Positions 1 to 64,000 of a stretch of 64,000 nucleotides of DNA are shown here, piece after piece (the stretch's first letter is position 1; each line of letters opens with the position of its first letter). The stretch is from Flavobacteriales bacterium. Lineage in GTDB: Bacteria > Bacteroidota > Bacteroidia > UBA10329. The translations under genes and the position numbers were made by a program. The notes under the pieces were generated by a model. It was not told the DNA's origin and ran no database searches. It saw nothing but the letters and a program-made list of their open reading frames with translations. Where the stretch lies: contig JAIPBM010000006.1 in assembly GCA_021739695.1 (NCBI GenBank), forward strand, positions 1 through 64,000, in the 5' to 3' direction.

Positions 1-311
1 GTTCCGTTGGTGGTTGTCAAAGCAATTTCGCGCCCACGTATATTCTCATTCATATAGGAGAATGGACTGTTTCCGAATTCAAAACCTTCCACCACTTCTC
101 CATTCCGTTCGCCCCCAGCAAGAAACCCTTGTTCGCCCAATTCTCTGGCCTCCTCGATGGTAGAAACAGGAATAAAGGACTTGGCGCCATGATGAAATGC
201 TGTGACAATGGCGGATGTGGCGCGAAAAATATCTACCACAACCACAATGCAATTAGGCTTTGCAAACTGCTCAAACAAGGGTGGTGAAAAACAGACTTCT
301 ACGGAGTTCAA
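1..311 (-). CDS. comB: 2-phosphosulfolactate phosphatase (ComB family), C-terminus beyond window
   Basis: Reading leftwards from about position 311, an open frame gives an N-terminus starting NSVEVCFSPPLF, followed by VDIFRATS (about residues 26-33), AGGERNGEVVEGFEFGNSP and ALTTTNG at the window edge. These are the conserved blocks of ComB, the Mg-dependent acid phosphatase that hydrolyses 2-phosphosulfolactate. About 103 of the usual 230-240 residues are present because the gene runs off the window. There is no ATG in frame near the family N-terminus. I chose TTG at 311-309, which lies inside a degenerate GAACnTT repeat; an ATT nine bases upstream is the alternative. Family identity is firm and the start is uncertain. 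It is the last visible gene of the minus-strand run containing gcvT. Confidence 0.85.
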   Translation of the reverse strand, partial: MNSVEVCFSPPLFEQFAKPNCIVVVVDIFRATSAIVTAFHHGAKSFIPVSTIEEARELGEQGFLAGGERNGEVVEGFEFGNSPFSYMNENIRGREIALTTTNG

Positions 312-350
312 AAGTTCAATGTTTAATGTTCAAAAGTTCAAGGTTCGAGG
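307..350 (-). repeat. Degenerate 7-8-nt repeat (GAACnTT type)
   Basis: Read on the minus strand, this stretch is six consecutive imperfect units: GAACCTT, GAACTTTT, GAACATT, AAACATT, GAACTTTT, GAACTCC. It forms the leader of comB, contains its probable TTG start, and also encodes the last codons of the small gene upstream. A related stretch lies before the gene at 54904. Confidence 0.6.
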
Positions 351-583
351 AGCCAGACTTCTGTACCGTTGGGAACGTCCAATTTGTCGATGTCGGAAAC
401 GATGAGGTCTCCATTCTGCCAGTTGATGCCAACAACGGAAGTAAACAGTTCCGTTTTGTTGGGAAGAACCAACTTCAGATCAGATCTAAAATCAACGCCC
501 TTCAAATTCGGTTTGCCGCTGCCCGAAAGCAAGAGGCCTTTTCCTTCTACACGAAATGTGTCCTGAACTTTGAAGAGCAGCAA
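338..583 (-). CDS. Small conserved-looking protein of unknown function
   Basis: This ORF encodes 81 residues with an ATG start. It begins three bases after the gcvT stop and ends about 27 bases before the comB start, which suggests co-transcription and perhaps translational coupling. It has no signal peptide or membrane segment. The pattern of short alternating hydrophobic stretches (VEGKGLLLSGSG, LKLVLPNKTELFTSVVGINW, DVPNGTEVWLLEP) resembles a small beta-barrel such as the second domain of translational GTPases. That resemblance is weak and I assign no function. Its fit between two real genes with no overlap is the main argument that it is genuine. Confidence 0.6.
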   Translation of the reverse strand: MLLFKVQDTFRVEGKGLLLSGSGKPNLKGVDFRSDLKLVLPNKTELFTSVVGINWQNGDLIVSDIDKLDVPNGTEVWLLEP

Positions 584-586
584 ATC

Positions 587-1696
587 TTAGGCTTTGTAAA
601 ACGGTGGACGTACAACTTGAGCCTTGATCTTCTTATCGCGGATGAGGATGTAAATGTCTGTTCCAAGTTTGGAGAATTCCGTTTTTACGTATCCAAGACC
701 AAGGGCTTTTTGCAAACTTGGCGACTGTGTTCCTGAAGTCACTTTTCCGATCTCGTTTCCGTCAGCATCCACAATTAGATAATCATGACGAGGAATGCCG
801 CGATCGATCATTTCAAAACCAACCAATTTCTTAGAAACGCCTTCTTCCTTTTGCTTCAAAAGCGCTGCGGAATTGGTAAAATCGCTGGTGAATTTGGTAA
901 CCCAACCCAATCCAGCTTCGATAGGCGAAGTGGTATCGTCAATGTCGTTTCCGTACAAACAGAAACCCATTTCCAGACGGAGCGTGTCGCGAGCGGCCAA
1001 ACCAATTGGTCGGATGCCTTGATCAGCACCAGCAGCAAACACTGCATTCCACATTTTATCTGCGTATTCGTTCTCGAAATAGATTTCGAAACCACCTGCG
1101 CCCGTATAACCGGTCGCGCTTATTAGCACATTTTCCACTCCTGCAAACGTCCCTTTCTTAAATGTGTAATAGGTCATTTCTGAAAGGTTGATATCAGTGA
1201 GCGACTGCAAAGCCTCTGCAGCTTTCGGGCCTTGAACGGCCAAAAGTGTGGTCTTCTCAGAGATGTTGATCATCTCCACACCTTCTGTATTGTACTTAGA
1301 AATATGCGCCCAATCTTTATCAATATTGGAAGCATTCACTACCAACATGTAGGTTTTCTCGTCAATTCGATAAACCAAAAGGTCATCCACAATTCCACCC
1401 GTTTCGTTCGGTAGACATGAATATTGGATCTTGCCATCCACCAAAACAGATACATCATTGGAAGTTACTTTCTGAACCAATTCAAAAGCGCCTTCGCCAC
1501 GAACGATGAACTCGCCCATGTGAGAAACGTCAAACACACCGACTCCGCTACGAACCGCCAAATGCTCTACTGTCAGGCCTTCGTATTGTAGCGGCATGTT
1601 GTAGCCCGCAAACGGAACCATCTTGGCTCCCAATTCAATGTGTTTCTGCGAAAGCGCGGTGCTTTTCAATTCGGTCAATTCAGAAGTTTCAGACAT
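587..1696 (-). CDS. gcvT: Aminomethyltransferase, glycine cleavage system T protein
   Basis: The 369-residue product matches GcvT in length and order of motifs. It has an N-terminal folate-binding fold with [16 protein letters not shown] (about 23-38), [10 protein letters not shown] (about 53-62) and [10 protein letters not shown] (about 100-109, containing the aspartate position needed for catalysis), then the C-terminal barrel with the [17 protein letters not shown] block. GcvT takes the aminomethyl group from lipoylated GcvH and passes the methylene to tetrahydrofolate, releasing ammonia. GcvH and GcvP are not in the window. The gene is 27 bases downstream of a glycosyltransferase gene, probably in the same minus-strand transcript. 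No glycine riboswitch is visible upstream. Confidence 0.97.
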
Positions 1697-1723
1697 GAGC
1701 TATTACGTTTTATCCTTTTTCGT

Positions 1724-2824
1724 TTATACTTTTTCCTGTTCAGGATTGGCGAACAAATGTAGAAAATTGGGTGTGTTGGACTTGACCGAATAATGCGCCT
1801 CTATTTTGGTTCTGGCAGCAACGGAAAAATCTTTCAATTCAAGTTGTTTTTCAAGGATAAGGCGAAGAGCTTGCTCCCATTCTTCTGGCGATTGGCATAT
1901 CCAACCGTTTGTTCCATGGTCGACAATCTTCGTATTGACGCCAACAGGCGATACAATGGCCGGAATACCCAACGCCATGTATTGCAAGGCTTTGAAACCG
2001 CATTTCCCACTGGCCCATTTATCATTTTCAAGCGGCATGACACCCACATCCATTTTCAAGAGGTCATCAATTTCCGATTGCTTGTTCCAAGCAACGAATT
2101 GCAGGCTTTTCAAATCAAAATCCGGTCTGCGGTCGGCAATGACCAAAAAGTTAAAATCAAACTCCTGTTCCAATTTCTTCAAAATCGGGACAAGTGCATC
2201 CAAGTATTTGATGGTAGAGTGAGTGCCTGTCCAACCAATGGTGATCTTCTCGCTTCTGTATTGCTTTACGCGGTTGTGAAGATGCTCCGTGTCGATGGTT
2301 GTAGGATTGACTACGACATTCTTATTGAACTGCCGTGCATGATCGGCCAAATAATCGTTTCCACAACTCACTTTATGCGCCCATTTGCAGGTGTTGTTCG
2401 CGTTGCGATAGCGTTTGAAAAGCGTAATGATGGAATTGGTGCTCGAAGTGTTCTTGAGCCAAATGGCATCGTCAAAATCGAAAATGATCTTCTTGCGGAA
2501 AACCTTGGCGATGAACCACTCAAAAATGGGCGGTCCGATAGCGGCTGCTTCGCGATGAATGAATACGAAATCAAATTGACCAAGACGCGTCATTAAAAAC
2601 ATTCGCTTCAGCAAACCCAATTTGACTCGCCAGACCTTCTGAAAGAAATTTCCTTCATCGTATAGAAAATGCATGGCACTTTCATCTAAGAAGGGCTGCA
2701 CTTCATATTGAAATCCATTGGAAACTAAGACTTCGAAATACTGCTCGAATCTGAATCGCTGACTGGGAGCAATCCCCAACGGGTAAGGCACAACGAATAG
2801 AATACGTTTGGCGGCTTGATTCAT
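1724..2824 (-). CDS. Glycosyltransferase, GT4-like (GT-B fold)
   Basis: The 366-residue protein starts KRILFVVPYPLGIAPSQRFRFEQYF, typical of the first Rossmann strand and acceptor loop of GT4-like glycosyltransferases. A second Rossmann domain begins near ITIGWTGTHSTIKYLD (about 195-210). The nucleotide-sugar-binding region SGKCGFKALQYMALGIP lies near residues 290-310. The usual first glutamate of the GT4 EX7E motif seems to be replaced there. There is no signal peptide or membrane span, so it is presumably a cytoplasmic or peripheral enzyme. Substrate is unknown and no polysaccharide cluster surrounds it. The frame starts at an ATG with 189 bases of non-coding sequence before the next divergent gene. 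Confidence 0.85.
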   Translation of the reverse strand: MNQAAKRILFVVPYPLGIAPSQRFRFEQYFEVLVSNGFQYEVQPFLDESAMHFLYDEGNFFQKVWRVKLGLLKRMFLMTRLGQFDFVFIHREAAAIGPPIFEWFIAKVFRKKIIFDFDDAIWLKNTSSTNSIITLFKRYRNANNTCKWAHKVSCGNDYLADHARQFNKNVVVNPTTIDTEHLHNRVKQYRSEKITIGWTGTHSTIKYLDALVPILKKLEQEFDFNFLVIADRRPDFDLKSLQFVAWNKQSEIDDLLKMDVGVMPLENDKWASGKCGFKALQYMALGIPAIVSPVGVNTKIVDHGTNGWICQSPEEWEQALRLILEKQLELKDFSVAARTKIEAHYSVKSNTPNFLHLFANPEQEKV

Positions 2825-2985
2825 ACGAACCGTACAAAAATAGAATACCGTTGATCGCTTTACAGCTATCTGAAGTCAAATTCTGATTGATACCAAGTGG
2901 TAATTTATTGACGACTTAGGAATTGATTCGCATTCTAGCAATGAATTTAAGACTTACGTGATCGGCTAGCCATAAGGCATAACGC

Positions 2986-2993
2986 TATATTTG
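2986..2993 (+). promoter_or_regulatory. Candidate -7 promoter box for the acyl-CoA carboxylase gene
   Basis: TATATTTG fits the Bacteroidota -7 consensus TAnnTTTG and ends 20 bases before the ATG at 3014. No convincing -33 TTTG is seen at the expected spacing. Confidence 0.45.
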
Positions 2994-3013
2994 ACGCTCG
3001 AAAAAAAGAGCGC

Positions 3014-4639
3014 ATGGATATTGAATTCAACAGGAACGAGGATGTGATGAAGCAGTTGATCTCTAAAATGGAGAACAGACTGGAACAGATTTACCTGGGC
3101 GGTGGTCAAAAACGAATTGACAAGGAACACGAAAAAGGCAAAATGACCGCCCGTGAACGTGTACAAGCATTGATCGATCCAGGAACAGACACCATTGAAA
3201 TGGGTGCTTTTGCTGGCTACGAAATGTACGAAGAGCAAGGTGGATGTCCTGGCGGTGGCGTGGTTGTGGTGATCGGATATGTAAGTGGTAAGCAGTGCAT
3301 TATTGTTGCCAACGATGCAACAGTGAAGGCCGGAGCGTGGTTCCCGATTACGGGAAAGAAGAATCTCCGTGCGCAAGAAATTGCGATGGAAAACCGCCTA
3401 CCGATTATTTATCTGGTAGATAGCGCTGGAGTATTCCTTCCAATGCAGAACGAGATCTTTGCAGACAAGGAACATTTCGGAAGGATCTTCCGCAATAATG
3501 CCAAAATGAGCAGCATGGGAATTACCCAGATATCGGCCATTATGGGAAGTTGTGTTGCTGGTGGTGCTTACCTTCCAATCATGAGCGATGAAGCACTCAT
3601 TGTAGATAAAACAGGTACTATTTTCCTTGCGGGATCATACTTGGTGAAAGCGGCCATAGGAGAGAACATCGACAACGAAACCTTAGGTGGTGCCACCACA
3701 CATTGCGAAATTTCTGGCGTGACCGATTACAAGGCCAAAGACGATGCCGATGCGCTGAAAACCATCCGCAGCCTCATTGACAAGGTCGGTTCTTACGAAA
3801 AAGCTGGATTCAGCAGAACGGAACCAGTTGCGCCTAAGAAAGACCCGAAAGAACTTCTGGGAGTTCTTCCTGAGTTGAGAACCAAGGAATACGACATGCG
3901 CGAGATCATTGGCCGTTTGGTAGATGGATCTGAGTTTGACGAATACAAAAAGGATTACGGCAAAACCATTCTCACTTGCTATGCGAGAATTGACGGTTGG
4001 GCGGTTGGTATTGTTGCCAATCAGCGGAAAATTGTAAAAAGTGCCAAGGGCGAAATGCAATTCGGTGGTGTCATTTATTCAGACAGTGCCGACAAAGCCG
4101 CACAATTCGTAATGAACTGCAATCAGAAGAAAATCCCGTTGGTTTTCCTTCATGATGTGACCGGTTTCATGGTCGGTTCGCGGTCTGAACAAGGAGGCAT
4201 CATTAAAGATGGCGCCAAAATGGTGAATGCCGTTTCGAACAGTACGGTTCCGAAATTCACCGTGGTGGTTGGCAACAGCTATGGCGCTGGGAATTACGCC
4301 ATGTGCGGAAAAGCTTACGATCCTCGCTTGATAGTAGCGTGGCCAACTGCAAACATTGCCGTAATGGGCGGTGCGCAGGCGGCCAAAGTGTTGTTGCAGA
4401 TTCAAACAAGCACACTGAAAGCAAAGGGAGAAGAAATTACTCCTGAGGTAGAAAAGGAATTGCTGGATAGGATCACGAAAGGCTACGAAGAACAAACTTC
4501 TCCTTATTATGCAGCAGCCAGATTATGGGTTGATGCCATCATCGATCCGCGCGATACGCGTAAGTGGCTAAGCATGGGAATTGAAGCTGCAGAGCACGCG
4601 CCCGTTGAGAAATTCAACGTTGGCGTCATTCAAACTTGA
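3014..4639 (+). CDS. Acyl-CoA carboxylase, carboxyltransferase (beta) subunit, methylcrotonyl-CoA type
   Basis: The 541-residue protein has the carboxyltransferase fold of biotin-dependent acyl-CoA carboxylases: ARERVQALIDPGT near the N-terminus, IYLVDSAGVFLPMQ (about 130-145), MGSCVAGGAYLPIMSDEA (about 177-195), and the second crotonase-like half with DVTGFMVGSRSEQGG and GNSYGAGNYAMCGKAY. The HFGRIFRNNAKMSS and SPYYAAARLW blocks are closer to the beta subunit of methylcrotonyl-CoA carboxylase than to propionyl-CoA carboxylase, pointing to leucine degradation. This substrate call is inference. The partner biotin carboxylase/carrier subunit is not adjacent. The next gene begins 11 bases downstream. 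Confidence 0.9.
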   Translation: MDIEFNRNEDVMKQLISKMENRLEQIYLGGGQKRIDKEHEKGKMTARERVQALIDPGTDTIEMGAFAGYEMYEEQGGCPGGGVVVVIGYVSGKQCIIVANDATVKAGAWFPITGKKNLRAQEIAMENRLPIIYLVDSAGVFLPMQNEIFADKEHFGRIFRNNAKMSSMGITQISAIMGSCVAGGAYLPIMSDEALIVDKTGTIFLAGSYLVKAAIGENIDNETLGGATTHCEISGVTDYKAKDDADALKTIRSLIDKVGSYEKAGFSRTEPVAPKKDPKELLGVLPELRTKEYDMREIIGRLVDGSEFDEYKKDYGKTILTCYARIDGWAVGIVANQRKIVKSAKGEMQFGGVIYSDSADKAAQFVMNCNQKKIPLVFLHDVTGFMVGSRSEQGGIIKDGAKMVNAVSNSTVPKFTVVVGNSYGAGNYAMCGKAYDPRLIVAWPTANIAVMGGAQAAKVLLQIQTSTLKAKGEEITPEVEKELLDRITKGYEEQTSPYYAAARLWVDAIIDPRDTRKWLSMGIEAAEHAPVEKFNVGVIQT

Positions 4640-4644
4640 AAAAG

Positions 4645-4667
4645 CGATAAGTGAAAAGCGACCAGCG
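4645..4667 (+). repeat. Degenerate 7-nt repeat (GCGACCA type)
   Basis: A short run with two exact copies of GCGACCA preceded by diverged copies. It spans the gap after the carboxylase gene and contains the GTG start of the next gene. The same family occurs in the same orientation upstream of thrS. Confidence 0.5.
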
Positions 4668-5592
4668 ACCAGTTCTTAAAACCATCGAGAAGATCCTCGT
4701 CTTCCTTTTCGTTTTTCATTTTTCGGTTTTCACTGCTTTCGGACAAACGCTGAACACCACACCGTCTGAACTCAATTCGGATGTGAATCATCCTCCGTTG
4801 AAGGTTCTTTCCTACAACATTCACATGTTGCCGCCATTGGCCAAGTTCACTGGCAAGCAACGAAGGGCAAAACGGATTGGCAATCTTTTCAAGGATTCCG
4901 ATTTCGACATCATCGTTTTTCAGGAAGCATTTCACGGTGCAGCCAGAAGGAAGATCCAACGCAGAATGAAGGAGAACTTTCCTTACATCTTAGGTCCAGC
5001 CAATAGACGCTGGTATTCGCTAAAGACGAATAGTGGAATTTGGATAGTGAGTAAGATTCCGTTGACACAACTGGCTGAACTCGATTTCGAATACTGCGAA
5101 GGAATTGATTGCTGGTCGCGAAAAGGCGCACTTTTGGCTGAAGGAGATTTCCACGGACAGACTTTCCAGATACTTGGAACGCATCTCGAAGCTGGTGGTT
5201 CCAAGGAAGAAAAGGTCGGTCAGTACAAAGAACTTGGCTCGTTATTTACTCAGTTCAGAAAAGAAGGCGTTCCGCAAATTGCAGCTGGCGATTTCAACAC
5301 CAAGAAATTCCAAGATACTACGTGGTACAACCAGTTGGTCCGAATTCTAGATATGGAGGACGGACCCATCCTCAGCGAGCAGCAATTCAGTAGCGACAGC
5401 TACATCAATGATATCAAGATTCAGCGGGGCGACAAAAAGAAACAGGGCGTTATCGACTTCATCTTCTACGGTGCGAATGGCGTCAATGCCTCCATCAACC
5501 GATACGTTCGGATGCCACAATGGAAATGGTCTAAACACCGAAAGGATCTGAGCGACCACTTTGCAGTAGAGGCGCAGATTCGATTCAAGTAG
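4651..5592 (+). CDS. Secreted endonuclease/exonuclease/phosphatase-family hydrolase
   Basis: The 313-residue product carries the full EEP (DNase I/sphingomyelinase-like) active site: SYNIH near residue 52 (metal-binding Asn), FQEAF near 90 (metal-binding Glu), GTHLEA near 170 (His), GDFNT near 210 (Asp/Asn) and the terminal LSDHFAV (catalytic His). A hydrophobic stretch followed by TAFGQT near residue 31 looks like a signal peptide ending at a Gln, common in this phylum. Substrate could be phospholipid, nucleic acid or phosphoinositide and cannot be settled here. The GTG start lies in a heptamer repeat; no better start exists before the signal peptide. Confidence 0.85.
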   Translation: MKSDQRPVLKTIEKILVFLFVFHFSVFTAFGQTLNTTPSELNSDVNHPPLKVLSYNIHMLPPLAKFTGKQRRAKRIGNLFKDSDFDIIVFQEAFHGAARRKIQRRMKENFPYILGPANRRWYSLKTNSGIWIVSKIPLTQLAELDFEYCEGIDCWSRKGALLAEGDFHGQTFQILGTHLEAGGSKEEKVGQYKELGSLFTQFRKEGVPQIAAGDFNTKKFQDTTWYNQLVRILDMEDGPILSEQQFSSDSYINDIKIQRGDKKKQGVIDFIFYGANGVNASINRYVRMPQWKWSKHRKDLSDHFAVEAQIRFK

Positions 5593-5595
5593 TTG

Positions 5596-5603
5596 TATTT
5601 TCG
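5596..5603 (+). promoter_or_regulatory. Candidate -7 box directly before an ATG
   Basis: TATTTTCG resembles TAnnTTTG with one change and ends six bases before the ATG at 5610. If it is functional, the transcript would have almost no leader. Confidence 0.35.
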
Positions 5604-5609
5604 TTTCAC

Positions 5610-6227
5610 ATGAGACGACTTTTTCTGATCATTCTCGCCAGTATCATAGTTCAATCAACAAAGGTTGCAGCTCAGCAAAAATGGAAACCGGGTGCTTATG
5701 CTTCGTTTCAGCAATTCAAGAATCAAATTCCAACAGACACCTTAGAATTCAGTGCGAAACCGATGAAGGACAAGTTCATTCCCGAACGGGTCAGGATTAT
5801 TAGGAGTGTCTCCTTGACGAAAGAACACTTCATCTTTTACAACGGAGAAGAACTTTATCTCAATCTCAGACCACTCGGAATCGTAGATGGATTTGTTCGA
5901 ATTCCGGACCCGAAACCGCTTAATGTTTTTGTAGGCCGTCCGCAGAAATACACTGTGTGGGATCCGGTTCAGCAATTTTGGGGAAGTTCTGGGTGGACAC
6001 CTCAGGAAAACGACCGTCTTGACAGAGATGCTTCTAAACATTACGTCTACAGTCTGGAAAATGGAAGACTCTATCCGTACACTCCATTTACGTTGCAGCG
6101 TTTGCTCGAACCATACCCAGAACTACACGAAGCATTCGTCATTGACCCGTCAAGCCACAGCGAGCAATCGATGAAAATGTATCTCGAATTACTGAACGAG
6201 CTTATCGCAACGGAAGCTGAGTATTAG
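5610..6227 (+). CDS. Secreted protein of unknown function
   Basis: The 205-residue product begins RRLFLIILASIIVQSTKVAAQQ, a clear signal peptide with probable cleavage after VAA. The mature part is rich in Pro, aromatic and charged residues (VGRPQKYTVWDPVQQFWG, LYPYTPFTLQRLLEPYPEL) and shows no domain I recognise. There is no lipobox and no T9SS tail. It sits 17 bases after the EEP hydrolase gene and is followed by a TPR protein with its own signal peptide, so the three may be expressed together as envelope proteins. Function unknown. Confidence 0.75.
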   Translation: MRRLFLIILASIIVQSTKVAAQQKWKPGAYASFQQFKNQIPTDTLEFSAKPMKDKFIPERVRIIRSVSLTKEHFIFYNGEELYLNLRPLGIVDGFVRIPDPKPLNVFVGRPQKYTVWDPVQQFWGSSGWTPQENDRLDRDASKHYVYSLENGRLYPYTPFTLQRLLEPYPELHEAFVIDPSSHSEQSMKMYLELLNELIATEAEY

Positions 6228-6295
6228 ATCGACAAACAACCATAACTCTGAGTGCGAATAGAGGTAAACCATTGCGTACATCAGATTTCCGAGAA

Positions 6296-7075
6296 ATGAA
6301 AACTACCATCCTTTTCATCATCGCCAATCTTCTAGCTGTTTCTGCGCTATTGGCGCAAGGAAACTTCGATGAAGGCATGCGCTGGTATAACCAACGTGCA
6401 GCAGGCTCGCAGGGCGTAAATGCTGCTTCAGAACCTATTTCGAAAGCCATCTTTTATTTTGAAAAGGCATTGGCCGAGAAAGACCACGAACTGGAATCGG
6501 GCATTTACTTGATGCGCAGCTACATTTTCAAAGGTCGGTTTGTGCTGGAAGACAATGCTGAAAAACGCGACATCTTCGAAAAGGCAAAAAACATAGGGGC
6601 TGCATTTGTGGTCAAATACCCAACGAACAAAGAAGTCCGTTTTGAAAACCTGACTGGATTTGGTCTGTGGGGAGAACGATTAGGCATTTTTAAAGCTGCC
6701 AAAGAAGGAATTGCCGACAAGGTGAAGGAAGAAATTGAGACCTTGATCAAACTCGATCCGGAGTTCAGAAATGCCATTGGCGAACGAGCATTGGCCGTTC
6801 TAAACTTGATGGCTCCAAAAATTCCATTCATAATGAGTTGGCCAGATGACGAACTGGGACTGCAAATGACCAAGGATGTGGTGACCCGATACCCGAACGA
6901 CATCGGCAACAATTACTTTCATGCCGAAGCGCTGGTGGAGAATGGAAAAGACAAAGAAGCCATTCCGTTTCTGAAAAAAGCGCTTGCCATGCAACCGGAA
7001 GCTGAATACCTCTTAGAAGACCGTGACTTTCATCGCAAAGCCAATATTATGCTTGCCAAACTAAAGGATTCGTAA
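6296..7075 (+). CDS. Exported TPR-repeat protein
   Basis: From ATG 6296 the 259-residue product starts KTTILFIIANLLAVSALLAQ, a signal peptide; the upstream in-frame TTG at 6272 would add eight residues ahead of it and is less likely. The mature protein is alpha-helical with tetratricopeptide-like segments, including KAIFYFEKALAEKDHELE near the N-terminus and NDIGNNYFHAEALVENGKDKEAIPFLKKAL near the C-terminus (quoted in parts: NYFHAEALVENGKDKEA). It is predicted to be periplasmic and to act as a protein-interaction scaffold. It overlaps the following membrane-protein gene by one base (TAATG), which suggests translational coupling and a joint role. Confidence 0.8.
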   Translation: MKTTILFIIANLLAVSALLAQGNFDEGMRWYNQRAAGSQGVNAASEPISKAIFYFEKALAEKDHELESGIYLMRSYIFKGRFVLEDNAEKRDIFEKAKNIGAAFVVKYPTNKEVRFENLTGFGLWGERLGIFKAAKEGIADKVKEEIETLIKLDPEFRNAIGERALAVLNLMAPKIPFIMSWPDDELGLQMTKDVVTRYPNDIGNNYFHAEALVENGKDKEAIPFLKKALAMQPEAEYLLEDRDFHRKANIMLAKLKDS

Positions 7076-7446
7076 TGAAAAAAATAGGCACCATCATATT
7101 CGGACTGCTGATGATAACAGCTGGAGCAGTTCATTTCGCACTACCTGCTACCTACGAACCATTCCTTTCTCCTATTCTCCCAGAATCGGTGGTTACCGCC
7201 ATTATTTATGCTTCTGGACTGGTAGAGATACTGATCGGCATCGCCATGTTTGTACCGAGTCTTCAAGGAAAAGCATCGCTTACCATTCTATTTCTAATGG
7301 TCGCATTTCTGCCCTTGCATATTGCAGATGTGTTCCGCGACAACCCAGCCATAGGCAACCACACCGCGGCTTACATCCGTCTGTCTATTCAGTTTGTGCT
7401 GGTGTTCTTGGCATATCTGCTATGGAAGAGCCATCGGAAGCACTAG
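7075..7446 (+). CDS. DoxX/MauE-like four-helix membrane protein
   Basis: The 123-residue protein has four predicted transmembrane segments (around residues 4-22, 38-60, 68-87, 97-117). The first ends with AGAVHFALPATYEPF and the second is SGLVEILIGIAMFVPS, a pattern typical of the DoxX-like family of small inner-membrane proteins. The precise reaction or partner is unknown for most such proteins. It starts at the ATG that overlaps the TAA of the upstream TPR gene. The family call is reasonably good; function is open. Confidence 0.75.
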   Translation: MKKIGTIIFGLLMITAGAVHFALPATYEPFLSPILPESVVTAIIYASGLVEILIGIAMFVPSLQGKASLTILFLMVAFLPLHIADVFRDNPAIGNHTAAYIRLSIQFVLVFLAYLLWKSHRKH

Positions 7447-7640
7447 CCGCTGACATCTACTGAGCCATAATTGTCTTATCGCATTCACTACAGCCGTGCC
7501 GAAGCACGCAGACTGAACGATTACGATTACGCTAAATACAAGGATTGCACTTCACAAGGTCTTGGTTTCGATACCAAAGTCGAGGAGCTCGGGCAGTTCT
7601 TTACAGTTGGGGGAAGTCGTTCAACCGATGACAGTGCTCC
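7447..7640. other. Non-coding stretch before the 21-bp repeat
   Basis: No gene is supported here. A 59-codon frame from TTG 7471 to TAA 7650 exists and reads like ordinary protein in places (DYDYAKYKDCTSQGLGFDTK) but has no family resemblance that I can see. It could be a gene remnant or chance. Confidence 0.3.
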
Positions 7641-7790
7641 CCAATCATAAATTGGGTATTAAAAGGCTGAAGGCTTTGCCATTCGGTCATAAACTTCAGC
7701 CTTTAGGTCAAAAGATTCAGATAATAGGCATGCACACTGAAACCTATGGTCTGAAAATTATGCCCTTTGGTCTCAATCTTTTGACCTCCC
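7640..7790. repeat. Degenerate 21-bp tandem repeat with inverted arms
   Basis: At least five imperfect 21-bp units are seen, each with a GGTC- or GGCA-like core followed by an A-rich part and CAG or TGA. On the plus strand they lie in an open frame (7562-7810) that translates as 7-residue repeats: PFGHKLQ, PLGQKIQ, IIGMHTE, TYGLKIM, PFGLNLL. Perfect inverted arms are nested in the array: AAAGGCTGAAG at 7662-7672 with its complement at 7694-7704, and GGTCAAAAGATT at 7706-7717 with its complement at 7775-7786. A small hairpin CCCAAT/ATTGGG (7640-7656) precedes it. Whether the frame is translated is unknown. Confidence 0.6.
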
Positions 7791-7885
7791 ATGACATTCT
7801 TCAGATTTAAGAGCACAAATTTCAGACCCTCAATACTGATGTCAAGTAAAAAAGGAAAGAGCTCAGGAAAAACCACTACAATAAA

Positions 7886-7915
7886 AAAACCCTTCCGCTA
7901 CAGCGAAAGGGTTTT
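7886..7915. terminator. Bidirectional terminator hairpin between convergent genes
   Basis: AAAACCCTTCCGC and GCGAAAGGGTTTT form a stem with one mismatch around a four-base loop, with A and T runs on either side. It can serve both the rightward membrane-protein unit and the leftward gene ending at 7941. Confidence 0.75.
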
Positions 7916-7940
7916 CAGTTCCTGAGGTTTCAATCAGCTT

Positions 7941-8432
7941 CTACCTTCCTTCAAAAGCCATTGGCATTTGGTTGGTGAAGTCAAAATCGTTCTTCGATGG
8001 GTCGTAGTATATCCAAGCCACTTCTTCCGGTTTATCGGTATTGCCTTTCTGCACATCTACCGCAAATTCATACTTCTGATTGTCGTACTTGTAGCCCTTC
8101 ATCACTTCCGTGTTCAGATGCACCCGTTTGTGTACGCCCGTGTTCGAAGCCACATCAATGATGTAATCCTTGTCAAACTCCACATTCACGCTGAAGCTGC
8201 CATTTCTTGGAATCATTTGCTGCTCCATCAACTCCACACTTTTCGAAAGGTGGTAATACCTGTAAACAGTCACCGAGCTCATCACTTTCTTATCCTTCTT
8301 ATCGCAAAGGATCTCGCCTTTCAAGGTTAATTTTCCGTTATTCTGAGCAGATGCCCCAAATCCGATGAACAAAAACATCAGAATAAATACCTGAGAGTAA
8401 AATTTGGTGATGATGCGAGTGAGAAAATCCAT
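7941..8432 (-). CDS. Exported protein of unknown function
   Basis: The 163-residue product has an N-terminal hydrophobic segment ending FIGFGASAQNN, a signal peptide with probable cleavage after ASA. The mature part starts GKLTLKGEILCDKKDKKV and looks like an all-beta domain in which a value is carried through short strands (SVTVYRYY, SFSVNVEFDKDYIIDV), similar in flavour to the carboxypeptidase-regulatory-like extracellular domains common in this phylum, but not convincingly so. No lipobox or T9SS tail. It is a single-gene unit bounded by a terminator at 7886-7915 and the divergent thrS promoter region. Confidence 0.7.
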   Translation of the reverse strand: MDFLTRIITKFYSQVFILMFLFIGFGASAQNNGKLTLKGEILCDKKDKKVMSSVTVYRYYHLSKSVELMEQQMIPRNGSFSVNVEFDKDYIIDVASNTGVHKRVHLNTEVMKGYKYDNQKYEFAVDVQKGNTDKPEEVAWIYYDPSKNDFDFTNQMPMAFEGR

Positions 8433-8500
8433 GACCGTGCTTTTTTGTGTTATGCTTATATTAACGGTACGAATTAATTTTCCGTTTCATTATATCGACC

Positions 8501-8625
8501 AACGACCTTTTTTGGCGACTAGCGACCAGCGACATGTAACAGATTGGGCTTTATTGCAATCACCAAAAGAAGCCTGCTCTCTCTGGCAACATCTAAACTT
8601 ACGACTTGTGACTTGCAGCTTGCTA
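8501..8625 (+). repeat. Degenerate heptamer repeats in the thrS upstream region
   Basis: Two blocks are visible. Around 8501-8538 there are CGACCAA, CGACCTT, CGACTAG, CGACCAG and CGACATG units; around 8603-8625 there are GACTTGT, GACTTGC, AGCTTGC units. The first block belongs to the same family as that at 4645-4667 and has the same orientation relative to the downstream gene. The second block overlaps the -33 part of the proposed thrS promoter. Confidence 0.5.
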
Positions 8626-8641
8626 CTCAATTCTATCTTTG
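8613..8641 (+). promoter_or_regulatory. Candidate promoter of thrS-infC-rpmI-rplT
   Basis: TTG at 8613-8615 is followed after 18 bases by TATCTTTG at 8634-8641, an exact match to the -7 consensus TAnnTTTG at a normal spacing. The box ends 29 bases before the thrS ATG. Confidence 0.6.
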
Positions 8642-8670
8642 CGCTCCAAATCAATTTCAGCATAATCTAG

Positions 8671-10614
8671 ATGATCACCATTACTCTCCCAGACGGAGCA
8701 CAGAAGAAGTACGAAAGTGGCGTTACTCCAATGGATGTGGCCATGAGCATCAGCGAAGGACTTGCTCGAAACGTTATTTCGGCAAGCGTAAACGGAACCA
8801 AGGTAGAAACCGCCACACCTATTACGGAAGATTCAAAGCTGGTACTCTACACATGGAACGATAAAGCTGGGAAAGAAACATTCTGGCACTCCTCTGCCCA
8901 CGTGTTGGCGCAAGCATTGGAACACCTTTATCCAGGCGTGAAATTGACCATTGGTCCAGCCATCGAAAGTGGTTTCTATTACGATGTCGATCTTCCAGAA
9001 GGACAAGTGATCACCGATGGAGACTTCAAGAAAATTGAAGACACATTCATGGATTTCGCTCGGCAAAAAGCGGAATTCAAAATGAAATCGGTTTCAAAGG
9101 CCGATGCGCTCAAATTCTATAAAGATGCAGGCAATGAGTTCAAAGTAGAACTGATTGAAAACCTAAAAGATGGCGAGATCACTTTCTGCGACCATTCAGA
9201 CTTTACCGACCTGTGTCGTGGTGGACATTTACCGAACACAGGTTTCATCAAGGCAGTAAAGATCATGAACGTTGCCGGAGCCTACTGGCGAGGCGATGAG
9301 CACAACAAGCAATTGACCCGTGTTTACGGTATTTCTTTCCCCAAAGACAAAGAGCTAAAGGAATACTTGGTGATGCTGGAAGAAGCAAAAAAACGCGACC
9401 ACCGAAAGCTTGGAAAAGAACTCGAACTGTTCACCTTTTCACAAAAAGTAGGACAAGGATTGCCGCTTTGGCTACCAAAAGGAGCCGATCTACGCAAACG
9501 ATTGGAAGCATTTTTACAGAAGCAACAAGTGGAGGCTGGTTACGAAATGGTGATCACTCCTCATATAGGTTCGAAGGAGCTATACGTCACTTCTGGCCAC
9601 TATGCCAAGTATGGCAAAGACAGTTTCCAACCGATCAATACACCACACGAAGGAGAAGAATTCCTTCTAAAACCGATGAACTGTCCGCATCACTGCGAGA
9701 TATACAAGTTCAAACCACGGTCTTATAAAGACCTTCCAGTTCGATTGGCTGAGTTCGGAACCGTTTACCGTTATGAGCAAAGTGGAGAGTTGCATGGCTT
9801 GACCCGTGTGCGTGGCTTTACGCAAGATGATGCGCATATATTCTGCAGACCTGATCAGGTGAAAGAGGAGTTCGTAAAGGTGGTTGACCTTGTGCTCTAC
9901 GTATTAAAAGCGTTGAAATTCGATGACTTCACAGCACAGATTTCCCTCCGTGACCCTGACAATAAGGAGAAATACATTGGCTCTGATGAGAATTGGGCCA
10001 AAGCCGAAGCTGCCATCATTGAGGCCGTTGCCGTGCGCGATATCAAAACCGTAACGGAATATGGCGAAGCTGCATTCTACGGTCCGAAACTCGACTTTAT
10101 GGTGAAGGATGCCTTGGGTAGAAGCTGGCAGTTGGGAACCGTTCAGGTAGATTATAATTTGCCCGAAAGATTTGAGCTCGAATATGTGGGCAGCGACAAC
10201 GCAAAACACACGCCCGTAATGATCCACCGCGCGCCTTTTGGCAGTATGGAACGTTTTGTGGCGGTGCTTTTAGAGCACTGTGCGGGCAAATTTCCGCTTT
10301 GGTTGACCCCCGATCAAGTTGCAATTCTGCCTATTTCAGAGAAATTCAATGACGAAGCGAAAAAGCTTTCAAGATTGCTTAAGAATTACGAAATTCGCGG
10401 CCTCGTTGACGAGCGCAATGAGAAAATAGGGAAAAAGATCCGTGATACGGAATTGATGAAGATTCCTTACATGTTAATTCTGGGAGAACAAGAAGTAAAC
10501 TCAGGTCAATTATCAGTAAGGAAACAAGGAGAGGGAGACATCGGCACATTCAGTATTGAAGATTTTGCCAAGATGATCAACAGTGAAATTGAAAATGACC
10601 TTCGGGTAGATTGA
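8671..10614 (+). CDS. thrS: Threonine-tRNA ligase
   Basis: The 647-residue enzyme has the normal full-length layout. The N-terminal TGS domain (about 1-62) is followed by the editing domain with [11 protein letters not shown] (about 74-84) and [12 protein letters not shown] (about 180-191), which removes mischarged serine. The class II catalytic core contains the zinc ligands in [13 protein letters not shown] and DDAHIFC, motif 2 around [15 protein letters not shown], and motif 3 in [13 protein letters not shown]. The C-terminal anticodon-binding domain begins near [12 protein letters not shown]. It starts the classic thrS-infC-rpmI-rplT cluster with 22 bases between its stop and the probable infC start. 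No attenuator or threonyl-tRNA-like fold was recognised in the 238-base upstream region. Confidence 0.98.
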
Positions 10615-10636
10615 ATATTAACTAAATAAATAGACC

Positions 10637-11194
10637 ATTAGAAGACCAGCAAAACCGAGGAGAGTCGTAAGACACGAAGATCCCCACAAGATCAATGGAA
10701 GAATTGATGCACCTGAGGTGCGATTGGTAGGGGAAGGAATAGAACCTGGAGTCTATCCTATTCGAAAAGCCTTGGAATTGGCGGATGAACAAGGGCTAGA
10801 CCTAGTGGAGATATCTCCGAACGCAGAACCTCCTGTGTGCAAGATACTCGACTACAAAAAGTTTTTATTCGAGCAGAAAAAGAAACAAAAGGAGATGAAA
10901 TCCAAAGCCACAAAGATTGTGGTGAAGGAGATCAGATTCGGTCCAAATACGGACGACCATGATTTTGACTTCAAACTCAAACATGCGCGTCAGTTTATGG
11001 AACAAGGAGCAAAGGTTCGTGCATTTGTGTTTTTCAGAGGCCGATCAATTGTGTATAAAGACCAAGGGGAGATACTCTTGCTGAAGTTTGCCAACGAGTT
11101 GGAAGACCTTGCAAAAGTGGAAATGCTTCCAAAAATGGAAGGAAAGAAGATGTTCATCATCCTCGCTCCTAAAAAAGGATCAAAAAGTAAATAG
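10637..11194 (+). CDS. infC: Translation initiation factor IF-3, AUU start
   Basis: The frame contains the whole IF-3: N-domain motif [15 protein letters not shown], linker [10 protein letters not shown], and C-domain [21 protein letters not shown]. The first ATG/GTG-type codon that a simple ORF finder would use is GTG at 10718, but it falls inside the conserved APEVRLVG block and would remove about 27 residues. Upstream the frame stays open and encodes the basic tail typical of this phylum ([20 protein letters not shown]) as far as a TAG at 10631-10633. Only two codons, ACC and ATT, lie between that stop and the tail, so ATT at 10637 is the natural start, giving 185 residues. AUU starts are known for infC and allow IF-3 to limit its own synthesis. 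Confidence 0.93.
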
Positions 11195-11213
11195 TTAATC
11201 AATAATAGACGTC

Positions 11214-11408
11214 ATGCCAAAGGTTAAGACAAACTCCAGCGCCAAGAAACGTTTCAAACTGACGGGAACTGGAAAAATCAAGCGGAAGCACGCGTTCAAA
11301 AGTCACATTCTTACCAAGAAGACTACAAAGCAGAAGAGAAATCTGACGCATTCTACATTGGTGAGCGATGCAGACATGAGCAACGTGAAGCACATGCTTA
11401 ACATCTAA
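11214..11408 (+). CDS. rpmI: Large ribosomal subunit protein bL35
   Basis: The 64-residue, highly basic protein reads [20 protein letters not shown], then [19 protein letters not shown], the standard bL35 sequence. It sits between infC and rplT, the universal order, 19 bases after infC. The start is ATG with the usual removable Met before Pro. Confidence 0.97.
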
Positions 11409-11481
11409 TTCAAAGTTTAACCCGGTTTTAAGCCACACAAGTTTCCGTGAAAGGAGCGCTTAACGCCAAAACAAAAACAAA

Positions 11482-11826
11482 ATGCCAAGATCAGTAAATG
11501 CTGTAGCCGCAAGGGCAAGGCGAAAAAAAGTTCTGAAAAGAGCCAAAGGCTTCTTCGGAAGAAGAAAAAATGTTTGGACCGTTGCCAAAAACGCGGTTGA
11601 GAAAGCACTGGTTTACCAGTACAGAGACCGAAGAGTCCGTAAACGTGAATTCAGAAAACTTTGGATTCAACGTATCAACGCAGGAGCTCGTCAGTACGGA
11701 ATGTCTTATTCTGTATTCATGGGTAAATTGAATGCATCAGAAATTGACATCAACAGAAAGGTTCTTGCTGATCTTGCGATGAATGAGCCAGAAGCTTTCA
11801 AAGCAGTTGTAGACCAATTGAAATAA
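11482..11826 (+). CDS. rplT: Large ribosomal subunit protein bL20
   Basis: The 114-residue protein begins [20 protein letters not shown] and contains [20 protein letters not shown] and [18 protein letters not shown], the conserved blocks of bL20. The length is normal. bL20 is an early 23S rRNA assembly protein and in other bacteria represses this operon through a leader or intergenic structure. The 73-base gap before the gene contains no structure I can defend. It is the last gene of the unit, followed by a terminator at 11847-11880. Confidence 0.98.
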
Positions 11827-11846
11827 GCTTCTTTTGAAGCAATCAT

Positions 11847-11880
11847 AAAGGGCTGTTCCGAAAGGTTCAGCCCTTTTTAT
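11847..11880 (+). terminator. Terminator of the thrS-rplT unit
   Basis: AAAGGGCTG (11847-11855) pairs with CAGCCCTTT (11868-11876) and is followed by TTAT and T-rich sequence. The loop contains an internal CC-GAAA-GG mini-stem. A second small hairpin, GCTTC/GAAGC, lies just before it at 11827-11840. Confidence 0.8.
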
Positions 11881-11889
11881 TTTTACCTC

Positions 11890-13287
11890 ATGACCAACAA
11901 GCAAGAACGGCTGGTTTACCTGATGATGGCGATGAACGCGGTCTTGTTCGTTCTCATTTACTCCATTATCAGTTCAAATTATCGCTTGGCTGCCGATGAT
12001 TTTCATTACCTCATCAAAACCAAAGAACTTGGAGTTTGGGATTCAATGCTGTTCTACTACAAGCATTGGAATCCTCGATGGTCAGCTACATTGATCACCA
12101 ACTTCGTTCTAAAAAATCTTCATTCCAATCTTGGGTTGTTCGTTTATCACTTGTGCTCGCTGGTATTCGGATATGTAGCCATCTGGTCATTTGTTTCGAC
12201 CATTATCAACCAGCTTTCTTTACCATTCACAAAATTTCAAAAGGCACTGCTCCCAATCTATCTTCTGAGCGGATTATTCTATAGCTCATTCTCAAAAGAT
12301 GATACGTGGTTTTGGATCACTGTGAATCCAATGTACTTGTGGGGAACTTTTTCTGCATTGCTTGGCGGTTCCTTTATCATTCAAAAATGGGCAACAGCGT
12401 TGCGTTTGCCTCTCGTAGCATTGCTCTTTTTGTACGCTGGAGGCGCAAGCGAAACAGTGGCAATCGCAACAATTATCGGCTTATTTTATTTGGGGTTCAT
12501 CACGCATCAAAAGCATTACTTAATACGAGTCGATAGAGCTGCTTTGCACATAGCTACAATTGCTTGCCTTGTCGGTTTTGGTACCGACATTGCCGGTTCT
12601 GGCACTATGGTTCGGCTCGAGCATCTACCACAATTCACTCTTGGAGAAAAGGTGATGATCGGATTTTGGAACTACTTTAAATTCAGCCTGATGGAAATTC
12701 CTCTAACACTTCCATTTGTTGTAATTACAATAGTTCCATTTGCTTTTTTCGGACGAAGGCAACTTCGTTTTCAATTGATCGCAATACAAGAATTGCTGTT
12801 TACGAGCAGAAAACTGTGGGCCTTAGCAGACCTGACCATCTTTTCCATTGCTTTCGCACTTGCATTTTCAACGGGCAATATGGGACCGCATCGTGCTTGG
12901 CTTCCTATTTCAGTCATCGTTCTGGTTGTTGCTGTCGTGTTCGCCTACCAACTCGGAACGTGGTTGTACATAAAATTGAACGGAAAACTTTTTCATTTCG
13001 CCATCATTACCCAGATTATTGCACTTGGATATCAGTGTATGATGGGATATCATCAGATCAACATTACAGACCAATATGCCGAAGCTGTGGATGCAAGGAT
13101 GGATCGCATCCAAGACAGTGAATGCAATGGCGATTTAATGAAGCTTTCGCCTCTTCCCGATTCGGGTTGGTTGACATCTGCCGAAATCAGTTCTGATACC
13201 GTTCATTTTACTAACAAGCATTTGGGGTTATATTTTGATAATTGCCACCAGTTTGTGCTCGAAGACACTGTAACTTCATCGCAATGA
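11890..13287 (+). CDS. Polytopic membrane protein, DUF6056/GT-C-like
   Basis: The 465-residue protein has about ten hydrophobic segments spread over its length. Its first periplasmic loop carries SNYRLAADDFHYLIKTKELG, then YYKHWNPRWSATLI. The ADDF acidic motif after the first helix followed by an W-x-R-W/S loop is characteristic of the DUF6056 family, which looks like the GT-C class of lipid-linked sugar transferases. Substrate is unknown. The stop overlaps the start of the next gene as ATGA, so a secreted Kazal-type protein is probably translated from the same message. It follows the rplT terminator closely, so its promoter must lie within about 50 bases or it relies on readthrough. Confidence 0.75.
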   Translation: MTNKQERLVYLMMAMNAVLFVLIYSIISSNYRLAADDFHYLIKTKELGVWDSMLFYYKHWNPRWSATLITNFVLKNLHSNLGLFVYHLCSLVFGYVAIWSFVSTIINQLSLPFTKFQKALLPIYLLSGLFYSSFSKDDTWFWITVNPMYLWGTFSALLGGSFIIQKWATALRLPLVALLFLYAGGASETVAIATIIGLFYLGFITHQKHYLIRVDRAALHIATIACLVGFGTDIAGSGTMVRLEHLPQFTLGEKVMIGFWNYFKFSLMEIPLTLPFVVITIVPFAFFGRRQLRFQLIAIQELLFTSRKLWALADLTIFSIAFALAFSTGNMGPHRAWLPISVIVLVVAVVFAYQLGTWLYIKLNGKLFHFAIITQIIALGYQCMMGYHQINITDQYAEAVDARMDRIQDSECNGDLMKLSPLPDSGWLTSAEISSDTVHFTNKHLGLYFDNCHQFVLEDTVTSSQ

Positions 13288-13745
13288 GATTACTCGTCAC
13301 ATTTTTCGTTTTCCTGTCTTTCTCGATTGGGGCAAATGCGCAGTGTATTGACACGCTCAATTTTCCGAACCTTCAACCGCCTTGCTATCCAGATTTTGTT
13401 CCGGTTTGCGGTTGTGATGGCGTTACGTACCGAAATGCATGCTATGCCGATTTCGCTACCGTTCTTCAATATACCGATAGGCCCTGCGAACAAGTTGCAC
13501 TAGACATTTATCCGAATCCCTGCACCTATTGGCTTTATGCAACAGTCGTTACCAAATATGAGAGCGATGTGAATCTTTACATCTTCGATAAGAACGGAAC
13601 GGTATTCTATTACCAGTTTCTCCCATTGGTTTCACAGGAAACACTTTCGCTTCCCATCTACGGATTTGACAAAGGTTTATACATCATTATGGTAGAGTCT
13701 AATGGTGTTACCAAATTCTCAAAATTCATCAAGTGGGATCTATAG
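13284..13745 (+). CDS. Secreted Kazal-domain protein with T9SS C-terminal tail
   Basis: From ATG 13284 the 153-residue product begins RLLVTFFVFLSFSIGANAQC, a signal peptide. A cysteine-rich module follows: PDFVPVCGCDGVTYRNACYA with a downstream PCEQ, matching the core of Kazal-type serine protease inhibitors (VCGxDGxTYxNxCxA). The remaining about 85 residues begin LDIYPNPCTYWLYA and end GLYIIMVESNGVTKFSKFIKW, a type A T9SS sorting domain that directs export and surface attachment. An in-frame upstream start at 13242 would put extra residues before the signal peptide and is rejected. The start overlaps the upstream stop (ATGA). Its probable role is inhibition of an extracellular protease; this is inference. 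Confidence 0.85.
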   Translation: MRLLVTFFVFLSFSIGANAQCIDTLNFPNLQPPCYPDFVPVCGCDGVTYRNACYADFATVLQYTDRPCEQVALDIYPNPCTYWLYATVVTKYESDVNLYIFDKNGTVFYYQFLPLVSQETLSLPIYGFDKGLYIIMVESNGVTKFSKFIKWDL

Positions 13746-13788
13746 CTAAAACCATCTGAATAAGTACTTTTAGACCTTAATCGGAACA

Positions 13789-14274
13789 ATGCTTTCTGAA
13801 CCAGAAACAGAGCTCTTCGAGAACGTCAAAGAAATCTTCTCCAACTATTTGGGGGAGCACGGTCATCGTAAAACACCGGAACGGTTTGCTATTCTAAGCG
13901 AAGTGTATTCCAGCGATGGTCATTTTGATATTGAATCGCTTTACGGACAAATGAAGGACAAGAATTACCGTGTAAGTAGAGCTACGCTTTACAACACGAT
14001 AGAATTGTTGCTTGATTGCAAACTGGTCACAAAACATCAGTTTGGTAAGAACATCGCCCATTTCGAACGGTCTTATAAGTACGGTCAGCATGATCATCTT
14101 ATTTGCCAAGAATGCGGAAAGGTGTTTGAATTCTGTGATCCACGCATTCAACAGATTCAGAACATGGCAGGAGAAATCCTTGAATTCCGAATTACAAACC
14201 ATTCTTTAAACTTTTATGGCAGCTGTAAAAAGCTGGCCAACGGTGGCAAATGCGACCGAATGAACAACTCATAG
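13789..14274 (+). CDS. Fur-family metal-responsive transcriptional regulator
   Basis: The 161-residue protein has the Fur layout: a winged-helix domain with RKTPERFAILSEVYSSDGHFD (first part RKTPERFAILSEVY) and RVSRATLYNTIELLLDCKLV, then a dimerisation domain with the metal ligands in KYGQHDHLICQECGKVFEF, where HDH and CQEC are the usual sensory and structural sites. It lacks the second C-terminal CxxC zinc pair but has SCKKLANGGKC. Fur, PerR and Zur cannot be told apart with confidence; overall it looks most like Fur. It leads a unit with the STAS protein (6-base gap) and purA. Confidence 0.9.
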   Translation: MLSEPETELFENVKEIFSNYLGEHGHRKTPERFAILSEVYSSDGHFDIESLYGQMKDKNYRVSRATLYNTIELLLDCKLVTKHQFGKNIAHFERSYKYGQHDHLICQECGKVFEFCDPRIQQIQNMAGEILEFRITNHSLNFYGSCKKLANGGKCDRMNNS

Positions 14275-14280
14275 ACTACA

Positions 14281-14616
14281 ATGGAATACACCATAACCGA
14301 CCTTCCAGGCGTGAAACTCATTTCGCTTTCTGGACGACTTATTGAAAAAAATCAAGCTGAAGGTCTTATACCTGAATTTGAATCGTTGATTGAAAACGGC
14401 AACAAAAAATATTTGATCGCCTTAGAAAACCTCGAATATGTGAACAGCACAGGGCTTAATCTGCTGATCGGAATGTTCACATCTGCCCGTAATTCGGGTG
14501 GAGAATTGGTTATTGGAGGAATTTCTCCAAAAGTGAAGAAGCTGATGGTTATGACCAGACTTGATTCGATATTCAAAATTTACAATTCGGTAGCAGAGGC
14601 AACCGAAAATTTCTAA
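14281..14616 (+). CDS. STAS-domain protein, anti-sigma-factor-antagonist-like
   Basis: The 111-residue protein is a single STAS domain: beta strands at VKLISLSGRLIEKNQA, the helix PEFESLIENG, then YLIALENLEYVNSTGLNLLIGM, where NSTG holds the serine that is phosphorylated in partner-switching antagonists. This suggests regulation by a kinase and a PP2C/SpoIIE phosphatase. No anti-sigma kinase is adjacent; a SpoIIE-type phosphatase is encoded far away at 58110-59105. It is 6 bases after the Fur gene and 19 bases before purA. Function as a general-stress switch is inference. Confidence 0.85.
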   Translation: MEYTITDLPGVKLISLSGRLIEKNQAEGLIPEFESLIENGNKKYLIALENLEYVNSTGLNLLIGMFTSARNSGGELVIGGISPKVKKLMVMTRLDSIFKIYNSVAEATENF

Positions 14617-14635
14617 CTCAGAAAGAACAACTGCA

Positions 14636-15925
14636 TTGAAGAAAGTGGACGTGCTCTTAGGACTCCAGTGGGGTGACGAGGGAAAGGGGAAAATTGTTGA
14701 TGTACTAACGCCAGAATATGACGTGATTGCCCGTTTTCAGGGTGGGCCAAATGCTGGTCACACATTGGAATTCGAAGGTATAAAACATGTTTTGCACACC
14801 ATTCCTTCGGGGATTTTCCGAAAAAACGCCATCAATGTGGTTGGAAACGGAGTTGTGATAGACCCTATCATTTTCAAGAAGGAAATAGACAAACTGGATG
14901 CCCGAAATGTTGATACTTCTTCAACGCTGAAAATCTCGAAGAAGGCACATCTTATCCTGCCTTCTCACCGCTTGTTAGATGCAGCTTCTGAAGCGGCAAA
15001 AGGCAAGAGTAAGATCGGAAGTACGCTTAAAGGCATTGGCCCAACGTATATGGACAAGACCGGTAGAAACGGACTTCGCGTTGGAGATGTGCTACTTGAG
15101 AATTTCAAAGAGAAATACAATTTCTTGAAAGAGAAGCACGAGCAGATCTTAGGACATTATCAGGTTGAAGGTGTTTCTGCCGAAATGGAAGATGAATGGT
15201 TTGCGAGTTTGGAAACACTGAAACGTTTTGAGCTGATAGACAGCGAGCATTTCCTTAACGATCAGCTCAAAGCAGGGAAATCAATTCTAGCTGAAGGTGC
15301 GCAAGGTTCGTTGCTTGATATCGATTTCGGCTCTTATCCTTTTGTCACCTCATCAAACACGGTTTGTGCCGGTGCTTGTACGGGATTAGGCGTGGCGCCA
15401 AACAAGATCGGTAACGTTATCGGAATTTTCAAAGCTTATTGCACACGCGTTGGATCAGGCCCATTTCCAACAGAACTATTTGACGAAACGGGCGACCTTC
15501 TTTGTTCAATCGGTAATGAATATGGATCAACAACTGGAAGAAGAAGACGTTGCGGTTGGTTGGATATTCCAGCGTTGAAATATGCCATCATGATCAACGG
15601 TGTATCTGAACTGAACATGATGAAAACAGATGTGATGGACACTTTCGACACCATCAAAATCTGTACGCATTACAAGATAAACGGACAGATCACCGACCAA
15701 ATGCCGTTTGATATTACGGAAGAAGTTGAGCCTATCTATGTTGATATGAAAGGTTGGAAAACCGATTTGACCAAGTTGAAAAAAGGTGATGAACTTCCTG
15801 TTCAACTGCGCGATTACATTTCATTCATTGAAAAAGAAACAGGCGTGGCAATATCTGTAGTGTCCGTTGGGCCAGATAGAGAACAAACTCTTTTTCAAGA
15901 CGTTACTTCAGTAGCATCCCTTTAA
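14636..15925 (+). CDS. purA: Adenylosuccinate synthase
   Basis: The 429-residue enzyme converts IMP and aspartate to adenylosuccinate using GTP, the first committed step to AMP. It shows the P-loop-like GLQWGDEGKGKIVD (about 9-22), FQGGPNAGHT with the catalytic His (about 34-43), TLKGIGPTYMDKTGRNGLR, the GAQGSLLDIDFGSYPFVTSS block and GSTTGRRRRCGWLD near the C-terminal third. The start is TTG at 14636; the second codon is AAG and the GLQWGDEG motif is at the normal distance, so no better start exists. It is in a run with Fur and STAS genes and a small membrane protein. Confidence 0.97.
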   Translation: MKKVDVLLGLQWGDEGKGKIVDVLTPEYDVIARFQGGPNAGHTLEFEGIKHVLHTIPSGIFRKNAINVVGNGVVIDPIIFKKEIDKLDARNVDTSSTLKISKKAHLILPSHRLLDAASEAAKGKSKIGSTLKGIGPTYMDKTGRNGLRVGDVLLENFKEKYNFLKEKHEQILGHYQVEGVSAEMEDEWFASLETLKRFELIDSEHFLNDQLKAGKSILAEGAQGSLLDIDFGSYPFVTSSNTVCAGACTGLGVAPNKIGNVIGIFKAYCTRVGSGPFPTELFDETGDLLCSIGNEYGSTTGRRRRCGWLDIPALKYAIMINGVSELNMMKTDVMDTFDTIKICTHYKINGQITDQMPFDITEEVEPIYVDMKGWKTDLTKLKKGDELPVQLRDYISFIEKETGVAISVVSVGPDREQTLFQDVTSVASL

Positions 15926-15936
15926 AATTTACAGAA

Positions 15937-16137
15937 ATGGCTATAGTAATTGCATCAATCCTTTTGCTTGGCGTTGGATTCGCAGGAATTGGCGTTAAGC
16001 TGTTGCTTAAGAAAGACGGTAAATTCTCTGGCACATGCGCGAGCAATAGCCCGTTTCTAAACAAAGATGGAGAAGCCTGTAGTTTCTGTGGTGCTATGCC
16101 AGAGGAACAATGCCAAAAACCGAACGAAGCGGCTTAA
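15937..16137 (+). CDS. Small membrane-anchored cysteine-rich protein
   Basis: The 66-residue product has one N-terminal transmembrane helix (VIASILLLGVGFAGIGVKLLL) followed by a short soluble tail with four cysteines (GTCASNSPFL, EACSFCGAMPEEQC). The tail could bind a metal or form disulphides. Such short proteins are common next to housekeeping genes in Bacteroidota but have no assigned function that I know. It follows purA by 11 bases and shares a TTAA double stop with the convergent gene at 16134. Confidence 0.75.
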   Translation: MAIVIASILLLGVGFAGIGVKLLLKKDGKFSGTCASNSPFLNKDGEACSFCGAMPEEQCQKPNEAA

Positions 16138-17951
16138 TTCTCTACCGTTACCGCTAAGTTGTCGATTTCGAAAGTTTTGCCTTTGGAATTCCACAGATAG
16201 ACCTTAATTATCTGATGTGTCTGAAATTCCATCACAGCAGTGCGTTCTGAAATTGAACGGGTTTCGCCAATCGGAATATCCAACCTTGCTAGATCAATGG
16301 TTTTGTAAAAGGAAGATTCCCCATCCTTCTCCACAGATAGTACCAGCGAAACGCCACTAAGATCAGACTTTGCTCGAACGTCAACTGATACCGTAACATT
16401 CAAAATTCGACCTGGACTCATTGAACTCAGCGGTACAGCAATCGTCTCGCTAAACTCATCATCAGAAGTAATGATGCTCACACCGTCAGTCATTTCCGCA
16501 AAATCCTTTCGCACAGATAAGACGGTATCCAACTTAGCGGTAAAAGAATAGCTACGTACCGTAACGCCAGGAAACTCTTTTTGCCCAATTAGAGTAGCAA
16601 CTGACTCTATAACATCTGTTGGCACTTCAGGATTAACATATCCCTGATGGGATAGCATTAGATGAACCACATCCGTTCTAGGAATCTTATTTATGGTGTC
16701 ATACACATCATTCCAACTCGTGAAAACCCTTTTGCTATTGATATACCACTGGGTACTGTCTGGAACCTCAAATCCGTGTCTATTAAAGTAGAAAGCAAAG
16801 GTTCTGAATTCATACCACGGATCAATCAGAATCATGCTATTCTCGGTATGTAACGGATTAACATATTCGACAGCACGCTTCCAATCGTCTTCAGCATTAG
16901 GAGTGATGTCAATTTGCAGCGCGAAGAGAAGCACAACACTCGCTAGTGCCACCGAACGCATTGCTCTATGACCTAACCGATCAATACTAAGCGCCAGCAG
17001 CAACATCACTGCGGGCTGAACTGAAAGAATGTACTTATCCTGAAAAATCGGCTTTATCACATGTGAAAAGGCGATGCTTGCTACGAAAGGCACAACTCCC
17101 CACAGGAGTACAAATACCAAATCCTTATTGAATTGAATCGGGCGCTTTCGTATGGCTACAATTACCAGAATAATCAGTAATAAGATTTGCGCAAGAACGA
17201 GTTCCGTACTTCCGAAAAACACTTTTATCACGTAATAAATGGCTTGCCAATCGGGTGGACCAAACCACATGGCATCATCTCGCTCAAAGTAAGGTATGGA
17301 AAGCACCCAGATTCCAAAAGTGGCAGCCGCAGCGAACATTGGCAGAAAAAGCTTGACCATTTCTCTGAAGTCCGTGTGTCTATTATAGATCACAATGAAG
17401 CCTTGCGCAACAAGGTTGAACACCGATGTAGGATGAACGTAGATCATCAATGTGGTGAAGAAATAGTACCAGAAAAGCCTCCATTTCGTTGGGCTTTTCA
17501 AAATCTCCAGCAGCAAACCATAGGAAAGCATCACGCTTACCATGAGCATGGAATATGGCCTGGCCAAATGCGTAAACCGAAATTGAATAGGTGAAAAGCA
17601 GTAGAACAATGCAGCCATAATCCCAACGCTCAATCCAAAATTCCTCGATCCTAGAAGAAACATGACGGCCACTCCCAAAGCGCCCATCAGCACGCTAAAA
17701 AAGCGAGTGCTGAATTCACTTACACCAAACACTTTGACCCAAGTGGAAATGATCAAATTGTAGATAGGTGGATTCGGGTCGTTGGAAGCTTGCTCTACGA
17801 CTTGGGCATACGATTTCTGCGCATGCCAAATATGAACCGCCTCATCCAATTCGTACGATGCATTCTGAAGATTTAAGGAGTGAAAAGCGAGGGCGAGCAC
17901 CACAAGGGCCAGCAGCACGTAACCATGTTTTATAGAGCTAAAAAAAGTCAT
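16134..17951 (-). CDS. GT39-like GT-C membrane glycosyltransferase
   Basis: The 605-residue protein has about ten to twelve transmembrane helices in its first 390 residues and a soluble extracytoplasmic C-terminal domain with beta-sandwich character. After the first helix is NASYELDEAVHIWHAQ, where the LDE acid pair is the expected GT-C catalytic site, then SNDPNPPIYNLIIS, the conserved PPxY-like loop, and RFTHLARPYSMLM. This is the pattern of PMT/ArnT-like enzymes that use polyprenyl-phosphate sugars. Substrate unknown. Its stop overlaps the convergent small gene by a TTAA motif, and the ApbE gene starts the same minus-strand run three bases upstream of it. Confidence 0.8.
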   Translation of the reverse strand: MTFFSSIKHGYVLLALVVLALAFHSLNLQNASYELDEAVHIWHAQKSYAQVVEQASNDPNPPIYNLIISTWVKVFGVSEFSTRFFSVLMGALGVAVMFLLGSRNFGLSVGIMAALFYCFSPIQFRFTHLARPYSMLMVSVMLSYGLLLEILKSPTKWRLFWYYFFTTLMIYVHPTSVFNLVAQGFIVIYNRHTDFREMVKLFLPMFAAAATFGIWVLSIPYFERDDAMWFGPPDWQAIYYVIKVFFGSTELVLAQILLLIILVIVAIRKRPIQFNKDLVFVLLWGVVPFVASIAFSHVIKPIFQDKYILSVQPAVMLLLALSIDRLGHRAMRSVALASVVLLFALQIDITPNAEDDWKRAVEYVNPLHTENSMILIDPWYEFRTFAFYFNRHGFEVPDSTQWYINSKRVFTSWNDVYDTINKIPRTDVVHLMLSHQGYVNPEVPTDVIESVATLIGQKEFPGVTVRSYSFTAKLDTVLSVRKDFAEMTDGVSIITSDDEFSETIAVPLSSMSPGRILNVTVSVDVRAKSDLSGVSLVLSVEKDGESSFYKTIDLARLDIPIGETRSISERTAVMEFQTHQIIKVYLWNSKGKTFEIDNLAVTVEN

Positions 17952-17954
17952 CCT

Positions 17955-18944
17955 TTAGGGCGTTTCACTCAAGTAAGAACTGATTTGAGCGGAATTCCAA
18001 TGATGTACGCCTTTCGTGTCTGAATAGATAAGTATCGCGTCCAAGTCTCCATTCGACTCAATCAACGTTTTCGCTCTTTCGAAACCCATTACCATGCAGG
18101 CGGTTGCAAAAGCATCTGCGCTCATGCAATCCTTCGCAATGACAGTGGCACTTAACACATCCGTTGTAGCAGGGAAACCAGTGATGGGATCTAAAGAATG
18201 ACCCAATTTCTGACCATTGATCTCTACGAATTTCCGATAGTTACCAGAAGTGGCCAATGAACGATTATTCAACTCTATCGTCATTGCTATTTCGTGTTCC
18301 AGATTTTCGCCTGTCGGTCGGTCAATTCCAACGGTCCAAGCCTCAGCGTTTGGTTTTGTTCCTGAAGCACGCACCTCTCCTCCTATTTCAACCAAATAAT
18401 TGAAAATGCCAAGGCTTTCAAGATAATGAGCGAGCACATCAACCGAATATCCTTGAGCAATCGCATTCACATCCAACTGCACTTCAGGTTTCGTTTTCAG
18501 ATAATCTTCCCCCTTCAATTCCACCCACTTCATTCCAACAGAATTCATGATGCTATCGACAACAGTTGAATCTATCTTGGCCGAATTCCAATCATTACTG
18601 AACCAGTATTTCATCAATGGCGAAACAGTGATATCAAAAGCGCCATCGGTTTGAGCATTCACTTCAATCGACCGTTTCACCACATTCTTGAATAATTGAG
18701 GTTGAGAAATCGAATTGACCTCGTTTCTATTCCATTTACTTATGTAACTCGACTCCTGATAAGTGGACAGGGCACGATCAAAGGCAAGCAACAGACTATC
18801 TACCTGATACTGCAGATCTTGTCCATTATTGAAATAGATAACGGAATACGTGGTGCCTTGTGTAAAACCTGCAGCTTCTTTCCTAACCACATTCGAACAC
18901 GAGGAAAGCACCAACGCAATCAGCACATAATAAAGTTTTCGCAT
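17955..18944 (-). CDS. apbE: FAD:protein FMN transferase, lipoprotein
   Basis: The 329-residue protein begins RKLYYVLIALVLSSCSN, a lipoprotein signal with a Cys at about residue 17. It carries ApbE-family blocks: GFTQGTTYSVIY, QLDVNAIAQGYSVDVLA (FAD-binding), YLVEIGGEVRASG, HSLDPITGFPA and the Mg-binding SADAFATACMVMG. ApbE hydrolyses FAD and attaches FMN to threonines of target proteins. The most obvious clients are NqrB and NqrC, encoded 6-9 kb away, which contain the acceptor motif (SGAT and SGGT). The link is established for the family; in this genome it is inference. It lies 3 bases before the GT39-like gene. Confidence 0.93.
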   Translation of the reverse strand: MRKLYYVLIALVLSSCSNVVRKEAAGFTQGTTYSVIYFNNGQDLQYQVDSLLLAFDRALSTYQESSYISKWNRNEVNSISQPQLFKNVVKRSIEVNAQTDGAFDITVSPLMKYWFSNDWNSAKIDSTVVDSIMNSVGMKWVELKGEDYLKTKPEVQLDVNAIAQGYSVDVLAHYLESLGIFNYLVEIGGEVRASGTKPNAEAWTVGIDRPTGENLEHEIAMTIELNNRSLATSGNYRKFVEINGQKLGHSLDPITGFPATTDVLSATVIAKDCMSADAFATACMVMGFERAKTLIESNGDLDAILIYSDTKGVHHWNSAQISSYLSETP

Positions 18945-18981
18945 GGCCTCAAAAGTAAAAGACTATGCTAAAACCACGTGG

Positions 18982-19401
18982 TCATTGACAAGCTCTTTTA
19001 GCCAATTCGGATGTGAGAAGTGAATCGAACGCTTCCCGTTCATTCGGTTCCATGAACTTGTGTTCAATCAATGAATCCAAATTGGCTTTAATAACCTTTG
19101 AGAGATCTAAACTTCGCTTAACAATACTGTCTTTATATGGCTCCAGATCAGCAAGCGTTGCTTCCAGAACGGCCTTTGCACTGTCCGTTGTTCCAGTTAG
19201 CATAATTGTGTCTTGCATAAACCGCATTCGGTCCGCAAGCTCAAATCGGGCCTTTCTGAGAGTAACTGCTTCGCAATGCAAATCGGCCATCATACTAACC
19301 GAATCATTCATGCTTTGCTCTTCTACCTGTTTGGTCGAGCACGCACTGAGCAATGCCATTCCTACAAGCAAGGCACTTGTAATCAGTTTACTTCCGGCCA
19401 T
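18982..19401 (-). CDS. Small helical lipoprotein of unknown function
   Basis: The 139-residue product begins AGSKLITSALLVGMALLSACS, a lipoprotein signal (LSAC). The remainder is almost entirely helical and charged, with heptad-like stretches (LRKARFELADRMRFMQ, AVLEATLADLEPYKDSIV), so it may form a coiled coil. Its start lies within the last 19 bases of the haloperoxidase-like gene, so the two are probably co-translated. No family recognised. Confidence 0.7.
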   Translation of the reverse strand: MAGSKLITSALLVGMALLSACSTKQVEEQSMNDSVSMMADLHCEAVTLRKARFELADRMRFMQDTIMLTGTTDSAKAVLEATLADLEPYKDSIVKRSLDLSKVIKANLDSLIEHKFMEPNEREAFDSLLTSELAKRACQ

Positions 19402-20729
19402 GACAGTTGATTTATTACGTTATCACCAATTGTGCGGCCACTAATTAAGCCTTGGATGTTGTCCATCGGATAGTGAATTCCTCCGTAGAACCTAGAACTT
19501 GCACATTCTTCTGCCATATCAGCAAAATTCGAGAAGTGACGAATGCCGAATCCATACTGAAGTCCTGTTCGATCAGACAGTTGATAATTACCATCTCCAT
19601 TCGTAAACATCTCGGTAAATACACGTTCACCTACACCTATCTCGCACGAATGGCCAGACGAATAAGCTGGGAACGGAGGCGTTCCTATTACTGTATTGAA
19701 GTTTGGATCAACGTATTGCCTCAAATAAGAGATCGGGCGAATCAGATCATAAACATATTTACTCTCCCAACACGAAATGAAAGCGTCATTCTCAGCAATT
19801 CCAAGTTTGGCATAACCAACAGCGCATTTAGCAAGCGATGCATTACTCTCTTCGAGCAATTGAGACAAGATATTGAAGGTATGTCCGGCAGGGGTGCAAG
19901 TATTGAACGGATCATCCGCCCAAAATTTTGCTATCTCAATCTGTTCAGGTGTGTTATTCGCTACCTGATCGTAAACCTGCATGGCTTCTGCATAAAAATC
20001 AGACGCTGGATCAGTTGAAAACACTTTAGGAGCAGGTGGCTGAGTACCAGTTACATTATTTGCCATAAATGGTCTGCATTTGCCCCAATTAGGACTTATC
20101 GGATGAACAACAGCGCCAGTTGGAACCCAGCAGCTATCAGCCACTGGCAATTCATAAGGAAGTTGAAAAGCATCCAAATAAGATTGATGGCCGCCATCAG
20201 TCAAGGAATAAGCGTATAACGCATCGGCCACTGCCTTGCCAAAAGCTACAGACCTTTCTGCAACTGGTAAGGGAAAATCAGCGAAACGCTGATTGTAGTT
20301 AATTTCTTCCATGTGATTGATCTTCGCCAAATTGTCATCAGAAAGATTCACATCAAACATCTTACGCATCGTTTCTGCCACAGCGGCATTGGCAGCAATG
20401 CTCCAATTATAAGCTGCGTCTTTTTCTGGCTGAGGAAATCCGCTTGCAGGTAGCTCATTCAGTTGTCCAGCCAAACTCTGAGCATTTTGGATTCCAGGTG
20501 CCACAGACTCGTACGCTGCAAGACCAACGTAGGCAAAAGCCCGTGCTGCCTGTGGAGGAAAGAATCCTGGTGTTTCTTTGGTTATTTGACACTGCAGATC
20601 GTAATACTTCCGCAAGAATTCGCCTGAATATTGATCCGTTGCTTGCGAATCAGTTACTCGCTCGTATTTGTCGCAGCCAGATAAAAGCGCAACTACAAGC
20701 ACTAGATAAGTGATTGATTTTCTTTTCAT
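19383..20729 (-). CDS. Vanadium-dependent haloperoxidase / PAP2-superfamily lipoprotein
   Basis: The 448-residue protein has a lipoprotein signal (ITYLVLVVALLSGCDKY). It contains the complete vanadate/phosphate-binding signature of the PAP2/haloperoxidase superfamily in order: K-x6-RP in KYVYDLIRPISY, SGHS in AYSSGHSCEIG, and SR-x5-H in SRFYGGIHYPMDN. The wide spacing and overall length are those of bacterial VCPO-like proteins rather than small PAP2 lipid phosphatases. It could therefore be a haloperoxidase or a related periplasmic phosphatase. The gene leads a unit with the small lipoprotein. A -7-like box lies upstream at 20757-20764. Confidence 0.85.
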   Translation of the reverse strand: MKRKSITYLVLVVALLSGCDKYERVTDSQATDQYSGEFLRKYYDLQCQITKETPGFFPPQAARAFAYVGLAAYESVAPGIQNAQSLAGQLNELPASGFPQPEKDAAYNWSIAANAAVAETMRKMFDVNLSDDNLAKINHMEEINYNQRFADFPLPVAERSVAFGKAVADALYAYSLTDGGHQSYLDAFQLPYELPVADSCWVPTGAVVHPISPNWGKCRPFMANNVTGTQPPAPKVFSTDPASDFYAEAMQVYDQVANNTPEQIEIAKFWADDPFNTCTPAGHTFNILSQLLEESNASLAKCAVGYAKLGIAENDAFISCWESKYVYDLIRPISYLRQYVDPNFNTVIGTPPFPAYSSGHSCEIGVGERVFTEMFTNGDGNYQLSDRTGLQYGFGIRHFSNFADMAEECASSRFYGGIHYPMDNIQGLISGRTIGDNVINQLSWPEVN

Positions 20730-20756
20730 TAGGATGGTATTTTAAAATTGGTTAAG

Positions 20757-20764
20757 CAAATATA
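20757..20764 (-). promoter_or_regulatory. Candidate -7 box for the haloperoxidase-like gene
   Basis: On the minus strand the sequence is TATATTTG, matching TAnnTTTG, 27 bases before the ATG at 20729. No clear -33 element. Confidence 0.4.
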
Positions 20765-20830
20765 AAACTTAACAATCAATTGTCCTGTAACCTGCGCCAG
20801 CGCGTAAGCTTCCACCAAATGTTTGGAAAA

Positions 20831-20865
20831 TAAAAAACCCCTCAGCACATGATGTGCTGAGGGGT
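20831..20865 (-). terminator. Strong rho-independent terminator
   Basis: A nearly perfect hairpin (ACCCCTCAGCACAT with its complement, 20837-20865) is followed on the minus strand by a run of six T. It terminates the small lipoprotein gene starting at 21085. Confidence 0.85.
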
Positions 20866-20887
20866 CTACTTTTTTGTCTGACCGATC

Positions 20888-21085
20888 TTAGTGTGCTACT
20901 TCAGCTGGAGTTTCCTCCGCTGCGGTAGAGTCTACAGAAGTTTCAACAACTTCTTCGACTTCAATGGTTTCAACTGGTGCAACTGCTGTGGTGTCAGCAG
21001 TGCTTGCACTGTCAGTGGCTGCATTTGTGCATGCTGCCAAGTTCAAAGCTACTACTGCAGCAACGAACAAAATTGTTTTTTTCAT
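20888..21085 (-). CDS. Small acidic lipoprotein
   Basis: From the internal ATG at 21085 the product is 65 residues: KKTILFVAAVVALNLAACTN is a lipoprotein signal, and the mature part is composed almost wholly of Ala, Thr, Ser, Glu and Val (TADTTAVAPVETIEVEEVVE). A longer start at 21115 would place ten residues ahead of the signal and is unlikely. Low-complexity acidic lipoproteins of this sort are common in the phylum; no function is known. It is a monocistronic unit with a candidate -7 box (21113-21120) and a strong terminator, so it may be abundantly expressed. Confidence 0.75.
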   Translation of the reverse strand: MKKTILFVAAVVALNLAACTNAATDSASTADTTAVAPVETIEVEEVVETSVDSTAAEETPAEVAH

Positions 21086-21112
21086 TTTCGATTTAACGAT
21101 TAAAATTCGGGG

Positions 21113-21120
21113 CAAAATTA
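21113..21120 (-). promoter_or_regulatory. Candidate -7 box for the small acidic lipoprotein
   Basis: Minus-strand TAATTTTG fits TAnnTTTG and lies 27 bases before the ATG at 21085, supporting that start over the one at 21115. Confidence 0.4.
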
Positions 21121-21190
21121 TATCGAGAAATGATTGTTTTTACATTTTAGAAGCTGCTGAGTAAAATATTTATTTCAGCTTCAAAACAAG

Positions 21191-21703
21191 TCATTCTGGG
21201 GTATTCGCAACCACTCTCACCACTTTTACGAAGCGACTTTTATAGTAATCGAACGCGTCAAATGCCGTAATGATGATTCCTATCTTGTTGCTCGTGGCAC
21301 TATGAATGAATTTCAATGGTTCGTTGGCTTCACTGATAACGATACCAGCATGGCCAACCGGCCGCTTTTTAGCGTTAGACCCGGCAAACAAGATGATATC
21401 ACCTTTGTGGCAACTGTCCAACGGAACTTCTACGCCAATGTCAGCCATTTCCACAGAAGACCGGGGAAGCTCCATTCCAAAGTAACCGAAAACGTAGTTG
21501 ACAAAACCACTACAATCAAAACCCAATGGCGAACTACCGCCATAGCAATACGGAACACCTAGCAGCGAACTGGCAAACGTGACCAAACTATCAGGCTGAA
21601 TTGCAACTTGTGCATTTGCATCATTCGATACTTCAATGCTTTCCTGCGCCTGCAAAACGTTTACAAAAAGTACCGATAAAAATATCACATAGATGAACCT
21701 CAT
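21191..21703 (-). CDS. NlpC/P60 (C40) cell-wall peptidase
   Basis: The 170-residue product has a signal peptide (FIYVIFLSVLFVNVLQAQE). The C40 catalytic core follows: GVPYCYGGSSPLGFDCSGFV with the nucleophile Cys in DCSGF (about residue 65), the His in GHAGIVIS (about 117), and the third polar residue in KFIHSATSNKIG (about 133). These enzymes usually cleave gamma-D-Glu-diaminopimelate bonds in peptidoglycan. It has no SH3 targeting domain. It is a single-gene unit with a -7-like box touching the start codon. Confidence 0.9.
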   Translation of the reverse strand: MRFIYVIFLSVLFVNVLQAQESIEVSNDANAQVAIQPDSLVTFASSLLGVPYCYGGSSPLGFDCSGFVNYVFGYFGMELPRSSVEMADIGVEVPLDSCHKGDIILFAGSNAKKRPVGHAGIVISEANEPLKFIHSATSNKIGIIITAFDAFDYYKSRFVKVVRVVANTPE

Positions 21704-21707
21704 AACC

Positions 21708-21715
21708 CAAAGCTA
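21708..21715 (-). promoter_or_regulatory. Candidate -7 box abutting the start of the NlpC/P60 gene
   Basis: Minus-strand TAGCTTTG matches TAnnTTTG and ends only four bases before the ATG at 21703, predicting a leaderless transcript. Confidence 0.4.
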
Positions 21716-21741
21716 GTCATAATAGGTATGGTTGTGAATTT

Positions 21742-21770
21742 AAAAAGCCTTGGCGCATTGCCAAGGCTTT
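21742..21770 (-). terminator. Terminator of the nqr operon
   Basis: AAAGCCTTGGC (21744-21754) and its complement (21760-21770) form an 11-bp stem with a five-base loop. On the minus strand it is followed by a T run, 27 bases after the nqrF stop. Confidence 0.85.
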
Positions 21771-21796
21771 CGAAATTGTTGCATTAGAAGGGTTAA

Positions 21797-23113
21797 TTAC
21801 CCTCCAAAGTCATCGAACGAAACATTCTCTGGCGGAACGCCCCAATCATCACACATCTTCAGAACCGCTTGGTTCATCATTGGCGGACCACAGAAATAGA
21901 ACTCAATGTCTTCTGGAGAATCGTGTTTGCTCAGGTATTGTTCAATCACCTGATTGTGAACGAATCCAACGAAACCATCTCCTTCCGTATCATGGATGTC
22001 TTTCATGGTTACCCAATTGTCCTCAGGTTTTGCATCAGACAATACCATGTAGAACTTGAAGTTCGGGAATCGTTTTTCAATATCTCTGAAATAGTGGATG
22101 TAGAAAAGCTCAGCACGTGAACGACCTCCATACCAGTAAGAAACCTTACGTCCTGTCTCTAAGGTGCGGAACAAGTGATAAATATGCGAACGCATTGGCG
22201 CCATTCCAGCTCCACCACCGATATAAAGCATTTCGGCATTCGTTTCCTTGATGAAAAACTCTCCATACGGTCCAGAAATAACTGCTTTATCGCCAGGCTT
22301 CAAATTGAAAATGTAGGAAGAAGCGATACCTGGATTGATGTCTGCCCATTTGTTATTGGCTCTATCAAAAGGTGGCGCGGCAACCCGAACATTCAACATA
22401 ATGTTTCGACCTTCTGCAGGATACGAAGCCATCGAGTAAGCACGAACAACTTCTTCATCATTTTTCATTACCAGACCGCGCATGGCAAATGGTCCTTCAC
22501 TCCAATCTGACTCAAATTTGTTTGGTTCTCCAGGGTGATCCGTTGGATGTGCAGTGATGTCCATATCGGAGAATTTCACCTCACATTTCGGTATCTTGAT
22601 CTGAATGTAACCTCCAGCCTCGTAATGCATGTCTTCTGGAAGCTCTACAACGAATTCCTTGATGTAAGTAGCAACGTTGTAATTGGATTTTACCGTAGCA
22701 ACCCACTCTTTAATACCAAAGATCTCTTCAGGGATACCGATCTTCATATCCTGCTTGATCTTCACTTGACAACCCAATCTCCAATGATCAGCAATCTGCT
22801 TTCGTGAGAAATAAGGAGCTTCTGTTGGAAGTATCTCGCCACCGCCCTCAAACACTTGACATTTGCACATGGCGCAAGTTCCACCTCCACCGCAAGCAGA
22901 CGGAAGAAAGATCTTATTACTTCCCAGAGTTCCAAGAATGGTTCCTCCAGATTCGACTTCGATTTCCTTTTCTCCGTTGATCATCAATTTAACTGGCCCA
23001 GACGGTGCCAATTTGGCCTTTGCGAAAAGCAAAAGCGAGACCAAGAGGAAAATCACGATCAGGAATACGATTACACTGATAGTGACGACTGTAGATGTGC
23101 TTAGAAGAACCAT
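21797..23113 (-). CDS. nqrF: Na+-translocating NADH:quinone reductase subunit F
   Basis: The 438-residue subunit is the NADH entry point of the sodium pump. It has an N-terminal membrane helix ([20 protein letters not shown]), a [2Fe-2S] ferredoxin domain with [13 protein letters not shown] and the fourth Cys in LGCQVKI, then an FAD domain with [13 protein letters not shown] and the NADH-binding site [12 protein letters not shown], ending with the CGPPMM block and a C-terminal SFDDFGG. Length is slightly above the roughly 407 of Vibrio NqrF. It is the last gene of nqrABCDEF and is followed by a terminator. Confidence 0.97.
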
Positions 23114-23134
23114 GTTCGTTAGCTGTTTACTTCT

Positions 23135-23749
23135 TTAAAGTTCGATTCCCATAAAGCTCATGAACGCAATGCCCATCAACCCTGTGATAATGAAAGTGAT
23201 TCCCAAACCTCTCAATGGTGCAGGAACGTTTGAATAACGTATTTTCTCTCTGATGGCTGCAATGGCAACAATCGCCAAGAACCAACCAACACCAGAACCA
23301 AGCCCGAATACGGTTGCCTGGCCAACGTTAGCGTACTGACGCTCTTGCATGAAAAGTGCCCCTCCAAGAATAGAGCAGTTAACTGCGATCAATGGCAAGA
23401 AGATTCCCAATGATGAATAAAGTGCTGGTGCAAATTTCTCAACTGCCATCTCTACCAACTGAACCAAGGCAGCGATAATTGCGATAAACATGATGAAGCT
23501 TAAGAAGCTTAGGTCCATAGTGGCCAATTCTGGGCTCAGCCAAGACAATGCTCCTTCTTTCAACACATAGTTCTCCATCATGTAGTTGATAGGAACCGTG
23601 ATGCCTAGAACGAAGATGACCGCGGCACCAAGACCAACACCTGTTTTCACCGTTTTACTAACGGCCAAATAAGAACACATGCCCAAGAAATAGGCAAAGA
23701 TCATGTTCTCAATAAAGATGGCTTTTACAAATATGTTTACGTATTCCAT
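23135..23749 (-). CDS. nqrE: Na+-translocating NADH:quinone reductase subunit E
   Basis: The 204-residue integral membrane protein has six predicted helices. It begins [20 protein letters not shown], with the FxEN motif typical of NqrE, and has the paired [12 protein letters not shown] segment with the Cys that helps hold the iron site between NqrD and NqrE. It is homologous to NqrD in inverted topology. It lies in operon order, 21 bases before nqrF. Confidence 0.97.
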
Positions 23750-23773
23750 GACTTAAATCTGTCGGTTAGGAAT

Positions 23774-24484
23774 CTATCCTTCTATGAGTTTTGTGTTTCT
23801 TGAACGCTGAATCCAGATAAGCGCACCAACGGTGATCAACGCCATTGGAGGCAAGATCATCAATCCATTATCCACGTATCCGAGTGCGTACAGACCAGAA
23901 GCTTCTGTGGCCAATGTTCCGTCCGAAAGAAGCGCTCCTACTTTGTGTCCGAATACTGGAAAACCCCAAAGTTTACCAGAACCAAGCAACTCACGGAAAA
24001 CCGAAACAGTGATCAGAATAACGCCATAACCCAAACCGTTACCGATTCCGTCTAAGAAAGCTGGCCAAGGCTTGTTGGCAAGCGCAAATGCTTCCAATCG
24101 TCCCATGATAATACAATTGGTAATGATCAGACCAACAAACACAGAAAGTGCCTTGCTGATGTCGTACACAAAAGCTTTCAACACCTGATCGACCAGAATA
24201 ACCAAAGCCGCGACAATCACCAATTGAACGATGATTCGAATACGATTTGGAATGTAATTCCTCATGGCAGAAACAATTACGTTTCCTGCTGCCGTTACGA
24301 ACATTACAGACAAGGTCATAACCAACGCTTGCTTTACCTGAACCGTAATGGCAAGTGCCGAACAAATTCCCAATACCTGAACGGTGATCGGATTATCGTC
24401 ATCCAGCGGATTGGAAATAAGTGCCCTGTTCTTCTTAGAGAATAACGGCTCTTTTACTACTTCTGCTACTGCTACTTCACTCAT
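23774..24484 (-). CDS. nqrD: Na+-translocating NADH:quinone reductase subunit D
   Basis: The 236-residue protein has six membrane helices preceded by a soluble N-terminus longer than in Vibrio (starting [20 protein letters not shown]). Family motifs include [17 protein letters not shown] and [18 protein letters not shown], the latter holding the Cys ligand of the intramembrane iron centre. It lies 24 bases before nqrE. Confidence 0.97.
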
Positions 24485-24512
24485 AATTAAGTGTGTCTAA
24501 GTTTAAAACAGA

Positions 24513-25391
24513 TCAATTAACGGACAGTTCTAAGCTGTCTCCAACTTCTACATTCAGCGAATCCATGCTCATTCCAAGAGAATCAACAGGCAACTCAACC
24601 ATTTCTGGTTCAGCAGCGCTATGAAGTCCAAGAAAATATGGTTCGTATATCTTCAATGTTCGGAGCAACATTTCACTCACACCATTACTGGTAATGGTTC
24701 CACCAGAAATAGCATCTACTCCATGCTCATCTCCTTTGGCTCCACCTTTCATTACTTTGATGCCTGTGAAAGATCCATTTTCGTCAAAGATGGTCTTTCC
24801 TTCGAATGGTTTTTGGAAAGATGCCTGACCGATCTCTGCCCCCAGCCCTGGCGTTTCGCTCTTGTGATCGAATACCGCTCCGACAACAGTTTTTCCATCA
24901 CCTGCAACGGTCACATAACCCCAAATTGGTCCCCAAAGACCTGTACCTACAACAGGCACAACATATACGTCCTGACCATCTTTATTCAACACGAACATTG
25001 GATAATTGACACCATCCGTACCGAATTTCAAAAGCTCAGCTTTCATGGCATCCACATCACCCGAATTGGCTTTGTAAATGTTTGAAAGACCCGCTTTGTA
25101 ATCTTTAAGAACATCAATGTCAAATGCATTCAATTCAGTTTGTTTCACTGCTCCGTTCGCATCCAACACAACTGCTTCTACAAGATACTTCTCGTAAGCT
25201 TCTTTTGCCTCGCTTGCAGGAACACTGATTCCAATACTGCTCAGAATATTCTGACGCTTCTCGTTCGCCACGTTTTCGTTTTGCATTGGCTTCAGGCTTT
25301 CAGATGCCAACGCCAAAAGCGTGGCAACGATAATAACCATCACTGCTGCAAAAATGAATGTGTACTTGTTGCTATTTACATCAACCGCCAT
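24513..25391 (-). CDS. nqrC: Na+-translocating NADH:quinone reductase subunit C
   Basis: The 292-residue subunit has one N-terminal membrane helix (YTFIFAAVMVIIVATLLALA) and a periplasmic FMN domain. The flavinylation motif is DAISGGTITSNGV, close to the family SGATxT, with the acceptor Thr in GGT; ApbE encoded at 17955 is the likely enzyme. Other blocks are GLWGPIWGYV and HKSETPGLGAEI. A C-terminal acidic extension of about 30 residues rich in Val, Leu, Asp and Ser is beyond the Vibrio length. It lies 28 bases before nqrD. Confidence 0.97.
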   Translation of the reverse strand: MAVDVNSNKYTFIFAAVMVIIVATLLALASESLKPMQNENVANEKRQNILSSIGISVPASEAKEAYEKYLVEAVVLDANGAVKQTELNAFDIDVLKDYKAGLSNIYKANSGDVDAMKAELLKFGTDGVNYPMFVLNKDGQDVYVVPVVGTGLWGPIWGYVTVAGDGKTVVGAVFDHKSETPGLGAEIGQASFQKPFEGKTIFDENGSFTGIKVMKGGAKGDEHGVDAISGGTITSNGVSEMLLRTLKIYEPYFLGLHSAAEPEMVELPVDSLGMSMDSLNVEVGDSLELSVN

Positions 25392-25393
25392 GA

Positions 25394-26581
25394 TTACGCA
25401 GTTTTTACGTTAAGTCGTTTCAATCTCTTATTGATATTGCCCTGAACCACATAGTGGTCTACAAGTGGAGCCATCACATTCATAAAGAGTATCGCCAACA
25501 TGATTCCTTCTGGGTATGCAGGATTGAACACACGGATCATTATGGCCAACAGGCCGATCAAGAAACCGTAGATCCATTTTCCTTTATTCGTTTGAGCAGC
25601 CGTTACCGGGTCTGTTGCCATAAATACAACTCCGAATGCAAAACCACCAACAATCAAGTGTTGCCAGAAAGGAAGTTGCATCAAACCACCACCTATTCCC
25701 ATATCTCCGAAGAAATTGAAGATGGCTCCCATCGTTGCTCCACCAAGAACAGCAGCAAGCATGATTCTCCAGCTTCCGATTCCGGTAAAAAGAAGAATGG
25801 CTGCTCCAATCAGTACAGCCAAGGTTGAAGTTTCACCTACTGAACCTGGAATAAACCCTAGGAACATATCCTGAGCCGAGAACCGAAGCGTTTCCAATCC
25901 ACCTTTCATGGCTGCAAGGTCTCCCAAAATGGTTGCTCCAGAAATAGCATCGTTGGTCATTCCTTCATGAATCCAGATCTTATCTCCAGACATGAATGTT
26001 GGATAGGCGAAGAACAAGAACGCACGTGCTGTCAAAGCCACATTCAGAATGTTCATACCTGTTCCACCAAACACCTCCTTGCCAAATACTACAGCAAAGG
26101 CAACCGCAACTGCCAGCATCCACAATGGAATATCAATCGGCACAATAAGCGGAATAAGCATACCAGTTACCAAGTATCCTTCTTCTACCGAGTGTCCTTT
26201 AAACATGGCAAAAGCGAACTCAATGCCCAATCCTACTCCGTAGGAAACAACCACCAATGGAAGAACCTTGATCAATCCAATGGTGAACATATCCATGAAA
26301 GAGGCCGTGGCCAACTCGCCCAACTCGCGATAATGTTGATAACCCGCGTTGTACATACCAAAAAGCAGACACGGAATCATGGCCATAATTACTACAGACA
26401 TGGTTCTTTTCAGGTCGATACCATCGCGGATATGCGCTCCTGTATGTGTTACTTCTTCTGGTGTGAACGCAAAGGTCTCTAACGCATCAATAGCAGTAAG
26501 AACCTTATTGTACTTCTCAAACTTGCCCCCTTTCTCGAAAGGAGCTTTCATGTTCTGGAAGGCTGTGTGTAAAAACTTCAT
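25394..26581 (-). CDS. nqrB: Na+-translocating NADH:quinone reductase subunit B
   Basis: The 395-residue core membrane subunit has about ten helices. The covalent-FMN motif is NDAISGATILGDLA, with Thr in SGAT as the acceptor. Other family motifs are GAHIRDGIDLKRTMSVVI near the N-terminus, the GKEVFGGTGMNILNVAL segment and the C-terminal FMATDPVTAAQTNKGKW. NqrB holds riboflavin and the main sodium pathway. Two bases separate its stop from the nqrC start. Confidence 0.97.
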   Translation of the reverse strand: MKFLHTAFQNMKAPFEKGGKFEKYNKVLTAIDALETFAFTPEEVTHTGAHIRDGIDLKRTMSVVIMAMIPCLLFGMYNAGYQHYRELGELATASFMDMFTIGLIKVLPLVVVSYGVGLGIEFAFAMFKGHSVEEGYLVTGMLIPLIVPIDIPLWMLAVAVAFAVVFGKEVFGGTGMNILNVALTARAFLFFAYPTFMSGDKIWIHEGMTNDAISGATILGDLAAMKGGLETLRFSAQDMFLGFIPGSVGETSTLAVLIGAAILLFTGIGSWRIMLAAVLGGATMGAIFNFFGDMGIGGGLMQLPFWQHLIVGGFAFGVVFMATDPVTAAQTNKGKWIYGFLIGLLAIMIRVFNPAYPEGIMLAILFMNVMAPLVDHYVVQGNINKRLKRLNVKTA

Positions 26582-26594
26582 CGTGCCTTATCGT

Positions 26595-27956
26595 TTAACC
26601 ACATTCTTTTTCAATGAGCTCCAATCCTTCTCTCACGATCTGCTGAACAGCCGTTTTAGAAGTACAGATATACTCACACAATGCAAAATCCTCGTCATCT
26701 ACTTCGTAAATGCCTAGATTCTCCATCAATTCAATATCACCGATCATAATGGCCTTTACCAAGTGTTGTGGGTAAATATCCATCGGAAACACCGACTCAT
26801 ATTCACCTGTCACAACCAAAGCGCGTGCTTCGCCATTTGTATTCGTATCCAAGTCGTATTTCTTACTTGGCATCAACCATGAGAAATATGATCGAGAAGC
26901 TGAGAACTTTCCAAAACCAGGACCGGCCCAACCTTCCGTAATGAAGAATTTGGCATGATCACCTTCAGGAATAACTGTTACTTCCTTATTGAAAAACCCA
27001 AGGTGTCCATCCGCAGCCACTTTAGTGCCTGTCAAAATGTTACCGCTTATCAATCGGTTGTTGTCTCCTTCCAAATTCCCTTCAACCAGTGTCGAAATAC
27101 TAGCTCCTTGAATGGTTTTGAAATACTTAGGAGATTTAACGGAAGAACCAGCAACAGCAACAGTTCTTGAAGCATCGTATTTACCAGTGAGGAAAGCATT
27201 ACCGATAAGCGCCACATCTTGCGCAGCCACGGTAAACACCACTTCGCCTTTGTTCAATGGTTTGATGTGATGGATCTGAACGCCTACGTTACCTGATGGA
27301 TGTGGTCCGCTGAACCAGTTGATCTGAACGCCTTTTGCTCCTTTGAAAACCTCATCGGTGTTCATTTCGCGGTGCAAATTCAAATGCACAGGACCATCTG
27401 TCAGTTGTTTCAACACCTCCAATCCGGCCTGAAACTCTTTTCCTTTTCCATGCAATACGTAATCGTAATCTGCAGAAAGTGGAGCCGAATCAAATCCGGA
27501 TACATGGATAGAGATCGGATTGTCAGTTGGACGGGCAGCTGTTCCGTACGGACGTCTCTTGATGAATGCCCAAAGGCACTGATCCAACAAACGCTGCTTC
27601 ACTTCTGCTCTACTCATACGAGCTGCATCAGCCGCAGGAAATTGAGCGTAGCGCGTTTCCTTATCGCCAAGCACCTTAATGCCCAGTATCTTGCGTTTGG
27701 CACCGCGCATAACCTCCACTACCTCTCCGCTTACTGGCGATCCCACTTTCACTTCAGGATAATCCTTGCTGTAAAAAAGTGGCGAACCGGCCAATACTTC
27801 CTGTCCTTCCTTCACCAACAATTTGGGTGTGAAATTCTTGAAATCACTCGGTTTGATTACAAACGCACCAGACCTTTCAGCAGTACCTAGCACCTTATCG
27901 GCCTCACCCTTCAGAGGAATGTTCAGGCCTTTCTTGATCTTGATGTCTTTTGACAT
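26595..27956 (-). CDS. nqrA: Na+-translocating NADH:quinone reductase subunit A
   Basis: The 453-residue cytoplasmic subunit begins KDIKIKKGLNIPLKGEAD, with the typical KGLxIPLxG start, and contains PKLLVKEGQEVLAGSPLFY, the HPSGNVGVQIHHI block and the GHLGFFNKEVTVIPEGDHA region. It ends with a Cys-containing tail (CEYICTSKTAVQQIVREGL). NqrA docks on NqrB and takes part in quinone binding. It is the first gene of the operon, with a -7-like box at 27990-27997. Confidence 0.97.
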   Translation of the reverse strand: MSKDIKIKKGLNIPLKGEADKVLGTAERSGAFVIKPSDFKNFTPKLLVKEGQEVLAGSPLFYSKDYPEVKVGSPVSGEVVEVMRGAKRKILGIKVLGDKETRYAQFPAADAARMSRAEVKQRLLDQCLWAFIKRRPYGTAARPTDNPISIHVSGFDSAPLSADYDYVLHGKGKEFQAGLEVLKQLTDGPVHLNLHREMNTDEVFKGAKGVQINWFSGPHPSGNVGVQIHHIKPLNKGEVVFTVAAQDVALIGNAFLTGKYDASRTVAVAGSSVKSPKYFKTIQGASISTLVEGNLEGDNNRLISGNILTGTKVAADGHLGFFNKEVTVIPEGDHAKFFITEGWAGPGFGKFSASRSYFSWLMPSKKYDLDTNTNGEARALVVTGEYESVFPMDIYPQHLVKAIMIGDIELMENLGIYEVDDEDFALCEYICTSKTAVQQIVREGLELIEKECG

Positions 27957-27989
27957 ATTCTGTTCGGATTACCGTCCTTAAAATCGCGG

Positions 27990-27997
27990 CAAATTTA
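27990..27997 (-). promoter_or_regulatory. Candidate -7 box of the nqrABCDEF operon
   Basis: Minus-strand TAAATTTG matches TAnnTTTG, 33 bases before the nqrA ATG at 27956. A -33 TTTG is not clear at standard spacing. Confidence 0.5.
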
Positions 27998-28048
27998 ACA
28001 GAAAGGCAATAGCGGTTATGACGAATACGGACAGGTTTATAATTTAGA

Positions 28049-28672
28049 ATGGTTCTAAATAAAAAGGGTGGAATCCTTGAAATTATGGTTGACCATAACC
28101 TTGGTTGTTCCTTAGACCAGCAGGTAGTCGCCTACCACCACTATTTCCAACCAAGTGTAGTCGGATTCCCTGATCAAACATTGGCACCAAACACTTGCAG
28201 CGTGCCGTTCCTTAAGCTGACGATCACACCAAACACTTGCAGCGTGTCATTCCTTAAGCTGCCGATCGCACCAAACACTTGCAGCGTGCCATTCCTTAAG
28301 CTGATGATCACACCAAACACTTGCAGCGTGCCGTTCCTTAAGCTGACGATCACACCAAACACTTGCAGCGTGCCGTTCCTTAAGCTGATGATCACACCAA
28401 ACACTTGCAGCGTGCCGTTCCTTAAGCTGACGATCAGACCAAACACTTGCAGCGTGCCGTTCCTTAAGCTGACGATCACACCAAACACTTGCAGCGTGCT
28501 GTTCCTTAAGCTGACGATCAGACCAAACACTTGTGGCGTGGCGTTCCTTAAGCTGACGATCGCACCAAACAACTGTGGCGTGCTGTTCCTTGATCAAGCA
28601 AGGCTGCGCCACCGTTGTGGTGCGCAATTGAGAGGAAATAGCAAACTCAGATGTTCTTCGTCAATGATCTGA
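28049..28672 (+). other. Open frame through the 42-bp repeat; coding status doubtful
   Basis: A 207-codon frame from ATG 28049 runs through the array and reads as 14-residue repeats (TPNTCSVPFLKLTI). Because 42 is a multiple of three, any frame without a stop in the unit stays open; two minus-strand frames are open as well (units SLRNGTLQVFGVIV and QLKERHAASVWCDR). I see no signal peptide, no ribosome-binding clue and no family. The non-repeat head (28049-28185) contains inverted arms CTTGGTTG/CAACCAAG around GGTAG/CTACC, which suggests structure rather than coding. Confidence 0.25.
28186..28594. repeat. 42-bp tandem repeat array, nine full units and one partial
   Basis: Units start at 28186, 28228, 28270, 28312, 28354, 28396, 28438, 28480, 28522 and 28564 (partial). 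Each reads ACCAAACACTTGCAGCG, then TGCCGTTCCTTAAGCTGA, then CGATCAC or a variant. Central copies differ by one to three bases, while the last two diverge more (TTGTGGCGTGG, AACTGTGGCG), as expected for an array that expands and contracts at its middle. TGATCAA occurs at both edges. There are no spacers, so it is not a CRISPR array. Confidence 0.95.
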
Positions 28673-28748
28673 GGGTTGTCTACGCACCATAGGCCTTGTC
28701 AACTATCCAATGGGGGTAAACAGCATAGGGCAAGACATCTGAAACTTG

Positions 28749-28785
28749 AAAAGCGGAGTTCGGCCCATTGCCGAACTCCGCTTTT
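28749..28785. terminator. Strong symmetric terminator hairpin
   Basis: A perfect 16-bp stem (AAAAGCGGAGTTCGGC with its complement) and a five-base loop, with T run on the right and A run on the left. It separates the 42-bp array from the RAYT relic and the REP-flanked gene. Confidence 0.85.
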
Positions 28786-28817
28786 TGTTTGCCGTGGTAG
28801 GTTCATGGTCTTTGGGC

Positions 28818-28892
28818 TTACCTTGCTCTCAGCGTGGCAAAGCTTATGAAGTACAGGCCTTCGGGGTTATGGAACTTGTATTGTGTGCTCAT
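28818..28892 (-). pseudogene. Relic of a REP-associated tyrosine transposase (RAYT, IS200-like), N-terminus only
   Basis: On the minus strand an ATG at 28892 starts STQYKFHNPEGLYFISFAT, which matches the N-terminal start of Bacteroidota Y1-type REP-associated transposases (the part just before the usual WxDVFTR segment). After that Thr, at about codon 20, the homology ends, four unrelated residues follow and a stop is reached at 28818. The HUH and Tyr catalytic motifs are absent, so it cannot be active. It starts 27 bases from the left REP element, the usual place for a RAYT gene. The relic is flanked by an 11-bp direct repeat TCATGGTCTTT (28803-28813 and 28889-28899), which may mark the deletion. 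The family call rests on recall of the N-terminal pattern. Confidence 0.65.
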
Positions 28893-28918
28893 GGTCTTTC
28901 CGAACATGAAAGTTAGAA

Positions 28919-28987
28919 AGATCAGTCAGAGACTGATCGTACTTAATTCCACACAAGAGATCCTGCGGAACTCTTGCGCGAGCGGGG
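28919..28987 (+). repeat. REP-like element, left copy
   Basis: A 69-bp element that occurs again in inverted orientation at 30396-30466. It contains hairpin 1, GATCAGTC-AGA-GACTGATC; a spacer GTACTTAA; hairpin 2, CAAGAG and CTCTTG closing an 11-base segment ATCCTGCGGAA; and the G-rich end GCGCGAGCGGGG. It lies between the RAYT relic and the 3' end of the T9SS gene. Confidence 0.85.
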
Positions 28988-29012
28988 ACTCAATATGTTT
29001 TTGTAGGTACGT

Positions 29013-30377
29013 TCACTCCTTTATCACTTTGAAAGTATGGTGTATTTCATTCTCCACCACCAACTGCCCGAAGTAGATGCCCTTGGCAAAGGCGCTCATA
29101 TCTATGGTTAGCGTGTTGGTGCCATTGGTGGCCGCGCCACCGCCTTGCAGAACCTGCCGCCCATGCACATCATAAAGCTGCAACTGGTAATTGCCATGGC
29201 TTTGGCCTTGCCAAGTGAGGGTGGTGGTTGAGGTGGTGGGGTTGGGGTTGGGGTAGATCAGAATTTCATCTTCCAACTCGCTTACTTCCTCTACTCCGAT
29301 GGGTGGCACCTCATTACATTCAACCGGTTCTCCTTCGTATATCCATTTTCCCAAACGCTGGATGGGTTCCGGACTTGAAAATTCCGAGTTCTTTACTTCG
29401 GTTCCATATAGGTCGCCTTTGAAAACCGAAAGCTGAAAAGGAATGGGACCGTTCGGTAAGACACACCATCGTTGTCCGTTCCATTTGGCAAATCCACTTG
29501 CCGGCATACCATTTACAAATTGGAATCTTCCCGAAACATACAATTCATCTTCAAATACCACGGCATCACCAACAAATGGATTGAGCTGCCCTGTGACTCC
29601 ATCACCAAGCCGCCAATAACGGTCGCCATCCCAAGCAACAATATGGTTGCCAGGATTTCCAAGGTTTTCTTGGAACTCTCCGTATATGTACAGCATGTCC
29701 TTGTACACCGTCAGCCCGCTGACCGCACTGAAGCCACCGAAAAAACCTCCACCTACGTCCTTCCACCCATCAACTGGATTCCATCGGACTATTTCACCCA
29801 TCCCATTGGGCAACAAAATATTACCGCCAACATATAGTTCGTTCTTATACCATATTGCATTATATGGATCAGCAAAACCTACAGAACCATCGGTCAGTGT
29901 ATCTGCAATGCCCGAAAAAGAAACCCCATCATAGAATGCTACAGTATGATACATTTCTCCATTGATCTGTGCACCCAATTCGTACATCAATAGGTATAGC
30001 GAGTCCCCGAACACCGACAACCCTGAGAAATGGCCTTCAACAAGCCTTTCCCATTCTCCATTCTGGTGCTTGTAAATTCCTCCCAATGGATTTCCGGGCA
30101 CATAGACATAAGGGATATCATTAAATAAGGATGGAGCAAATATCTGGTACGAAAACGTGTCAGCTGGAATCGTATCTACAGCGGTTCCATCCCATAAATA
30201 AACACTGTTTGCCCCACCCCCTTCCTGATTCTGACCTGTAATGAGCATATGCTCATCATCAGCAAAAATGTCCAACGAGGAACCTGTTTCGAATCCTGTA
30301 TCTTCCCAATACTGCGCCTTGGTAACATTGAAAATTGCCAAAGCCATGAGTAATGTCGTGCTTCTTCTAATCCTCAT
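29013..30377 (-). CDS. T9SS-sorted secreted beta-propeller protein
   Basis: The 454-residue product has a signal peptide (TLLMALAIFNVTKAQY). The body consists of repeated segments such as AFYDGVSFSGIADTL, IVRWNPVDGWKDVGGGFFGG, HIVAWDGDRYWRLGDGV and GFAKWNGQRWCVLPNG, in which W-D/N-G-x-x-W strands recur about every 45-50 residues, as in kelch-like propellers. The C-terminal about 85 residues (ILIYPNPNPTTSTTTLTW through GIYFGQLVVENEIHHTFKVI) are a T9SS type A sorting domain. It is exactly framed by two inverted REP-like elements, with 25 bases between the left element and its stop and 18 between its start and the right element. Confidence 0.85.
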   Translation of the reverse strand: MRIRRSTTLLMALAIFNVTKAQYWEDTGFETGSSLDIFADDEHMLITGQNQEGGGANSVYLWDGTAVDTIPADTFSYQIFAPSLFNDIPYVYVPGNPLGGIYKHQNGEWERLVEGHFSGLSVFGDSLYLLMYELGAQINGEMYHTVAFYDGVSFSGIADTLTDGSVGFADPYNAIWYKNELYVGGNILLPNGMGEIVRWNPVDGWKDVGGGFFGGFSAVSGLTVYKDMLYIYGEFQENLGNPGNHIVAWDGDRYWRLGDGVTGQLNPFVGDAVVFEDELYVSGRFQFVNGMPASGFAKWNGQRWCVLPNGPIPFQLSVFKGDLYGTEVKNSEFSSPEPIQRLGKWIYEGEPVECNEVPPIGVEEVSELEDEILIYPNPNPTTSTTTLTWQGQSHGNYQLQLYDVHGRQVLQGGGAATNGTNTLTIDMSAFAKGIYFGQLVVENEIHHTFKVIKE

Positions 30378-30395
30378 TCAAAATCAATTTAATGA

Positions 30396-30466
30396 CCCCC
30401 GCTCGCGCAAGACTTCCGCAGGACGTCTTGTGTGGAACCTGGTACGATCAGTCTCCAGACTGATCT
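30396..30466 (-). repeat. REP-like element, right copy (inverted)
   Basis: A 71-bp copy of the element at 28919-28987 in opposite orientation. On the minus strand: GATCAGTCT-GG-AGACTGATC, spacer GTACCAGG, then CAAGAC and GTCTTG closing GTCCTGCGGAA, and GCGCGAGCGGGGG. Relative to the left copy the closing stem pair is C-G instead of G-C, a compensatory change. Confidence 0.85.
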
Positions 30467-30565
30467 CAGTAGCATCCTTCCTATTCAAGCATTCCATTTC
30501 CATTGCCTCAATATCCAATCCGTTCAACTTCCAGCAGGCCCATGCCATCTGCATAGTTCACTGAG

Positions 30566-30772
30566 CTACTGTAAATGTACTGCTTTGGAAATTCCGCTAT
30601 TCAAGTAGGCATCCATGGCTTCTCGCCCACTTTCAACACTTTGCGCCTCAGCCTCATTCCTTACCACCTTCCTTACACTATTTCTCACCCTCCCACGCTT
30701 GGTGCAATTCTTGCACTTCATCAACATCAACAGGCACACAGCCAGCACCACTATCCGCCAACCTAACGCCAC
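30566..30772 (-). CDS. Possible small membrane protein, doubtful
   Basis: A 68-codon frame from GTG 30772 encodes a hydrophobic helix (WRIVVLAVCLLMLM) with basic residues and three cysteines behind it (KCKNCTKRG), then a charged helix. Such a layout is compatible with a real small inner-membrane protein, and AGAGGAGA lies directly before the GTG. There is no recognised family and the neighbourhood is repeat-rich, so chance is quite possible. The remaining non-coding DNA of 30467-30834 shows nothing else I can support. Confidence 0.3.
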   Translation of the reverse strand: MALGWRIVVLAVCLLMLMKCKNCTKRGRVRNSVRKVVRNEAEAQSVESGREAMDAYLNSGISKAVHLQ

Positions 30773-30834
30773 TCTCCTCTAACCTCAGGTCTCACTCAGC
30801 TGAACTCACTGTTCAAATACAAGCACCGCCTCCT

Positions 30835-30842
30835 TATCTTTG
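30835..30842 (+). promoter_or_regulatory. Candidate -7 box of the T9SS plug gene
   Basis: TATCTTTG matches TAnnTTTG and ends nine bases before the ATG at 30852. It overlaps the TTG that would be an alternative start, arguing for the ATG and for a very short leader. Confidence 0.5.
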
Positions 30843-30851
30843 CCACCCGAT

Positions 30852-32150
30852 ATGCGCACAACGATCACGTTTTTCCTTCTCACCTTTTTCCTTTTTTCAC
30901 ACGCCTCTTTCGCTCAAGATGACGAATATTTTGATGACACCTTTGTGCGCTACGAAGACCGAGTTTACCAGAACAGCATCAAAACAGTCCAGTTCAATGT
31001 CAAGAACGTAGACCTCAGCCTCCCCGTGGTGCAGCTGGGAGGAGGCGAAATGCTCGAACTCTCCTTCGATGACCTCGATGCAGAATACCAGGATTACACC
31101 TACACCATCATCCACTGCGATAGGAACTGGAAAGAAACCGGCATCCCATCTTCAGAATACATCGATGGATTCTTGGAAATGAACATCTCCAACTACGAAT
31201 TCTCCTTCAATACCGTTCAACGATACCTCCACTACTCCTTCAGTTTTCCCAATCAGAATTTCAGCTTTAAACTCTCAGGAAATTACATCCTGCTTGTCTA
31301 CAAAGACTTCAACCGCGAAAAGCCCATCATCACCCGAAGGTTCCGCGTTTACGAAAACCTGATTCAGATAGAAGCTGCCGTTCGTCTGCCTATGGAAATA
31401 AGTAAACGCCAAACCCATCATCAGGTTGATGTGGTGGTAAACTATCCCGACTACGACATTCAGAATCCCTTCCAAAACATTGCCCTACATGTTCAGCAGA
31501 ATTACCGATGGGATAACATGAAAACAGACATGCAGCCCATTTTCGTCAAAAACGGACAGCTCATTTACGACAACATGGGAGGCGTCACCTTTGAAGGAAG
31601 CAACGAATACCGTTGGATAGACACCCGAAGTCTGCGCTACCAGCCAGAGAATGTAAGCGCCATCTGGTACGACCCAGACTCCCTCAAAAACCACGTCTTT
31701 CTAATGCCCGATAAGGTTTTCAATAAAGACCACTACGTGAGCACTCCCGATATTAATGGAGCTTATTCCATCGGCATCCGCGAAGGAAACGACCCCAACC
31801 GCGATGCAGATTACGTCCTCGTTCATTTCATGTTAAAATACGATGAGCCCCTTACATCTGGTGGTCTCTATCTTTTCGGTGGACTGACCGAATGGCAGAT
31901 CCAACCCAAATACCGCTTGGATTACAGCTACCGCGATGGGGTTTACGAATGCACCGCCTACCTCAAGCAAGGCTATTACAACTACCAATACATCTACCTG
32001 AAGGATGGCGAAACAGTGGGCGAAACAGAGGTGACCGAAGGTTCCTTCTACGCAGCCCGCCAGATCTATACCTTCTATATCTACTACCAACTGATGAGTT
32101 CAAGATACGACCGACTGATCGGTCATTCCATCATCACATCTCATTTTTGA
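30852..32150 (+). CDS. Type IX secretion system plug protein (DUF5103 family)
   Basis: From ATG 30852 the 432-residue product begins RTTITFFLLTFFLFSHASFAQ, a signal peptide. The mature protein matches the T9SS plug family: YQNSIKTVQFNVKNVDLSLPVV, LELSFDDLDAEYQDYTYTIIHC (seen as LSFDDLDAEYQDYTY), IDGFLEMNISNYEFSFNT, and the C-terminal YDEPLTSGGLYLFGGLTEW and YLKQGYYNYQYIYL. In established T9SS biology the Plug occupies the periplasmic side of the SprA translocon channel, while PorV holds it in the other complex. Several T9SS clients are encoded in this window (13284, 29013, 32617, 50309). A 57-base gap precedes apaG. Confidence 0.88.
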   Translation: MRTTITFFLLTFFLFSHASFAQDDEYFDDTFVRYEDRVYQNSIKTVQFNVKNVDLSLPVVQLGGGEMLELSFDDLDAEYQDYTYTIIHCDRNWKETGIPSSEYIDGFLEMNISNYEFSFNTVQRYLHYSFSFPNQNFSFKLSGNYILLVYKDFNREKPIITRRFRVYENLIQIEAAVRLPMEISKRQTHHQVDVVVNYPDYDIQNPFQNIALHVQQNYRWDNMKTDMQPIFVKNGQLIYDNMGGVTFEGSNEYRWIDTRSLRYQPENVSAIWYDPDSLKNHVFLMPDKVFNKDHYVSTPDINGAYSIGIREGNDPNRDADYVLVHFMLKYDEPLTSGGLYLFGGLTEWQIQPKYRLDYSYRDGVYECTAYLKQGYYNYQYIYLKDGETVGETEVTEGSFYAARQIYTFYIYYQLMSSRYDRLIGHSIITSHF

Positions 32151-32207
32151 CCTTTTTCGGCAACGCATTCCAAAAATGATCGTTTATTTGTCATTGCACA
32201 ACGCGGC

Positions 32208-32591
32208 ATGACCATGATCACACACGGCATAAAAGTATCGGCAAGGGTCAAGTTCAAAGAAGAATACTCTGAACCTGACAAGAATTACTTTGTCTTCTTT
32301 TACCGTATCACCATCGAGAATTACAACGATTTCGAGGTCCAATTGCTACGCAGACATTGGGACATCTTCGATAGCAATGGCATAAACACCATGGTAGAAG
32401 GCGAAGGCGTGGTTGGCGAAAAACCGATCCTTGCCCCAGGCGAACTCTTCTCTTATGAAAGTGCCTGTAATCTAGAATCAGGCATCGGCAGAATGGCCGG
32501 ATATTTTGAAATGATGCGTACCGAAAGCGGCATGCTCTTTCGCGCTGAAATTCCGGAGTTCATCATGGAAGTGCCATATATGCTCAATTGA
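32208..32591 (+). CDS. apaG: ApaG domain protein
   Basis: The 127-residue protein is a single fibronectin-III-like ApaG domain: VSARVKFKEEYSEPDKNYFV, FFYRITIENYNDFEVQLLRR, HWDIFDSNG, VEGEGVVGEKPILAPGE and FSYESACNLESGIGRMAGY are all family blocks. ApaG is found widely in bacteria and is linked to cobalt and magnesium tolerance and Ap4A levels in enterobacteria, but its biochemical role is not settled. The start is the ATG at 32208; a second ATG at 32214 is possible. It has no export signal. Confidence 0.95.
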   Translation: MTMITHGIKVSARVKFKEEYSEPDKNYFVFFYRITIENYNDFEVQLLRRHWDIFDSNGINTMVEGEGVVGEKPILAPGELFSYESACNLESGIGRMAGYFEMMRTESGMLFRAEIPEFIMEVPYMLN

Positions 32592-32616
32592 GCTACACCC
32601 TGCTTATCGTACAACC

Positions 32617-34125
32617 ATGCGAATTCTAAAATTGCTACTTGTCAGTTGCATTTCCTTAACCACAGCCGTTTCGGGCCAGGTAGGAACGCTTGACAGTACG
32701 TATTGGGATGGTGGTGTCCTACAGTTCATGCCAAATAATTTTAATTATGGTCATGTAAGGGACATGACCATAGATACGGATGGACGAATCACTTTTGTTG
32801 GATGGATGACCGATCACCATCGAGACTTCGCTGTTTCGGGAAGATTAGAATATAATCAATCTGATTCCGTTTTCGATTTGTATGCAGGTGGTTCGCAGTA
32901 TAGCTATCCGTTCATTGGGCAATACATATTCGGACCAGGTCTCCACGTAACGACTGGTGCGAACAATAAGACTTTCATAATTACTGGTGGGGGTTCCCTA
33001 AATACAAGTAGTAGTTTGATTAGCATCAACTCCTCGGGGCAAACCGCCCACACCGAAGATATAGCCACCTCTGGTTCAGATGGGCCAAAAGTGCGAGAGG
33101 AAGGCAGACTCTTTATTCCAGAAAAAGGTGGTATAAGAGGGCTCAACGATGACCTTTCCGCCTTTTATTCATTTGGTCAGGCAGGCTTTACACAACCAAT
33201 CTCGCACGATTCTATTTACTTTGAAAGTGTATCCTTTCATCCTCAAGGCTATTTTCTAACTTGTGGATACACGATAGATAATGGTGTAAAATCAGGTTTC
33301 ATCACACGTTTGAATTCGAATGGTGATGTGGACCAATCATACGCAAATCAAGGCATCCAATTACTTGACGAATATGTTGAAGGCCTGATTCCTGTGAAAA
33401 TAGTTTGTAGAGGCGATGGCTCTTCCATAATTCTTGGAAACACCGACACCTGTGGATATGTCATGAAATTTGATGACAACGGAGCTTTAGACCTAAGCTT
33501 TGGATTTGGCGGATTTCAAAAGATTTCCCCCCTTGTAGAATTGGAACATATTGTATTGTCCGAATTACTGGTTCAAGGTGACTCAAAAATTGTCGTTGGC
33601 GGAGATCGACTGAGATTCAATTCTTCTGGGATTCAATTGGTGAATGGGCACTTGTTTGTTCGTTTGAACTCTAGTGGAAATTTGGATTCTGGATTCGGTG
33701 ATAATGGTATTTCCCTTGTTCCGTCCGTTGATACGGTGTATCCACAGAACAATAGACTTTCAGGAATGGAGTTTTACGAAAATAAAATCGTATTTAGTAT
33801 CAATTCGTACTATTACGATCAGTTTACATTTGCAATGTTAAGTAATGACGTAACGGTTGGAATACCAGAAATTCGAAATAAAGAACGCGTGCTAATGTTT
33901 CCGAATCCAGTAGAATCGGGGACGGAAATTACCGTGACCGTAGCAGAGGACATCCGTGACCTATTCTTGTACGATCATTTTGGACAACAACTTTCACATC
34001 ATCGTGTGGACATTAATCCAAGGGAACCAATCAAGTTTACCATTCCAAATCTACCCAGCGGAGTTTATTTAGTAAAACTTCAAACCCAAGATACTTTCGA
34101 GACCTTGAGACTGATGATTAACTAA
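32617..34125 (+). CDS. T9SS-sorted protein with delta-60 repeats
   Basis: The 502-residue product has a signal peptide (LKLLLVSCISLTTAVSGQV). The body contains repeats of the delta-60 type: GDVDQSYANQGIQLL, GALDLSFGFGGFQKI and GNLDSGFGDNGISLV, about 60-70 residues apart, each preceded by a FVxRLNSNG-like strand. This probably folds as a beta-propeller. The C-terminal sorting domain runs from LMFPNPVESGTEITVTV to GVYLVKLQTQDTFETLRLMI. It is surface-exposed or released by T9SS. Ligand unknown. Confidence 0.85.
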   Translation: MRILKLLLVSCISLTTAVSGQVGTLDSTYWDGGVLQFMPNNFNYGHVRDMTIDTDGRITFVGWMTDHHRDFAVSGRLEYNQSDSVFDLYAGGSQYSYPFIGQYIFGPGLHVTTGANNKTFIITGGGSLNTSSSLISINSSGQTAHTEDIATSGSDGPKVREEGRLFIPEKGGIRGLNDDLSAFYSFGQAGFTQPISHDSIYFESVSFHPQGYFLTCGYTIDNGVKSGFITRLNSNGDVDQSYANQGIQLLDEYVEGLIPVKIVCRGDGSSIILGNTDTCGYVMKFDDNGALDLSFGFGGFQKISPLVELEHIVLSELLVQGDSKIVVGGDRLRFNSSGIQLVNGHLFVRLNSSGNLDSGFGDNGISLVPSVDTVYPQNNRLSGMEFYENKIVFSINSYYYDQFTFAMLSNDVTVGIPEIRNKERVLMFPNPVESGTEITVTVAEDIRDLFLYDHFGQQLSHHRVDINPREPIKFTIPNLPSGVYLVKLQTQDTFETLRLMIN

Positions 34126-34222
34126 AGAGAAACTTCCTCGAAAGTATTATCATCTATCATCATTTTCCCATAATCGTTTGTCACTATGTACTTTCGCGGC
34201 TCAATTAATATACAAGCAAGTC

Positions 34223-35854
34223 ATGGCAAACGCATTCTATAACGTACCCAAAGCAGTCAACGAGCCTATCCTAAACTACGCCCCAGGCAGTAAGGAGAAA
34301 GCCGAAGTGAAAAAGGCTTTGGAATCGCTACGCGCCACAGAAATAGACGCACCCATGTATATTGGAGGAAAAGAAGTAAGAACCGGAGACCTGGTTCGAA
34401 TGGCTCCTCCTCACGATCACAAACACACCTTGGGTCATTTCCACCGCGGAAACGAAACACACGTAAAATTGGCCATCGATGCAGCTTTGGCCGCCAGAGA
34501 AAAATGGGCCAACATGAGCTGGGAGCACCGCGCTTCCATCTTCCTGAAAGCCGCAGACCTATTGGCTGGTCCTTACCGTGCCAAGATGAATGCCGCCACC
34601 ATGCTTGCCCAAAGCAAGAATGTCTTCCAAGCAGAGATTGATGCCGTTTGCGAATACGCAGATTTCCTTCGTTTCAACGTGGAATTCATGACTGATATTT
34701 ACAAGCAACAGCCACCCTACTCGCCAGCTCCAACTTGGAACCGAGTAGAGCAACGACCTTTAGAGGGTTTTGTATTCGCTTTAACGCCTTTCAATTTCAC
34801 TTCCATTGCAGGAAACCTTCCTGGCGCACCAGCTTTGATGGGAAACACTGTAGTTTGGAAACCTGCCGATACGCAGATCTATTCTGCACAGGTGATCATG
34901 GAAATTTTCAAAGAGGCTGGATTGCCAGATGGCGTCATCAACCTCGTTTATGTTCGTGGGCCAGTTGCTGGCGATGTCATTTTTCAACATCCGGATTTTG
35001 CTGGAATTCACTTTACAGGTTCAACGGGCGTATTTCAAGGCATTTGGAAAACAATTGGCGAAAACATCCACAAATACAAAACATACCCACGCATAGTTGG
35101 CGAAACGGGCGGCAAGGATTTCATCATTGCGCATCCATCTTCACTCCCTAAGCAAGTGGCCACAGCCATCGTTCGTGGTGCCTTCGAATATCAAGGACAG
35201 AAATGTTCGGCTGCATCCAGAGTTTACGTGCCAAGCAATCTTTGGGAAGAAATTAAGGGATACGTGATTGACGACCTCAAAACGTTCAAAATGGGCGTTG
35301 CCGAAGATTTCAGCAACTTCATCAATGCCGTTATTGACGAAAAAGCATTTGATAAAATTGCTGGTTATATTGATAATGCGAAAGCAGATGGCCAGGAGAT
35401 CATTGCTGGCGGTAACTACGATAAGAGCCAAGGTTATTTCATCGAACCGACCGTCATTGTGGCCAACGACCCGAATTACACCACCATGTGCGAAGAGATT
35501 TTCGGACCTGTGGTTACCATCTACGTTTTTGATGAGAACAAATGGGACGAAACCCTCGACATCCTCGACAAGACATCTCCTTACGCTCTCACAGGAGCAC
35601 TCTTCAGCCAAGACCGCTATGTAATTGAAAGCGCCACCAAGCGCTTAGAAAACTGCGCTGGCAACTTCTACATCAACGACAAACCAACCGGAGCAGTTGT
35701 AGGACAACAACCATTCGGTGGCGCAAGAGGTTCTGGCACCAACGATAAGGCAGGTTCCATGATCAATCTGCTGCGTTGGGTTTCTCCACGAACCATCAAA
35801 GAAAACTTCGTTCCACCAACGGATTACCGCTATCCGTTCTTAGGAGAAAGCTAA
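34223..35854 (+). CDS. pruA: L-glutamate gamma-semialdehyde (1-pyrroline-5-carboxylate) dehydrogenase
   Basis: From ATG 34223 the 543-residue enzyme matches the eukaryote-like single-function P5C dehydrogenase found in Bacteroidota. Motifs are ALTPFNFTSIAGNLPGAPAL, GNTVVWKPADTQIYSAQV, HFTGSTGVFQGIWKTIG, VGETGGKDFI with the general-base Glu, and FEYQGQKCSAASRVYVP with the catalytic Cys. It oxidises P5C to glutamate using NAD+ in proline catabolism. The in-frame start at 34178 would add 15 unlike residues and is rejected. Proline dehydrogenase is not adjacent. A strong terminator follows. Confidence 0.96.
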   Translation: MANAFYNVPKAVNEPILNYAPGSKEKAEVKKALESLRATEIDAPMYIGGKEVRTGDLVRMAPPHDHKHTLGHFHRGNETHVKLAIDAALAAREKWANMSWEHRASIFLKAADLLAGPYRAKMNAATMLAQSKNVFQAEIDAVCEYADFLRFNVEFMTDIYKQQPPYSPAPTWNRVEQRPLEGFVFALTPFNFTSIAGNLPGAPALMGNTVVWKPADTQIYSAQVIMEIFKEAGLPDGVINLVYVRGPVAGDVIFQHPDFAGIHFTGSTGVFQGIWKTIGENIHKYKTYPRIVGETGGKDFIIAHPSSLPKQVATAIVRGAFEYQGQKCSAASRVYVPSNLWEEIKGYVIDDLKTFKMGVAEDFSNFINAVIDEKAFDKIAGYIDNAKADGQEIIAGGNYDKSQGYFIEPTVIVANDPNYTTMCEEIFGPVVTIYVFDENKWDETLDILDKTSPYALTGALFSQDRYVIESATKRLENCAGNFYINDKPTGAVVGQQPFGGARGSGTNDKAGSMINLLRWVSPRTIKENFVPPTDYRYPFLGES

Positions 35855-35878
35855 GCGCATAAACAATCTCCTGTTAAA

Positions 35879-35919
35879 AAAGCCGCCCAACCATATGCTA
35901 AACATGGTTGGGCGGCTTT
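35879..35919 (+). terminator. Terminator of pruA
   Basis: A perfect 16-bp stem AAAGCCGCCCAACCAT (35879-35894) with its complement (35904-35919) and a nine-base loop, followed by ACTTTTA. The next gene starts only 12 bases on. Confidence 0.9.
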
Positions 35920-35931
35920 ACTTTTACAAGC

Positions 35932-36243
35932 GTGAAGAAGATTCAAGGCATAGCGCAAAAACTGTATCCGCACGCAAAGAACAAGTTCCTGATGACGGGG
36001 CTTGTGTTCTTAGTTTGGATGACCTTCTTTGACGAGAACAACTTCATCACGCTGGTAAAAAACCAACTGAAGTTGTCAGAATTAGAATCCGAGAAAGAGC
36101 ACTACGTCAACGAGATTGCGCAAAGTACCGCAGACCTCAAACTCCTTCAGAACGACAAGGAGCTACTCGAAAAATTCGCCCGAGAAAAATACCTGATGAA
36201 GAAAGATGACGAAGAGATCTTTGTCTTTTCAGTTGAGGATTAA
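35932..36243 (+). CDS. FtsB/DivIC-like septum formation initiator
   Basis: From GTG 35932 the 103-residue product has a short basic cytoplasmic N-terminus (KKIQGIAQKLYPHAKNKF), one transmembrane helix (LMTGLVFLVWMTFF), then a periplasmic coiled coil (NQLKLSELESEKEHYVNEIA) and the C-terminal block EKFAREKYLMKKDDEEIFVF, the ExxARExyxmxxxxExif signature of FtsB/DivIC. It is expected to join FtsQ and FtsL in the divisome. An upstream TTG lies inside the pruA terminator and would be wrong. Confidence 0.9.
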   Translation: MKKIQGIAQKLYPHAKNKFLMTGLVFLVWMTFFDENNFITLVKNQLKLSELESEKEHYVNEIAQSTADLKLLQNDKELLEKFAREKYLMKKDDEEIFVFSVED

Positions 36244-36308
36244 ATCCCAACTTCGCTTCAATTCCTAGTACATCAATCATTCATCTCTCATTTTTAATTG
36301 AATCCGAA

Positions 36309-37226
36309 GTGGAATTACTGAAACAATTATGCGCCATTCGCGCGGTCAGTGGTGACGAACGCGCCATGACCGATTTCATTCTCAACTACATTGGCGAAAC
36401 CGAAAAGAACTGGAAGGTTAAACCGAAGCTTATCCATGGCGATGAATTCCACGAGAACATCATTCTGGTGTTCGGCAAGAAACCGCGCACTGCCATCTTC
36501 GCCCATTTAGACAGCATTGGCTTTACGGTCCGCTATGGAAACCAGTTGGTAAAAGTTGGAGGTCCGGTTATTGAGAACAACATCAAATTGGTAGGTTCCG
36601 ATTCTCAAGGGGAGATTGAATGCAAACTGAAAGTCAGCAAGAAACATCAAACCTTCGGATACAAATTCGAAAGGGAAATTGAGCGTGGTACCAACCTCAC
36701 CTTCAAACCAGATTTCCGAGAGACCCAAAACCATGTGCAATGCTGCTACATGGACAATCGACTTGGCGTTTGGAATGCACTGAAAGTGGCCGAAACATTG
36801 GAAGAAGGAATCATCGTGTTCAGTACGCGCGAAGAGCACGGTGGCGGAGCTGTTTCCTATCTCGGTAAATACATTCAAGAGAAATATGGAGTCCGACAAG
36901 CGCTCATTTCAGATATAACTTGGGTAACGGAAGGCGTGCAACCAGGCAAAGGTGTTGCCATCTCCATGCGCGACCGTGGGCTTCCGAGAAGAAGCTACCT
37001 CGAACGCATCATCAACATCGCCAAGGAAACAAACATTCCTTTTCAGTTAGAAGTGGAAGGTGCAGGCGGAAGCGATGGTTTGGAGTTGCAGTCATCACCT
37101 TATCCTTGGGAATGGGTTTTCGTTGGCGCTCCAGAAGATAACGTTCATTCGCCCGATGAGATTGTTCACAAGGACGACATCACAGCCATGACCAACATGT
37201 ATAAGGTATTGATGGAGAAACTTTAA
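36309..37226 (+). CDS. M42-family metallo-aminopeptidase
   Basis: The 305-residue protein carries the M42/M20-clan metal site: AHLDSIGFTVRYG (HxD pair, about residues 67-79), MDNRLGVWNALKVAE (bridging Asp), FSTREEHGGGAVSY (catalytic Glu-Glu), ISDITW and the final ligand in EDNVHSPDEIVHKDD. M42 enzymes are dodecameric aminopeptidases, though some were once called endoglucanases. It is shorter than the usual 340-360 residues, mostly in the middle PDZ-like domain. The start is GTG 36309. It shares a TTAA stop overlap with the convergent thioesterase gene. Confidence 0.87.
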   Translation: MELLKQLCAIRAVSGDERAMTDFILNYIGETEKNWKVKPKLIHGDEFHENIILVFGKKPRTAIFAHLDSIGFTVRYGNQLVKVGGPVIENNIKLVGSDSQGEIECKLKVSKKHQTFGYKFEREIERGTNLTFKPDFRETQNHVQCCYMDNRLGVWNALKVAETLEEGIIVFSTREEHGGGAVSYLGKYIQEKYGVRQALISDITWVTEGVQPGKGVAISMRDRGLPRRSYLERIINIAKETNIPFQLEVEGAGGSDGLELQSSPYPWEWVFVGAPEDNVHSPDEIVHKDDITAMTNMYKVLMEKL

Positions 37227-37633
37227 GGCTTCAGGTAGCGATTTGCAGCATCCACAATTACCTGCGGGGCACGCTGCGGCTTCATCGTTTTGCTATCCAC
37301 AAAAACCAATTGGGTCAAAGCCGTATTCAATAATTCGCCTTTTGAATTCCACGTTTCATACTCAAACGTAATACGAGATCGCGGAACTTCTTTCACCCGC
37401 GTCACGATGGTCAGTTCTTCATCATAGAACGCTGGTTTCTTGTACTCAATCTCATATCGAATCACCGGCATCATGATTCCAGACTCTTCCAATTCGAGGT
37501 AATTGATGCCTAAAACGCGCATCGCTTCTACCCTTCCAACTTCAAAATACGTGGCATAGTTGCCATAATAGACATAGCCCATTCTATCAACCTCAGAATA
37601 ACGCGTCCTGATCTTTGTGCTGTGTTCAAACAT
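37223..37633 (-). CDS. Hotdog-fold acyl-CoA thioesterase (YbgC/4-hydroxybenzoyl-CoA thioesterase family)
   Basis: The 136-residue protein has the family motif in RYSEVDRMGYVYYGNYATYFEVGRV (active-site part SEVDRMGYVYYGNY, Asp about residue 16), then the hotdog helix and strands EIEYKKPAFYDEELTIVTRV and SRITFEYETWNSKGELL. It hydrolyses acyl-CoA thioesters; the chain-length preference is not evident. It is a single-gene unit opposite the M42 gene, with the last four bases shared, and starts 68 bases from the divergent lipoprotein gene. Confidence 0.92.
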   Translation of the reverse strand: MFEHSTKIRTRYSEVDRMGYVYYGNYATYFEVGRVEAMRVLGINYLELEESGIMMPVIRYEIEYKKPAFYDEELTIVTRVKEVPRSRITFEYETWNSKGELLNTALTQLVFVDSKTMKPQRAPQVIVDAANRYLKP

Positions 37634-37700
37634 GCGATTAAGGTATCATTAATTGTTTTTTGACGACCATTGCTTCCACTAAGCTTCTTTAATTTGCGCC

Positions 37701-38438
37701 ATGCGTTTTCTCTGGTGCATTTTACTGCTGAGTGCCTGTTCGGGATCAATGACCGAATATCGTGCAATTCCATTGTCGGATTCCATTCCTGATGATGCCA
37801 TCGCTGAATCGATGATCTTCCCATATCGCGACAGCTTGGAACTGTCTATGAACACGGTTCTTGTTGTGAATGATAAGACGCTGACGCGAGGAATTCCAGA
37901 AAGCACCTTAGGAAACCTGATAGCCGACCTTCTGCTCGAACGAGCGCTTATCGAAATGCCCGATTCAGTGCGGCCACTTATCTGTCTCATCAACATTGGC
38001 GGATTGCGTGTCGATCTTCCCGAAGGAGAAATTACTGTTGGAAAAGTGTTTGAGCTGATGCCATTTGAAAACGAGATCGATGTGATCAAGCTTTCTCCCG
38101 AAAAGGTGGAAGAAATGATGAAATACCTGAATGATGTCGGTGGCCAACCTATTTCTGGCGTGAAGTTGTCGGGCAAATTGAATGCGAGCGGAAAGGCTTT
38201 GAACGGCTCGTTCGAAAACGGAGAAGCTATTCTGGACGAAGATTTCGTCTATGTGGTCACCAGCGATTATTTGGCCGAAGGCGGAGACAAAATGGACTTT
38301 TTCCGTAATCCTTTGGAAAGAATAAGAACAGGCATCAAAATAAGAGATGCGATCATTGATGACTTCCGAATTTTAGGTCTGGCAGAAAAGCCCTTGCATT
38401 CAGAATTGGATGGTAGAATTTCTGTGGTGAGGTTTTAA
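37701..38438 (+). CDS. 5'-nucleotidase C-terminal-domain lipoprotein
   Basis: The 245-residue protein begins RFLWCILLLSACSG, a lipoprotein signal. The rest is the substrate-binding C-terminal domain of 5'-nucleotidase/UshA-type enzymes without the metallophosphatase domain: ESTLGNLIADLLLERALIEM, ICLINIGGLRVDLPEGEITV, ELMPFENEIDVIKLS and the YVVTSDYLAEGGDKM loop. The catalytic domain is the next gene, two bases downstream. The pair must form the complete enzyme as a complex, or each works with another partner. Confidence 0.88.
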   Translation: MRFLWCILLLSACSGSMTEYRAIPLSDSIPDDAIAESMIFPYRDSLELSMNTVLVVNDKTLTRGIPESTLGNLIADLLLERALIEMPDSVRPLICLINIGGLRVDLPEGEITVGKVFELMPFENEIDVIKLSPEKVEEMMKYLNDVGGQPISGVKLSGKLNASGKALNGSFENGEAILDEDFVYVVTSDYLAEGGDKMDFFRNPLERIRTGIKIRDAIIDDFRILGLAEKPLHSELDGRISVVRF

Positions 38439-38440
38439 GT

Positions 38441-39379
38441 ATGAAAAGAAGGAGCTTCATAAAACGATCGGCTTTGGCCAGTGCATCAGTGGCCATGATC
38501 GGTGGCTTGAATTCGTGTGGAATAAAAGACTTGGGAAAAGTGAAGTTGACCATTCTTCATACCAATGATGTTCATAGTAGAATTGACCCTTTTCCAATTT
38601 CTGACAGCAAATACCCAGGTTTAGGAGGATTTGCCCGAAGGGCGGAAATGATCAAGCAGATTCGGGCAGAAGAAAAAAACGTGCTTCTATTTGATAGTGG
38701 CGACATCTTTCAAGGAACGCCTTACTTCAATTATTACGGTGGCGAACTCGAATTCAAACTCATGAGCGAAATGGGTTATGATGCTGCCACCTACGGAAAC
38801 CACGATTTCGATAACGGAATTGATGGCCTTATGAGGCAATTACCTCATGCCAAATTTCCTTTCATCAATTCCAATTACGAATTGACTGATACTCCGCTTT
38901 CGGAAACCACGCTGAAAAACAAGGTCTTTGAAAAAGATGGAGTCAGAATCGGGGTTTTCGGATTAGGCATTCAACTGGAAGGATTGGTCAATCCTAAACT
39001 TTACGGAAACATCCGCTACACCGACCCTATTGAAGAAGCGAACAGACAAGCTGCATTTCTCAGAAACGAAGAGAACTGCGACCTCGTGATCTGCCTTTCT
39101 CACCTTGGATATGACTACAATGCCGAGAAGTACAACTTTGACACAGATAGAGTTTGCGATAAACACGTAGCTGAAAACAGTCAAAATGTTGATATCATCC
39201 TTGGCGGACACACGCATACTTTTCTAGATGAGCCTGATTATGTCATCAATAAAAACGGGCAAAAAGTGATGGTTTGTCAGGTAGGTTGGGCTGGAATTAA
39301 ACTTGGAAGGATTGACCTACAGCTAGATAGGGTTTCCGGCCTTTTTGGTAGCGCGTATATTGCACCAAAAGTTTCGTAA
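38441..39379 (+). CDS. 5'-nucleotidase catalytic (calcineurin-like metallophosphatase) subunit
   Basis: The 312-residue protein starts KRRSFIKRSALASASVAMIG and GLNSCG, a twin-arginine-type signal followed by a possible lipobox Cys. The dimetal site is complete: LHTNDVHSRIDPF, LFDSGDIFQGTPYF, TYGNHDFDNGIDG, VICLSHLGYDYN and ILGGHTHTFLDEPDYV. It ends where the C-terminal domain would begin in one-chain UshA enzymes; that domain is the preceding gene. Together they would hydrolyse extracytoplasmic nucleotides or related phosphates. Confidence 0.92.
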   Translation: MKRRSFIKRSALASASVAMIGGLNSCGIKDLGKVKLTILHTNDVHSRIDPFPISDSKYPGLGGFARRAEMIKQIRAEEKNVLLFDSGDIFQGTPYFNYYGGELEFKLMSEMGYDAATYGNHDFDNGIDGLMRQLPHAKFPFINSNYELTDTPLSETTLKNKVFEKDGVRIGVFGLGIQLEGLVNPKLYGNIRYTDPIEEANRQAAFLRNEENCDLVICLSHLGYDYNAEKYNFDTDRVCDKHVAENSQNVDIILGGHTHTFLDEPDYVINKNGQKVMVCQVGWAGIKLGRIDLQLDRVSGLFGSAYIAPKVS

Positions 39380-39523
39380 AGTCAATACCATTTTCATTTT
39401 TTTTTCACCTTTCTTTTATCAACTTTTGCCGTGCATTTAAGGGGTTCGGAAGCACGAATTTCAGTACGTTTCTGAAGGGGAAATTCTTAAAGCACTAATG
39501 TTAAGCTAGTTGACGTAAAGCGC

Positions 39524-40954
39524 ATGAAGAAAGACTGCAAGGTTGTATGGGATAATTGTCTAGAGGTAATACGAGATAACGTGCCTTATCAGAGTTACCG
39601 CACATGGTTTGAACCCATAGTACCTGTTAAGTTGGATGAGAATGTTTTAACCATTCAAGTGCCAAGCCAATTCTTTTACGAGTGGCTTGAAGAACATTAC
39701 ATCTCTTTATTGAAGAAGACAGTAAAGAAAGAGCTTGGTGCAGAAGGAAGATTGGAGTACCAGATCATTATGGAGAATGCTTACAACAACTCTAAGCCTT
39801 ACTCTGTTCGTGTACCGACAAATTCTGCTACGACCAAGAATCACCCGGTTACCATGCCCATGGACCTTGGACGCTCGGATGCAATCCGCAATCCGTTCAT
39901 CATTCCAGGACTGAAAAAGGTAAAAGTTGAGTCTCAACTGAACGCCAATTACAACTTCGATAATTTCATTGAAGGCGATTGCAACCGTTTGGCACGCTCT
40001 GCAGGTTATGCAGTGGCAAACAAACCTGGTGGAACAGCTTTCAACCCACTCTTATTATATGGTGGTGTTGGATTGGGAAAAACACACTTAGCTCACGCCA
40101 TTGGTATTGAGATAAAAGAAAAACATCCGAACAAGACTGTTCTCTATGTTTCTTCGGAGAAATTCACGCATCAGTTCATTGATGCAGTAAAAAACAACAG
40201 CCACAACGATTTTGTGCATTTCTATCAGATGATCGATGTATTGATCATGGATGACGTGCAGTTTTTGGCTGGAAAAGACAAGACACAAGACGTATTCTTC
40301 CACATATTCAATCACTTGCATCAGAACGGAAAGCAGTTGGTATTGACCAGCGATAAAGCTCCTGTTGAAATGCAAGGAATGGAGCAACGCTTGCTTTCCC
40401 GTTTCAAATGGGGATTGGCAGCCGACCTTTCTGCACCAGAATTGGAAACACGTATTGCCATCCTTCGCAAGAAAGTTTACCAAGATGGAATTGAACTTCC
40501 AGAAGAAGTATTGGAATACCTTGCTTATAGCATCACTACCAATATCCGCGAACTGGAAGGAGCGTTGATATCATTGCTAGCTCAAGCTTCGCTGAACAAA
40601 AAATCCATCAACTTGGATCTTGCCAAGCAGATGATTGACAAGTTTGTGAAGAACACAGCTCGCGAGATCAGCATCGATTATATTCAGAAAGTGGTTTCTG
40701 ATTACTTCGATATGCCGATTGAATTGATGAAATCGAAAACGCGCAAGCGTGAGGTTGTTCAAGCACGTCAGATTGCCATGTTCTATGCCAAGAACATGAC
40801 CAAAGCATCATTGGCTACCATTGGCGCACAGTGCGGTGGAAAAGACCACGCAACAGTGCTTCATGCGTACCGAACGGTGAACAACCTGATTGAGACGGAT
40901 AAGCAATTCAGAGGCTACATCACAGACCTCGACAAGAAGATAAAACTTTCGTAA
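39524..40954 (+). CDS. dnaA: Chromosomal replication initiator DnaA
   Basis: The 476-residue protein has all four DnaA domains: domain I (DCKVVWDNCLEVIRDNVPYQ, SYRTWFEPIVPV), a short linker, the AAA+ domain with Walker A LYGGVGLGKTHLAHAIG, Walker B VLIMDDVQFLAGK, sensor LVLTSDKAPVEMQGMEQRL, and domain IV with the DnaA-box recognition motif CGGKDHATVLHAYRTV. The start is ATG 39524. The 144-base upstream gap is T-rich but has no cluster of TTATCCACA-like boxes, so an adjacent origin is not supported. An LMW phosphatase gene follows three bases after the stop. Confidence 0.98.
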   Translation: MKKDCKVVWDNCLEVIRDNVPYQSYRTWFEPIVPVKLDENVLTIQVPSQFFYEWLEEHYISLLKKTVKKELGAEGRLEYQIIMENAYNNSKPYSVRVPTNSATTKNHPVTMPMDLGRSDAIRNPFIIPGLKKVKVESQLNANYNFDNFIEGDCNRLARSAGYAVANKPGGTAFNPLLLYGGVGLGKTHLAHAIGIEIKEKHPNKTVLYVSSEKFTHQFIDAVKNNSHNDFVHFYQMIDVLIMDDVQFLAGKDKTQDVFFHIFNHLHQNGKQLVLTSDKAPVEMQGMEQRLLSRFKWGLAADLSAPELETRIAILRKKVYQDGIELPEEVLEYLAYSITTNIRELEGALISLLAQASLNKKSINLDLAKQMIDKFVKNTAREISIDYIQKVVSDYFDMPIELMKSKTRKREVVQARQIAMFYAKNMTKASLATIGAQCGGKDHATVLHAYRTVNNLIETDKQFRGYITDLDKKIKLS

Positions 40955-40957
40955 GCC

Positions 40958-41416
40958 ATGGCCGCGCCACGCGTGTTAATGGTCTGTCTCGGAAATATTT
41001 GCCGAAGCCCTATGGCCGAAGGCATCCTCAAAAGCAAGGCCCGACTCTCGGGCCTTGTCATTTTTGTGGATAGCGCGGGCACATCCAACTGGCATCAGGA
41101 CGAACGACCTGACGAACGTGCGATTGCAGAAATGGAACTCAATGGAATCGATATCACGGGTCAGCGTGCACGACCTTTCAAAGTGGCCGATTTTGACCGA
41201 TTCGACCACATTCTGGTTATGGACACCTCCAATCAGGCTAACGTACTGAGTTTGGCCAGAAATGAAAGCGATGCTGCCAAAGTTCATTTGATGCTCGATT
41301 TCGGAAATGAAGTAAAAGGAATGTCCGTTCCTGACCCTTATTACGATGATGGATTCGGACGTGTTTACGAATTGCTAGATTACGCTTGTGACGCATTCAT
41401 CAAAACATTGAGATGA
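40958..41416 (+). CDS. Low-molecular-weight protein-tyrosine phosphatase
   Basis: The 152-residue protein has the P-loop VCLGNICRSPMAEGIL (CX5R, Cys about residue 10) and the general-acid loop VPDPYYDDGFGRVYE near residue 128, with length typical of the family. It dephosphorylates tyrosines or acts on related phosphoesters; the partner is unknown. It follows dnaA by three bases and overlaps the next gene by four (ATGA). Confidence 0.95.
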   Translation: MAAPRVLMVCLGNICRSPMAEGILKSKARLSGLVIFVDSAGTSNWHQDERPDERAIAEMELNGIDITGQRARPFKVADFDRFDHILVMDTSNQANVLSLARNESDAAKVHLMLDFGNEVKGMSVPDPYYDDGFGRVYELLDYACDAFIKTLR

Positions 41417-42120
41417 GTACTGGAACGCTGTATCTTCTCCCCGTTTCGCTAGGTGAGACCAACAACGACAAGCTTTTCCCAAATCTGAATCTTCGGCTTT
41501 TTGAGGAGCTGAATTTCTTGGTTGTGGAGAACGAAAAAACAGCTAGACGCTTCATTCGTTCCACCGGAAACAAGCGTGATTTTAATGAGTTGGAGCTGAT
41601 TTTATTGGACAAACGCACCAAGCTGCACGAAATTTCGCGCCCAATTGAACTGCTTTTACAAGGACAAGATGTCGGCATCATGTCTGAAGCTGGTTGTCCG
41701 GGCGTTGCCGACCCAGGACAGATACTGATAGCTGAGGCACACAATTTCAACATTAAAGTTGTGCCACTCATCGGACCATCCTCCATCCTACTCGGCCTAA
41801 TGGCCAGCGGATTAAATGGTCAAGGATTCACCTTTAATGGATACATCCCTATTGACAAGAAAGAGCGTATTCACAAATTGCGTGACTTAGATGCTGCCGT
41901 TGCTCGCATAGGTTTTACGCAAATATTCATGGAAACACCTTATAGGAATCAACATCTATTTGATGATGTCCTAAAAACCTGCAATTCCAAACACAAATTA
42001 TGCGTGGCTGTGGATATCACCTTGGAATCTGAGCAGATAAAAACCTTGGCCGTTGACGAATGGAAAACCGAGAACATCGACCTCCACAAACGACCTTGCA
42101 TGTTTCTGTTGGGTAATTGA
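41413..42120 (+). CDS. SAM-dependent methyltransferase, tetrapyrrole-methylase fold (RsmI-related)
   Basis: The 235-residue protein has the fold markers TLYLLPVSLGET at the start, FLVVENEKTARRFI, GQDVGIMSEAGCPGVADPG (the SAM-site loop), VVPLIGPSSILLGLMASG and FMETPYRNQHLFDDV. It is the subfamily often found in Bacteroidota next to or in place of RsmI, which 2'-O-methylates C1402 of 16S rRNA; the N-terminal GNLxDIT motif of true RsmI is absent here (VSLGETNND). Thus the substrate may differ. It is coupled to the phosphatase gene by an ATGA overlap. Confidence 0.85.
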   Translation: MSTGTLYLLPVSLGETNNDKLFPNLNLRLFEELNFLVVENEKTARRFIRSTGNKRDFNELELILLDKRTKLHEISRPIELLLQGQDVGIMSEAGCPGVADPGQILIAEAHNFNIKVVPLIGPSSILLGLMASGLNGQGFTFNGYIPIDKKERIHKLRDLDAAVARIGFTQIFMETPYRNQHLFDDVLKTCNSKHKLCVAVDITLESEQIKTLAVDEWKTENIDLHKRPCMFLLGN

Positions 42121-42215
42121 GAAACTTTCATCGATTCATAGATTCTCGAAGCTCCGAATGTGGCATGCAGAATTGAGTATTTTCGTACAATAACAATTTG
42201 ATTCTCCTGAAACAA

Positions 42216-43430
42216 ATGATGACACCCAACCTCCCATTAAGATCAATGATTTTAGGTGCATTTGCAGTCATTGGCTTTGCATCGCACACATATGGCCAAA
42301 ACAACGTTGGCATAGGAACAACCACTCCACATCCTGATGCTATGCTCGAGATCACATCAGGCGGTGGTGAAAAAGGTCTGATCATTCCAAGAATGAATAC
42401 GCTACAGCGTTTAACATTAGCTCCGAGCACTCAATCTGATGGACTACTCGTATACGATACAGATATCCATCAATTCTGCTATTGGGATGAAAACGCGGCT
42501 CAATGGGTGTGTGTTGGAGGAAGCGGTGGTAACACAGGCCCGACCGGACCCGCTGGTGCTACTGGTTCAACGGGATCCTCGGGAGCAAATGGAGCAAATG
42601 GAGCAACTGGTCCTGCTGGGGCAACGGGTGCTACTGGTCCAGCTGGTATCAGTGGTGCTACCGGCCCTTCGGGAGCAAATGGAGCAACAGGACCTGTTGG
42701 ACCAACAGGCGCAGGAGTTCCAGGTGCAACTGGTCCTACTGGACCCGCAGGAGCTGACGGAGCAACTGGTCCTGCTGGACCAACAGGTGCAGGATTGCCA
42801 GGCCCTACTGGGCCTGCGGGAGTAACCGGAGTAACTGGAGCAACCGGTCCTGCCGGACCAACAGGTGCAGGATTGCCAGGCCCTACTGGTCCTGCAGGAA
42901 TAAATGGAGTAACTGGAGCAACCGGTCCTGCCGGACCAACAGGTGCAGGAGTACCAGGCCCTACTGGGCCTACTGGAGCTAATGGAGCAACTGGGCCAGC
43001 AGGGACAAATGGAGCAACAGGTCCCGCAGGAGCTATTGGTGCGATAGGACCAACCGGACCGCAAGGACCAGCTGGAAGCGGCACTGGAATAGACTGGACC
43101 TCAACCATTTGGATCAATAATAGCAACTATACTGTCCCGGCAGGTGTTGAAGTTGTTCATTTCCACAGCTTGACTGCAAACAGAAGTTTGACATTGGGAA
43201 CATGCGATGCCACTACGAATGCTCTAAGACAAATTGTAGCTGTAAATCATGGTGGTCGTACCGCCTCAACGTCATCCACACCTGGAACCTTTACCATAAG
43301 CCTTACTACTGGCAACACTGCTCGCTTTCCAGGGATCAATTCGTGGGGACCGAGTTCTTCGGGCGATTATAATGTGAAAACATTTGTTTGCATGCCTGTA
43401 AACAGTATTTGGTATTGGACATGGCGTTGA
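42216..43430 (+). CDS. Secreted collagen-like protein
   Basis: From ATG 42216 the about 404-residue product has a signal peptide ([19 protein letters not shown]), a first domain [20 protein letters not shown] as in phage-tail-like and Bacteroidota surface proteins, then about 185 residues of Gly-x-y triplets rich in GPT, GPA and GAT (42528-43083) and a globular C-terminal domain of about 115 residues ([18 protein letters not shown]). Three 26-residue/78-bp repeats are visible, each with the same two-residue interruption (GA before GVP or GLP). No T9SS tail is evident. The upstream region has TATTTTCG at 42178-42185. Confidence 0.85.
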
Positions 43431-43477
43431 ACAGTTCGCTTAACTGAAACACCTACATCTTAGCCGGGAATGAACGT

Positions 43478-43499
43478 TCAAAATCAAATCTGATTTTGA
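43478..43499. terminator. AT-rich hairpin after the collagen-like gene
   Basis: TCAAAATCA and TGATTTTGA form a 9-bp stem with a four-base loop between the two convergent genes. It has little GC and no T run, so it is only a weak candidate. Confidence 0.35.
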
Positions 43500-43560
43500 T
43501 CGATGGACTCACACCCATCCGTTGATTGAAATCTGTAGTGATGCAAATGTTCTATATCGC

Positions 43561-44808
43561 TCAGTGAGCCATCTTCGGCCTCAACCTTCTGACATATAGA
43601 TCTACCAAGATCCAACCGGTAAAAATCACTGAAATGCCAATAGAAAATGGCAAGGTGATATTGTACCACTCCGAGAAATACTCGTGGTAACACAAGTTGT
43701 ACAGTGGTACGAACATGAGAAAGCGCGCTATTTCAACGATGTAGAACCATGGTTTGTTTTCCATGATGGCGCCCACTGAAAGTGTGCTTAAGCAAATAAG
43801 AAAGAAGAATGCCACCTGATAGAAGGTGGTCAGATTATCCAATTGTCCCATATAGGCTGTAAGGAAATAGGCAAGGACGAAGAATTGCAGAATCACATAT
43901 ATCTTGAGATGCAATGGCGTTTCTGTTGAGTACTTCTTCACAACTGATGAAGCTTTTTTGCTATGGTCAGAAACCTGACCGAGTAGTTTTCCCAAGTATT
44001 CTGGTCCGCGGAAAATGAGCATAAGTTTTTCTTTCAACGTTTTCAAGCGTTTGCTGCCTTCCCACATTTCAACATAAAAATGAACGTTTGACCAGACACT
44101 ATTCCAGCTGTTCAATGGCGTAGTGATGCCGTAAACCGGTTGTTCATCTTCGTCAATATACGTTCCATGAATTCGGTCCCAAATGATGAAGGTGGCTGCA
44201 TAATTATGATCAAGGTATTGCTCGTTTGTGGCGTGATGCACGCGATGGTGCGTTGGTGAATTGAAAATGAACTCGAACCATTTAGGCATGTGATCAATCG
44301 CCTTGGTATGGATCCAATACTGATAAAGTGTTACCAGTCCAGCCGCCACACCGAAACTCAATAAATCAAATCCAAGCAAAGGAATTGGAAGGAAAATCGG
44401 GAATGCGAGAATGTTGTGAAACCAGCTTTGACGCAATGCAACAGTTAGATTGTATTCCTCACTTTGGTGATGAACGATATGCGCGCCCCAGAAAATATTC
44501 CATTCATGGCCCCAGCGGTGTGCCCAATAATAGAGATAATCAAATAAGACAATGCAGATGATGGTATTGTACCACGTAAAATCGAGCGTAAACAATCGTA
44601 AACGATCGTGTACCCATACAAACAGCATTAGCAGCATCGACTTGGTAAGCGCGCCAACTGCCTGACTGCCTATGCCCAAGTTGAGATTGGTTATACTATC
44701 TTCAAAGTTGAAATCCTTCCCTCCTTTCTTTAGGTAATTATGAAGCAGCTCAGCTGCAATAGAAATGAGAAAAAACGGGATGGCCCACAGAATGAAATTC
44801 GGATTCAT
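43561..44808 (-). CDS. Sterol desaturase/fatty acid hydroxylase family membrane protein
   Basis: The 415-residue protein has several membrane helices and the eight-His di-iron site of the family: HRWGHEWNIFWGAHIVHHQS (HxxxH and HxxHH around residues 100-118) and THHRVHHATNEQYLDHNY (around 190-208). The N-terminal helices begin NFILWAIPFFLISIAAELLHN. The C-terminal third has further hydrophobic segments not needed for catalysis. Known members hydroxylate or desaturate sterols, fatty acids or alkylglycerols; the substrate here is open. It is the last gene before the convergent collagen-like gene. Confidence 0.88.
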   Translation of the reverse strand: MNPNFILWAIPFFLISIAAELLHNYLKKGGKDFNFEDSITNLNLGIGSQAVGALTKSMLLMLFVWVHDRLRLFTLDFTWYNTIICIVLFDYLYYWAHRWGHEWNIFWGAHIVHHQSEEYNLTVALRQSWFHNILAFPIFLPIPLLGFDLLSFGVAAGLVTLYQYWIHTKAIDHMPKWFEFIFNSPTHHRVHHATNEQYLDHNYAATFIIWDRIHGTYIDEDEQPVYGITTPLNSWNSVWSNVHFYVEMWEGSKRLKTLKEKLMLIFRGPEYLGKLLGQVSDHSKKASSVVKKYSTETPLHLKIYVILQFFVLAYFLTAYMGQLDNLTTFYQVAFFFLICLSTLSVGAIMENKPWFYIVEIARFLMFVPLYNLCYHEYFSEWYNITLPFSIGISVIFTGWILVDLYVRRLRPKMAH

Positions 44809-44813
44809 GGCAT

Positions 44814-44840
44814 TAAAAAAGGGGTTCGTGATGAACCCCT
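44814..44840 (-). terminator. Terminator of the FKBP-gldI-NrnA unit
   Basis: AGGGGTTC (44820-44827) and its complement (44833-44840) form an 8-bp stem with a five-base loop. On the minus strand it is followed by a T run, 40 bases after the FKBP stop. Confidence 0.8.
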
Positions 44841-44879
44841 AATTTACTTCCTTAATGACGTGAAGTCAAGTGTTTGTGA

Positions 44880-45716
44880 TTATTTCACACTTATAAGTTC
44901 CACATCGAAAATCAGATCAGTTCTTGGACCAATTGCCTGACCCGCGCCATGTTCTCCGTAAGCCAGTTGCCAAGGAATTAGCAATCGGGCCTTTTCTCCA
45001 ACTTTTAACAGCGAAATACCTTCGTCCCAACCTTTTATTACACGACCCACACCGATAGGAAATGAAATCGGTTCGCCTCTAGAAATAGAGCTATCGAAAA
45101 TGGTTCCGTCTTTCAGATAACCTGTGTAGTGCACAGCGACTGTACTACCAGCAGCAACTGCAGCTCCATCAGTCTTGTTCATTCTGATATATTTTAGTCC
45201 AGTTCCTGTCGAAATGGTATCCAAGCCTTCCACTTTGTACGGAACTGGTTTCATCACTTTTTTCACATCTTTCAATTCCACATCAAAGATCAAGGTGGAA
45301 TTTGCAGGAATGGTTGGTCGGCTCATTGAACCATAACCCAATTCTGCCGGAATGATAAGTGTGGCCGAATCGCCAACGGACAAATAGGCAATTCCTTCAT
45401 CCCAACCTTTAATCACTCTACCTCCACCAAGAGGAAAAGTAAATGGTTGACCTCGATCGTATGAATTATCAAATGGAGAACCATCTAACAAACGACCTGC
45501 GTAGTGAACAGAAACATTATCACCAACTTCAGGCTTCATTCCATCAGCCTTTTTCCAGATAACGTACTTTAATCCGGACGCTGTAGTAATTGTATCATTT
45601 GTAACTGCGGCATTTTCTTCTGCAGAGACCGCATCTCCTCCAGCAGCTTTATCGTTGCACTTGGTGGCAACCATCAACATCCACCCGAAGGTGGCTAGTA
45701 AAATCACTTTTTTCAT
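44880..45716 (-). CDS. Lipoprotein/periplasmic peptidyl-prolyl isomerase with two FKBP domains
   Basis: The 278-residue product has a signal with a Cys (ILLATFGWMLMVATKCND). Two tandem FKBP domains follow. The first spans about residues 47-155 (VGDNVSVHYAGRLLDGSPFD, VIKGWDEGIAYLSVGDSATL, IIPAELGYGS) and the second about 165-278 (STVAVHYTGYLKDGTIFD, VIKGWDEGISLLKVGEKARL, LIPWQLAYGEHGAG). Both retain the aromatic pocket residues. It probably assists folding of exported proteins. It is downstream of the GldI-like gene by seven bases. Confidence 0.93.
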   Translation of the reverse strand: MKKVILLATFGWMLMVATKCNDKAAGGDAVSAEENAAVTNDTITTASGLKYVIWKKADGMKPEVGDNVSVHYAGRLLDGSPFDNSYDRGQPFTFPLGGGRVIKGWDEGIAYLSVGDSATLIIPAELGYGSMSRPTIPANSTLIFDVELKDVKKVMKPVPYKVEGLDTISTGTGLKYIRMNKTDGAAVAAGSTVAVHYTGYLKDGTIFDSSISRGEPISFPIGVGRVIKGWDEGISLLKVGEKARLLIPWQLAYGEHGAGQAIGPRTDLIFDVELISVK

Positions 45717-45723
45717 AAAAAAT

Positions 45724-46266
45724 TCAATTTCGGTTTATTGGATTTAAAACATTCATCACTTGCAGATCGTACACGACCACGGCCTTTTTCGGAATACATT
45801 CATCGTCTCCAACAAGGCCAAATGCAAGATGCGAAGGTAGAATTATTTTAACCTTGTCGCCTTCTCTCAAAAGCAGAATGACCTCTTCTAAACCACTCTC
45901 AACCCCGCCTCTTCCTACTAGGAATTCCTTCGGCCCAAATTCTTTGGATGTGTAACACGTGGTTCCCGTAAGCAGCCCCGCTTCGTAGCCGCATTGTACT
46001 ACCAGACCTTCTTCAACCTGCCGTCCATTTCCGTGCTCGTAGATCATGTATCGAAGTCCAGAACCGGTTTCGTCCATTTTCCATTTATGGCGCCTGATGT
46101 AATTCTCGATATCCGTTTCTTCCAGTTCTACAAGCTCCTTATTGGCCTTTATAAGCGGATTCTTCAACTGAGCCGCATCAATCGGCTTAGGCTGTTCCGA
46201 TCGCGTATTGCAAGCAATCAGTAAGAGAACCATTCCCAAAAAGAAACCCAGTTGTTTCACCTGCAA
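45724..46266 (-). CDS. gldI: GldI-like gliding-motility-associated FKBP lipoprotein
   Basis: The 180-residue product has a lipoprotein signal (LGFFLGMVLLLIACNTRS). A single FKBP-type domain with VVQCGYEAGLLTGTTCYTS, GGVESGLEEVILLLREGDKV and LPSHLAFGLVGDD follows a helical ELEETDIENYIRRHKWKM segment. Length, lipobox and layout fit GldI of gliding Bacteroidota, which is required for motility and T9SS function in Flavobacterium johnsoniae. Some pocket residues are altered. It lies directly upstream of the two-domain FKBP gene and directly after the NrnA-like gene (stop and start adjacent), as is common for gldI. Confidence 0.75.
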   Translation of the reverse strand: MQVKQLGFFLGMVLLLIACNTRSEQPKPIDAAQLKNPLIKANKELVELEETDIENYIRRHKWKMDETGSGLRYMIYEHGNGRQVEEGLVVQCGYEAGLLTGTTCYTSKEFGPKEFLVGRGGVESGLEEVILLLREGDKVKIILPSHLAFGLVGDDECIPKKAVVVYDLQVMNVLNPINRN

Positions 46267-47274
46267 TTAGTTCAGTTTATCGGCATATTGTGGCAGTAGT
46301 CCAACGAACTTTTCAATCGTTTCTTGTAAGGAAAGATCAGAGCGCCCTCCAGCCGCATTTCGATGTCCACCACCTGAGAAATGAGATCGGGAGAACAAGT
46401 TCACATCAAAATCGCCAATGGAACGGAAGGATATCTTCACATATCCTTCTGCTTCAATAAAAATTGCCGAAAAGTTCACTCCTTCAATAGAAAGCGGATA
46501 ATTGACCGTTCCTTCCGTGTCGCCTTGCTGATAATGGAATCGCTTTTTTTCCTCCACTGTAAGCGCGATAAAAGCCGTTCCGTACTTGGAAACGACTGTT
46601 AGTTTATCATCCAAGCAATAGCCCAACAAGCGCAATCGATGTTCAGAACTGGTGTTGTTTATCAGATTGTATACTTGATCATTCCTAACTCCAAGATCCA
46701 TCAGGTCGGCCACAATCCGGTGTGTTTCTGCCGTGGTTGACGGGAAACGGAAACTTCCGCTATCGGTCATTATTCCGGCATAAAGACATTCGCCAGATTC
46801 CTTGTTTGGAATCTTGTCTCCCATAAGGGCTGCAAAGCGATGAACTAGCTGCGCTGTAGAGCACGCTGAGGTGTCGGACAGCATAAAATCCACAAAATCG
46901 GAAGGTTGAGGATGATGATCGATCATCACTTTCACATTCTCTGACCGTTGAATCACTTCTTCCAATCCAAATGCCCTATCGGGAGAATTGAAATCCAAAC
47001 AAAACAAGATCTCGGCACCGTTTACCAACGCCTCAGCGTTTTGCTGATGCCCCTCGTGAATGACGATTTCATTATTTCCTGGCATCCATTTCAGAAACGA
47101 TGGATAATCATTTGGCATGACCACATGAACTTCGTGACCTTTCTGAACCAGATAATGGTACAATCCTAAAGATGAACCGATGGCATCTCCATCTGGACTT
47201 TTATGCGATACGATGGTAATTTTTTTGGGGATTGAAAGCAGTGCCTTCAATTCGATAAGATCCGTCTTGCTCAA
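46267..47274 (-). CDS. nrnA: DHH/DHHA1-family phosphoesterase (NrnA-like oligoribonuclease/pAp phosphatase)
   Basis: The protein carries the DHH-family motifs: SHKSPDGDAIGSSLGLYHYL, FCLDFNSPDRAFGLE, VMIDHHPQPSDFV (the DHH block), YAGIMTDSGSFRFPST and the DHHA1 terminal SHFSGGGHRNAAGG. NrnA degrades short RNA oligonucleotides and 3'-phosphoadenosine-5'-phosphate. I chose TTG 47274, giving 335 residues, since the family N-terminus begins near LSKTDLIELKALLSIPKKI. An ATG at 47361 would add 29 hydrophobic residues unlike the family, and a -7-like box TATCTTCG lies in that extra stretch. Confidence 0.85.
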   Translation of the reverse strand: MSKTDLIELKALLSIPKKITIVSHKSPDGDAIGSSLGLYHYLVQKGHEVHVVMPNDYPSFLKWMPGNNEIVIHEGHQQNAEALVNGAEILFCLDFNSPDRAFGLEEVIQRSENVKVMIDHHPQPSDFVDFMLSDTSACSTAQLVHRFAALMGDKIPNKESGECLYAGIMTDSGSFRFPSTTAETHRIVADLMDLGVRNDQVYNLINNTSSEHRLRLLGYCLDDKLTVVSKYGTAFIALTVEEKKRFHYQQGDTEGTVNYPLSIEGVNFSAIFIEAEGYVKISFRSIGDFDVNLFSRSHFSGGGHRNAAGGRSDLSLQETIEKFVGLLPQYADKLN

Positions 47275-47434
47275 TCTTTCTTCGTTTAAATGGATTGCGA
47301 AGATAGTAAGCCAAAAGGGTAACTGCACTCCGAAATAGTCCATCGGATAAATGGACAACAATGCCAGATTTTACTATTTAAAAGTATAATTCAAAATTAT
47401 TCATCCTGATTATCAACGATTTACATTTTTATAC

Positions 47435-47504
47435 GGTACTTGGTTTTGCATAGTACCAAAATTATCACATACATTTGTCCCAGTACTTTGTAATGCAAGG
47501 TATC
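47435..47504 (+). promoter_or_regulatory. Duplicated 23-bp imperfect palindrome, candidate PadR operator
   Basis: Two copies, 47435-47457 and 47482-47504, start 47 bases apart. Copy 1 runs GGTACTTGG...GCATAGTACC; copy 2 runs AGTACTTTG...GCAAGGTATC. Each is an inverted repeat around an AT-rich centre. Copy 2 contains TACTTTG, which doubles as a -7-like box, so binding there would block transcription of the small exported gene, the PadR gene and the PspC gene. The role as operator is inferred from position. Confidence 0.5.
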
Positions 47505-47526
47505 ATGCAAACAAAAAACAAGTATC

Positions 47527-47853
47527 ATGAAAACAGCGATCCTATCCATTTTCCTATCAGCCACAGGTTTAACCTACGCTTCGGAAGCCGAACACACAGA
47601 CATCAAAAGCCGTGTAGAGCAAAAAATAATGGACGAAACGAACGACCTGATATCGAAGGTTGAAGGAGAAAAAGACATTGTAAGAGTAAGCCTTACGGTT
47701 GATGAAGACGGCCGACTAACGGTATTGGAATCAGACTTCAGCAACGAATCGTTGAAGAACGAGGTTGTGAGCAAACTGCACGAGATTGAAGTGAATGAAT
47801 CGTACAACACAAACGAGGTTTACTACTTCCAATTCTCGTTTGAGAAGATCTGA
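47527..47853 (+). CDS. Small exported protein of unknown function
   Basis: The 108-residue product has a signal peptide (KTAILSIFLSATGLTYASEA) and a mature part of about 90 residues with an acidic character: SRVEQKIMDETNDLISKVEG, RVSLTVDEDGRLTVLESDFS and VNEVYYFQF-like C-terminal strand. The VSLTVDEDGRLTV strand pair resembles TonB-C-like or carrier domains, but this is too weak to use. It is the first gene of the PadR-PspC unit, with the operator-like palindromes immediately upstream, so it is likely regulated by PadR. Confidence 0.7.
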   Translation: MKTAILSIFLSATGLTYASEAEHTDIKSRVEQKIMDETNDLISKVEGEKDIVRVSLTVDEDGRLTVLESDFSNESLKNEVVSKLHEIEVNESYNTNEVYYFQFSFEKI

Positions 47854-47881
47854 TTGTACTTAACACAAAAAACGAACGATC

Positions 47882-48217
47882 ATGAATATAGAGAGGGTAA
47901 AATCGCAGATGCGTAAGGGCGTTCTGGAGTATTGCATTCTCTCCATTATCAGCAAAGACGAGGTATATGCTTCGGACATTCTTCAAACCTTGAAGGACGC
48001 CAAGCTGATCGTGGTAGAAGGCACGCTGTATCCGTTGCTAACGCGGCTCAAAAATGACGGTTTCTTAAACTACCGATGGGAAGAAAGCACCAGCGGACCT
48101 CCGCGAAAATATTACGGACTGACCGAAATGGGTCGGAAATTCTTAACCGAAATGGATACCACCTGGCAAGAACTGGTAGACGCAGTGAGCCATACAACCT
48201 CTAAAACCAAGAAATAA
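47882..48217 (+). CDS. PadR-family transcriptional regulator
   Basis: The 111-residue protein is a compact PadR winged helix: VKSQMRKGVLEYCILSIISK, EVYASDILQTLKDAKLIVVE, GTLYPLLTRLKNDGFLNYRW, and the wing ESTSGPPRKYYGLTEMGRKF. It has only a short C-terminal helix and so belongs to the small subfamily 2, which typically senses envelope or ligand signals. Its stop overlaps the start of the PspC-domain gene (TAATG), a partnership often seen. It probably represses its own unit through the palindromes at 47435-47504. Confidence 0.93.
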   Translation: MNIERVKSQMRKGVLEYCILSIISKDEVYASDILQTLKDAKLIVVEGTLYPLLTRLKNDGFLNYRWEESTSGPPRKYYGLTEMGRKFLTEMDTTWQELVDAVSHTTSKTKK

Positions 48218-50133
48218 TGAATAAGACGATAACCAGTAACATAGCAGGCTACGTTTTCCATATTGACGAAAACGCTTTCGAAAAACTCGATGCGTATTTG
48301 AATACGATAAGAAGTTACTTCAACGATTCTCAAGGTCGTGATGAGATCATTACTGACATTGAAGCGAGATTGGCCGAAATGCTGCAAGAACGCATTGGCG
48401 ATATGAAGCAAGTGGTTTCGCTACAGGATGTGAATCATGTGATCTCCATCATGGGACAGCCCGAGGCATTTTTGGAAGATGATCCTGATACAGCAGAGTG
48501 GGCAGAACAAAAGAGTTCTTCACGCGGGTCTGGTCCAAAACGACTTTTCCGTGATACGGACGACCGCGTTGGAGCGGGAATCTGCTCTGGAATATCGCAT
48601 TACCTAGGACTCCATGATCCAATCTGGTTGCGATTAGCTTTTGTATTGTCATTGTTCCTCTCGTTCGGGACTGCACTCATCGTATACATTATCCTTTACC
48701 TCATTATTCCTGAAGCAAGAACCACTGGAGAAAAGCTGCAAATGCGGGGGGAGTCCGTGACCGTCTCCAATATTGAAAAACGAGTGAATGAAGAATTGGA
48801 GTCGGTCAAAAACAAGTGGAATGATCTTCATGGCAACTCTGGTGCAGGCAGAAAAATGGGTGACGCTTTTCACCGCGCCATTACACTTGTAGGCAGTTTG
48901 GCAATCATGCTTCTGAAATTCTTCGGCAAGATCATCGGATTCATTTTTCTTATGGCCGGCATCCTTGGTTTCTTAGGCCTGATGTCCGTTCCATTCGGAG
49001 TTCCAGCCATTATCAGTATTTCAAACAACGGCATTCTGAGCAGTGTGGAAGCGCAAGATATCCTTAACAACCTTGTTGGAGGAACAGGTATGATAATCTG
49101 GATCTACATTGCTGGAATCCTGGTTTACGGTATTCCCTTACTCGCTTTAGCTTACATCGGTCTCCGTTTGCTAGTGAACTTTAGAAGTCGGCCAAAAGGA
49201 ATCGGTTTGAGCATGATTGCTCTTTGGATCATCGGAGTGGTGATGTCGTTTGCACTGACTATGATTATTGTGAGCGATTTTTCGAGCGAAGGAAGTGATA
49301 CACAAACCGTAGAGTTGAACCTGAATGCAGACACAGAAAAAGTGATTCATCTTGGATTGAACCATGAATTAGGCGATGATGAGCCAAACATCGAGGCAAC
49401 CATTTTCAACTTAGATCTGCTGGCTGCCGGCAACTCAAACAAACTATACGGCAAACCTGAATTGGACGTCAATCTGGCCAAGACCGGAGGGCCGAAACTG
49501 GTCATCAAACGGATGGCGCGTGCTAAGAAAAAGCAAGAAGCGCTAGAGCGATCAAGCAAAATCGATTACGGCTTCCTCGCAACTGACACTTCTATTCTAT
49601 TCAATGGTTACTTCGAAATTCCTGAAGATGAATTATGGAGGACTCAGGATGTGGAATTGGAATTGTTACTACCCGTTGGTTACACGATCTATTTGTCGGA
49701 TGAGATGATGCGCATCATTTACGACATCGACAATACTACCAACACCTATGACGGAGATATGGTTGGAAGAAGATGGATAATGACTCCGAAAGGTTTGGCT
49801 TGCGTGGATTGCGAAGGATTGGAAACCTCAAAGAATCAATCGAATGTTGATGTGGACATTGACATCGATGATATGAACATTCGCATCAAAATGAAGGACA
49901 AACAGCGCGATCTGGAATTAGAGAAAAAACGTCTGGAACGCGAAATGGAAGAACATCAAAAGGAGCTTGATCGGATTCAGAAAGAACTGAAGAATGAAGG
50001 AGAAAAAGTGAATGATGAATCGGAAGAAGCATCGGCCCGTCCGCAAGAGATTCTTCTGAAAAGAGTGATCAATGCAAGTTATTGGGTAACTCCTACAATA
50101 CACCGAACGGTGAGTGTTTCCTATCCGATCTAA
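48217..50133 (+). CDS. PspC-domain membrane protein
   Basis: The 638-residue protein has an N-terminal helical region (IAGYVFHIDENAFEKLDAYL; ITDIEARLAEMLQERI) found in many Bacteroidota PspC proteins, a PspC domain at about 105-165 (RDTDDRVGAGICSGISHYLG, then a membrane helix), three or four further helices (about 225-370), and a periplasmic or cytoplasmic soluble domain ending in a long coiled coil (about 565-605, rich in Glu, Lys, Leu and Arg). PspC domains take part in envelope-stress sensing. It is coupled to PadR, as in the classic PadR-PspC pair, and is followed by a terminator. Confidence 0.88.
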   Translation: MNKTITSNIAGYVFHIDENAFEKLDAYLNTIRSYFNDSQGRDEIITDIEARLAEMLQERIGDMKQVVSLQDVNHVISIMGQPEAFLEDDPDTAEWAEQKSSSRGSGPKRLFRDTDDRVGAGICSGISHYLGLHDPIWLRLAFVLSLFLSFGTALIVYIILYLIIPEARTTGEKLQMRGESVTVSNIEKRVNEELESVKNKWNDLHGNSGAGRKMGDAFHRAITLVGSLAIMLLKFFGKIIGFIFLMAGILGFLGLMSVPFGVPAIISISNNGILSSVEAQDILNNLVGGTGMIIWIYIAGILVYGIPLLALAYIGLRLLVNFRSRPKGIGLSMIALWIIGVVMSFALTMIIVSDFSSEGSDTQTVELNLNADTEKVIHLGLNHELGDDEPNIEATIFNLDLLAAGNSNKLYGKPELDVNLAKTGGPKLVIKRMARAKKKQEALERSSKIDYGFLATDTSILFNGYFEIPEDELWRTQDVELELLLPVGYTIYLSDEMMRIIYDIDNTTNTYDGDMVGRRWIMTPKGLACVDCEGLETSKNQSNVDVDIDIDDMNIRIKMKDKQRDLELEKKRLEREMEEHQKELDRIQKELKNEGEKVNDESEEASARPQEILLKRVINASYWVTPTIHRTVSVSYPI

Positions 50134-50146
50134 TCCACTGTATACG

Positions 50147-50186
50147 AAAATGAAAAAGGCTGCTAATTAGCAGCCTTTTTCATTTT
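50147..50186. terminator. Perfect 40-bp palindromic terminator
   Basis: The whole 40-base stretch, with AAAATGAAAAAGGCTGCTAA as its left half, equals its own reverse complement. It includes a GC-rich core and T/A runs on both sides and lies 13 bases after the PspC gene stop. Confidence 0.85.
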
Positions 50187-50308
50187 ATCAAATTGATTAC
50201 CAGTATTTTAACATTTAACAGTTATTAGACTTGATTAACATCGATTGGGTCTTTTTAACATACAATTGGCGGAAATTGGTGGCATGTTAATCCATCAAAA
50301 CAACCACC

Positions 50309-51547
50309 ATGAAAACAACAATTCTCAGCACTTTTATTGTCATTGGAACAACCGTTATGTCGCAAGCCCAAGCGTTAAGTTGGGTAAATTATGACAAGGA
50401 AAATTCTCCATTACCATCCAATTCCATCAACTCAATTTTCTCAGACGAAAGCGGAACCTGGGTTGGAACCGAAGCAGGTTTGGCGTTCTTCGATGGTTCT
50501 GATTGGATAATTTATGACGAAGAAAGCTCTGAGCTTCCAGACAATCACGTCCGCGATATTGACGCTGACATTTGGGGAAATACGTGGGTTGCAACCGACA
50601 AAGGAATTGTGAAGATCAACGAAGCCGGTTGGCATTTCTACAACACATCCAATTCGGGTCTTCCATCAAACTTAACACGCTCGGTAAGTACCGATTCTGA
50701 AGGCAATCTGTGGGTTGGAACTTGGGGCAGCGGAATTGCCAGATTGATCGGAAATCAATGGACAGTATTCGACATGTCCAATTCAGAACTACCATCAAAC
50801 GGTGTGTTTTCGGTTGAAGTGGACGACCTAGCTCACGTTTGGGTCGGCACTTTCAATGGTGGAGTCAGCTATTTTGACGGACAAAATTGGACCAATTACA
50901 ACACAAGCAACAGTCAACTTCCACACGATCACGTTCGCAGCATCGCATTGGAAAGCAACGGAACAACTTGGTTCGGAACGGATGATGGATTGGCGAAGCA
51001 CGCAAACGGAACTTGGACTATTTACAACTATCAAAACATCGGTTACAGTTTTCACACCGTTTTTGAAGGGTTGAAAGACGCAAGCGGAAAACTCTACTTT
51101 GCCACCGATGGCGGACTTCTCCGATTCGATGCGTCCGGATTCAACGTTTTCACCTCTCAGAATTCAAACATTCCATCCAATAATATTCGTTGCATCACCC
51201 AAGGTCCACATGGAAATTTATGGTTGGGAACGGGCAACAATGGGATTTCAATTTACTCGCCATTGGGAACGCTAGGCGTCTCAGAAGCTGAAGACAATTC
51301 CAATCTTATGACCGTTTATCCAAACCCAACAATCGAAAATATTTCTTTCAATTTGGATGAACCCATAAGTGGAAACATTGCAATTGACGTACGAAACACC
51401 CTTGGACAAATAGTTGTAACTCAAAATGTAACACATTCAACAGGACAGCAACACGCCATCGATTTAAACAAACTGACAACTGGGATCTATCATTTAACCG
51501 TTCAATCTTCGAATGCGTTGAATACCAAAACGTTCTACAAATTATAG
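50309..51547 (+). CDS. T9SS-sorted protein with two-component-regulator-type propeller repeats
   Basis: The 412-residue product has a signal peptide (LSTFIVIGTTVMSQAQA). The body has six to seven blades of about 42-45 residues with the pattern N-x-WVGT-x-x-G-L/I: GTWVGTEAGLAFFDGSDW, NTWVATDKGIVKINEAGW, NLWVGTWGSGIARLIGNQ, HVWVGTFNGGVSYFDGQN, TTWFGTDDGLAKHANGT and NLWLGTGNNGISIYSP. These are Reg_prop repeats, normally the sensor half of hybrid histidine kinases, here free of a kinase. The C-terminus (LMTVYPNPTIENISFNLDE to IYHLTVQSSNALNTKTFYKL) is a T9SS sorting domain. So it is a secreted propeller. Confidence 0.88.
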   Translation: MKTTILSTFIVIGTTVMSQAQALSWVNYDKENSPLPSNSINSIFSDESGTWVGTEAGLAFFDGSDWIIYDEESSELPDNHVRDIDADIWGNTWVATDKGIVKINEAGWHFYNTSNSGLPSNLTRSVSTDSEGNLWVGTWGSGIARLIGNQWTVFDMSNSELPSNGVFSVEVDDLAHVWVGTFNGGVSYFDGQNWTNYNTSNSQLPHDHVRSIALESNGTTWFGTDDGLAKHANGTWTIYNYQNIGYSFHTVFEGLKDASGKLYFATDGGLLRFDASGFNVFTSQNSNIPSNNIRCITQGPHGNLWLGTGNNGISIYSPLGTLGVSEAEDNSNLMTVYPNPTIENISFNLDEPISGNIAIDVRNTLGQIVVTQNVTHSTGQQHAIDLNKLTTGIYHLTVQSSNALNTKTFYKL

Positions 51548-51565
51548 TCCCATAGTACGTGAGAG

Positions 51566-51596
51566 AAGGCCGTTGCGAACCATTCGCAGCGGCCTT
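51566..51596. terminator. Terminator before the E1 dehydrogenase gene
   Basis: AAGGCCG and TGCGAA pair with TTCGCA and CGGCCTT (one bulge on each side) and the stem is followed by TTCC. A -7-like TATATTCG at 51602-51609 lies just beyond. Confidence 0.75.
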
Positions 51597-51633
51597 TTCC
51601 GTATATTCGCGAACTGGAAAAAGGTGCTAGCGT

Positions 51634-54036
51634 ATGACGGAAGAAGAGGTTAAAACAGGTTCAAAAAAGGTACTGAACAAGGAAGAATTCAAGCAAGAAG
51701 TATTGAATGATTTCCGACTTGCCACCGAAAGCAGACAGGCCAGTTTGCTTGGTCGTAAAGAAGTGCTGACTGGAAAAGCCAAATTCGGGATTTTCGGAGA
51801 TGGTAAAGAAGTAGCCCAAATTGCTATGGCAAAGGTTTTTCTAAATGGCGATTTCCGTTCGGGTTATTACCGCGACCAGACCTTTATGATGGCTGCTGGA
51901 CTTCTCACCATTCAAGAATTCTTCGCGCAGCTTTACGCACATCCAAGCTTGGAGGCCGATCCTTCATCTGCTGGTAGAAGCATGAACGGGCATTTTTCTA
52001 CGCGGTCTATCAACCAAGATGGCTCTTGGAGGAACTTAATGGAGCAGAAAAACAGTGCTTCCGACCTCTCGCCTACTGCAGGTCAGGTTCCGCGATTGTT
52101 GGGCTTGGCACACGCATCTAAACTCTATCGTCAAAACAAGAATCTCCATTCGCAAACGCAATTCACCGATAAGGGAAACGAAGTTGCTTTCGGAACAATT
52201 GGCGATGCCAGCACATCGGAAGGCCATTTTTGGGAAACAATGAATGCCGCTGCGGTCACGCAAGTTCCATTGGCCATTTCTATTTGGGATGATGGTTACG
52301 GAATTTCCGTTCCGAAGGAATTTCAAACGGTAAAAGCCAGCATTTCTCAAGCTTTGAGCGGATTTGAAAAAGGAAATGACAAGACCGGTCTTCGCATTTT
52401 TAAAACCAAAGGTTGGGATTATGCGCATTTGGTGAAGACCTACGAAGAAGCGATAGCATTCTGCAGAGCAGAGCACGTTCCAGTGTTGATCCACGTAGAG
52501 GAAGTAACGCAACCACAGGGTCATTCCACTTCAGGTTCGCACGAGCGCTACAAGAGCAAAGAACGTTTGGCTTGGGAAGAAGAATTTGATTGCATCAAGA
52601 AACTACGCGAATTCATTATTGAGAAAGGAATTGCGACTGCCGAAGAATGTGATTCGATTGAAGCAGAAGCCAAGAAAAACGTTCAAGCGCAGAAAAACGC
52701 TGCTTGGAGCGCCTTCATTTCTGAGATTCAGGCGGAAAGAGATACGCTAATTCCAATGCTGCAAACAGCTGGTTTGGAAGATCTTGCGAAAGGTTTGAAT
52801 ACGGGTTTTGCTCCGAGTAGAAAAGAAGTGATCGGCACTGCGCGAAAAGCTCTTTTGAAGTTGAGAGGAAGAGAGGATGCGAACACAGCAAAATTGGCAG
52901 AATGGCTAAAAAACCAACAGACGATAAACGCTGAACGTTACAACTCGTTTTTGGAAAGTCAAACCCCGAACAGCGCACCGAAAATTGCAGGCGTTGCGCC
53001 AAAATATGACAGCGATGCCAAGCTAATTGACGGCCGCGAAGTGCTACTTAACAACTTCGATAAGATCTTTTCTGATCGAGACGATGTGGTTGCTTTTGGT
53101 GAGGATCTTGGAGGAATTGGTGGTGTAAATCAAGGATTTGAAGGCTTGCAGAAAAAGCATGGCGATCATCGCATTTTTGATGTGGGAATTCGCGAGGCGA
53201 GCATCATGGGACAAGGTATCGGAATGGCACTTCGTGGCCTTCGCCCAATTGCAGAAATTCAGTATTTGGACTATTTGCTATACGGACTTCAACCGCTTAG
53301 CGATGACCTTGCTTCGCTACAGTATAGAACGAAAGGCGGCCAGAAATGTCCACTGATCATCCGAACACGCGGTCACCGCTTGGAAGGAATCTGGCACGCA
53401 GGTTCGCCAATGGGCATGATCATCAACGCATTGCGCGGCATTCATGTTTGCGTTCCTAGAAACATGACACAAGCAGCGGGTTTCTACAACACGCTGCTTG
53501 CTTCAGATGATCCAGGATTGATCATTGAGCCTTTGAACGGATACAGAACCAAGGAAAAACTTCCATCGAATTTGGGCGAATTCAAAACGCCATTAGGAAT
53601 TCCAGAAGTACTGAAAGAAGGAAAAGACCTCACTATTGTCACTTACGGATCTTGTGTGAATCTCGCTTTGAAGGCGTGTGAAGAATTGGCGGAAGCGGGA
53701 ATTTCTGCCGAACTAATTGATGTGCAGACCTTGCTTCCATTCGATACGAACCACACAATTGTTGAGTCGTTGAAAAAGACCAATCGCCTGTTGGTGATTG
53801 ATGAAGACGTTCCTGGCGGAGCTTCTGCTTACATCCTGCAAAAGATAGTGGAGGAACAGAAAGGTTATTTCTATTTAGATAGCGAACCAAAAACCTTGAC
53901 TGCTCAAGCGCATCGAACGGCCTACGGAACGGATGGCGATTACTTCAGCAAACCGAATATTGAAGACATGGTTGAAGCTGCTTACGCGATCATGAGCGAA
54001 GCTGATCCGGCCAAGTTTCCGAACATTTTCGGGTAA
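51634..54036 (+). CDS. Fused 2-oxoacid dehydrogenase E1 component (alpha plus beta)
   Basis: The 800-residue protein joins two subunits that are usually separate. The alpha part (about 1-460) holds the thiamine diphosphate motif GDASTSEGHFWETMNAA, the phosphorylation-loop-like HSTSGSHERYKSKERLAWE, and FMMAAGLLTIQEFFAQLYAH. The beta part (about 465-800) has AFGEDLGGIGGVNQGFEGL, DVGIREASIMGQGIGMALRG and the C-terminal LIDVQTLLPFD, DEDVPGGASAYI. The layout matches Bacteroidota enzymes annotated as branched-chain 2-oxoacid or 2-oxoisovalerate dehydrogenase. The E2 and E3 genes are not adjacent, so the substrate is uncertain. It overlaps murQ by one base (TAATG). Confidence 0.92.
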   Translation: MTEEEVKTGSKKVLNKEEFKQEVLNDFRLATESRQASLLGRKEVLTGKAKFGIFGDGKEVAQIAMAKVFLNGDFRSGYYRDQTFMMAAGLLTIQEFFAQLYAHPSLEADPSSAGRSMNGHFSTRSINQDGSWRNLMEQKNSASDLSPTAGQVPRLLGLAHASKLYRQNKNLHSQTQFTDKGNEVAFGTIGDASTSEGHFWETMNAAAVTQVPLAISIWDDGYGISVPKEFQTVKASISQALSGFEKGNDKTGLRIFKTKGWDYAHLVKTYEEAIAFCRAEHVPVLIHVEEVTQPQGHSTSGSHERYKSKERLAWEEEFDCIKKLREFIIEKGIATAEECDSIEAEAKKNVQAQKNAAWSAFISEIQAERDTLIPMLQTAGLEDLAKGLNTGFAPSRKEVIGTARKALLKLRGREDANTAKLAEWLKNQQTINAERYNSFLESQTPNSAPKIAGVAPKYDSDAKLIDGREVLLNNFDKIFSDRDDVVAFGEDLGGIGGVNQGFEGLQKKHGDHRIFDVGIREASIMGQGIGMALRGLRPIAEIQYLDYLLYGLQPLSDDLASLQYRTKGGQKCPLIIRTRGHRLEGIWHAGSPMGMIINALRGIHVCVPRNMTQAAGFYNTLLASDDPGLIIEPLNGYRTKEKLPSNLGEFKTPLGIPEVLKEGKDLTIVTYGSCVNLALKACEELAEAGISAELIDVQTLLPFDTNHTIVESLKKTNRLLVIDEDVPGGASAYILQKIVEEQKGYFYLDSEPKTLTAQAHRTAYGTDGDYFSKPNIEDMVEAAYAIMSEADPAKFPNIFG

Positions 54037-54848
54037 TGGAAAAGCGCATCACCGAATCCGCTTCCAACTACGATAATTTGGAAAAAATGTCGGTCAGCGA
54101 ATTGCTGACCAATATTAATCGCGAAGACAAAACGGTTCCGATTGCTATTGAAAAAGCACTTCCTGAGATTGAATCGCTGATCAATTGTGTCATCTCCAAA
54201 ATGGAGAATGGCGGTAGATTATTCTATATCGGAGCTGGAACAAGCGGAAGGCTCGGAATTGTTGACGCATCTGAATGTCCACCGACCTATGGCGTTCCAC
54301 ACGGAATGGTGATAGGCATTATTGCCGGTGGCGATTCTGCCATCAGAAAAGCAGTTGAATTTGCCGAAGACAGCGAAACACAGGGCTGGAAAGACCTTTT
54401 GGAACACAGTATTTCTGATAAAGATATTGTGGTTGGAATAAGCGCATCTGGAACAGCACCGTACGTAATTGGCGCGTTGAAATCTTGTCAGGAAAATGGC
54501 ATCGCTACAGGTTCCATTGCATGTAATCCGAATTCGCCAATGGCTGTGGTTTCCGATTTTCCAATTGCTGTTGTGGTCGGCCCCGAATTCGTTACAGGAA
54601 GCACACGGATGAAGGCAGGAACTGCTCAAAAATTGGTTTTGAATATGATAACCACCACAACCATGGTTAAACTCGGAAGAGTGAAAGGCAATAAAATGGT
54701 GGATATGCAACTGAGCAACAACAAATTGGTCGACCGTGGCGTTCGGATGATCATGGAAGAAACAGGCGCAGAACGCAGCATCGCGGAGCAATTACTCAAC
54801 AAGCACGGAAGTGTGCGGAAAGCAGTTGAAAATTATCTTTCTCGCTAA
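54036..54848 (+). CDS. murQ: N-acetylmuramic acid 6-phosphate etherase
   Basis: The 270-residue SIS-domain enzyme matches MurQ: ITESASNYDNLEKMSVSELL, RLFYIGAGTSGRLGIVDASE, CPPTYGVPHGMVIGIIAGG, VGISASGTAPYVIGAL and VVGPEFVTGSTRMKAGTAQK. It removes lactate from MurNAc-6-phosphate to give GlcNAc-6-phosphate in cell-wall recycling. It is shorter at the C-terminus than the E. coli enzyme (298). It overlaps the E1 gene by TAATG, so it is presumably translated with it, though no metabolic link is apparent. Confidence 0.95.
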   Translation: MEKRITESASNYDNLEKMSVSELLTNINREDKTVPIAIEKALPEIESLINCVISKMENGGRLFYIGAGTSGRLGIVDASECPPTYGVPHGMVIGIIAGGDSAIRKAVEFAEDSETQGWKDLLEHSISDKDIVVGISASGTAPYVIGALKSCQENGIATGSIACNPNSPMAVVSDFPIAVVVGPEFVTGSTRMKAGTAQKLVLNMITTTTMVKLGRVKGNKMVDMQLSNNKLVDRGVRMIMEETGAERSIAEQLLNKHGSVRKAVENYLSR

Positions 54849-54872
54849 GGTTAATCACTCTCCAATTTCCTA

Positions 54873-54903
54873 GAACTTTGAACCTGAAACTCTGAACTGA
54901 ACC
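54873..54903 (+). repeat. Degenerate GAAC-type short repeat
   Basis: Five imperfect units (GAACTTT, GAACCT, GAAACTCT, GAACT, GAACC) end directly at the GTG start of the next gene. It resembles the stretch at 307-350 in the same sense orientation. Confidence 0.45.
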
Positions 54904-55473
54904 GTGCACTCCATTGAACCATATTACCGCTGGCGCGATTATTACACCGCAGAAGATGATATGCGCTCTCCATTCTTTGGTCGCGAGCACAGCGAGTTCG
55001 AATTCACCGATCATATTTACGATTTTGTGCTTCACCCACAGTGGGACAGCATGGATTCTCCGACCTTATTTCTGAAAGTCCTGTACGCAGATTACGAACA
55101 AGGCTTTACTATAATCGAGTTGATTGGGGAATGGAACGATCTACTCTATAACGATATCATGATTTTAAAACGTGATATCATTGAAGCCATGACCTACGAA
55201 GGCATCAACAAATTCGTCCTTATTGGAGAAAACGTGCTCAATTTCCATTATTCGGACGATGAATATTATGCCGAATGGTTTGAAGAAGTAGAAGATGGTT
55301 GGATCATTGGCATCAACTTTCGAGATCATGTAATAAAGGAAATGCAGCAGGCACAAATAGATTATTACATCAATCTTGGAGGCAAATTTCAAGACATTAA
55401 CTGGCGCACTTTCAGTCCAACACGACTTTTTGAAGAACTTGACGATCTGGTTTCAAGAAGGTTGCAAGCCTAG
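54904..55473 (+). CDS. Conserved-looking cytoplasmic protein of unknown function
   Basis: The 189-residue product from GTG 54904 begins HSIEPYYRWRDYYTAEDDMR and continues SPFFGREHSEFEFTDHIYDF. It is rich in Tyr, Trp, Phe, Asp and Glu, with hydrophobic strands (FTIIELIGEWND, KFVLIGENVLNF, WIIGINFRDHVI) in an alpha/beta-like order and no signal or membrane segment. I believe this type occurs in many Bacteroidota, but I cannot assign a function. The GTG is preceded by the GAAC-type repeat. It lies 55 bases after murQ and 56 before rlmB, which has its own promoter candidate. Confidence 0.75.
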   Translation: MHSIEPYYRWRDYYTAEDDMRSPFFGREHSEFEFTDHIYDFVLHPQWDSMDSPTLFLKVLYADYEQGFTIIELIGEWNDLLYNDIMILKRDIIEAMTYEGINKFVLIGENVLNFHYSDDEYYAEWFEEVEDGWIIGINFRDHVIKEMQQAQIDYYINLGGKFQDINWRTFSPTRLFEELDDLVSRRLQA

Positions 55474-55477
55474 TTGC

Positions 55478-55508
55478 TTGTGGCTCGAAACTGCTACAAG
55501 TATCTTCG
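55478..55508 (+). promoter_or_regulatory. Candidate promoter of rlmB
   Basis: TTG at 55478-55480, a 20-base spacer, then TATCTTCG at 55501-55508, near the -33/-7 pattern of the phylum. It ends 21 bases before the rlmB ATG. Confidence 0.45.
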
Positions 55509-55529
55509 CACACAATTTTATAGGCTATC

Positions 55530-56285
55530 ATGCGAGAAAACGAAACGGAACAGAACATTGTCTTTGGAATTCACCCCGTCATTGAGGCGATTGAATCTGG
55601 GAAGGAGATAGAAAAGGTTTTCCTGAAGAAGGGAACTACCAATCCAGCCATTGCGGACATTAAACGAACGCTGAAAGGCAAACGGATTCCATTTCAGGAA
55701 GTACCGCAAGAGAAACTGTTTCGTCTTACACGTAAGAACCATCAAGGGGTAATTGCACTCCTCTCTCCTATCGAATATCAGGATTTTGATGAGGTGGTGA
55801 GAAGAGTGATCGAAAGCGGACAAGCTCCGCTCGTACTTGTACTTGATCGCGTTTCGGATGTGGGAAATTTCGGGGCGATCTGTCGATCGGCCGAGTGTGC
55901 TGGAGTTCACGCCATACTTATACCAATTAAAGGAAGCGCACAGATCAATTCGTATGCTGTAAAAAGTTCTGCTGGCGCCATTTTCAACATTCCAATTTGC
56001 AGAACAGGTCATATTCTCTCTGAAGTGAGAAACCTGCAAGAAGCTGGATTGCGTGTTGTGGCTTGTTCCGAAAAAGGTGAAGATGACATCTACAAAACAG
56101 ATCTTTCTGGGCCCATGGCCATTATAATGGGTTCGGAAGAAGACGGAATTGGAGAAGGTTTGTTGGAAGTAGCAAAAGAGCACGTGAACATTCCAATGGC
56201 CGGAAATACAGGTTCGTTGAACGTATCTGTCGCCACCGGAATTATCCTTTTTGAAAGACTGAGACAAGCTGCGCATGTTGGGTAA
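55530..56285 (+). CDS. rlmB: 23S rRNA (guanosine-2'-O-)-methyltransferase RlmB (TrmH/SpoU family)
   Basis: The 251-residue SPOUT enzyme has an N-terminal substrate-binding domain (NIVFGIHPVIEAIESGKEIE, RIPFQEVPQEKLFRLTRKNH) and the knotted SAM domain with the three SpoU motifs: VSDVGNFGAICRSAECAGVH, MAIIMGSEEDGIGEGLLE and NIPMAGNTGSLNVSVATGI. RlmB methylates G2251 in the peptidyl-transferase P loop. A long antisense frame on the other strand is a shadow. The 3' end overlaps the GT-C gene by 11 bases. Confidence 0.95.
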   Translation: MRENETEQNIVFGIHPVIEAIESGKEIEKVFLKKGTTNPAIADIKRTLKGKRIPFQEVPQEKLFRLTRKNHQGVIALLSPIEYQDFDEVVRRVIESGQAPLVLVLDRVSDVGNFGAICRSAECAGVHAILIPIKGSAQINSYAVKSSAGAIFNIPICRTGHILSEVRNLQEAGLRVVACSEKGEDDIYKTDLSGPMAIIMGSEEDGIGEGLLEVAKEHVNIPMAGNTGSLNVSVATGIILFERLRQAAHVG

Positions 56286-58113
56286 GACCGAAAAGGTCAT
56301 ACTTGCGCTTATCCTTTTTATCGGGGCTATTCTCCGTATTTACAATTTCTGGGACTTCTCACTTTCCAATGACGAGTTAAGTGCCTTAGCTCGTTTGAAT
56401 TTCGATTCATTCTCCGATCTGATCATGAACGGAGTTCGAATTGATGGTCATCCAGCTGCCGCACAGGTGCTGCTCTGGTACGTGACCAAATGGTTTGGAA
56501 ATGGTGTTTTTGTTGTTCGATTACCGTTCGTTCTGGCAGGAATTCTATCCGTTTATTTCATGTTCCGATTGGCTAAAGAATGGGTCAGCACTTCGGCCGG
56601 ATTACTTTCAGCCGCTGCCTTTGCTACGCTAGAATTCCCCATTCTCTACAGCCGCATCGCACGACCTTACGCGCTCGGTATGCTCTTCGCATTGATGGCT
56701 GCCACCTTTTGGATACGGATTGTAAAGAAAAACCAGAAATCCAGCGATTTCGTTTGGCTTGCAATCAGCTTGGCGCTTTGTGCTTATTCACACTATTTCG
56801 CGGCTTTGGTGGCGGCCATTCTTGCGTTTTCAGGAATATTCTTGATTAACGGAAAGAACCTGAAACTGTACCTGCTTACACTTATCGCTGCATTGCTACT
56901 CTACGTCCCGTACATCCCGATATTCCTTCATCAATTGGGTTTGGGAGGAGTTGGTCAGTGGCTTGGTCCGCCAGAGAATGATTGGCTGTGGAAGCACCTT
57001 TATTACGTTTTCAACGAATCCTTTATCGTTCTTTCAAGCTTGCTGCTTATTGGTTTTCTGGGATTTTTCGTATTCAAACCGAAGATCTCTTTCGTGAATC
57101 ACGCATTGCCGCTTTTCCTTTTTCTTGCTCCTTTTCTAGTTGGTTTTTTCTATTCCAGAAATGTAAATCCTGTGCTCCAGAATAGCACACTATTGTTCTC
57201 ATTTCCATTTCTACTTGTGTTCATTTTTTCGGGATGGAATGATGGCAAAGAAAAATTCACGTACGCGACAACGGGCATTCTTCTGTGCGTCACACTCCTA
57301 AGCACCTCAGTTGAAAAACGATTCTATCAAACGAATCATTTCGGGGTTTTCAAAGAACTAGCAACCCATATAGTAGAATGGAATCGCCAAGTTGAAAATG
57401 GCGCGCTGCTGATAGGCGATTTCAACTTTCCGTTTTACATCGATTATTACACGCAGAAACCAGAGCTGTTCGCACTCTACCGGACAACAGACGAAACTGG
57501 AATGGCTGAGTTGAAATCGATGGTTGATACTTCGTCAAAGGAGTTTTTGATCTATGCGTGGTCAACCGTCAATCAAGCTCCTGAAGTGGAGGCAATTATT
57601 CAAGAGAAATTTCCGATTGAAGTGAAACGGGAGACGTATTTCAATTCAGAAGTTGTCATGTTCCAAAAGGGAGAAAAGGATCAGCCGAGCTACATTTTCA
57701 ATTTTGAAAAATCAGATGTTTGGAACTTCAATCCAGATGAAATCTTCAAAGATTCACTAGGAAATAGAACCGTTCTTATCTCATCCGAAAACCCATACGG
57801 ACCAACATTTGCAACCAACGCATTCTCCTTATTGAATAAAGGAATTGAGGAAGTTCTTATTCGTATTAAGATTAAAGGTTTTGATACAGCCCCATCGTTT
57901 CAAATGGTTTATGAACAGGCCAACGATACGGCACGCTACGTTTGGGAGTCGGACGAAATAAAGCGACAATTCAAAACTTTAGGGCCGAAGTGGGGCGTGT
58001 TCAGCTATAAGCTGACACCTACAGAAGATGAAAAAGACATGATAAAAATCTACCCTTGGTTACCAGATGGTGGACATATAGAAATGTCAGCGATGGAAAT
58101 CAGGTATCGTTAA
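56275..58113 (+). CDS. GT39-like GT-C membrane glycosyltransferase
   Basis: The 612-residue protein has an N-terminal helix followed by NFWDFSLSNDELSALARLNF, whose NDE acid pair is the expected GT-C active site, and then the VRIDGHPAAAQVLLWYVTKW loop and YSRIARPYALGMLFALMA. About ten helices fill the first 390 residues. The last about 150 residues form a soluble extracytoplasmic domain. The overall build parallels the protein encoded at 16134. Substrate is unknown. The ATG lies within the last codons of rlmB, and the gene shares a TTAA double stop with the convergent phosphatase gene. Confidence 0.8.
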   Translation: MLGKTEKVILALILFIGAILRIYNFWDFSLSNDELSALARLNFDSFSDLIMNGVRIDGHPAAAQVLLWYVTKWFGNGVFVVRLPFVLAGILSVYFMFRLAKEWVSTSAGLLSAAAFATLEFPILYSRIARPYALGMLFALMAATFWIRIVKKNQKSSDFVWLAISLALCAYSHYFAALVAAILAFSGIFLINGKNLKLYLLTLIAALLLYVPYIPIFLHQLGLGGVGQWLGPPENDWLWKHLYYVFNESFIVLSSLLLIGFLGFFVFKPKISFVNHALPLFLFLAPFLVGFFYSRNVNPVLQNSTLLFSFPFLLVFIFSGWNDGKEKFTYATTGILLCVTLLSTSVEKRFYQTNHFGVFKELATHIVEWNRQVENGALLIGDFNFPFYIDYYTQKPELFALYRTTDETGMAELKSMVDTSSKEFLIYAWSTVNQAPEVEAIIQEKFPIEVKRETYFNSEVVMFQKGEKDQPSYIFNFEKSDVWNFNPDEIFKDSLGNRTVLISSENPYGPTFATNAFSLLNKGIEEVLIRIKIKGFDTAPSFQMVYEQANDTARYVWESDEIKRQFKTLGPKWGVFSYKLTPTEDEKDMIKIYPWLPDGGHIEMSAMEIRYR

Positions 58114-59105
58114 AGACGCATTCCAATCAAGAGCACGTCATCCAATTGTACGAGATCACCTTTCCATTCGTTAAAACGTTGTTCAACGAATTTCAACTGT
58201 TTTCTCGGGCTCAATTCATGAATATCGAATAGCAGCGAGCGGAAGTTATCGTACTTGAATTTTTTTCCGATAGGTCCACCGAATTGATCGGGATAACCAT
58301 CTGAAAAGATGTAAACCATATCGCCTTCAATCAGATCGAACGTGTGATTGGTAAACAAGCGAAGACCATCATCCAAAGCAAGTCCAATAGGAAATTTATC
58401 TCCTTTGGTCTCCAATAATTTTCCATCGCGGATGATGTAAAGCGGATTGTATGCTCCAGAATATTGAATCTGTTTGTTCTTATAATCGATGCTGATCAAG
58501 GCAATGTCCATTCCGTCTTTGATACCGGCTGTCCCTTGATGATCTTCGTCCTTTTGATGTCTGAGCGTTGAACTAACTCCACGATTCAAACTATCGAGAA
58601 TGAGCGCAGGAGTTGTCAGCCCTTCTTCCCGAACAGCAGCGTTTAGCGCATTATTACCAATGATTGACATGAAAGCACCTGGAACTCCGTGCCCTGTACA
58701 GTCTACAGCAGCAATTAGAATCTTGTCATCATATTCTTGCAACCAGTAAAAGTCACCACTAACGATATCTCGCGGACGGTGGAACACAAATGATTCTGGC
58801 AATGCACTATGGAAACGGTCTTCGGATGGAAGAATAGCCTCTTGAATCAGTCGCGCATAATGAATACTGCTGAGCAGATCTTCATTCTTCTCGTTCAAAA
58901 GGGTTAAGGCATTACTGATCTTGCTTTTAGATTGATTAAGCTCAATTGAACTTAACTCAATGGCCCGTTGAAGAAGCTCCAAGTTCTGTTCATAATGATC
59001 ATACGCGTCACTGATAATAGCTAAAAGGCCCTCCATCTCTTTCGGGATGGGGGCACCTCTCAGATACTTTCGAATCTGCCTATTAAGAAGTTTGCTATTA
59101 TACAC
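58110..59105 (-). CDS. SpoIIE/PP2C-type serine phosphatase
   Basis: The 331-residue protein has an N-terminal helical segment (LLNRQIRKYLRGAPIPKEME; LLAIISDAYDHYEQNLELLQ) of a type I recall in front of output domains in FIST-linked kinases, a coiled coil (to about residue 90), then a SpoIIE phosphatase domain with VSGDFYWLQEYDDKILIAAV, DCTGHGVPGAFMSIIG and GDMVYIFSDGYPDQFGG (metal-binding Asp residues). It should dephosphorylate an STAS-type antagonist or similar. The FIST protein is encoded two bases upstream, so it is a probable input for this phosphatase. Confidence 0.9.
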   Translation of the reverse strand: MYNSKLLNRQIRKYLRGAPIPKEMEGLLAIISDAYDHYEQNLELLQRAIELSSIELNQSKSKISNALTLLNEKNEDLLSSIHYARLIQEAILPSEDRFHSALPESFVFHRPRDIVSGDFYWLQEYDDKILIAAVDCTGHGVPGAFMSIIGNNALNAAVREEGLTTPALILDSLNRGVSSTLRHQKDEDHQGTAGIKDGMDIALISIDYKNKQIQYSGAYNPLYIIRDGKLLETKGDKFPIGLALDDGLRLFTNHTFDLIEGDMVYIFSDGYPDQFGGPIGKKFKYDNFRSLLFDIHELSPRKQLKFVEQRFNEWKGDLVQLDDVLLIGMRL

Positions 59106-59107
59106 GT

Positions 59108-60250
59108 TTATACCTCGGCAAACGTAGTTATTGTCATGGTTTGATTATGCAATTCACACCTCGATGATTCAACAACTGGCGAAATTTCTCCGTAAGAATA
59201 GAATCCTGCAATGGTAACATCATTACCCAACACAGATTGCACTGCCTCAACTTCTTCATCTATCCGTTGTCCGAGAATCAGTTTCCGACCAACACAACTG
59301 ATAAGCAATGCAAGTTTATCGTTTGATGATGAACCTCCTTTTTGGGTCGTATGCTCAGCCGCCAAATTTGCTCCTTCAATCAACTTGTCGAAATTTGCTT
59401 TCATCAATCGAACATAGCAGCCTTCAGGAATATCCCCAGCAAAGGTCATGCTGTTCTTTTCTTCGTCAACCGCAAGAACTGTTCGTACGATTGTATCTGA
59501 ATCCTCATCGAACTTCAATCCTAAAGGAAAAAGCAGTGCTGAACCCGGAAGCTCTGCGGCCTTATCTCCCAAATACATTTTGTACAGATCCAAAGCAGAT
59601 TGCCCGTCCAACTCATAAAGAACATTTCCTTCTGAACGGGTAACCAAACGCTCGGCCCCGAAATTATCCCAACCACCTACAGAACCGTAGCCAACTTCCA
59701 GGTCAGACCCATAAAATCCAACAGCAACGATCAAACTTTCCTGCGGAGCACCGTTCAATCCTACCAAGGTTTTTTCAAAATTGGCAGCATCGCCAGCTAA
59801 ACCGCCAGTGCAAGGCACGTTTTGCGCTAAAGCAGAATTGATTCCTTTAACAATCTCGCTTCCGTTCACGTGTAAACCATCAGATAAAAGGAACACGTGA
59901 CACAACCCTTCTCCACTCAGCTGTTGAGCGAGTTTAACCCCAGCGTCCGCACTATCCTTCGCATCGTTGATGTTCATGGATGTGACCTTGACTTTGGTTT
60001 TTTCGAAACTAACTGCAGTAACAACAAGAGACTCATCATACACAAGATCTTCCATTATCTCGCCTGATGTGCTGCCCATAAGAATTTGGGCCGATGGATA
60101 AAATTGTCTCAGTTCCTCGTACTTCGAGGCATCTTCCAGAATTTTTCTAGAACCAAATGCGAACACAATATCGGCTGAATTTCCGATGTTTTCCATTTTG
60201 ATCTCTTGCCATCCACCTTCAGCAGTCCACTGTCTTTGTTCTGTTTTCAT
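59108..60250 (-). CDS. FIST-domain sensor protein (FIST_N and FIST_C)
   Basis: The 380-residue protein contains the two FIST domains and no output domain. The N-part includes SADIVFAFGSRKILEDASKY, AQILMGSTSGEIMEDLVYDE, HVFLLSDGLHVNGSEIVKGI and VPCTGGLAGDAANFEKTLVG; the C-part includes ALDLYKMYLGDKAAELPGSA, GDIPEGCYVRLMKANFDKLI and ALLISCVGRKLILGQRIDEE, ending with VTIAGFYSYGEISP. FIST proteins are thought to bind small ligands such as amino acids and feed signal-transduction proteins. It leads the two-gene unit with the SpoIIE phosphatase. Confidence 0.92.
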   Translation of the reverse strand: MKTEQRQWTAEGGWQEIKMENIGNSADIVFAFGSRKILEDASKYEELRQFYPSAQILMGSTSGEIMEDLVYDESLVVTAVSFEKTKVKVTSMNINDAKDSADAGVKLAQQLSGEGLCHVFLLSDGLHVNGSEIVKGINSALAQNVPCTGGLAGDAANFEKTLVGLNGAPQESLIVAVGFYGSDLEVGYGSVGGWDNFGAERLVTRSEGNVLYELDGQSALDLYKMYLGDKAAELPGSALLFPLGLKFDEDSDTIVRTVLAVDEEKNSMTFAGDIPEGCYVRLMKANFDKLIEGANLAAEHTTQKGGSSSNDKLALLISCVGRKLILGQRIDEEVEAVQSVLGNDVTIAGFYSYGEISPVVESSRCELHNQTMTITTFAEV

Positions 60251-60402
60251 TTACTGGTTGCGTTTATTACCATTTCGAACGCCCGAAGAAGAACAAGGTT
60301 ACGATTGGATGTGTATTCGAGCAACTTTGAATAATTTCTACGCAAATTACGTATTCAGCTCTGTGACAAATACGCAATTCAGCTTTGCATTATGGAAGAA
60401 CC

Positions 60403-62217
60403 TTAAATAATTCCTGCAAGCGAAGCTCCCTTCACTCCTAGCCTATCCACTCTTTTTTCAATCGCATCATCTTTTACTAGAAGCGGTGCGTGATGAGGCT
60501 TAATTCGCGCATCGAACACAACCGAACTTCTACATCCCCAATGCTTGTTCTCAGTAAATTCTTCCACTCCATGAATATCGTGGGATGGATTGCTACGCGT
60601 GAAGGTGACCCAAAGAAAATTATTCAGGTTTCGCGCAACGAATTCACTGTCATCAACAACTGTTATCAGCGGAAATCCTTTCAGTTTCTCAGTTTGGTGC
60701 GAAAGGCTTGAGGTGAGTTTTTGCATGTCTGTTCCATCGGCATACTTTGACGCTTGCACGGCTAAAACTCCTGAAAAAACAACTTTAGGCAGACTGAATC
60801 CATCTGGCAACTGAAGTTCAAAGAGTTCAGAAGACAATTCTCGTTTCTTGGCTCCGACTGCCGCTACGATTAGTTTAGAACCACCATTTAGGTCGGTTCC
60901 ACTATAATCCAAGGTGTCTATGGTTGTTTTGGTCTGAAAATGAAGATCGCGAGTTGAATCGAATCGCTCAAGAAGATATTGCAAAAATGCTTGTTCATCC
61001 TTCGCTTTTGGCGTGGAATCGGTCTGCTTTGCGATAATGAAAAGGAACTTTGCAAGCGACATTTGATTGAACCCAAGTATCGCATTTGCTGTGGTTAACA
61101 ACTCCTGCGGTCGCTCCACTTCCATGTATGGCGTATATCGTTCGCTACCAACCGCTAGCAAAAGTGGATGAACACCTGCTGCATCTACTGCATTTACTTC
61201 ATGCAATCCTGGAATGGTCTGTGGTATGATTGAACCAGTTATTTCATGAATCAGCGCTCCGAAACTTGTGTCTTCTTGCGGTGGTCGACCAACAACCGTA
61301 AAAGTCCAGATCCCATTCTTTTTGGCCAGCACTTTTTTCACTCGCATTAATGGAAAATCATGCTGCAAACTATAATATCCCAAATGATCTCCAAAAGGTC
61401 CTTCGGGCTTGTTCTCCATCGGATAAACCTCGCCAAGAATCACAAAATCGGCATCTGATGAGACCGTAAATCCGTTCTGTTTGAAATATCGAAAATTCCT
61501 TCCGCCCAATGCACCTGCAAATGCTACTTCAGGCAATCCTTCAGGCAACGGCATTACTGCCGCAAATGAATGTGACGGTGGTCCTCCTACAAAAACGGCC
61601 ACTTTCAGCGGTTCTCCAGCCTTGTTGCTTTTGGTCTGATGAACTCCAATACCGCGATGTAACTGATAGTGAAGCCCAATTTCTTTGTCTTGCTCGTAAT
61701 CGTTTCCGCCAAGCTGAACGCGATACATTCCTACGTTGGAATTCAAGATTCCGGGTTTGTCCCAATCTTCGGAATAAACCTGTGGCAATGTGACAAATGG
61801 TCCACCATCGTTGGGCCAACATTTGATCTGTGGTAGGTCTGAAATAGCCACCTCTTCAAACTCCTTTTTCCATTGAAATGGAACAGCATCAACTGCTCCA
61901 GAGAGTGCCGAGAAAATCCAAACCGGATTCTTTATGAGCAACGATGGGTCGCCTTTTAGTTGTACCAACCGCTTTACTCTTTCGAGGGAATCTCGAAAAA
62001 TGAAGCGACTACGTTCAACTGATCCGAATAAATTCGAAACCGCACGAAATTTCGAGCCTTTCACGTTCTCGAACAACAGTGCTGGACCATTATTTTCAAA
62101 AACACGAAGATGAATGGCAGCCATCTCCAAATTGGGATCAACTTCCTCTTTGATCCGAACCAAATGACCGTGCTTTTCCAGATCAATTACACACTTCTCT
62201 AACGTGCTGTATCCCAT
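60403..62217 (-). CDS. UbiD-family decarboxylase, menaquinone-type
   Basis: From ATG 62217 the 604-residue protein begins GYSTLEKCVIDLEKHGHLVR and shows UbiD motifs: VFENNGPALLFENVKGSKFR, the prenyl-FMN/metal region GGPPSHSFAAVMPLPEGLPE, the catalytic block EVYPMENKPEGPFGDHLGYY and KKNGIWTFTVVGRPPQEDTS. The length, about 100 residues above E. coli UbiD, fits Bacteroidota proteins annotated as menaquinone biosynthesis decarboxylases. Its role in the menaquinone pathway is inferred, and would supply the quinone used by the NQR complex. An upstream ATG-type start at 62235 would add six residues. No UbiX is adjacent. Confidence 0.9.
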   Translation of the reverse strand: MGYSTLEKCVIDLEKHGHLVRIKEEVDPNLEMAAIHLRVFENNGPALLFENVKGSKFRAVSNLFGSVERSRFIFRDSLERVKRLVQLKGDPSLLIKNPVWIFSALSGAVDAVPFQWKKEFEEVAISDLPQIKCWPNDGGPFVTLPQVYSEDWDKPGILNSNVGMYRVQLGGNDYEQDKEIGLHYQLHRGIGVHQTKSNKAGEPLKVAVFVGGPPSHSFAAVMPLPEGLPEVAFAGALGGRNFRYFKQNGFTVSSDADFVILGEVYPMENKPEGPFGDHLGYYSLQHDFPLMRVKKVLAKKNGIWTFTVVGRPPQEDTSFGALIHEITGSIIPQTIPGLHEVNAVDAAGVHPLLLAVGSERYTPYMEVERPQELLTTANAILGFNQMSLAKFLFIIAKQTDSTPKAKDEQAFLQYLLERFDSTRDLHFQTKTTIDTLDYSGTDLNGGSKLIVAAVGAKKRELSSELFELQLPDGFSLPKVVFSGVLAVQASKYADGTDMQKLTSSLSHQTEKLKGFPLITVVDDSEFVARNLNNFLWVTFTRSNPSHDIHGVEEFTENKHWGCRSSVVFDARIKPHHAPLLVKDDAIEKRVDRLGVKGASLAGII

Positions 62218-62252
62218 GCGTGCTAAAATAACCACTAGCTTGGCGACTTGTT

Positions 62253-62260
62253 TATTTTCG
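62253..62260 (+). promoter_or_regulatory. Candidate -7 box four bases before an ATG
   Basis: TATTTTCG resembles TAnnTTTG with one change and ends four bases before ATG 62265, which would give a leaderless transcript. Confidence 0.3.
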
Positions 62261-62264
62261 CTTG

Positions 62265-64000
<1,736 letters not shown>

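Follow-up and report, generated by a model that had tools for sequence, protein, structure and literature searches.

A T9SS gene between two inverted REPs

The window analyzed here (the whole 64,000-nucleotide stretch of a Flavobacteriales contig) contains an intact gene for a secreted protein carrying a type IX secretion system (T9SS) sorting domain. This gene is closely framed by two REP elements in opposite orientation, and together they lie between nqrA and a T9SS plug gene. The features of the locus are as follows.

26595..27956, minus strand: nqrA (NF003761), left border gene of the empty site
28066..30834, no strand: lineage-specific insertion of 2.77 kb between nqrA and the T9SS plug gene
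28185..28591, no strand: 42-bp tandem array inside the insertion, 9.7 copies
28750..28788, no strand: terminator-like hairpin AAAGCGGAGTTCGGC...GCCGAACTCCGCTTT
28918..28987, plus strand: left REP (covariance model, 95.8 bits, E 2.3e-22; sequence, alignment, and folding)
28920-28927/28931-28938, plus strand: hairpin 1 stems of the left REP
28954-28959/28971-28976, inner 28961-28963/28967-28969, plus strand: hairpin 2 stems of the left REP
28977-28987, plus strand: tail of the left REP, CGCGAGCGGGG, facing the T9SS stop codon
29013..30377, minus strand: secreted-protein (T9SS) gene, 454 residues, intact; signal-peptide-like N terminus and T9SS type A sorting domain (Por_Secre_tail, PF18962, TIGR04183)
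30397..30467, minus strand, inverted relative to the left REP: right REP (covariance model, 87.9 bits, E 2.3e-20; sequence, alignment, and folding), its tail facing the T9SS start codon
30465-30458/30453-30446, minus strand: hairpin 1 stems of the right REP
30430-30425/30413-30408, minus strand: hairpin 2 stems of the right REP
30840..32150, plus strand: T9SS plug protein gene (NF052315), right border of the empty site

Homology to congener G002 ends at 28065 and restarts at 30835, and the intervening 2.77 kb are therefore specific to the lineage of the window. This insertion comprises the 42-bp array, both REPs, the T9SS gene, and two pieces of a transposase gene described below. In G002 and G005, nqrA and the plug gene are adjacent, with 190 to 230 bp between them, of which approximately 75 to 170 bp are unmatched; in G004, the two genes are on separate contigs. 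These two relatives thus offer an empty site, with neither the gene nor the REPs, a comparison that a preliminary description of this DNA had pointed to, and no relative was found to carry the T9SS gene at the same place without the elements. No ortholog of the gene was found in congeners. Its best match is a paralog in its own genome (C6:119191), which is 41% identical over part of the length and has no REPs nearby, and no second REP-framed copy was found. A target duplication was rejected, as the two ends of the insertion share no word of 8 bp or more.

The 42-bp array is open in several reading frames, with a related array on contig C154 of G002 and a short match on contig C22 of G003. In G002, the array lies downstream of a block consisting of a RAYT (REP-associated tyrosine transposase) tail, a REP, and a different T9SS gene, which is followed by a hairpin similar to the terminator-like one in the window. 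All of these lie in a 3.6-kb island (L206, 3564-7148) located beside a tRNA-Arg gene and flanked by exact 45-bp direct repeats that include the tRNA 3′ end; no integrase was seen in it.

A covarying family of two-hairpin REPs

The REP matches in the window are not due to chance. The two copies are 88% complementary over 59 nt and, as the preliminary description had reported, each has two hairpins, with 25 bp separating the stop codon from the left REP and 18 to 19 bp separating the right REP from the ATG. DNA folding returned exactly these two hairpins for each REP (left, −12.9 kcal/mol, z −3.2; right, −13.5 kcal/mol, z −1.7). The hairpin 1 stem, GATCAGTC/GACTGATC, is common to both copies and intact despite different loops (AGA on the left and TGGA on the right). 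For hairpin 2, the outer stem is CAAGAG/CTCTTG in the left copy and CAAGAC/GTCTTG in the right one, i.e., a two-sided change from AG/CT to AC/GT, and the inner TCC-TGC-GGA is identical. The compensatory pair noted previously is thus real, yet that account omitted an additional A/G difference at a single base before the loop. According to simple arithmetic (10 strong copies in 4.24 Mb), random placement would yield approximately 0.03 REP pairs spaced 1.5 kb or less. The pairing itself therefore calls for an explanation, and the transposase remnants described below supply one.

A search of the genome and its relatives for the 70-bp element, as originally proposed, revealed further copies in both. 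In the genome carrying the window, blastn found nine REP places and the covariance model found 13 matches at an E value of ≤0.01, 10 of them strong (E < 1e-6). Each of the five congeners covered by the model contained 2 to 14 matches. By blastn, REPs were detected in all congeners searched except one, and outside the genus a single weak match was obtained among 50 genomes. Two variants in the window's own genome (L008, 1501-1595; L009, 627-709) have an extra segment inserted in hairpin 2, with a TGAGCTTGTCGAAGC-type motif. It is the tail, and not hairpin 1, that abuts neighboring genes; in at least nine copies in the genus, it lies 1 to 25 bp past a stop codon and points toward it. Neither hairpin carries a GTAG/GTGG foot tetranucleotide in the alignment of 26 copies (A3), which sets this family apart from canonical GTAG REPs.

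This alignment covers 17 base pairs, or 442 pair cells, 96.4% of which are paired. Two-sided changes occur at 9 of the 17 base pairs and in 48 cells, compared to 14.9 in shuffles and no more than 7 in slid controls. Given that a one-sided wobble change was seen in only one of the 442 cells, paired changes dominate the family. The near absence of wobble intermediates suggests that the two arms change jointly, either by DNA-level selection or by template switching. In palindromic DNA, template-switch correction during replication also generates paired changes, and covariation alone is consequently no proof of selection on the fold. The pattern fits a DNA hairpin substrate, yet a maintained palindrome is more safely established by it than selection on a fold. 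The covariation is family-wide and not peculiar to the copies beside the T9SS gene.

RAYT genes, their remnants, and units in other genera

Three congeners (G004, G007, and G008) carry an intact RAYT gene, encoding 184 residues, between REPs of the window family. The upstream REP is inverted and the downstream REP lies in the direction of the gene, with the tails outward; these inverted flanks are clear in G008 and G007, whereas in G004 the upstream REP is heavily degraded. The protein reaches 101 bits with NCBIfam model NF047646 (REP-associated tyrosine transposase; cutoff, 80) and also matches PF01797, whereas it scores only 28 bits with the IS200-type model NF033573, below the cutoff of 55. 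Its HuH motif is NHAH in G004 and G008 and NHVH in G007, and it lies approximately 83 residues from the tyrosine of a YIHNNP motif; the tail contains a conserved SS. The assignment of the repeats to a RAYT-type REP family, already advanced in the preliminary description, is borne out by these flanks together with the further copies and the covariation.

No intact Y1 transposase or RAYT gene was found in the genome carrying the window (98.5% complete), which has fragments only. A Pfam search for Y1_Tnp alone overlooked these fragments, and a protein search with the congener RAYT recovered them. With the intact protein as the query, two pieces were found in the window and nowhere else in this genome. 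Both lie just outside the REPs and had been missed previously.

28830..28892, minus strand: RAYT remnant, codons 1 to 21 (MSTQYKFHNPEGLYFISFAT), beside the left REP on its outer side (tblastn E 4e-9; genome search 1.1e-6)
30511..30600, stop codon 30508-30510, minus strand: RAYT remnant, codons 155 to 184, beside the right REP on its outer side (tblastn E 1e-12; genome search 1.7e-10)

Read in the direction of RAYT, the locus runs C terminus, REP, T9SS gene, REP, and N terminus, an “inside-out” arrangement that reverses the normal unit. The remnant of codons 1 to 21 is identical to the intact G004 gene at 62 of 63 nt (98%) and that of codons 155 to 184 at 80 of 90 nt (89%). By comparison, nqrA is only 78% identical between the same two genomes, and 53% at third codon positions. 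RAYT thus spread after the species split and has a common ancestor much younger than that of the genomes. Other RAYT end fragments were found beside single REPs in G003 (codons 1 to 20), in G002 (last 51 codons), and elsewhere in the window's own genome (G000:C4, last few codons).

A scan of reference genomes yielded 294 RAYT relatives, 80 of which were kept. Among the Bacteroidota RAYT loci tested, a flank repeat was common to the upstream and downstream sides in 40 of 47, mostly inverted. Recurrent units and internally deleted copies were noted at the loci listed below.

L153, 3404-4116 and 4904-5616; L167, 4844-5639 and 6863-7657; L148, 4904-5616: RAYT units of Pedobacter and Brumimicrobium, 97 to 99% identical
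L235 and L236; G061:C2:42843-45295 and 358416-368486: MITE-like copies of Pedobacter sp. Leaf176

Pedobacter zeae has two 713-bp units that are 97% identical, and Brumimicrobium salinarum has two of approximately 790 bp that are 99% identical. The unit common to P. zeae and P. psychrodurus is 97.8% identical, compared to 84% for another segment common to the same loci. Overall, the Pedobacter and Brumimicrobium units are 94 to 99% identical at unrelated sites, and their homology stops at the C4/G4 REP tails. Among the pairs of full units that were compared, identity just inside the tails is 0.90 to 1.00; just outside, it drops to 0.45 to 0.65 (random mean, 0.53). Such near-identical, sharp-ended copies at unrelated sites were seen in Pedobacter, Brumimicrobium, and one Sphingobacteriaceae MAG. 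In addition, Pedobacter sp. Leaf176 carries five internally deleted, MITE-like copies sharing one junction, in which the 5′ REP is joined to the last part of RAYT and the 3′ REP; three of them form a cluster, perhaps by tandem duplication, but the flanks of the remaining two are unrelated. A second deletion type is represented by two further copies, and all deleted copies are on the same strand. In all of the full-length units and MITE-like copies that were compared, the tails point outward. Judging from these sequence comparisons, the Pedobacter and Brumimicrobium units appear to move as whole, sharply bounded elements. The evidence for whole-unit mobility thus comes from other genera; in the genus of the window, the comparison covered RAYT identity, which exceeds the genome background.

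Seven of the 80 loci have another RAYT copy or fragment no more than 5 kb away, in all cases on the same strand. These tandem loci are the best parallels for the architecture of the window, i.e., a gene between same-strand RAYT units. At several loci (L153, L154, L167, G008:C22 [L082], and G002:C1 [L027]), RAYT units or REPs occur among RHS-tip and small toxin/immunity-type genes, recognized by eye, and might therefore help to shuffle such arrays. Within the genus, approximately five of six REPs at a RAYT 3′ end are closely followed by a secreted-type gene. A general link between RAYT units and secreted genes was rejected: across approximately 75 Bacteroidota RAYT loci, a signal-peptide rule selected 13 of 43 downstream same-strand genes and 94 of 377 controls, and there is therefore no general enrichment.

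Origin of the framing and relation to known systems

Each REP of the window probably formed the hairpin end of a RAYT unit that has since decayed, two units of the same orientation having come to lie beside the T9SS gene before their far parts were lost. Because a RAYT piece adjoins the outer side of both REPs, both are ends of RAYT units, each probably of its own, with the gene between the facing ends, and the REP orientation around the intact congener RAYTs agrees with that predicted from the remnants. The intact unit, or REPtron, reads tail-REP(inverted)-RAYT-REP-tail, with RAYT inside and the G/C-rich tails as the outer ends. Two such units would have arrived 25 bp past the stop codon and 18 to 19 bp ahead of the start, in either order. 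Both would then have decayed from their outer sides, so that the 5′ RAYT end survives from one unit and the 3′ end from its partner. At numerous other sites, too, REP tails are found close to gene ends, so the close framing could have arisen without a shared event. Binding and cleavage of single-stranded REPs by RAYT have been demonstrated for Escherichia coli, Stenotrophomonas, and Marinomonas (PMC8266576), and by analogy the RAYT of the window family would be a HuH/Tyr single-strand nuclease recognizing folded REP DNA. Such recognition is the proposed reason for the conservation of the REP fold, and the constraint would relax once RAYT is lost.

Two separate insertions are most likely, as opposed to one rearranged unit. 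No congener was found in which both units are intact around a gene; with the outer halves gone, the case for two units rests on one 5′ and one 3′ end, and rearrangement of a single unit could yield both of these as well. A circle or tandem duplication (RAYT, REPs, and T9SS gene) opened or cut inside RAYT would leave C- and N-terminal pieces on either side of the gene. The remnants are indeed complementary, non-overlapping gene ends on the same strand, and recombination between tandem same-strand RAYTs, which exist elsewhere, would yield such a circle. We nevertheless regard this permutation as unlikely, as the remnants diverge unequally from the G004 gene and RAYT ends next to lone REPs are frequent in the genus, so that independent decay suffices.

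It is very unlikely that the hairpins were retained to regulate the T9SS gene, i.e., as a 3′-end stabilizer or terminator and a 5′ barrier. E. coli REPs have established 3′-end roles, the family's tails recur just past stop codons in the genus, and the 5′ REP must sit in the leader of the gene, as 18 to 19 bp is too short for a promoter. However, the gene and its REPs are limited to one lineage, and conservation hence lends no support; the RAYT remnants already account for the REP placement, and the covariation extends well beyond this gene. Least probable of all is mobilization by RAYT in trans of the cassette envisaged in the preliminary description, REP-gene-REP as one unit: it would fit the joint absence of the gene and both REPs from the empty sites and a similar inward-facing pair around a small ORF at G008:C22, but the RAYT pieces lie outside both REPs, the gene's paralog stands without REPs, and the tails face the T9SS gene, contrary to their orientation in all units that show signs of mobility.

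A broader and more tentative reading is conceivable, though unlikely: RAYT/REP units of this subclass (2.6; see below) could be active or recently active transposons that move whole and as MITE-like copies, with same-strand pairs bracketing, and perhaps mobilizing or exchanging, accessory genes (secreted T9SS and toxin/immunity types) in the manner of composite transposons, the window being a decayed example. According to PMC8049555, RAYTs are domesticated transposases that are single-copy and inherited vertically. The Bacteroidota units depart from this pattern in being multicopy, bounded exactly by REP tails, and accompanied by deletion derivatives with a common junction, and at the sequence level these features argue for a mobile variant of REP/RAYT. 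If confirmed, the group would represent an extant intermediate linking insertion sequences to domesticated REP/RAYT systems, making the origin of REPs and REPINs testable, and the window would illustrate the end state, in which RAYT is lost and REPs remain around a lineage-specific gene.

These units share a Y1 HuH transposase and subterminal hairpins with IS200/IS605 elements, as well as whole-unit copies with sharp ends in the relatives. They differ in a tyrosine motif with NP (Y---Q in IS200 TnpA), in the REP_Tyr_transpos call, and in ends formed by an inverted REP pair; no tnpB was seen. Like REPINs and BIMEs, the REPs are short non-autonomous palindromic repeats depending on RAYT. However, REPINs are close inverted REP pairs, whereas here most copies are single 70-bp two-hairpin REPs and the two REPs of the window are separated by 1.4 kb, their tails facing each other. 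TIRYT/TIRtron elements (Di Nocera et al. 2013, PMC3733652) likewise have a RAYT-like gene bounded by inverted repeats with a GGGG motif, but theirs are plain terminal inverted repeats and not full two-hairpin REPs of a multicopy family.

The closest fit is TnpAREP/RAYT subclass 2.6 (Quentin et al. 2018), which corresponds to group 5 of Bertels et al. 2017 as given in PMC6006769, an assignment made by motif, length, and spacing. In Bacteroidetes, atypical non-GTAG secondary structures with further genomic copies flank the tnpAREP genes of this subclass (PMC6006769), and the window family is thus a further instance and not a novel type. The congener RAYTs agree with the subclass in their Bacteroidota host, length (184 residues; median, 179), tyrosine motif (YIH[QN]NP), HuH-to-Tyr spacing (median, 82), SS in the tail, and atypical flanking structures repeated in the genome. 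The subclass HuH motif NH[LIV]H fits G007 but not the NHAH of G004 and G008. The pair of covarying hairpins that each REP has here, and its conserved tail of the GCGCGAGCGGGG type, were not seen in the main text of that paper. Finally, the paper states in general that unit-wise transposition of REPtrons does not occur, whereas the REPtrons of Pedobacter and Brumimicrobium look mobile.
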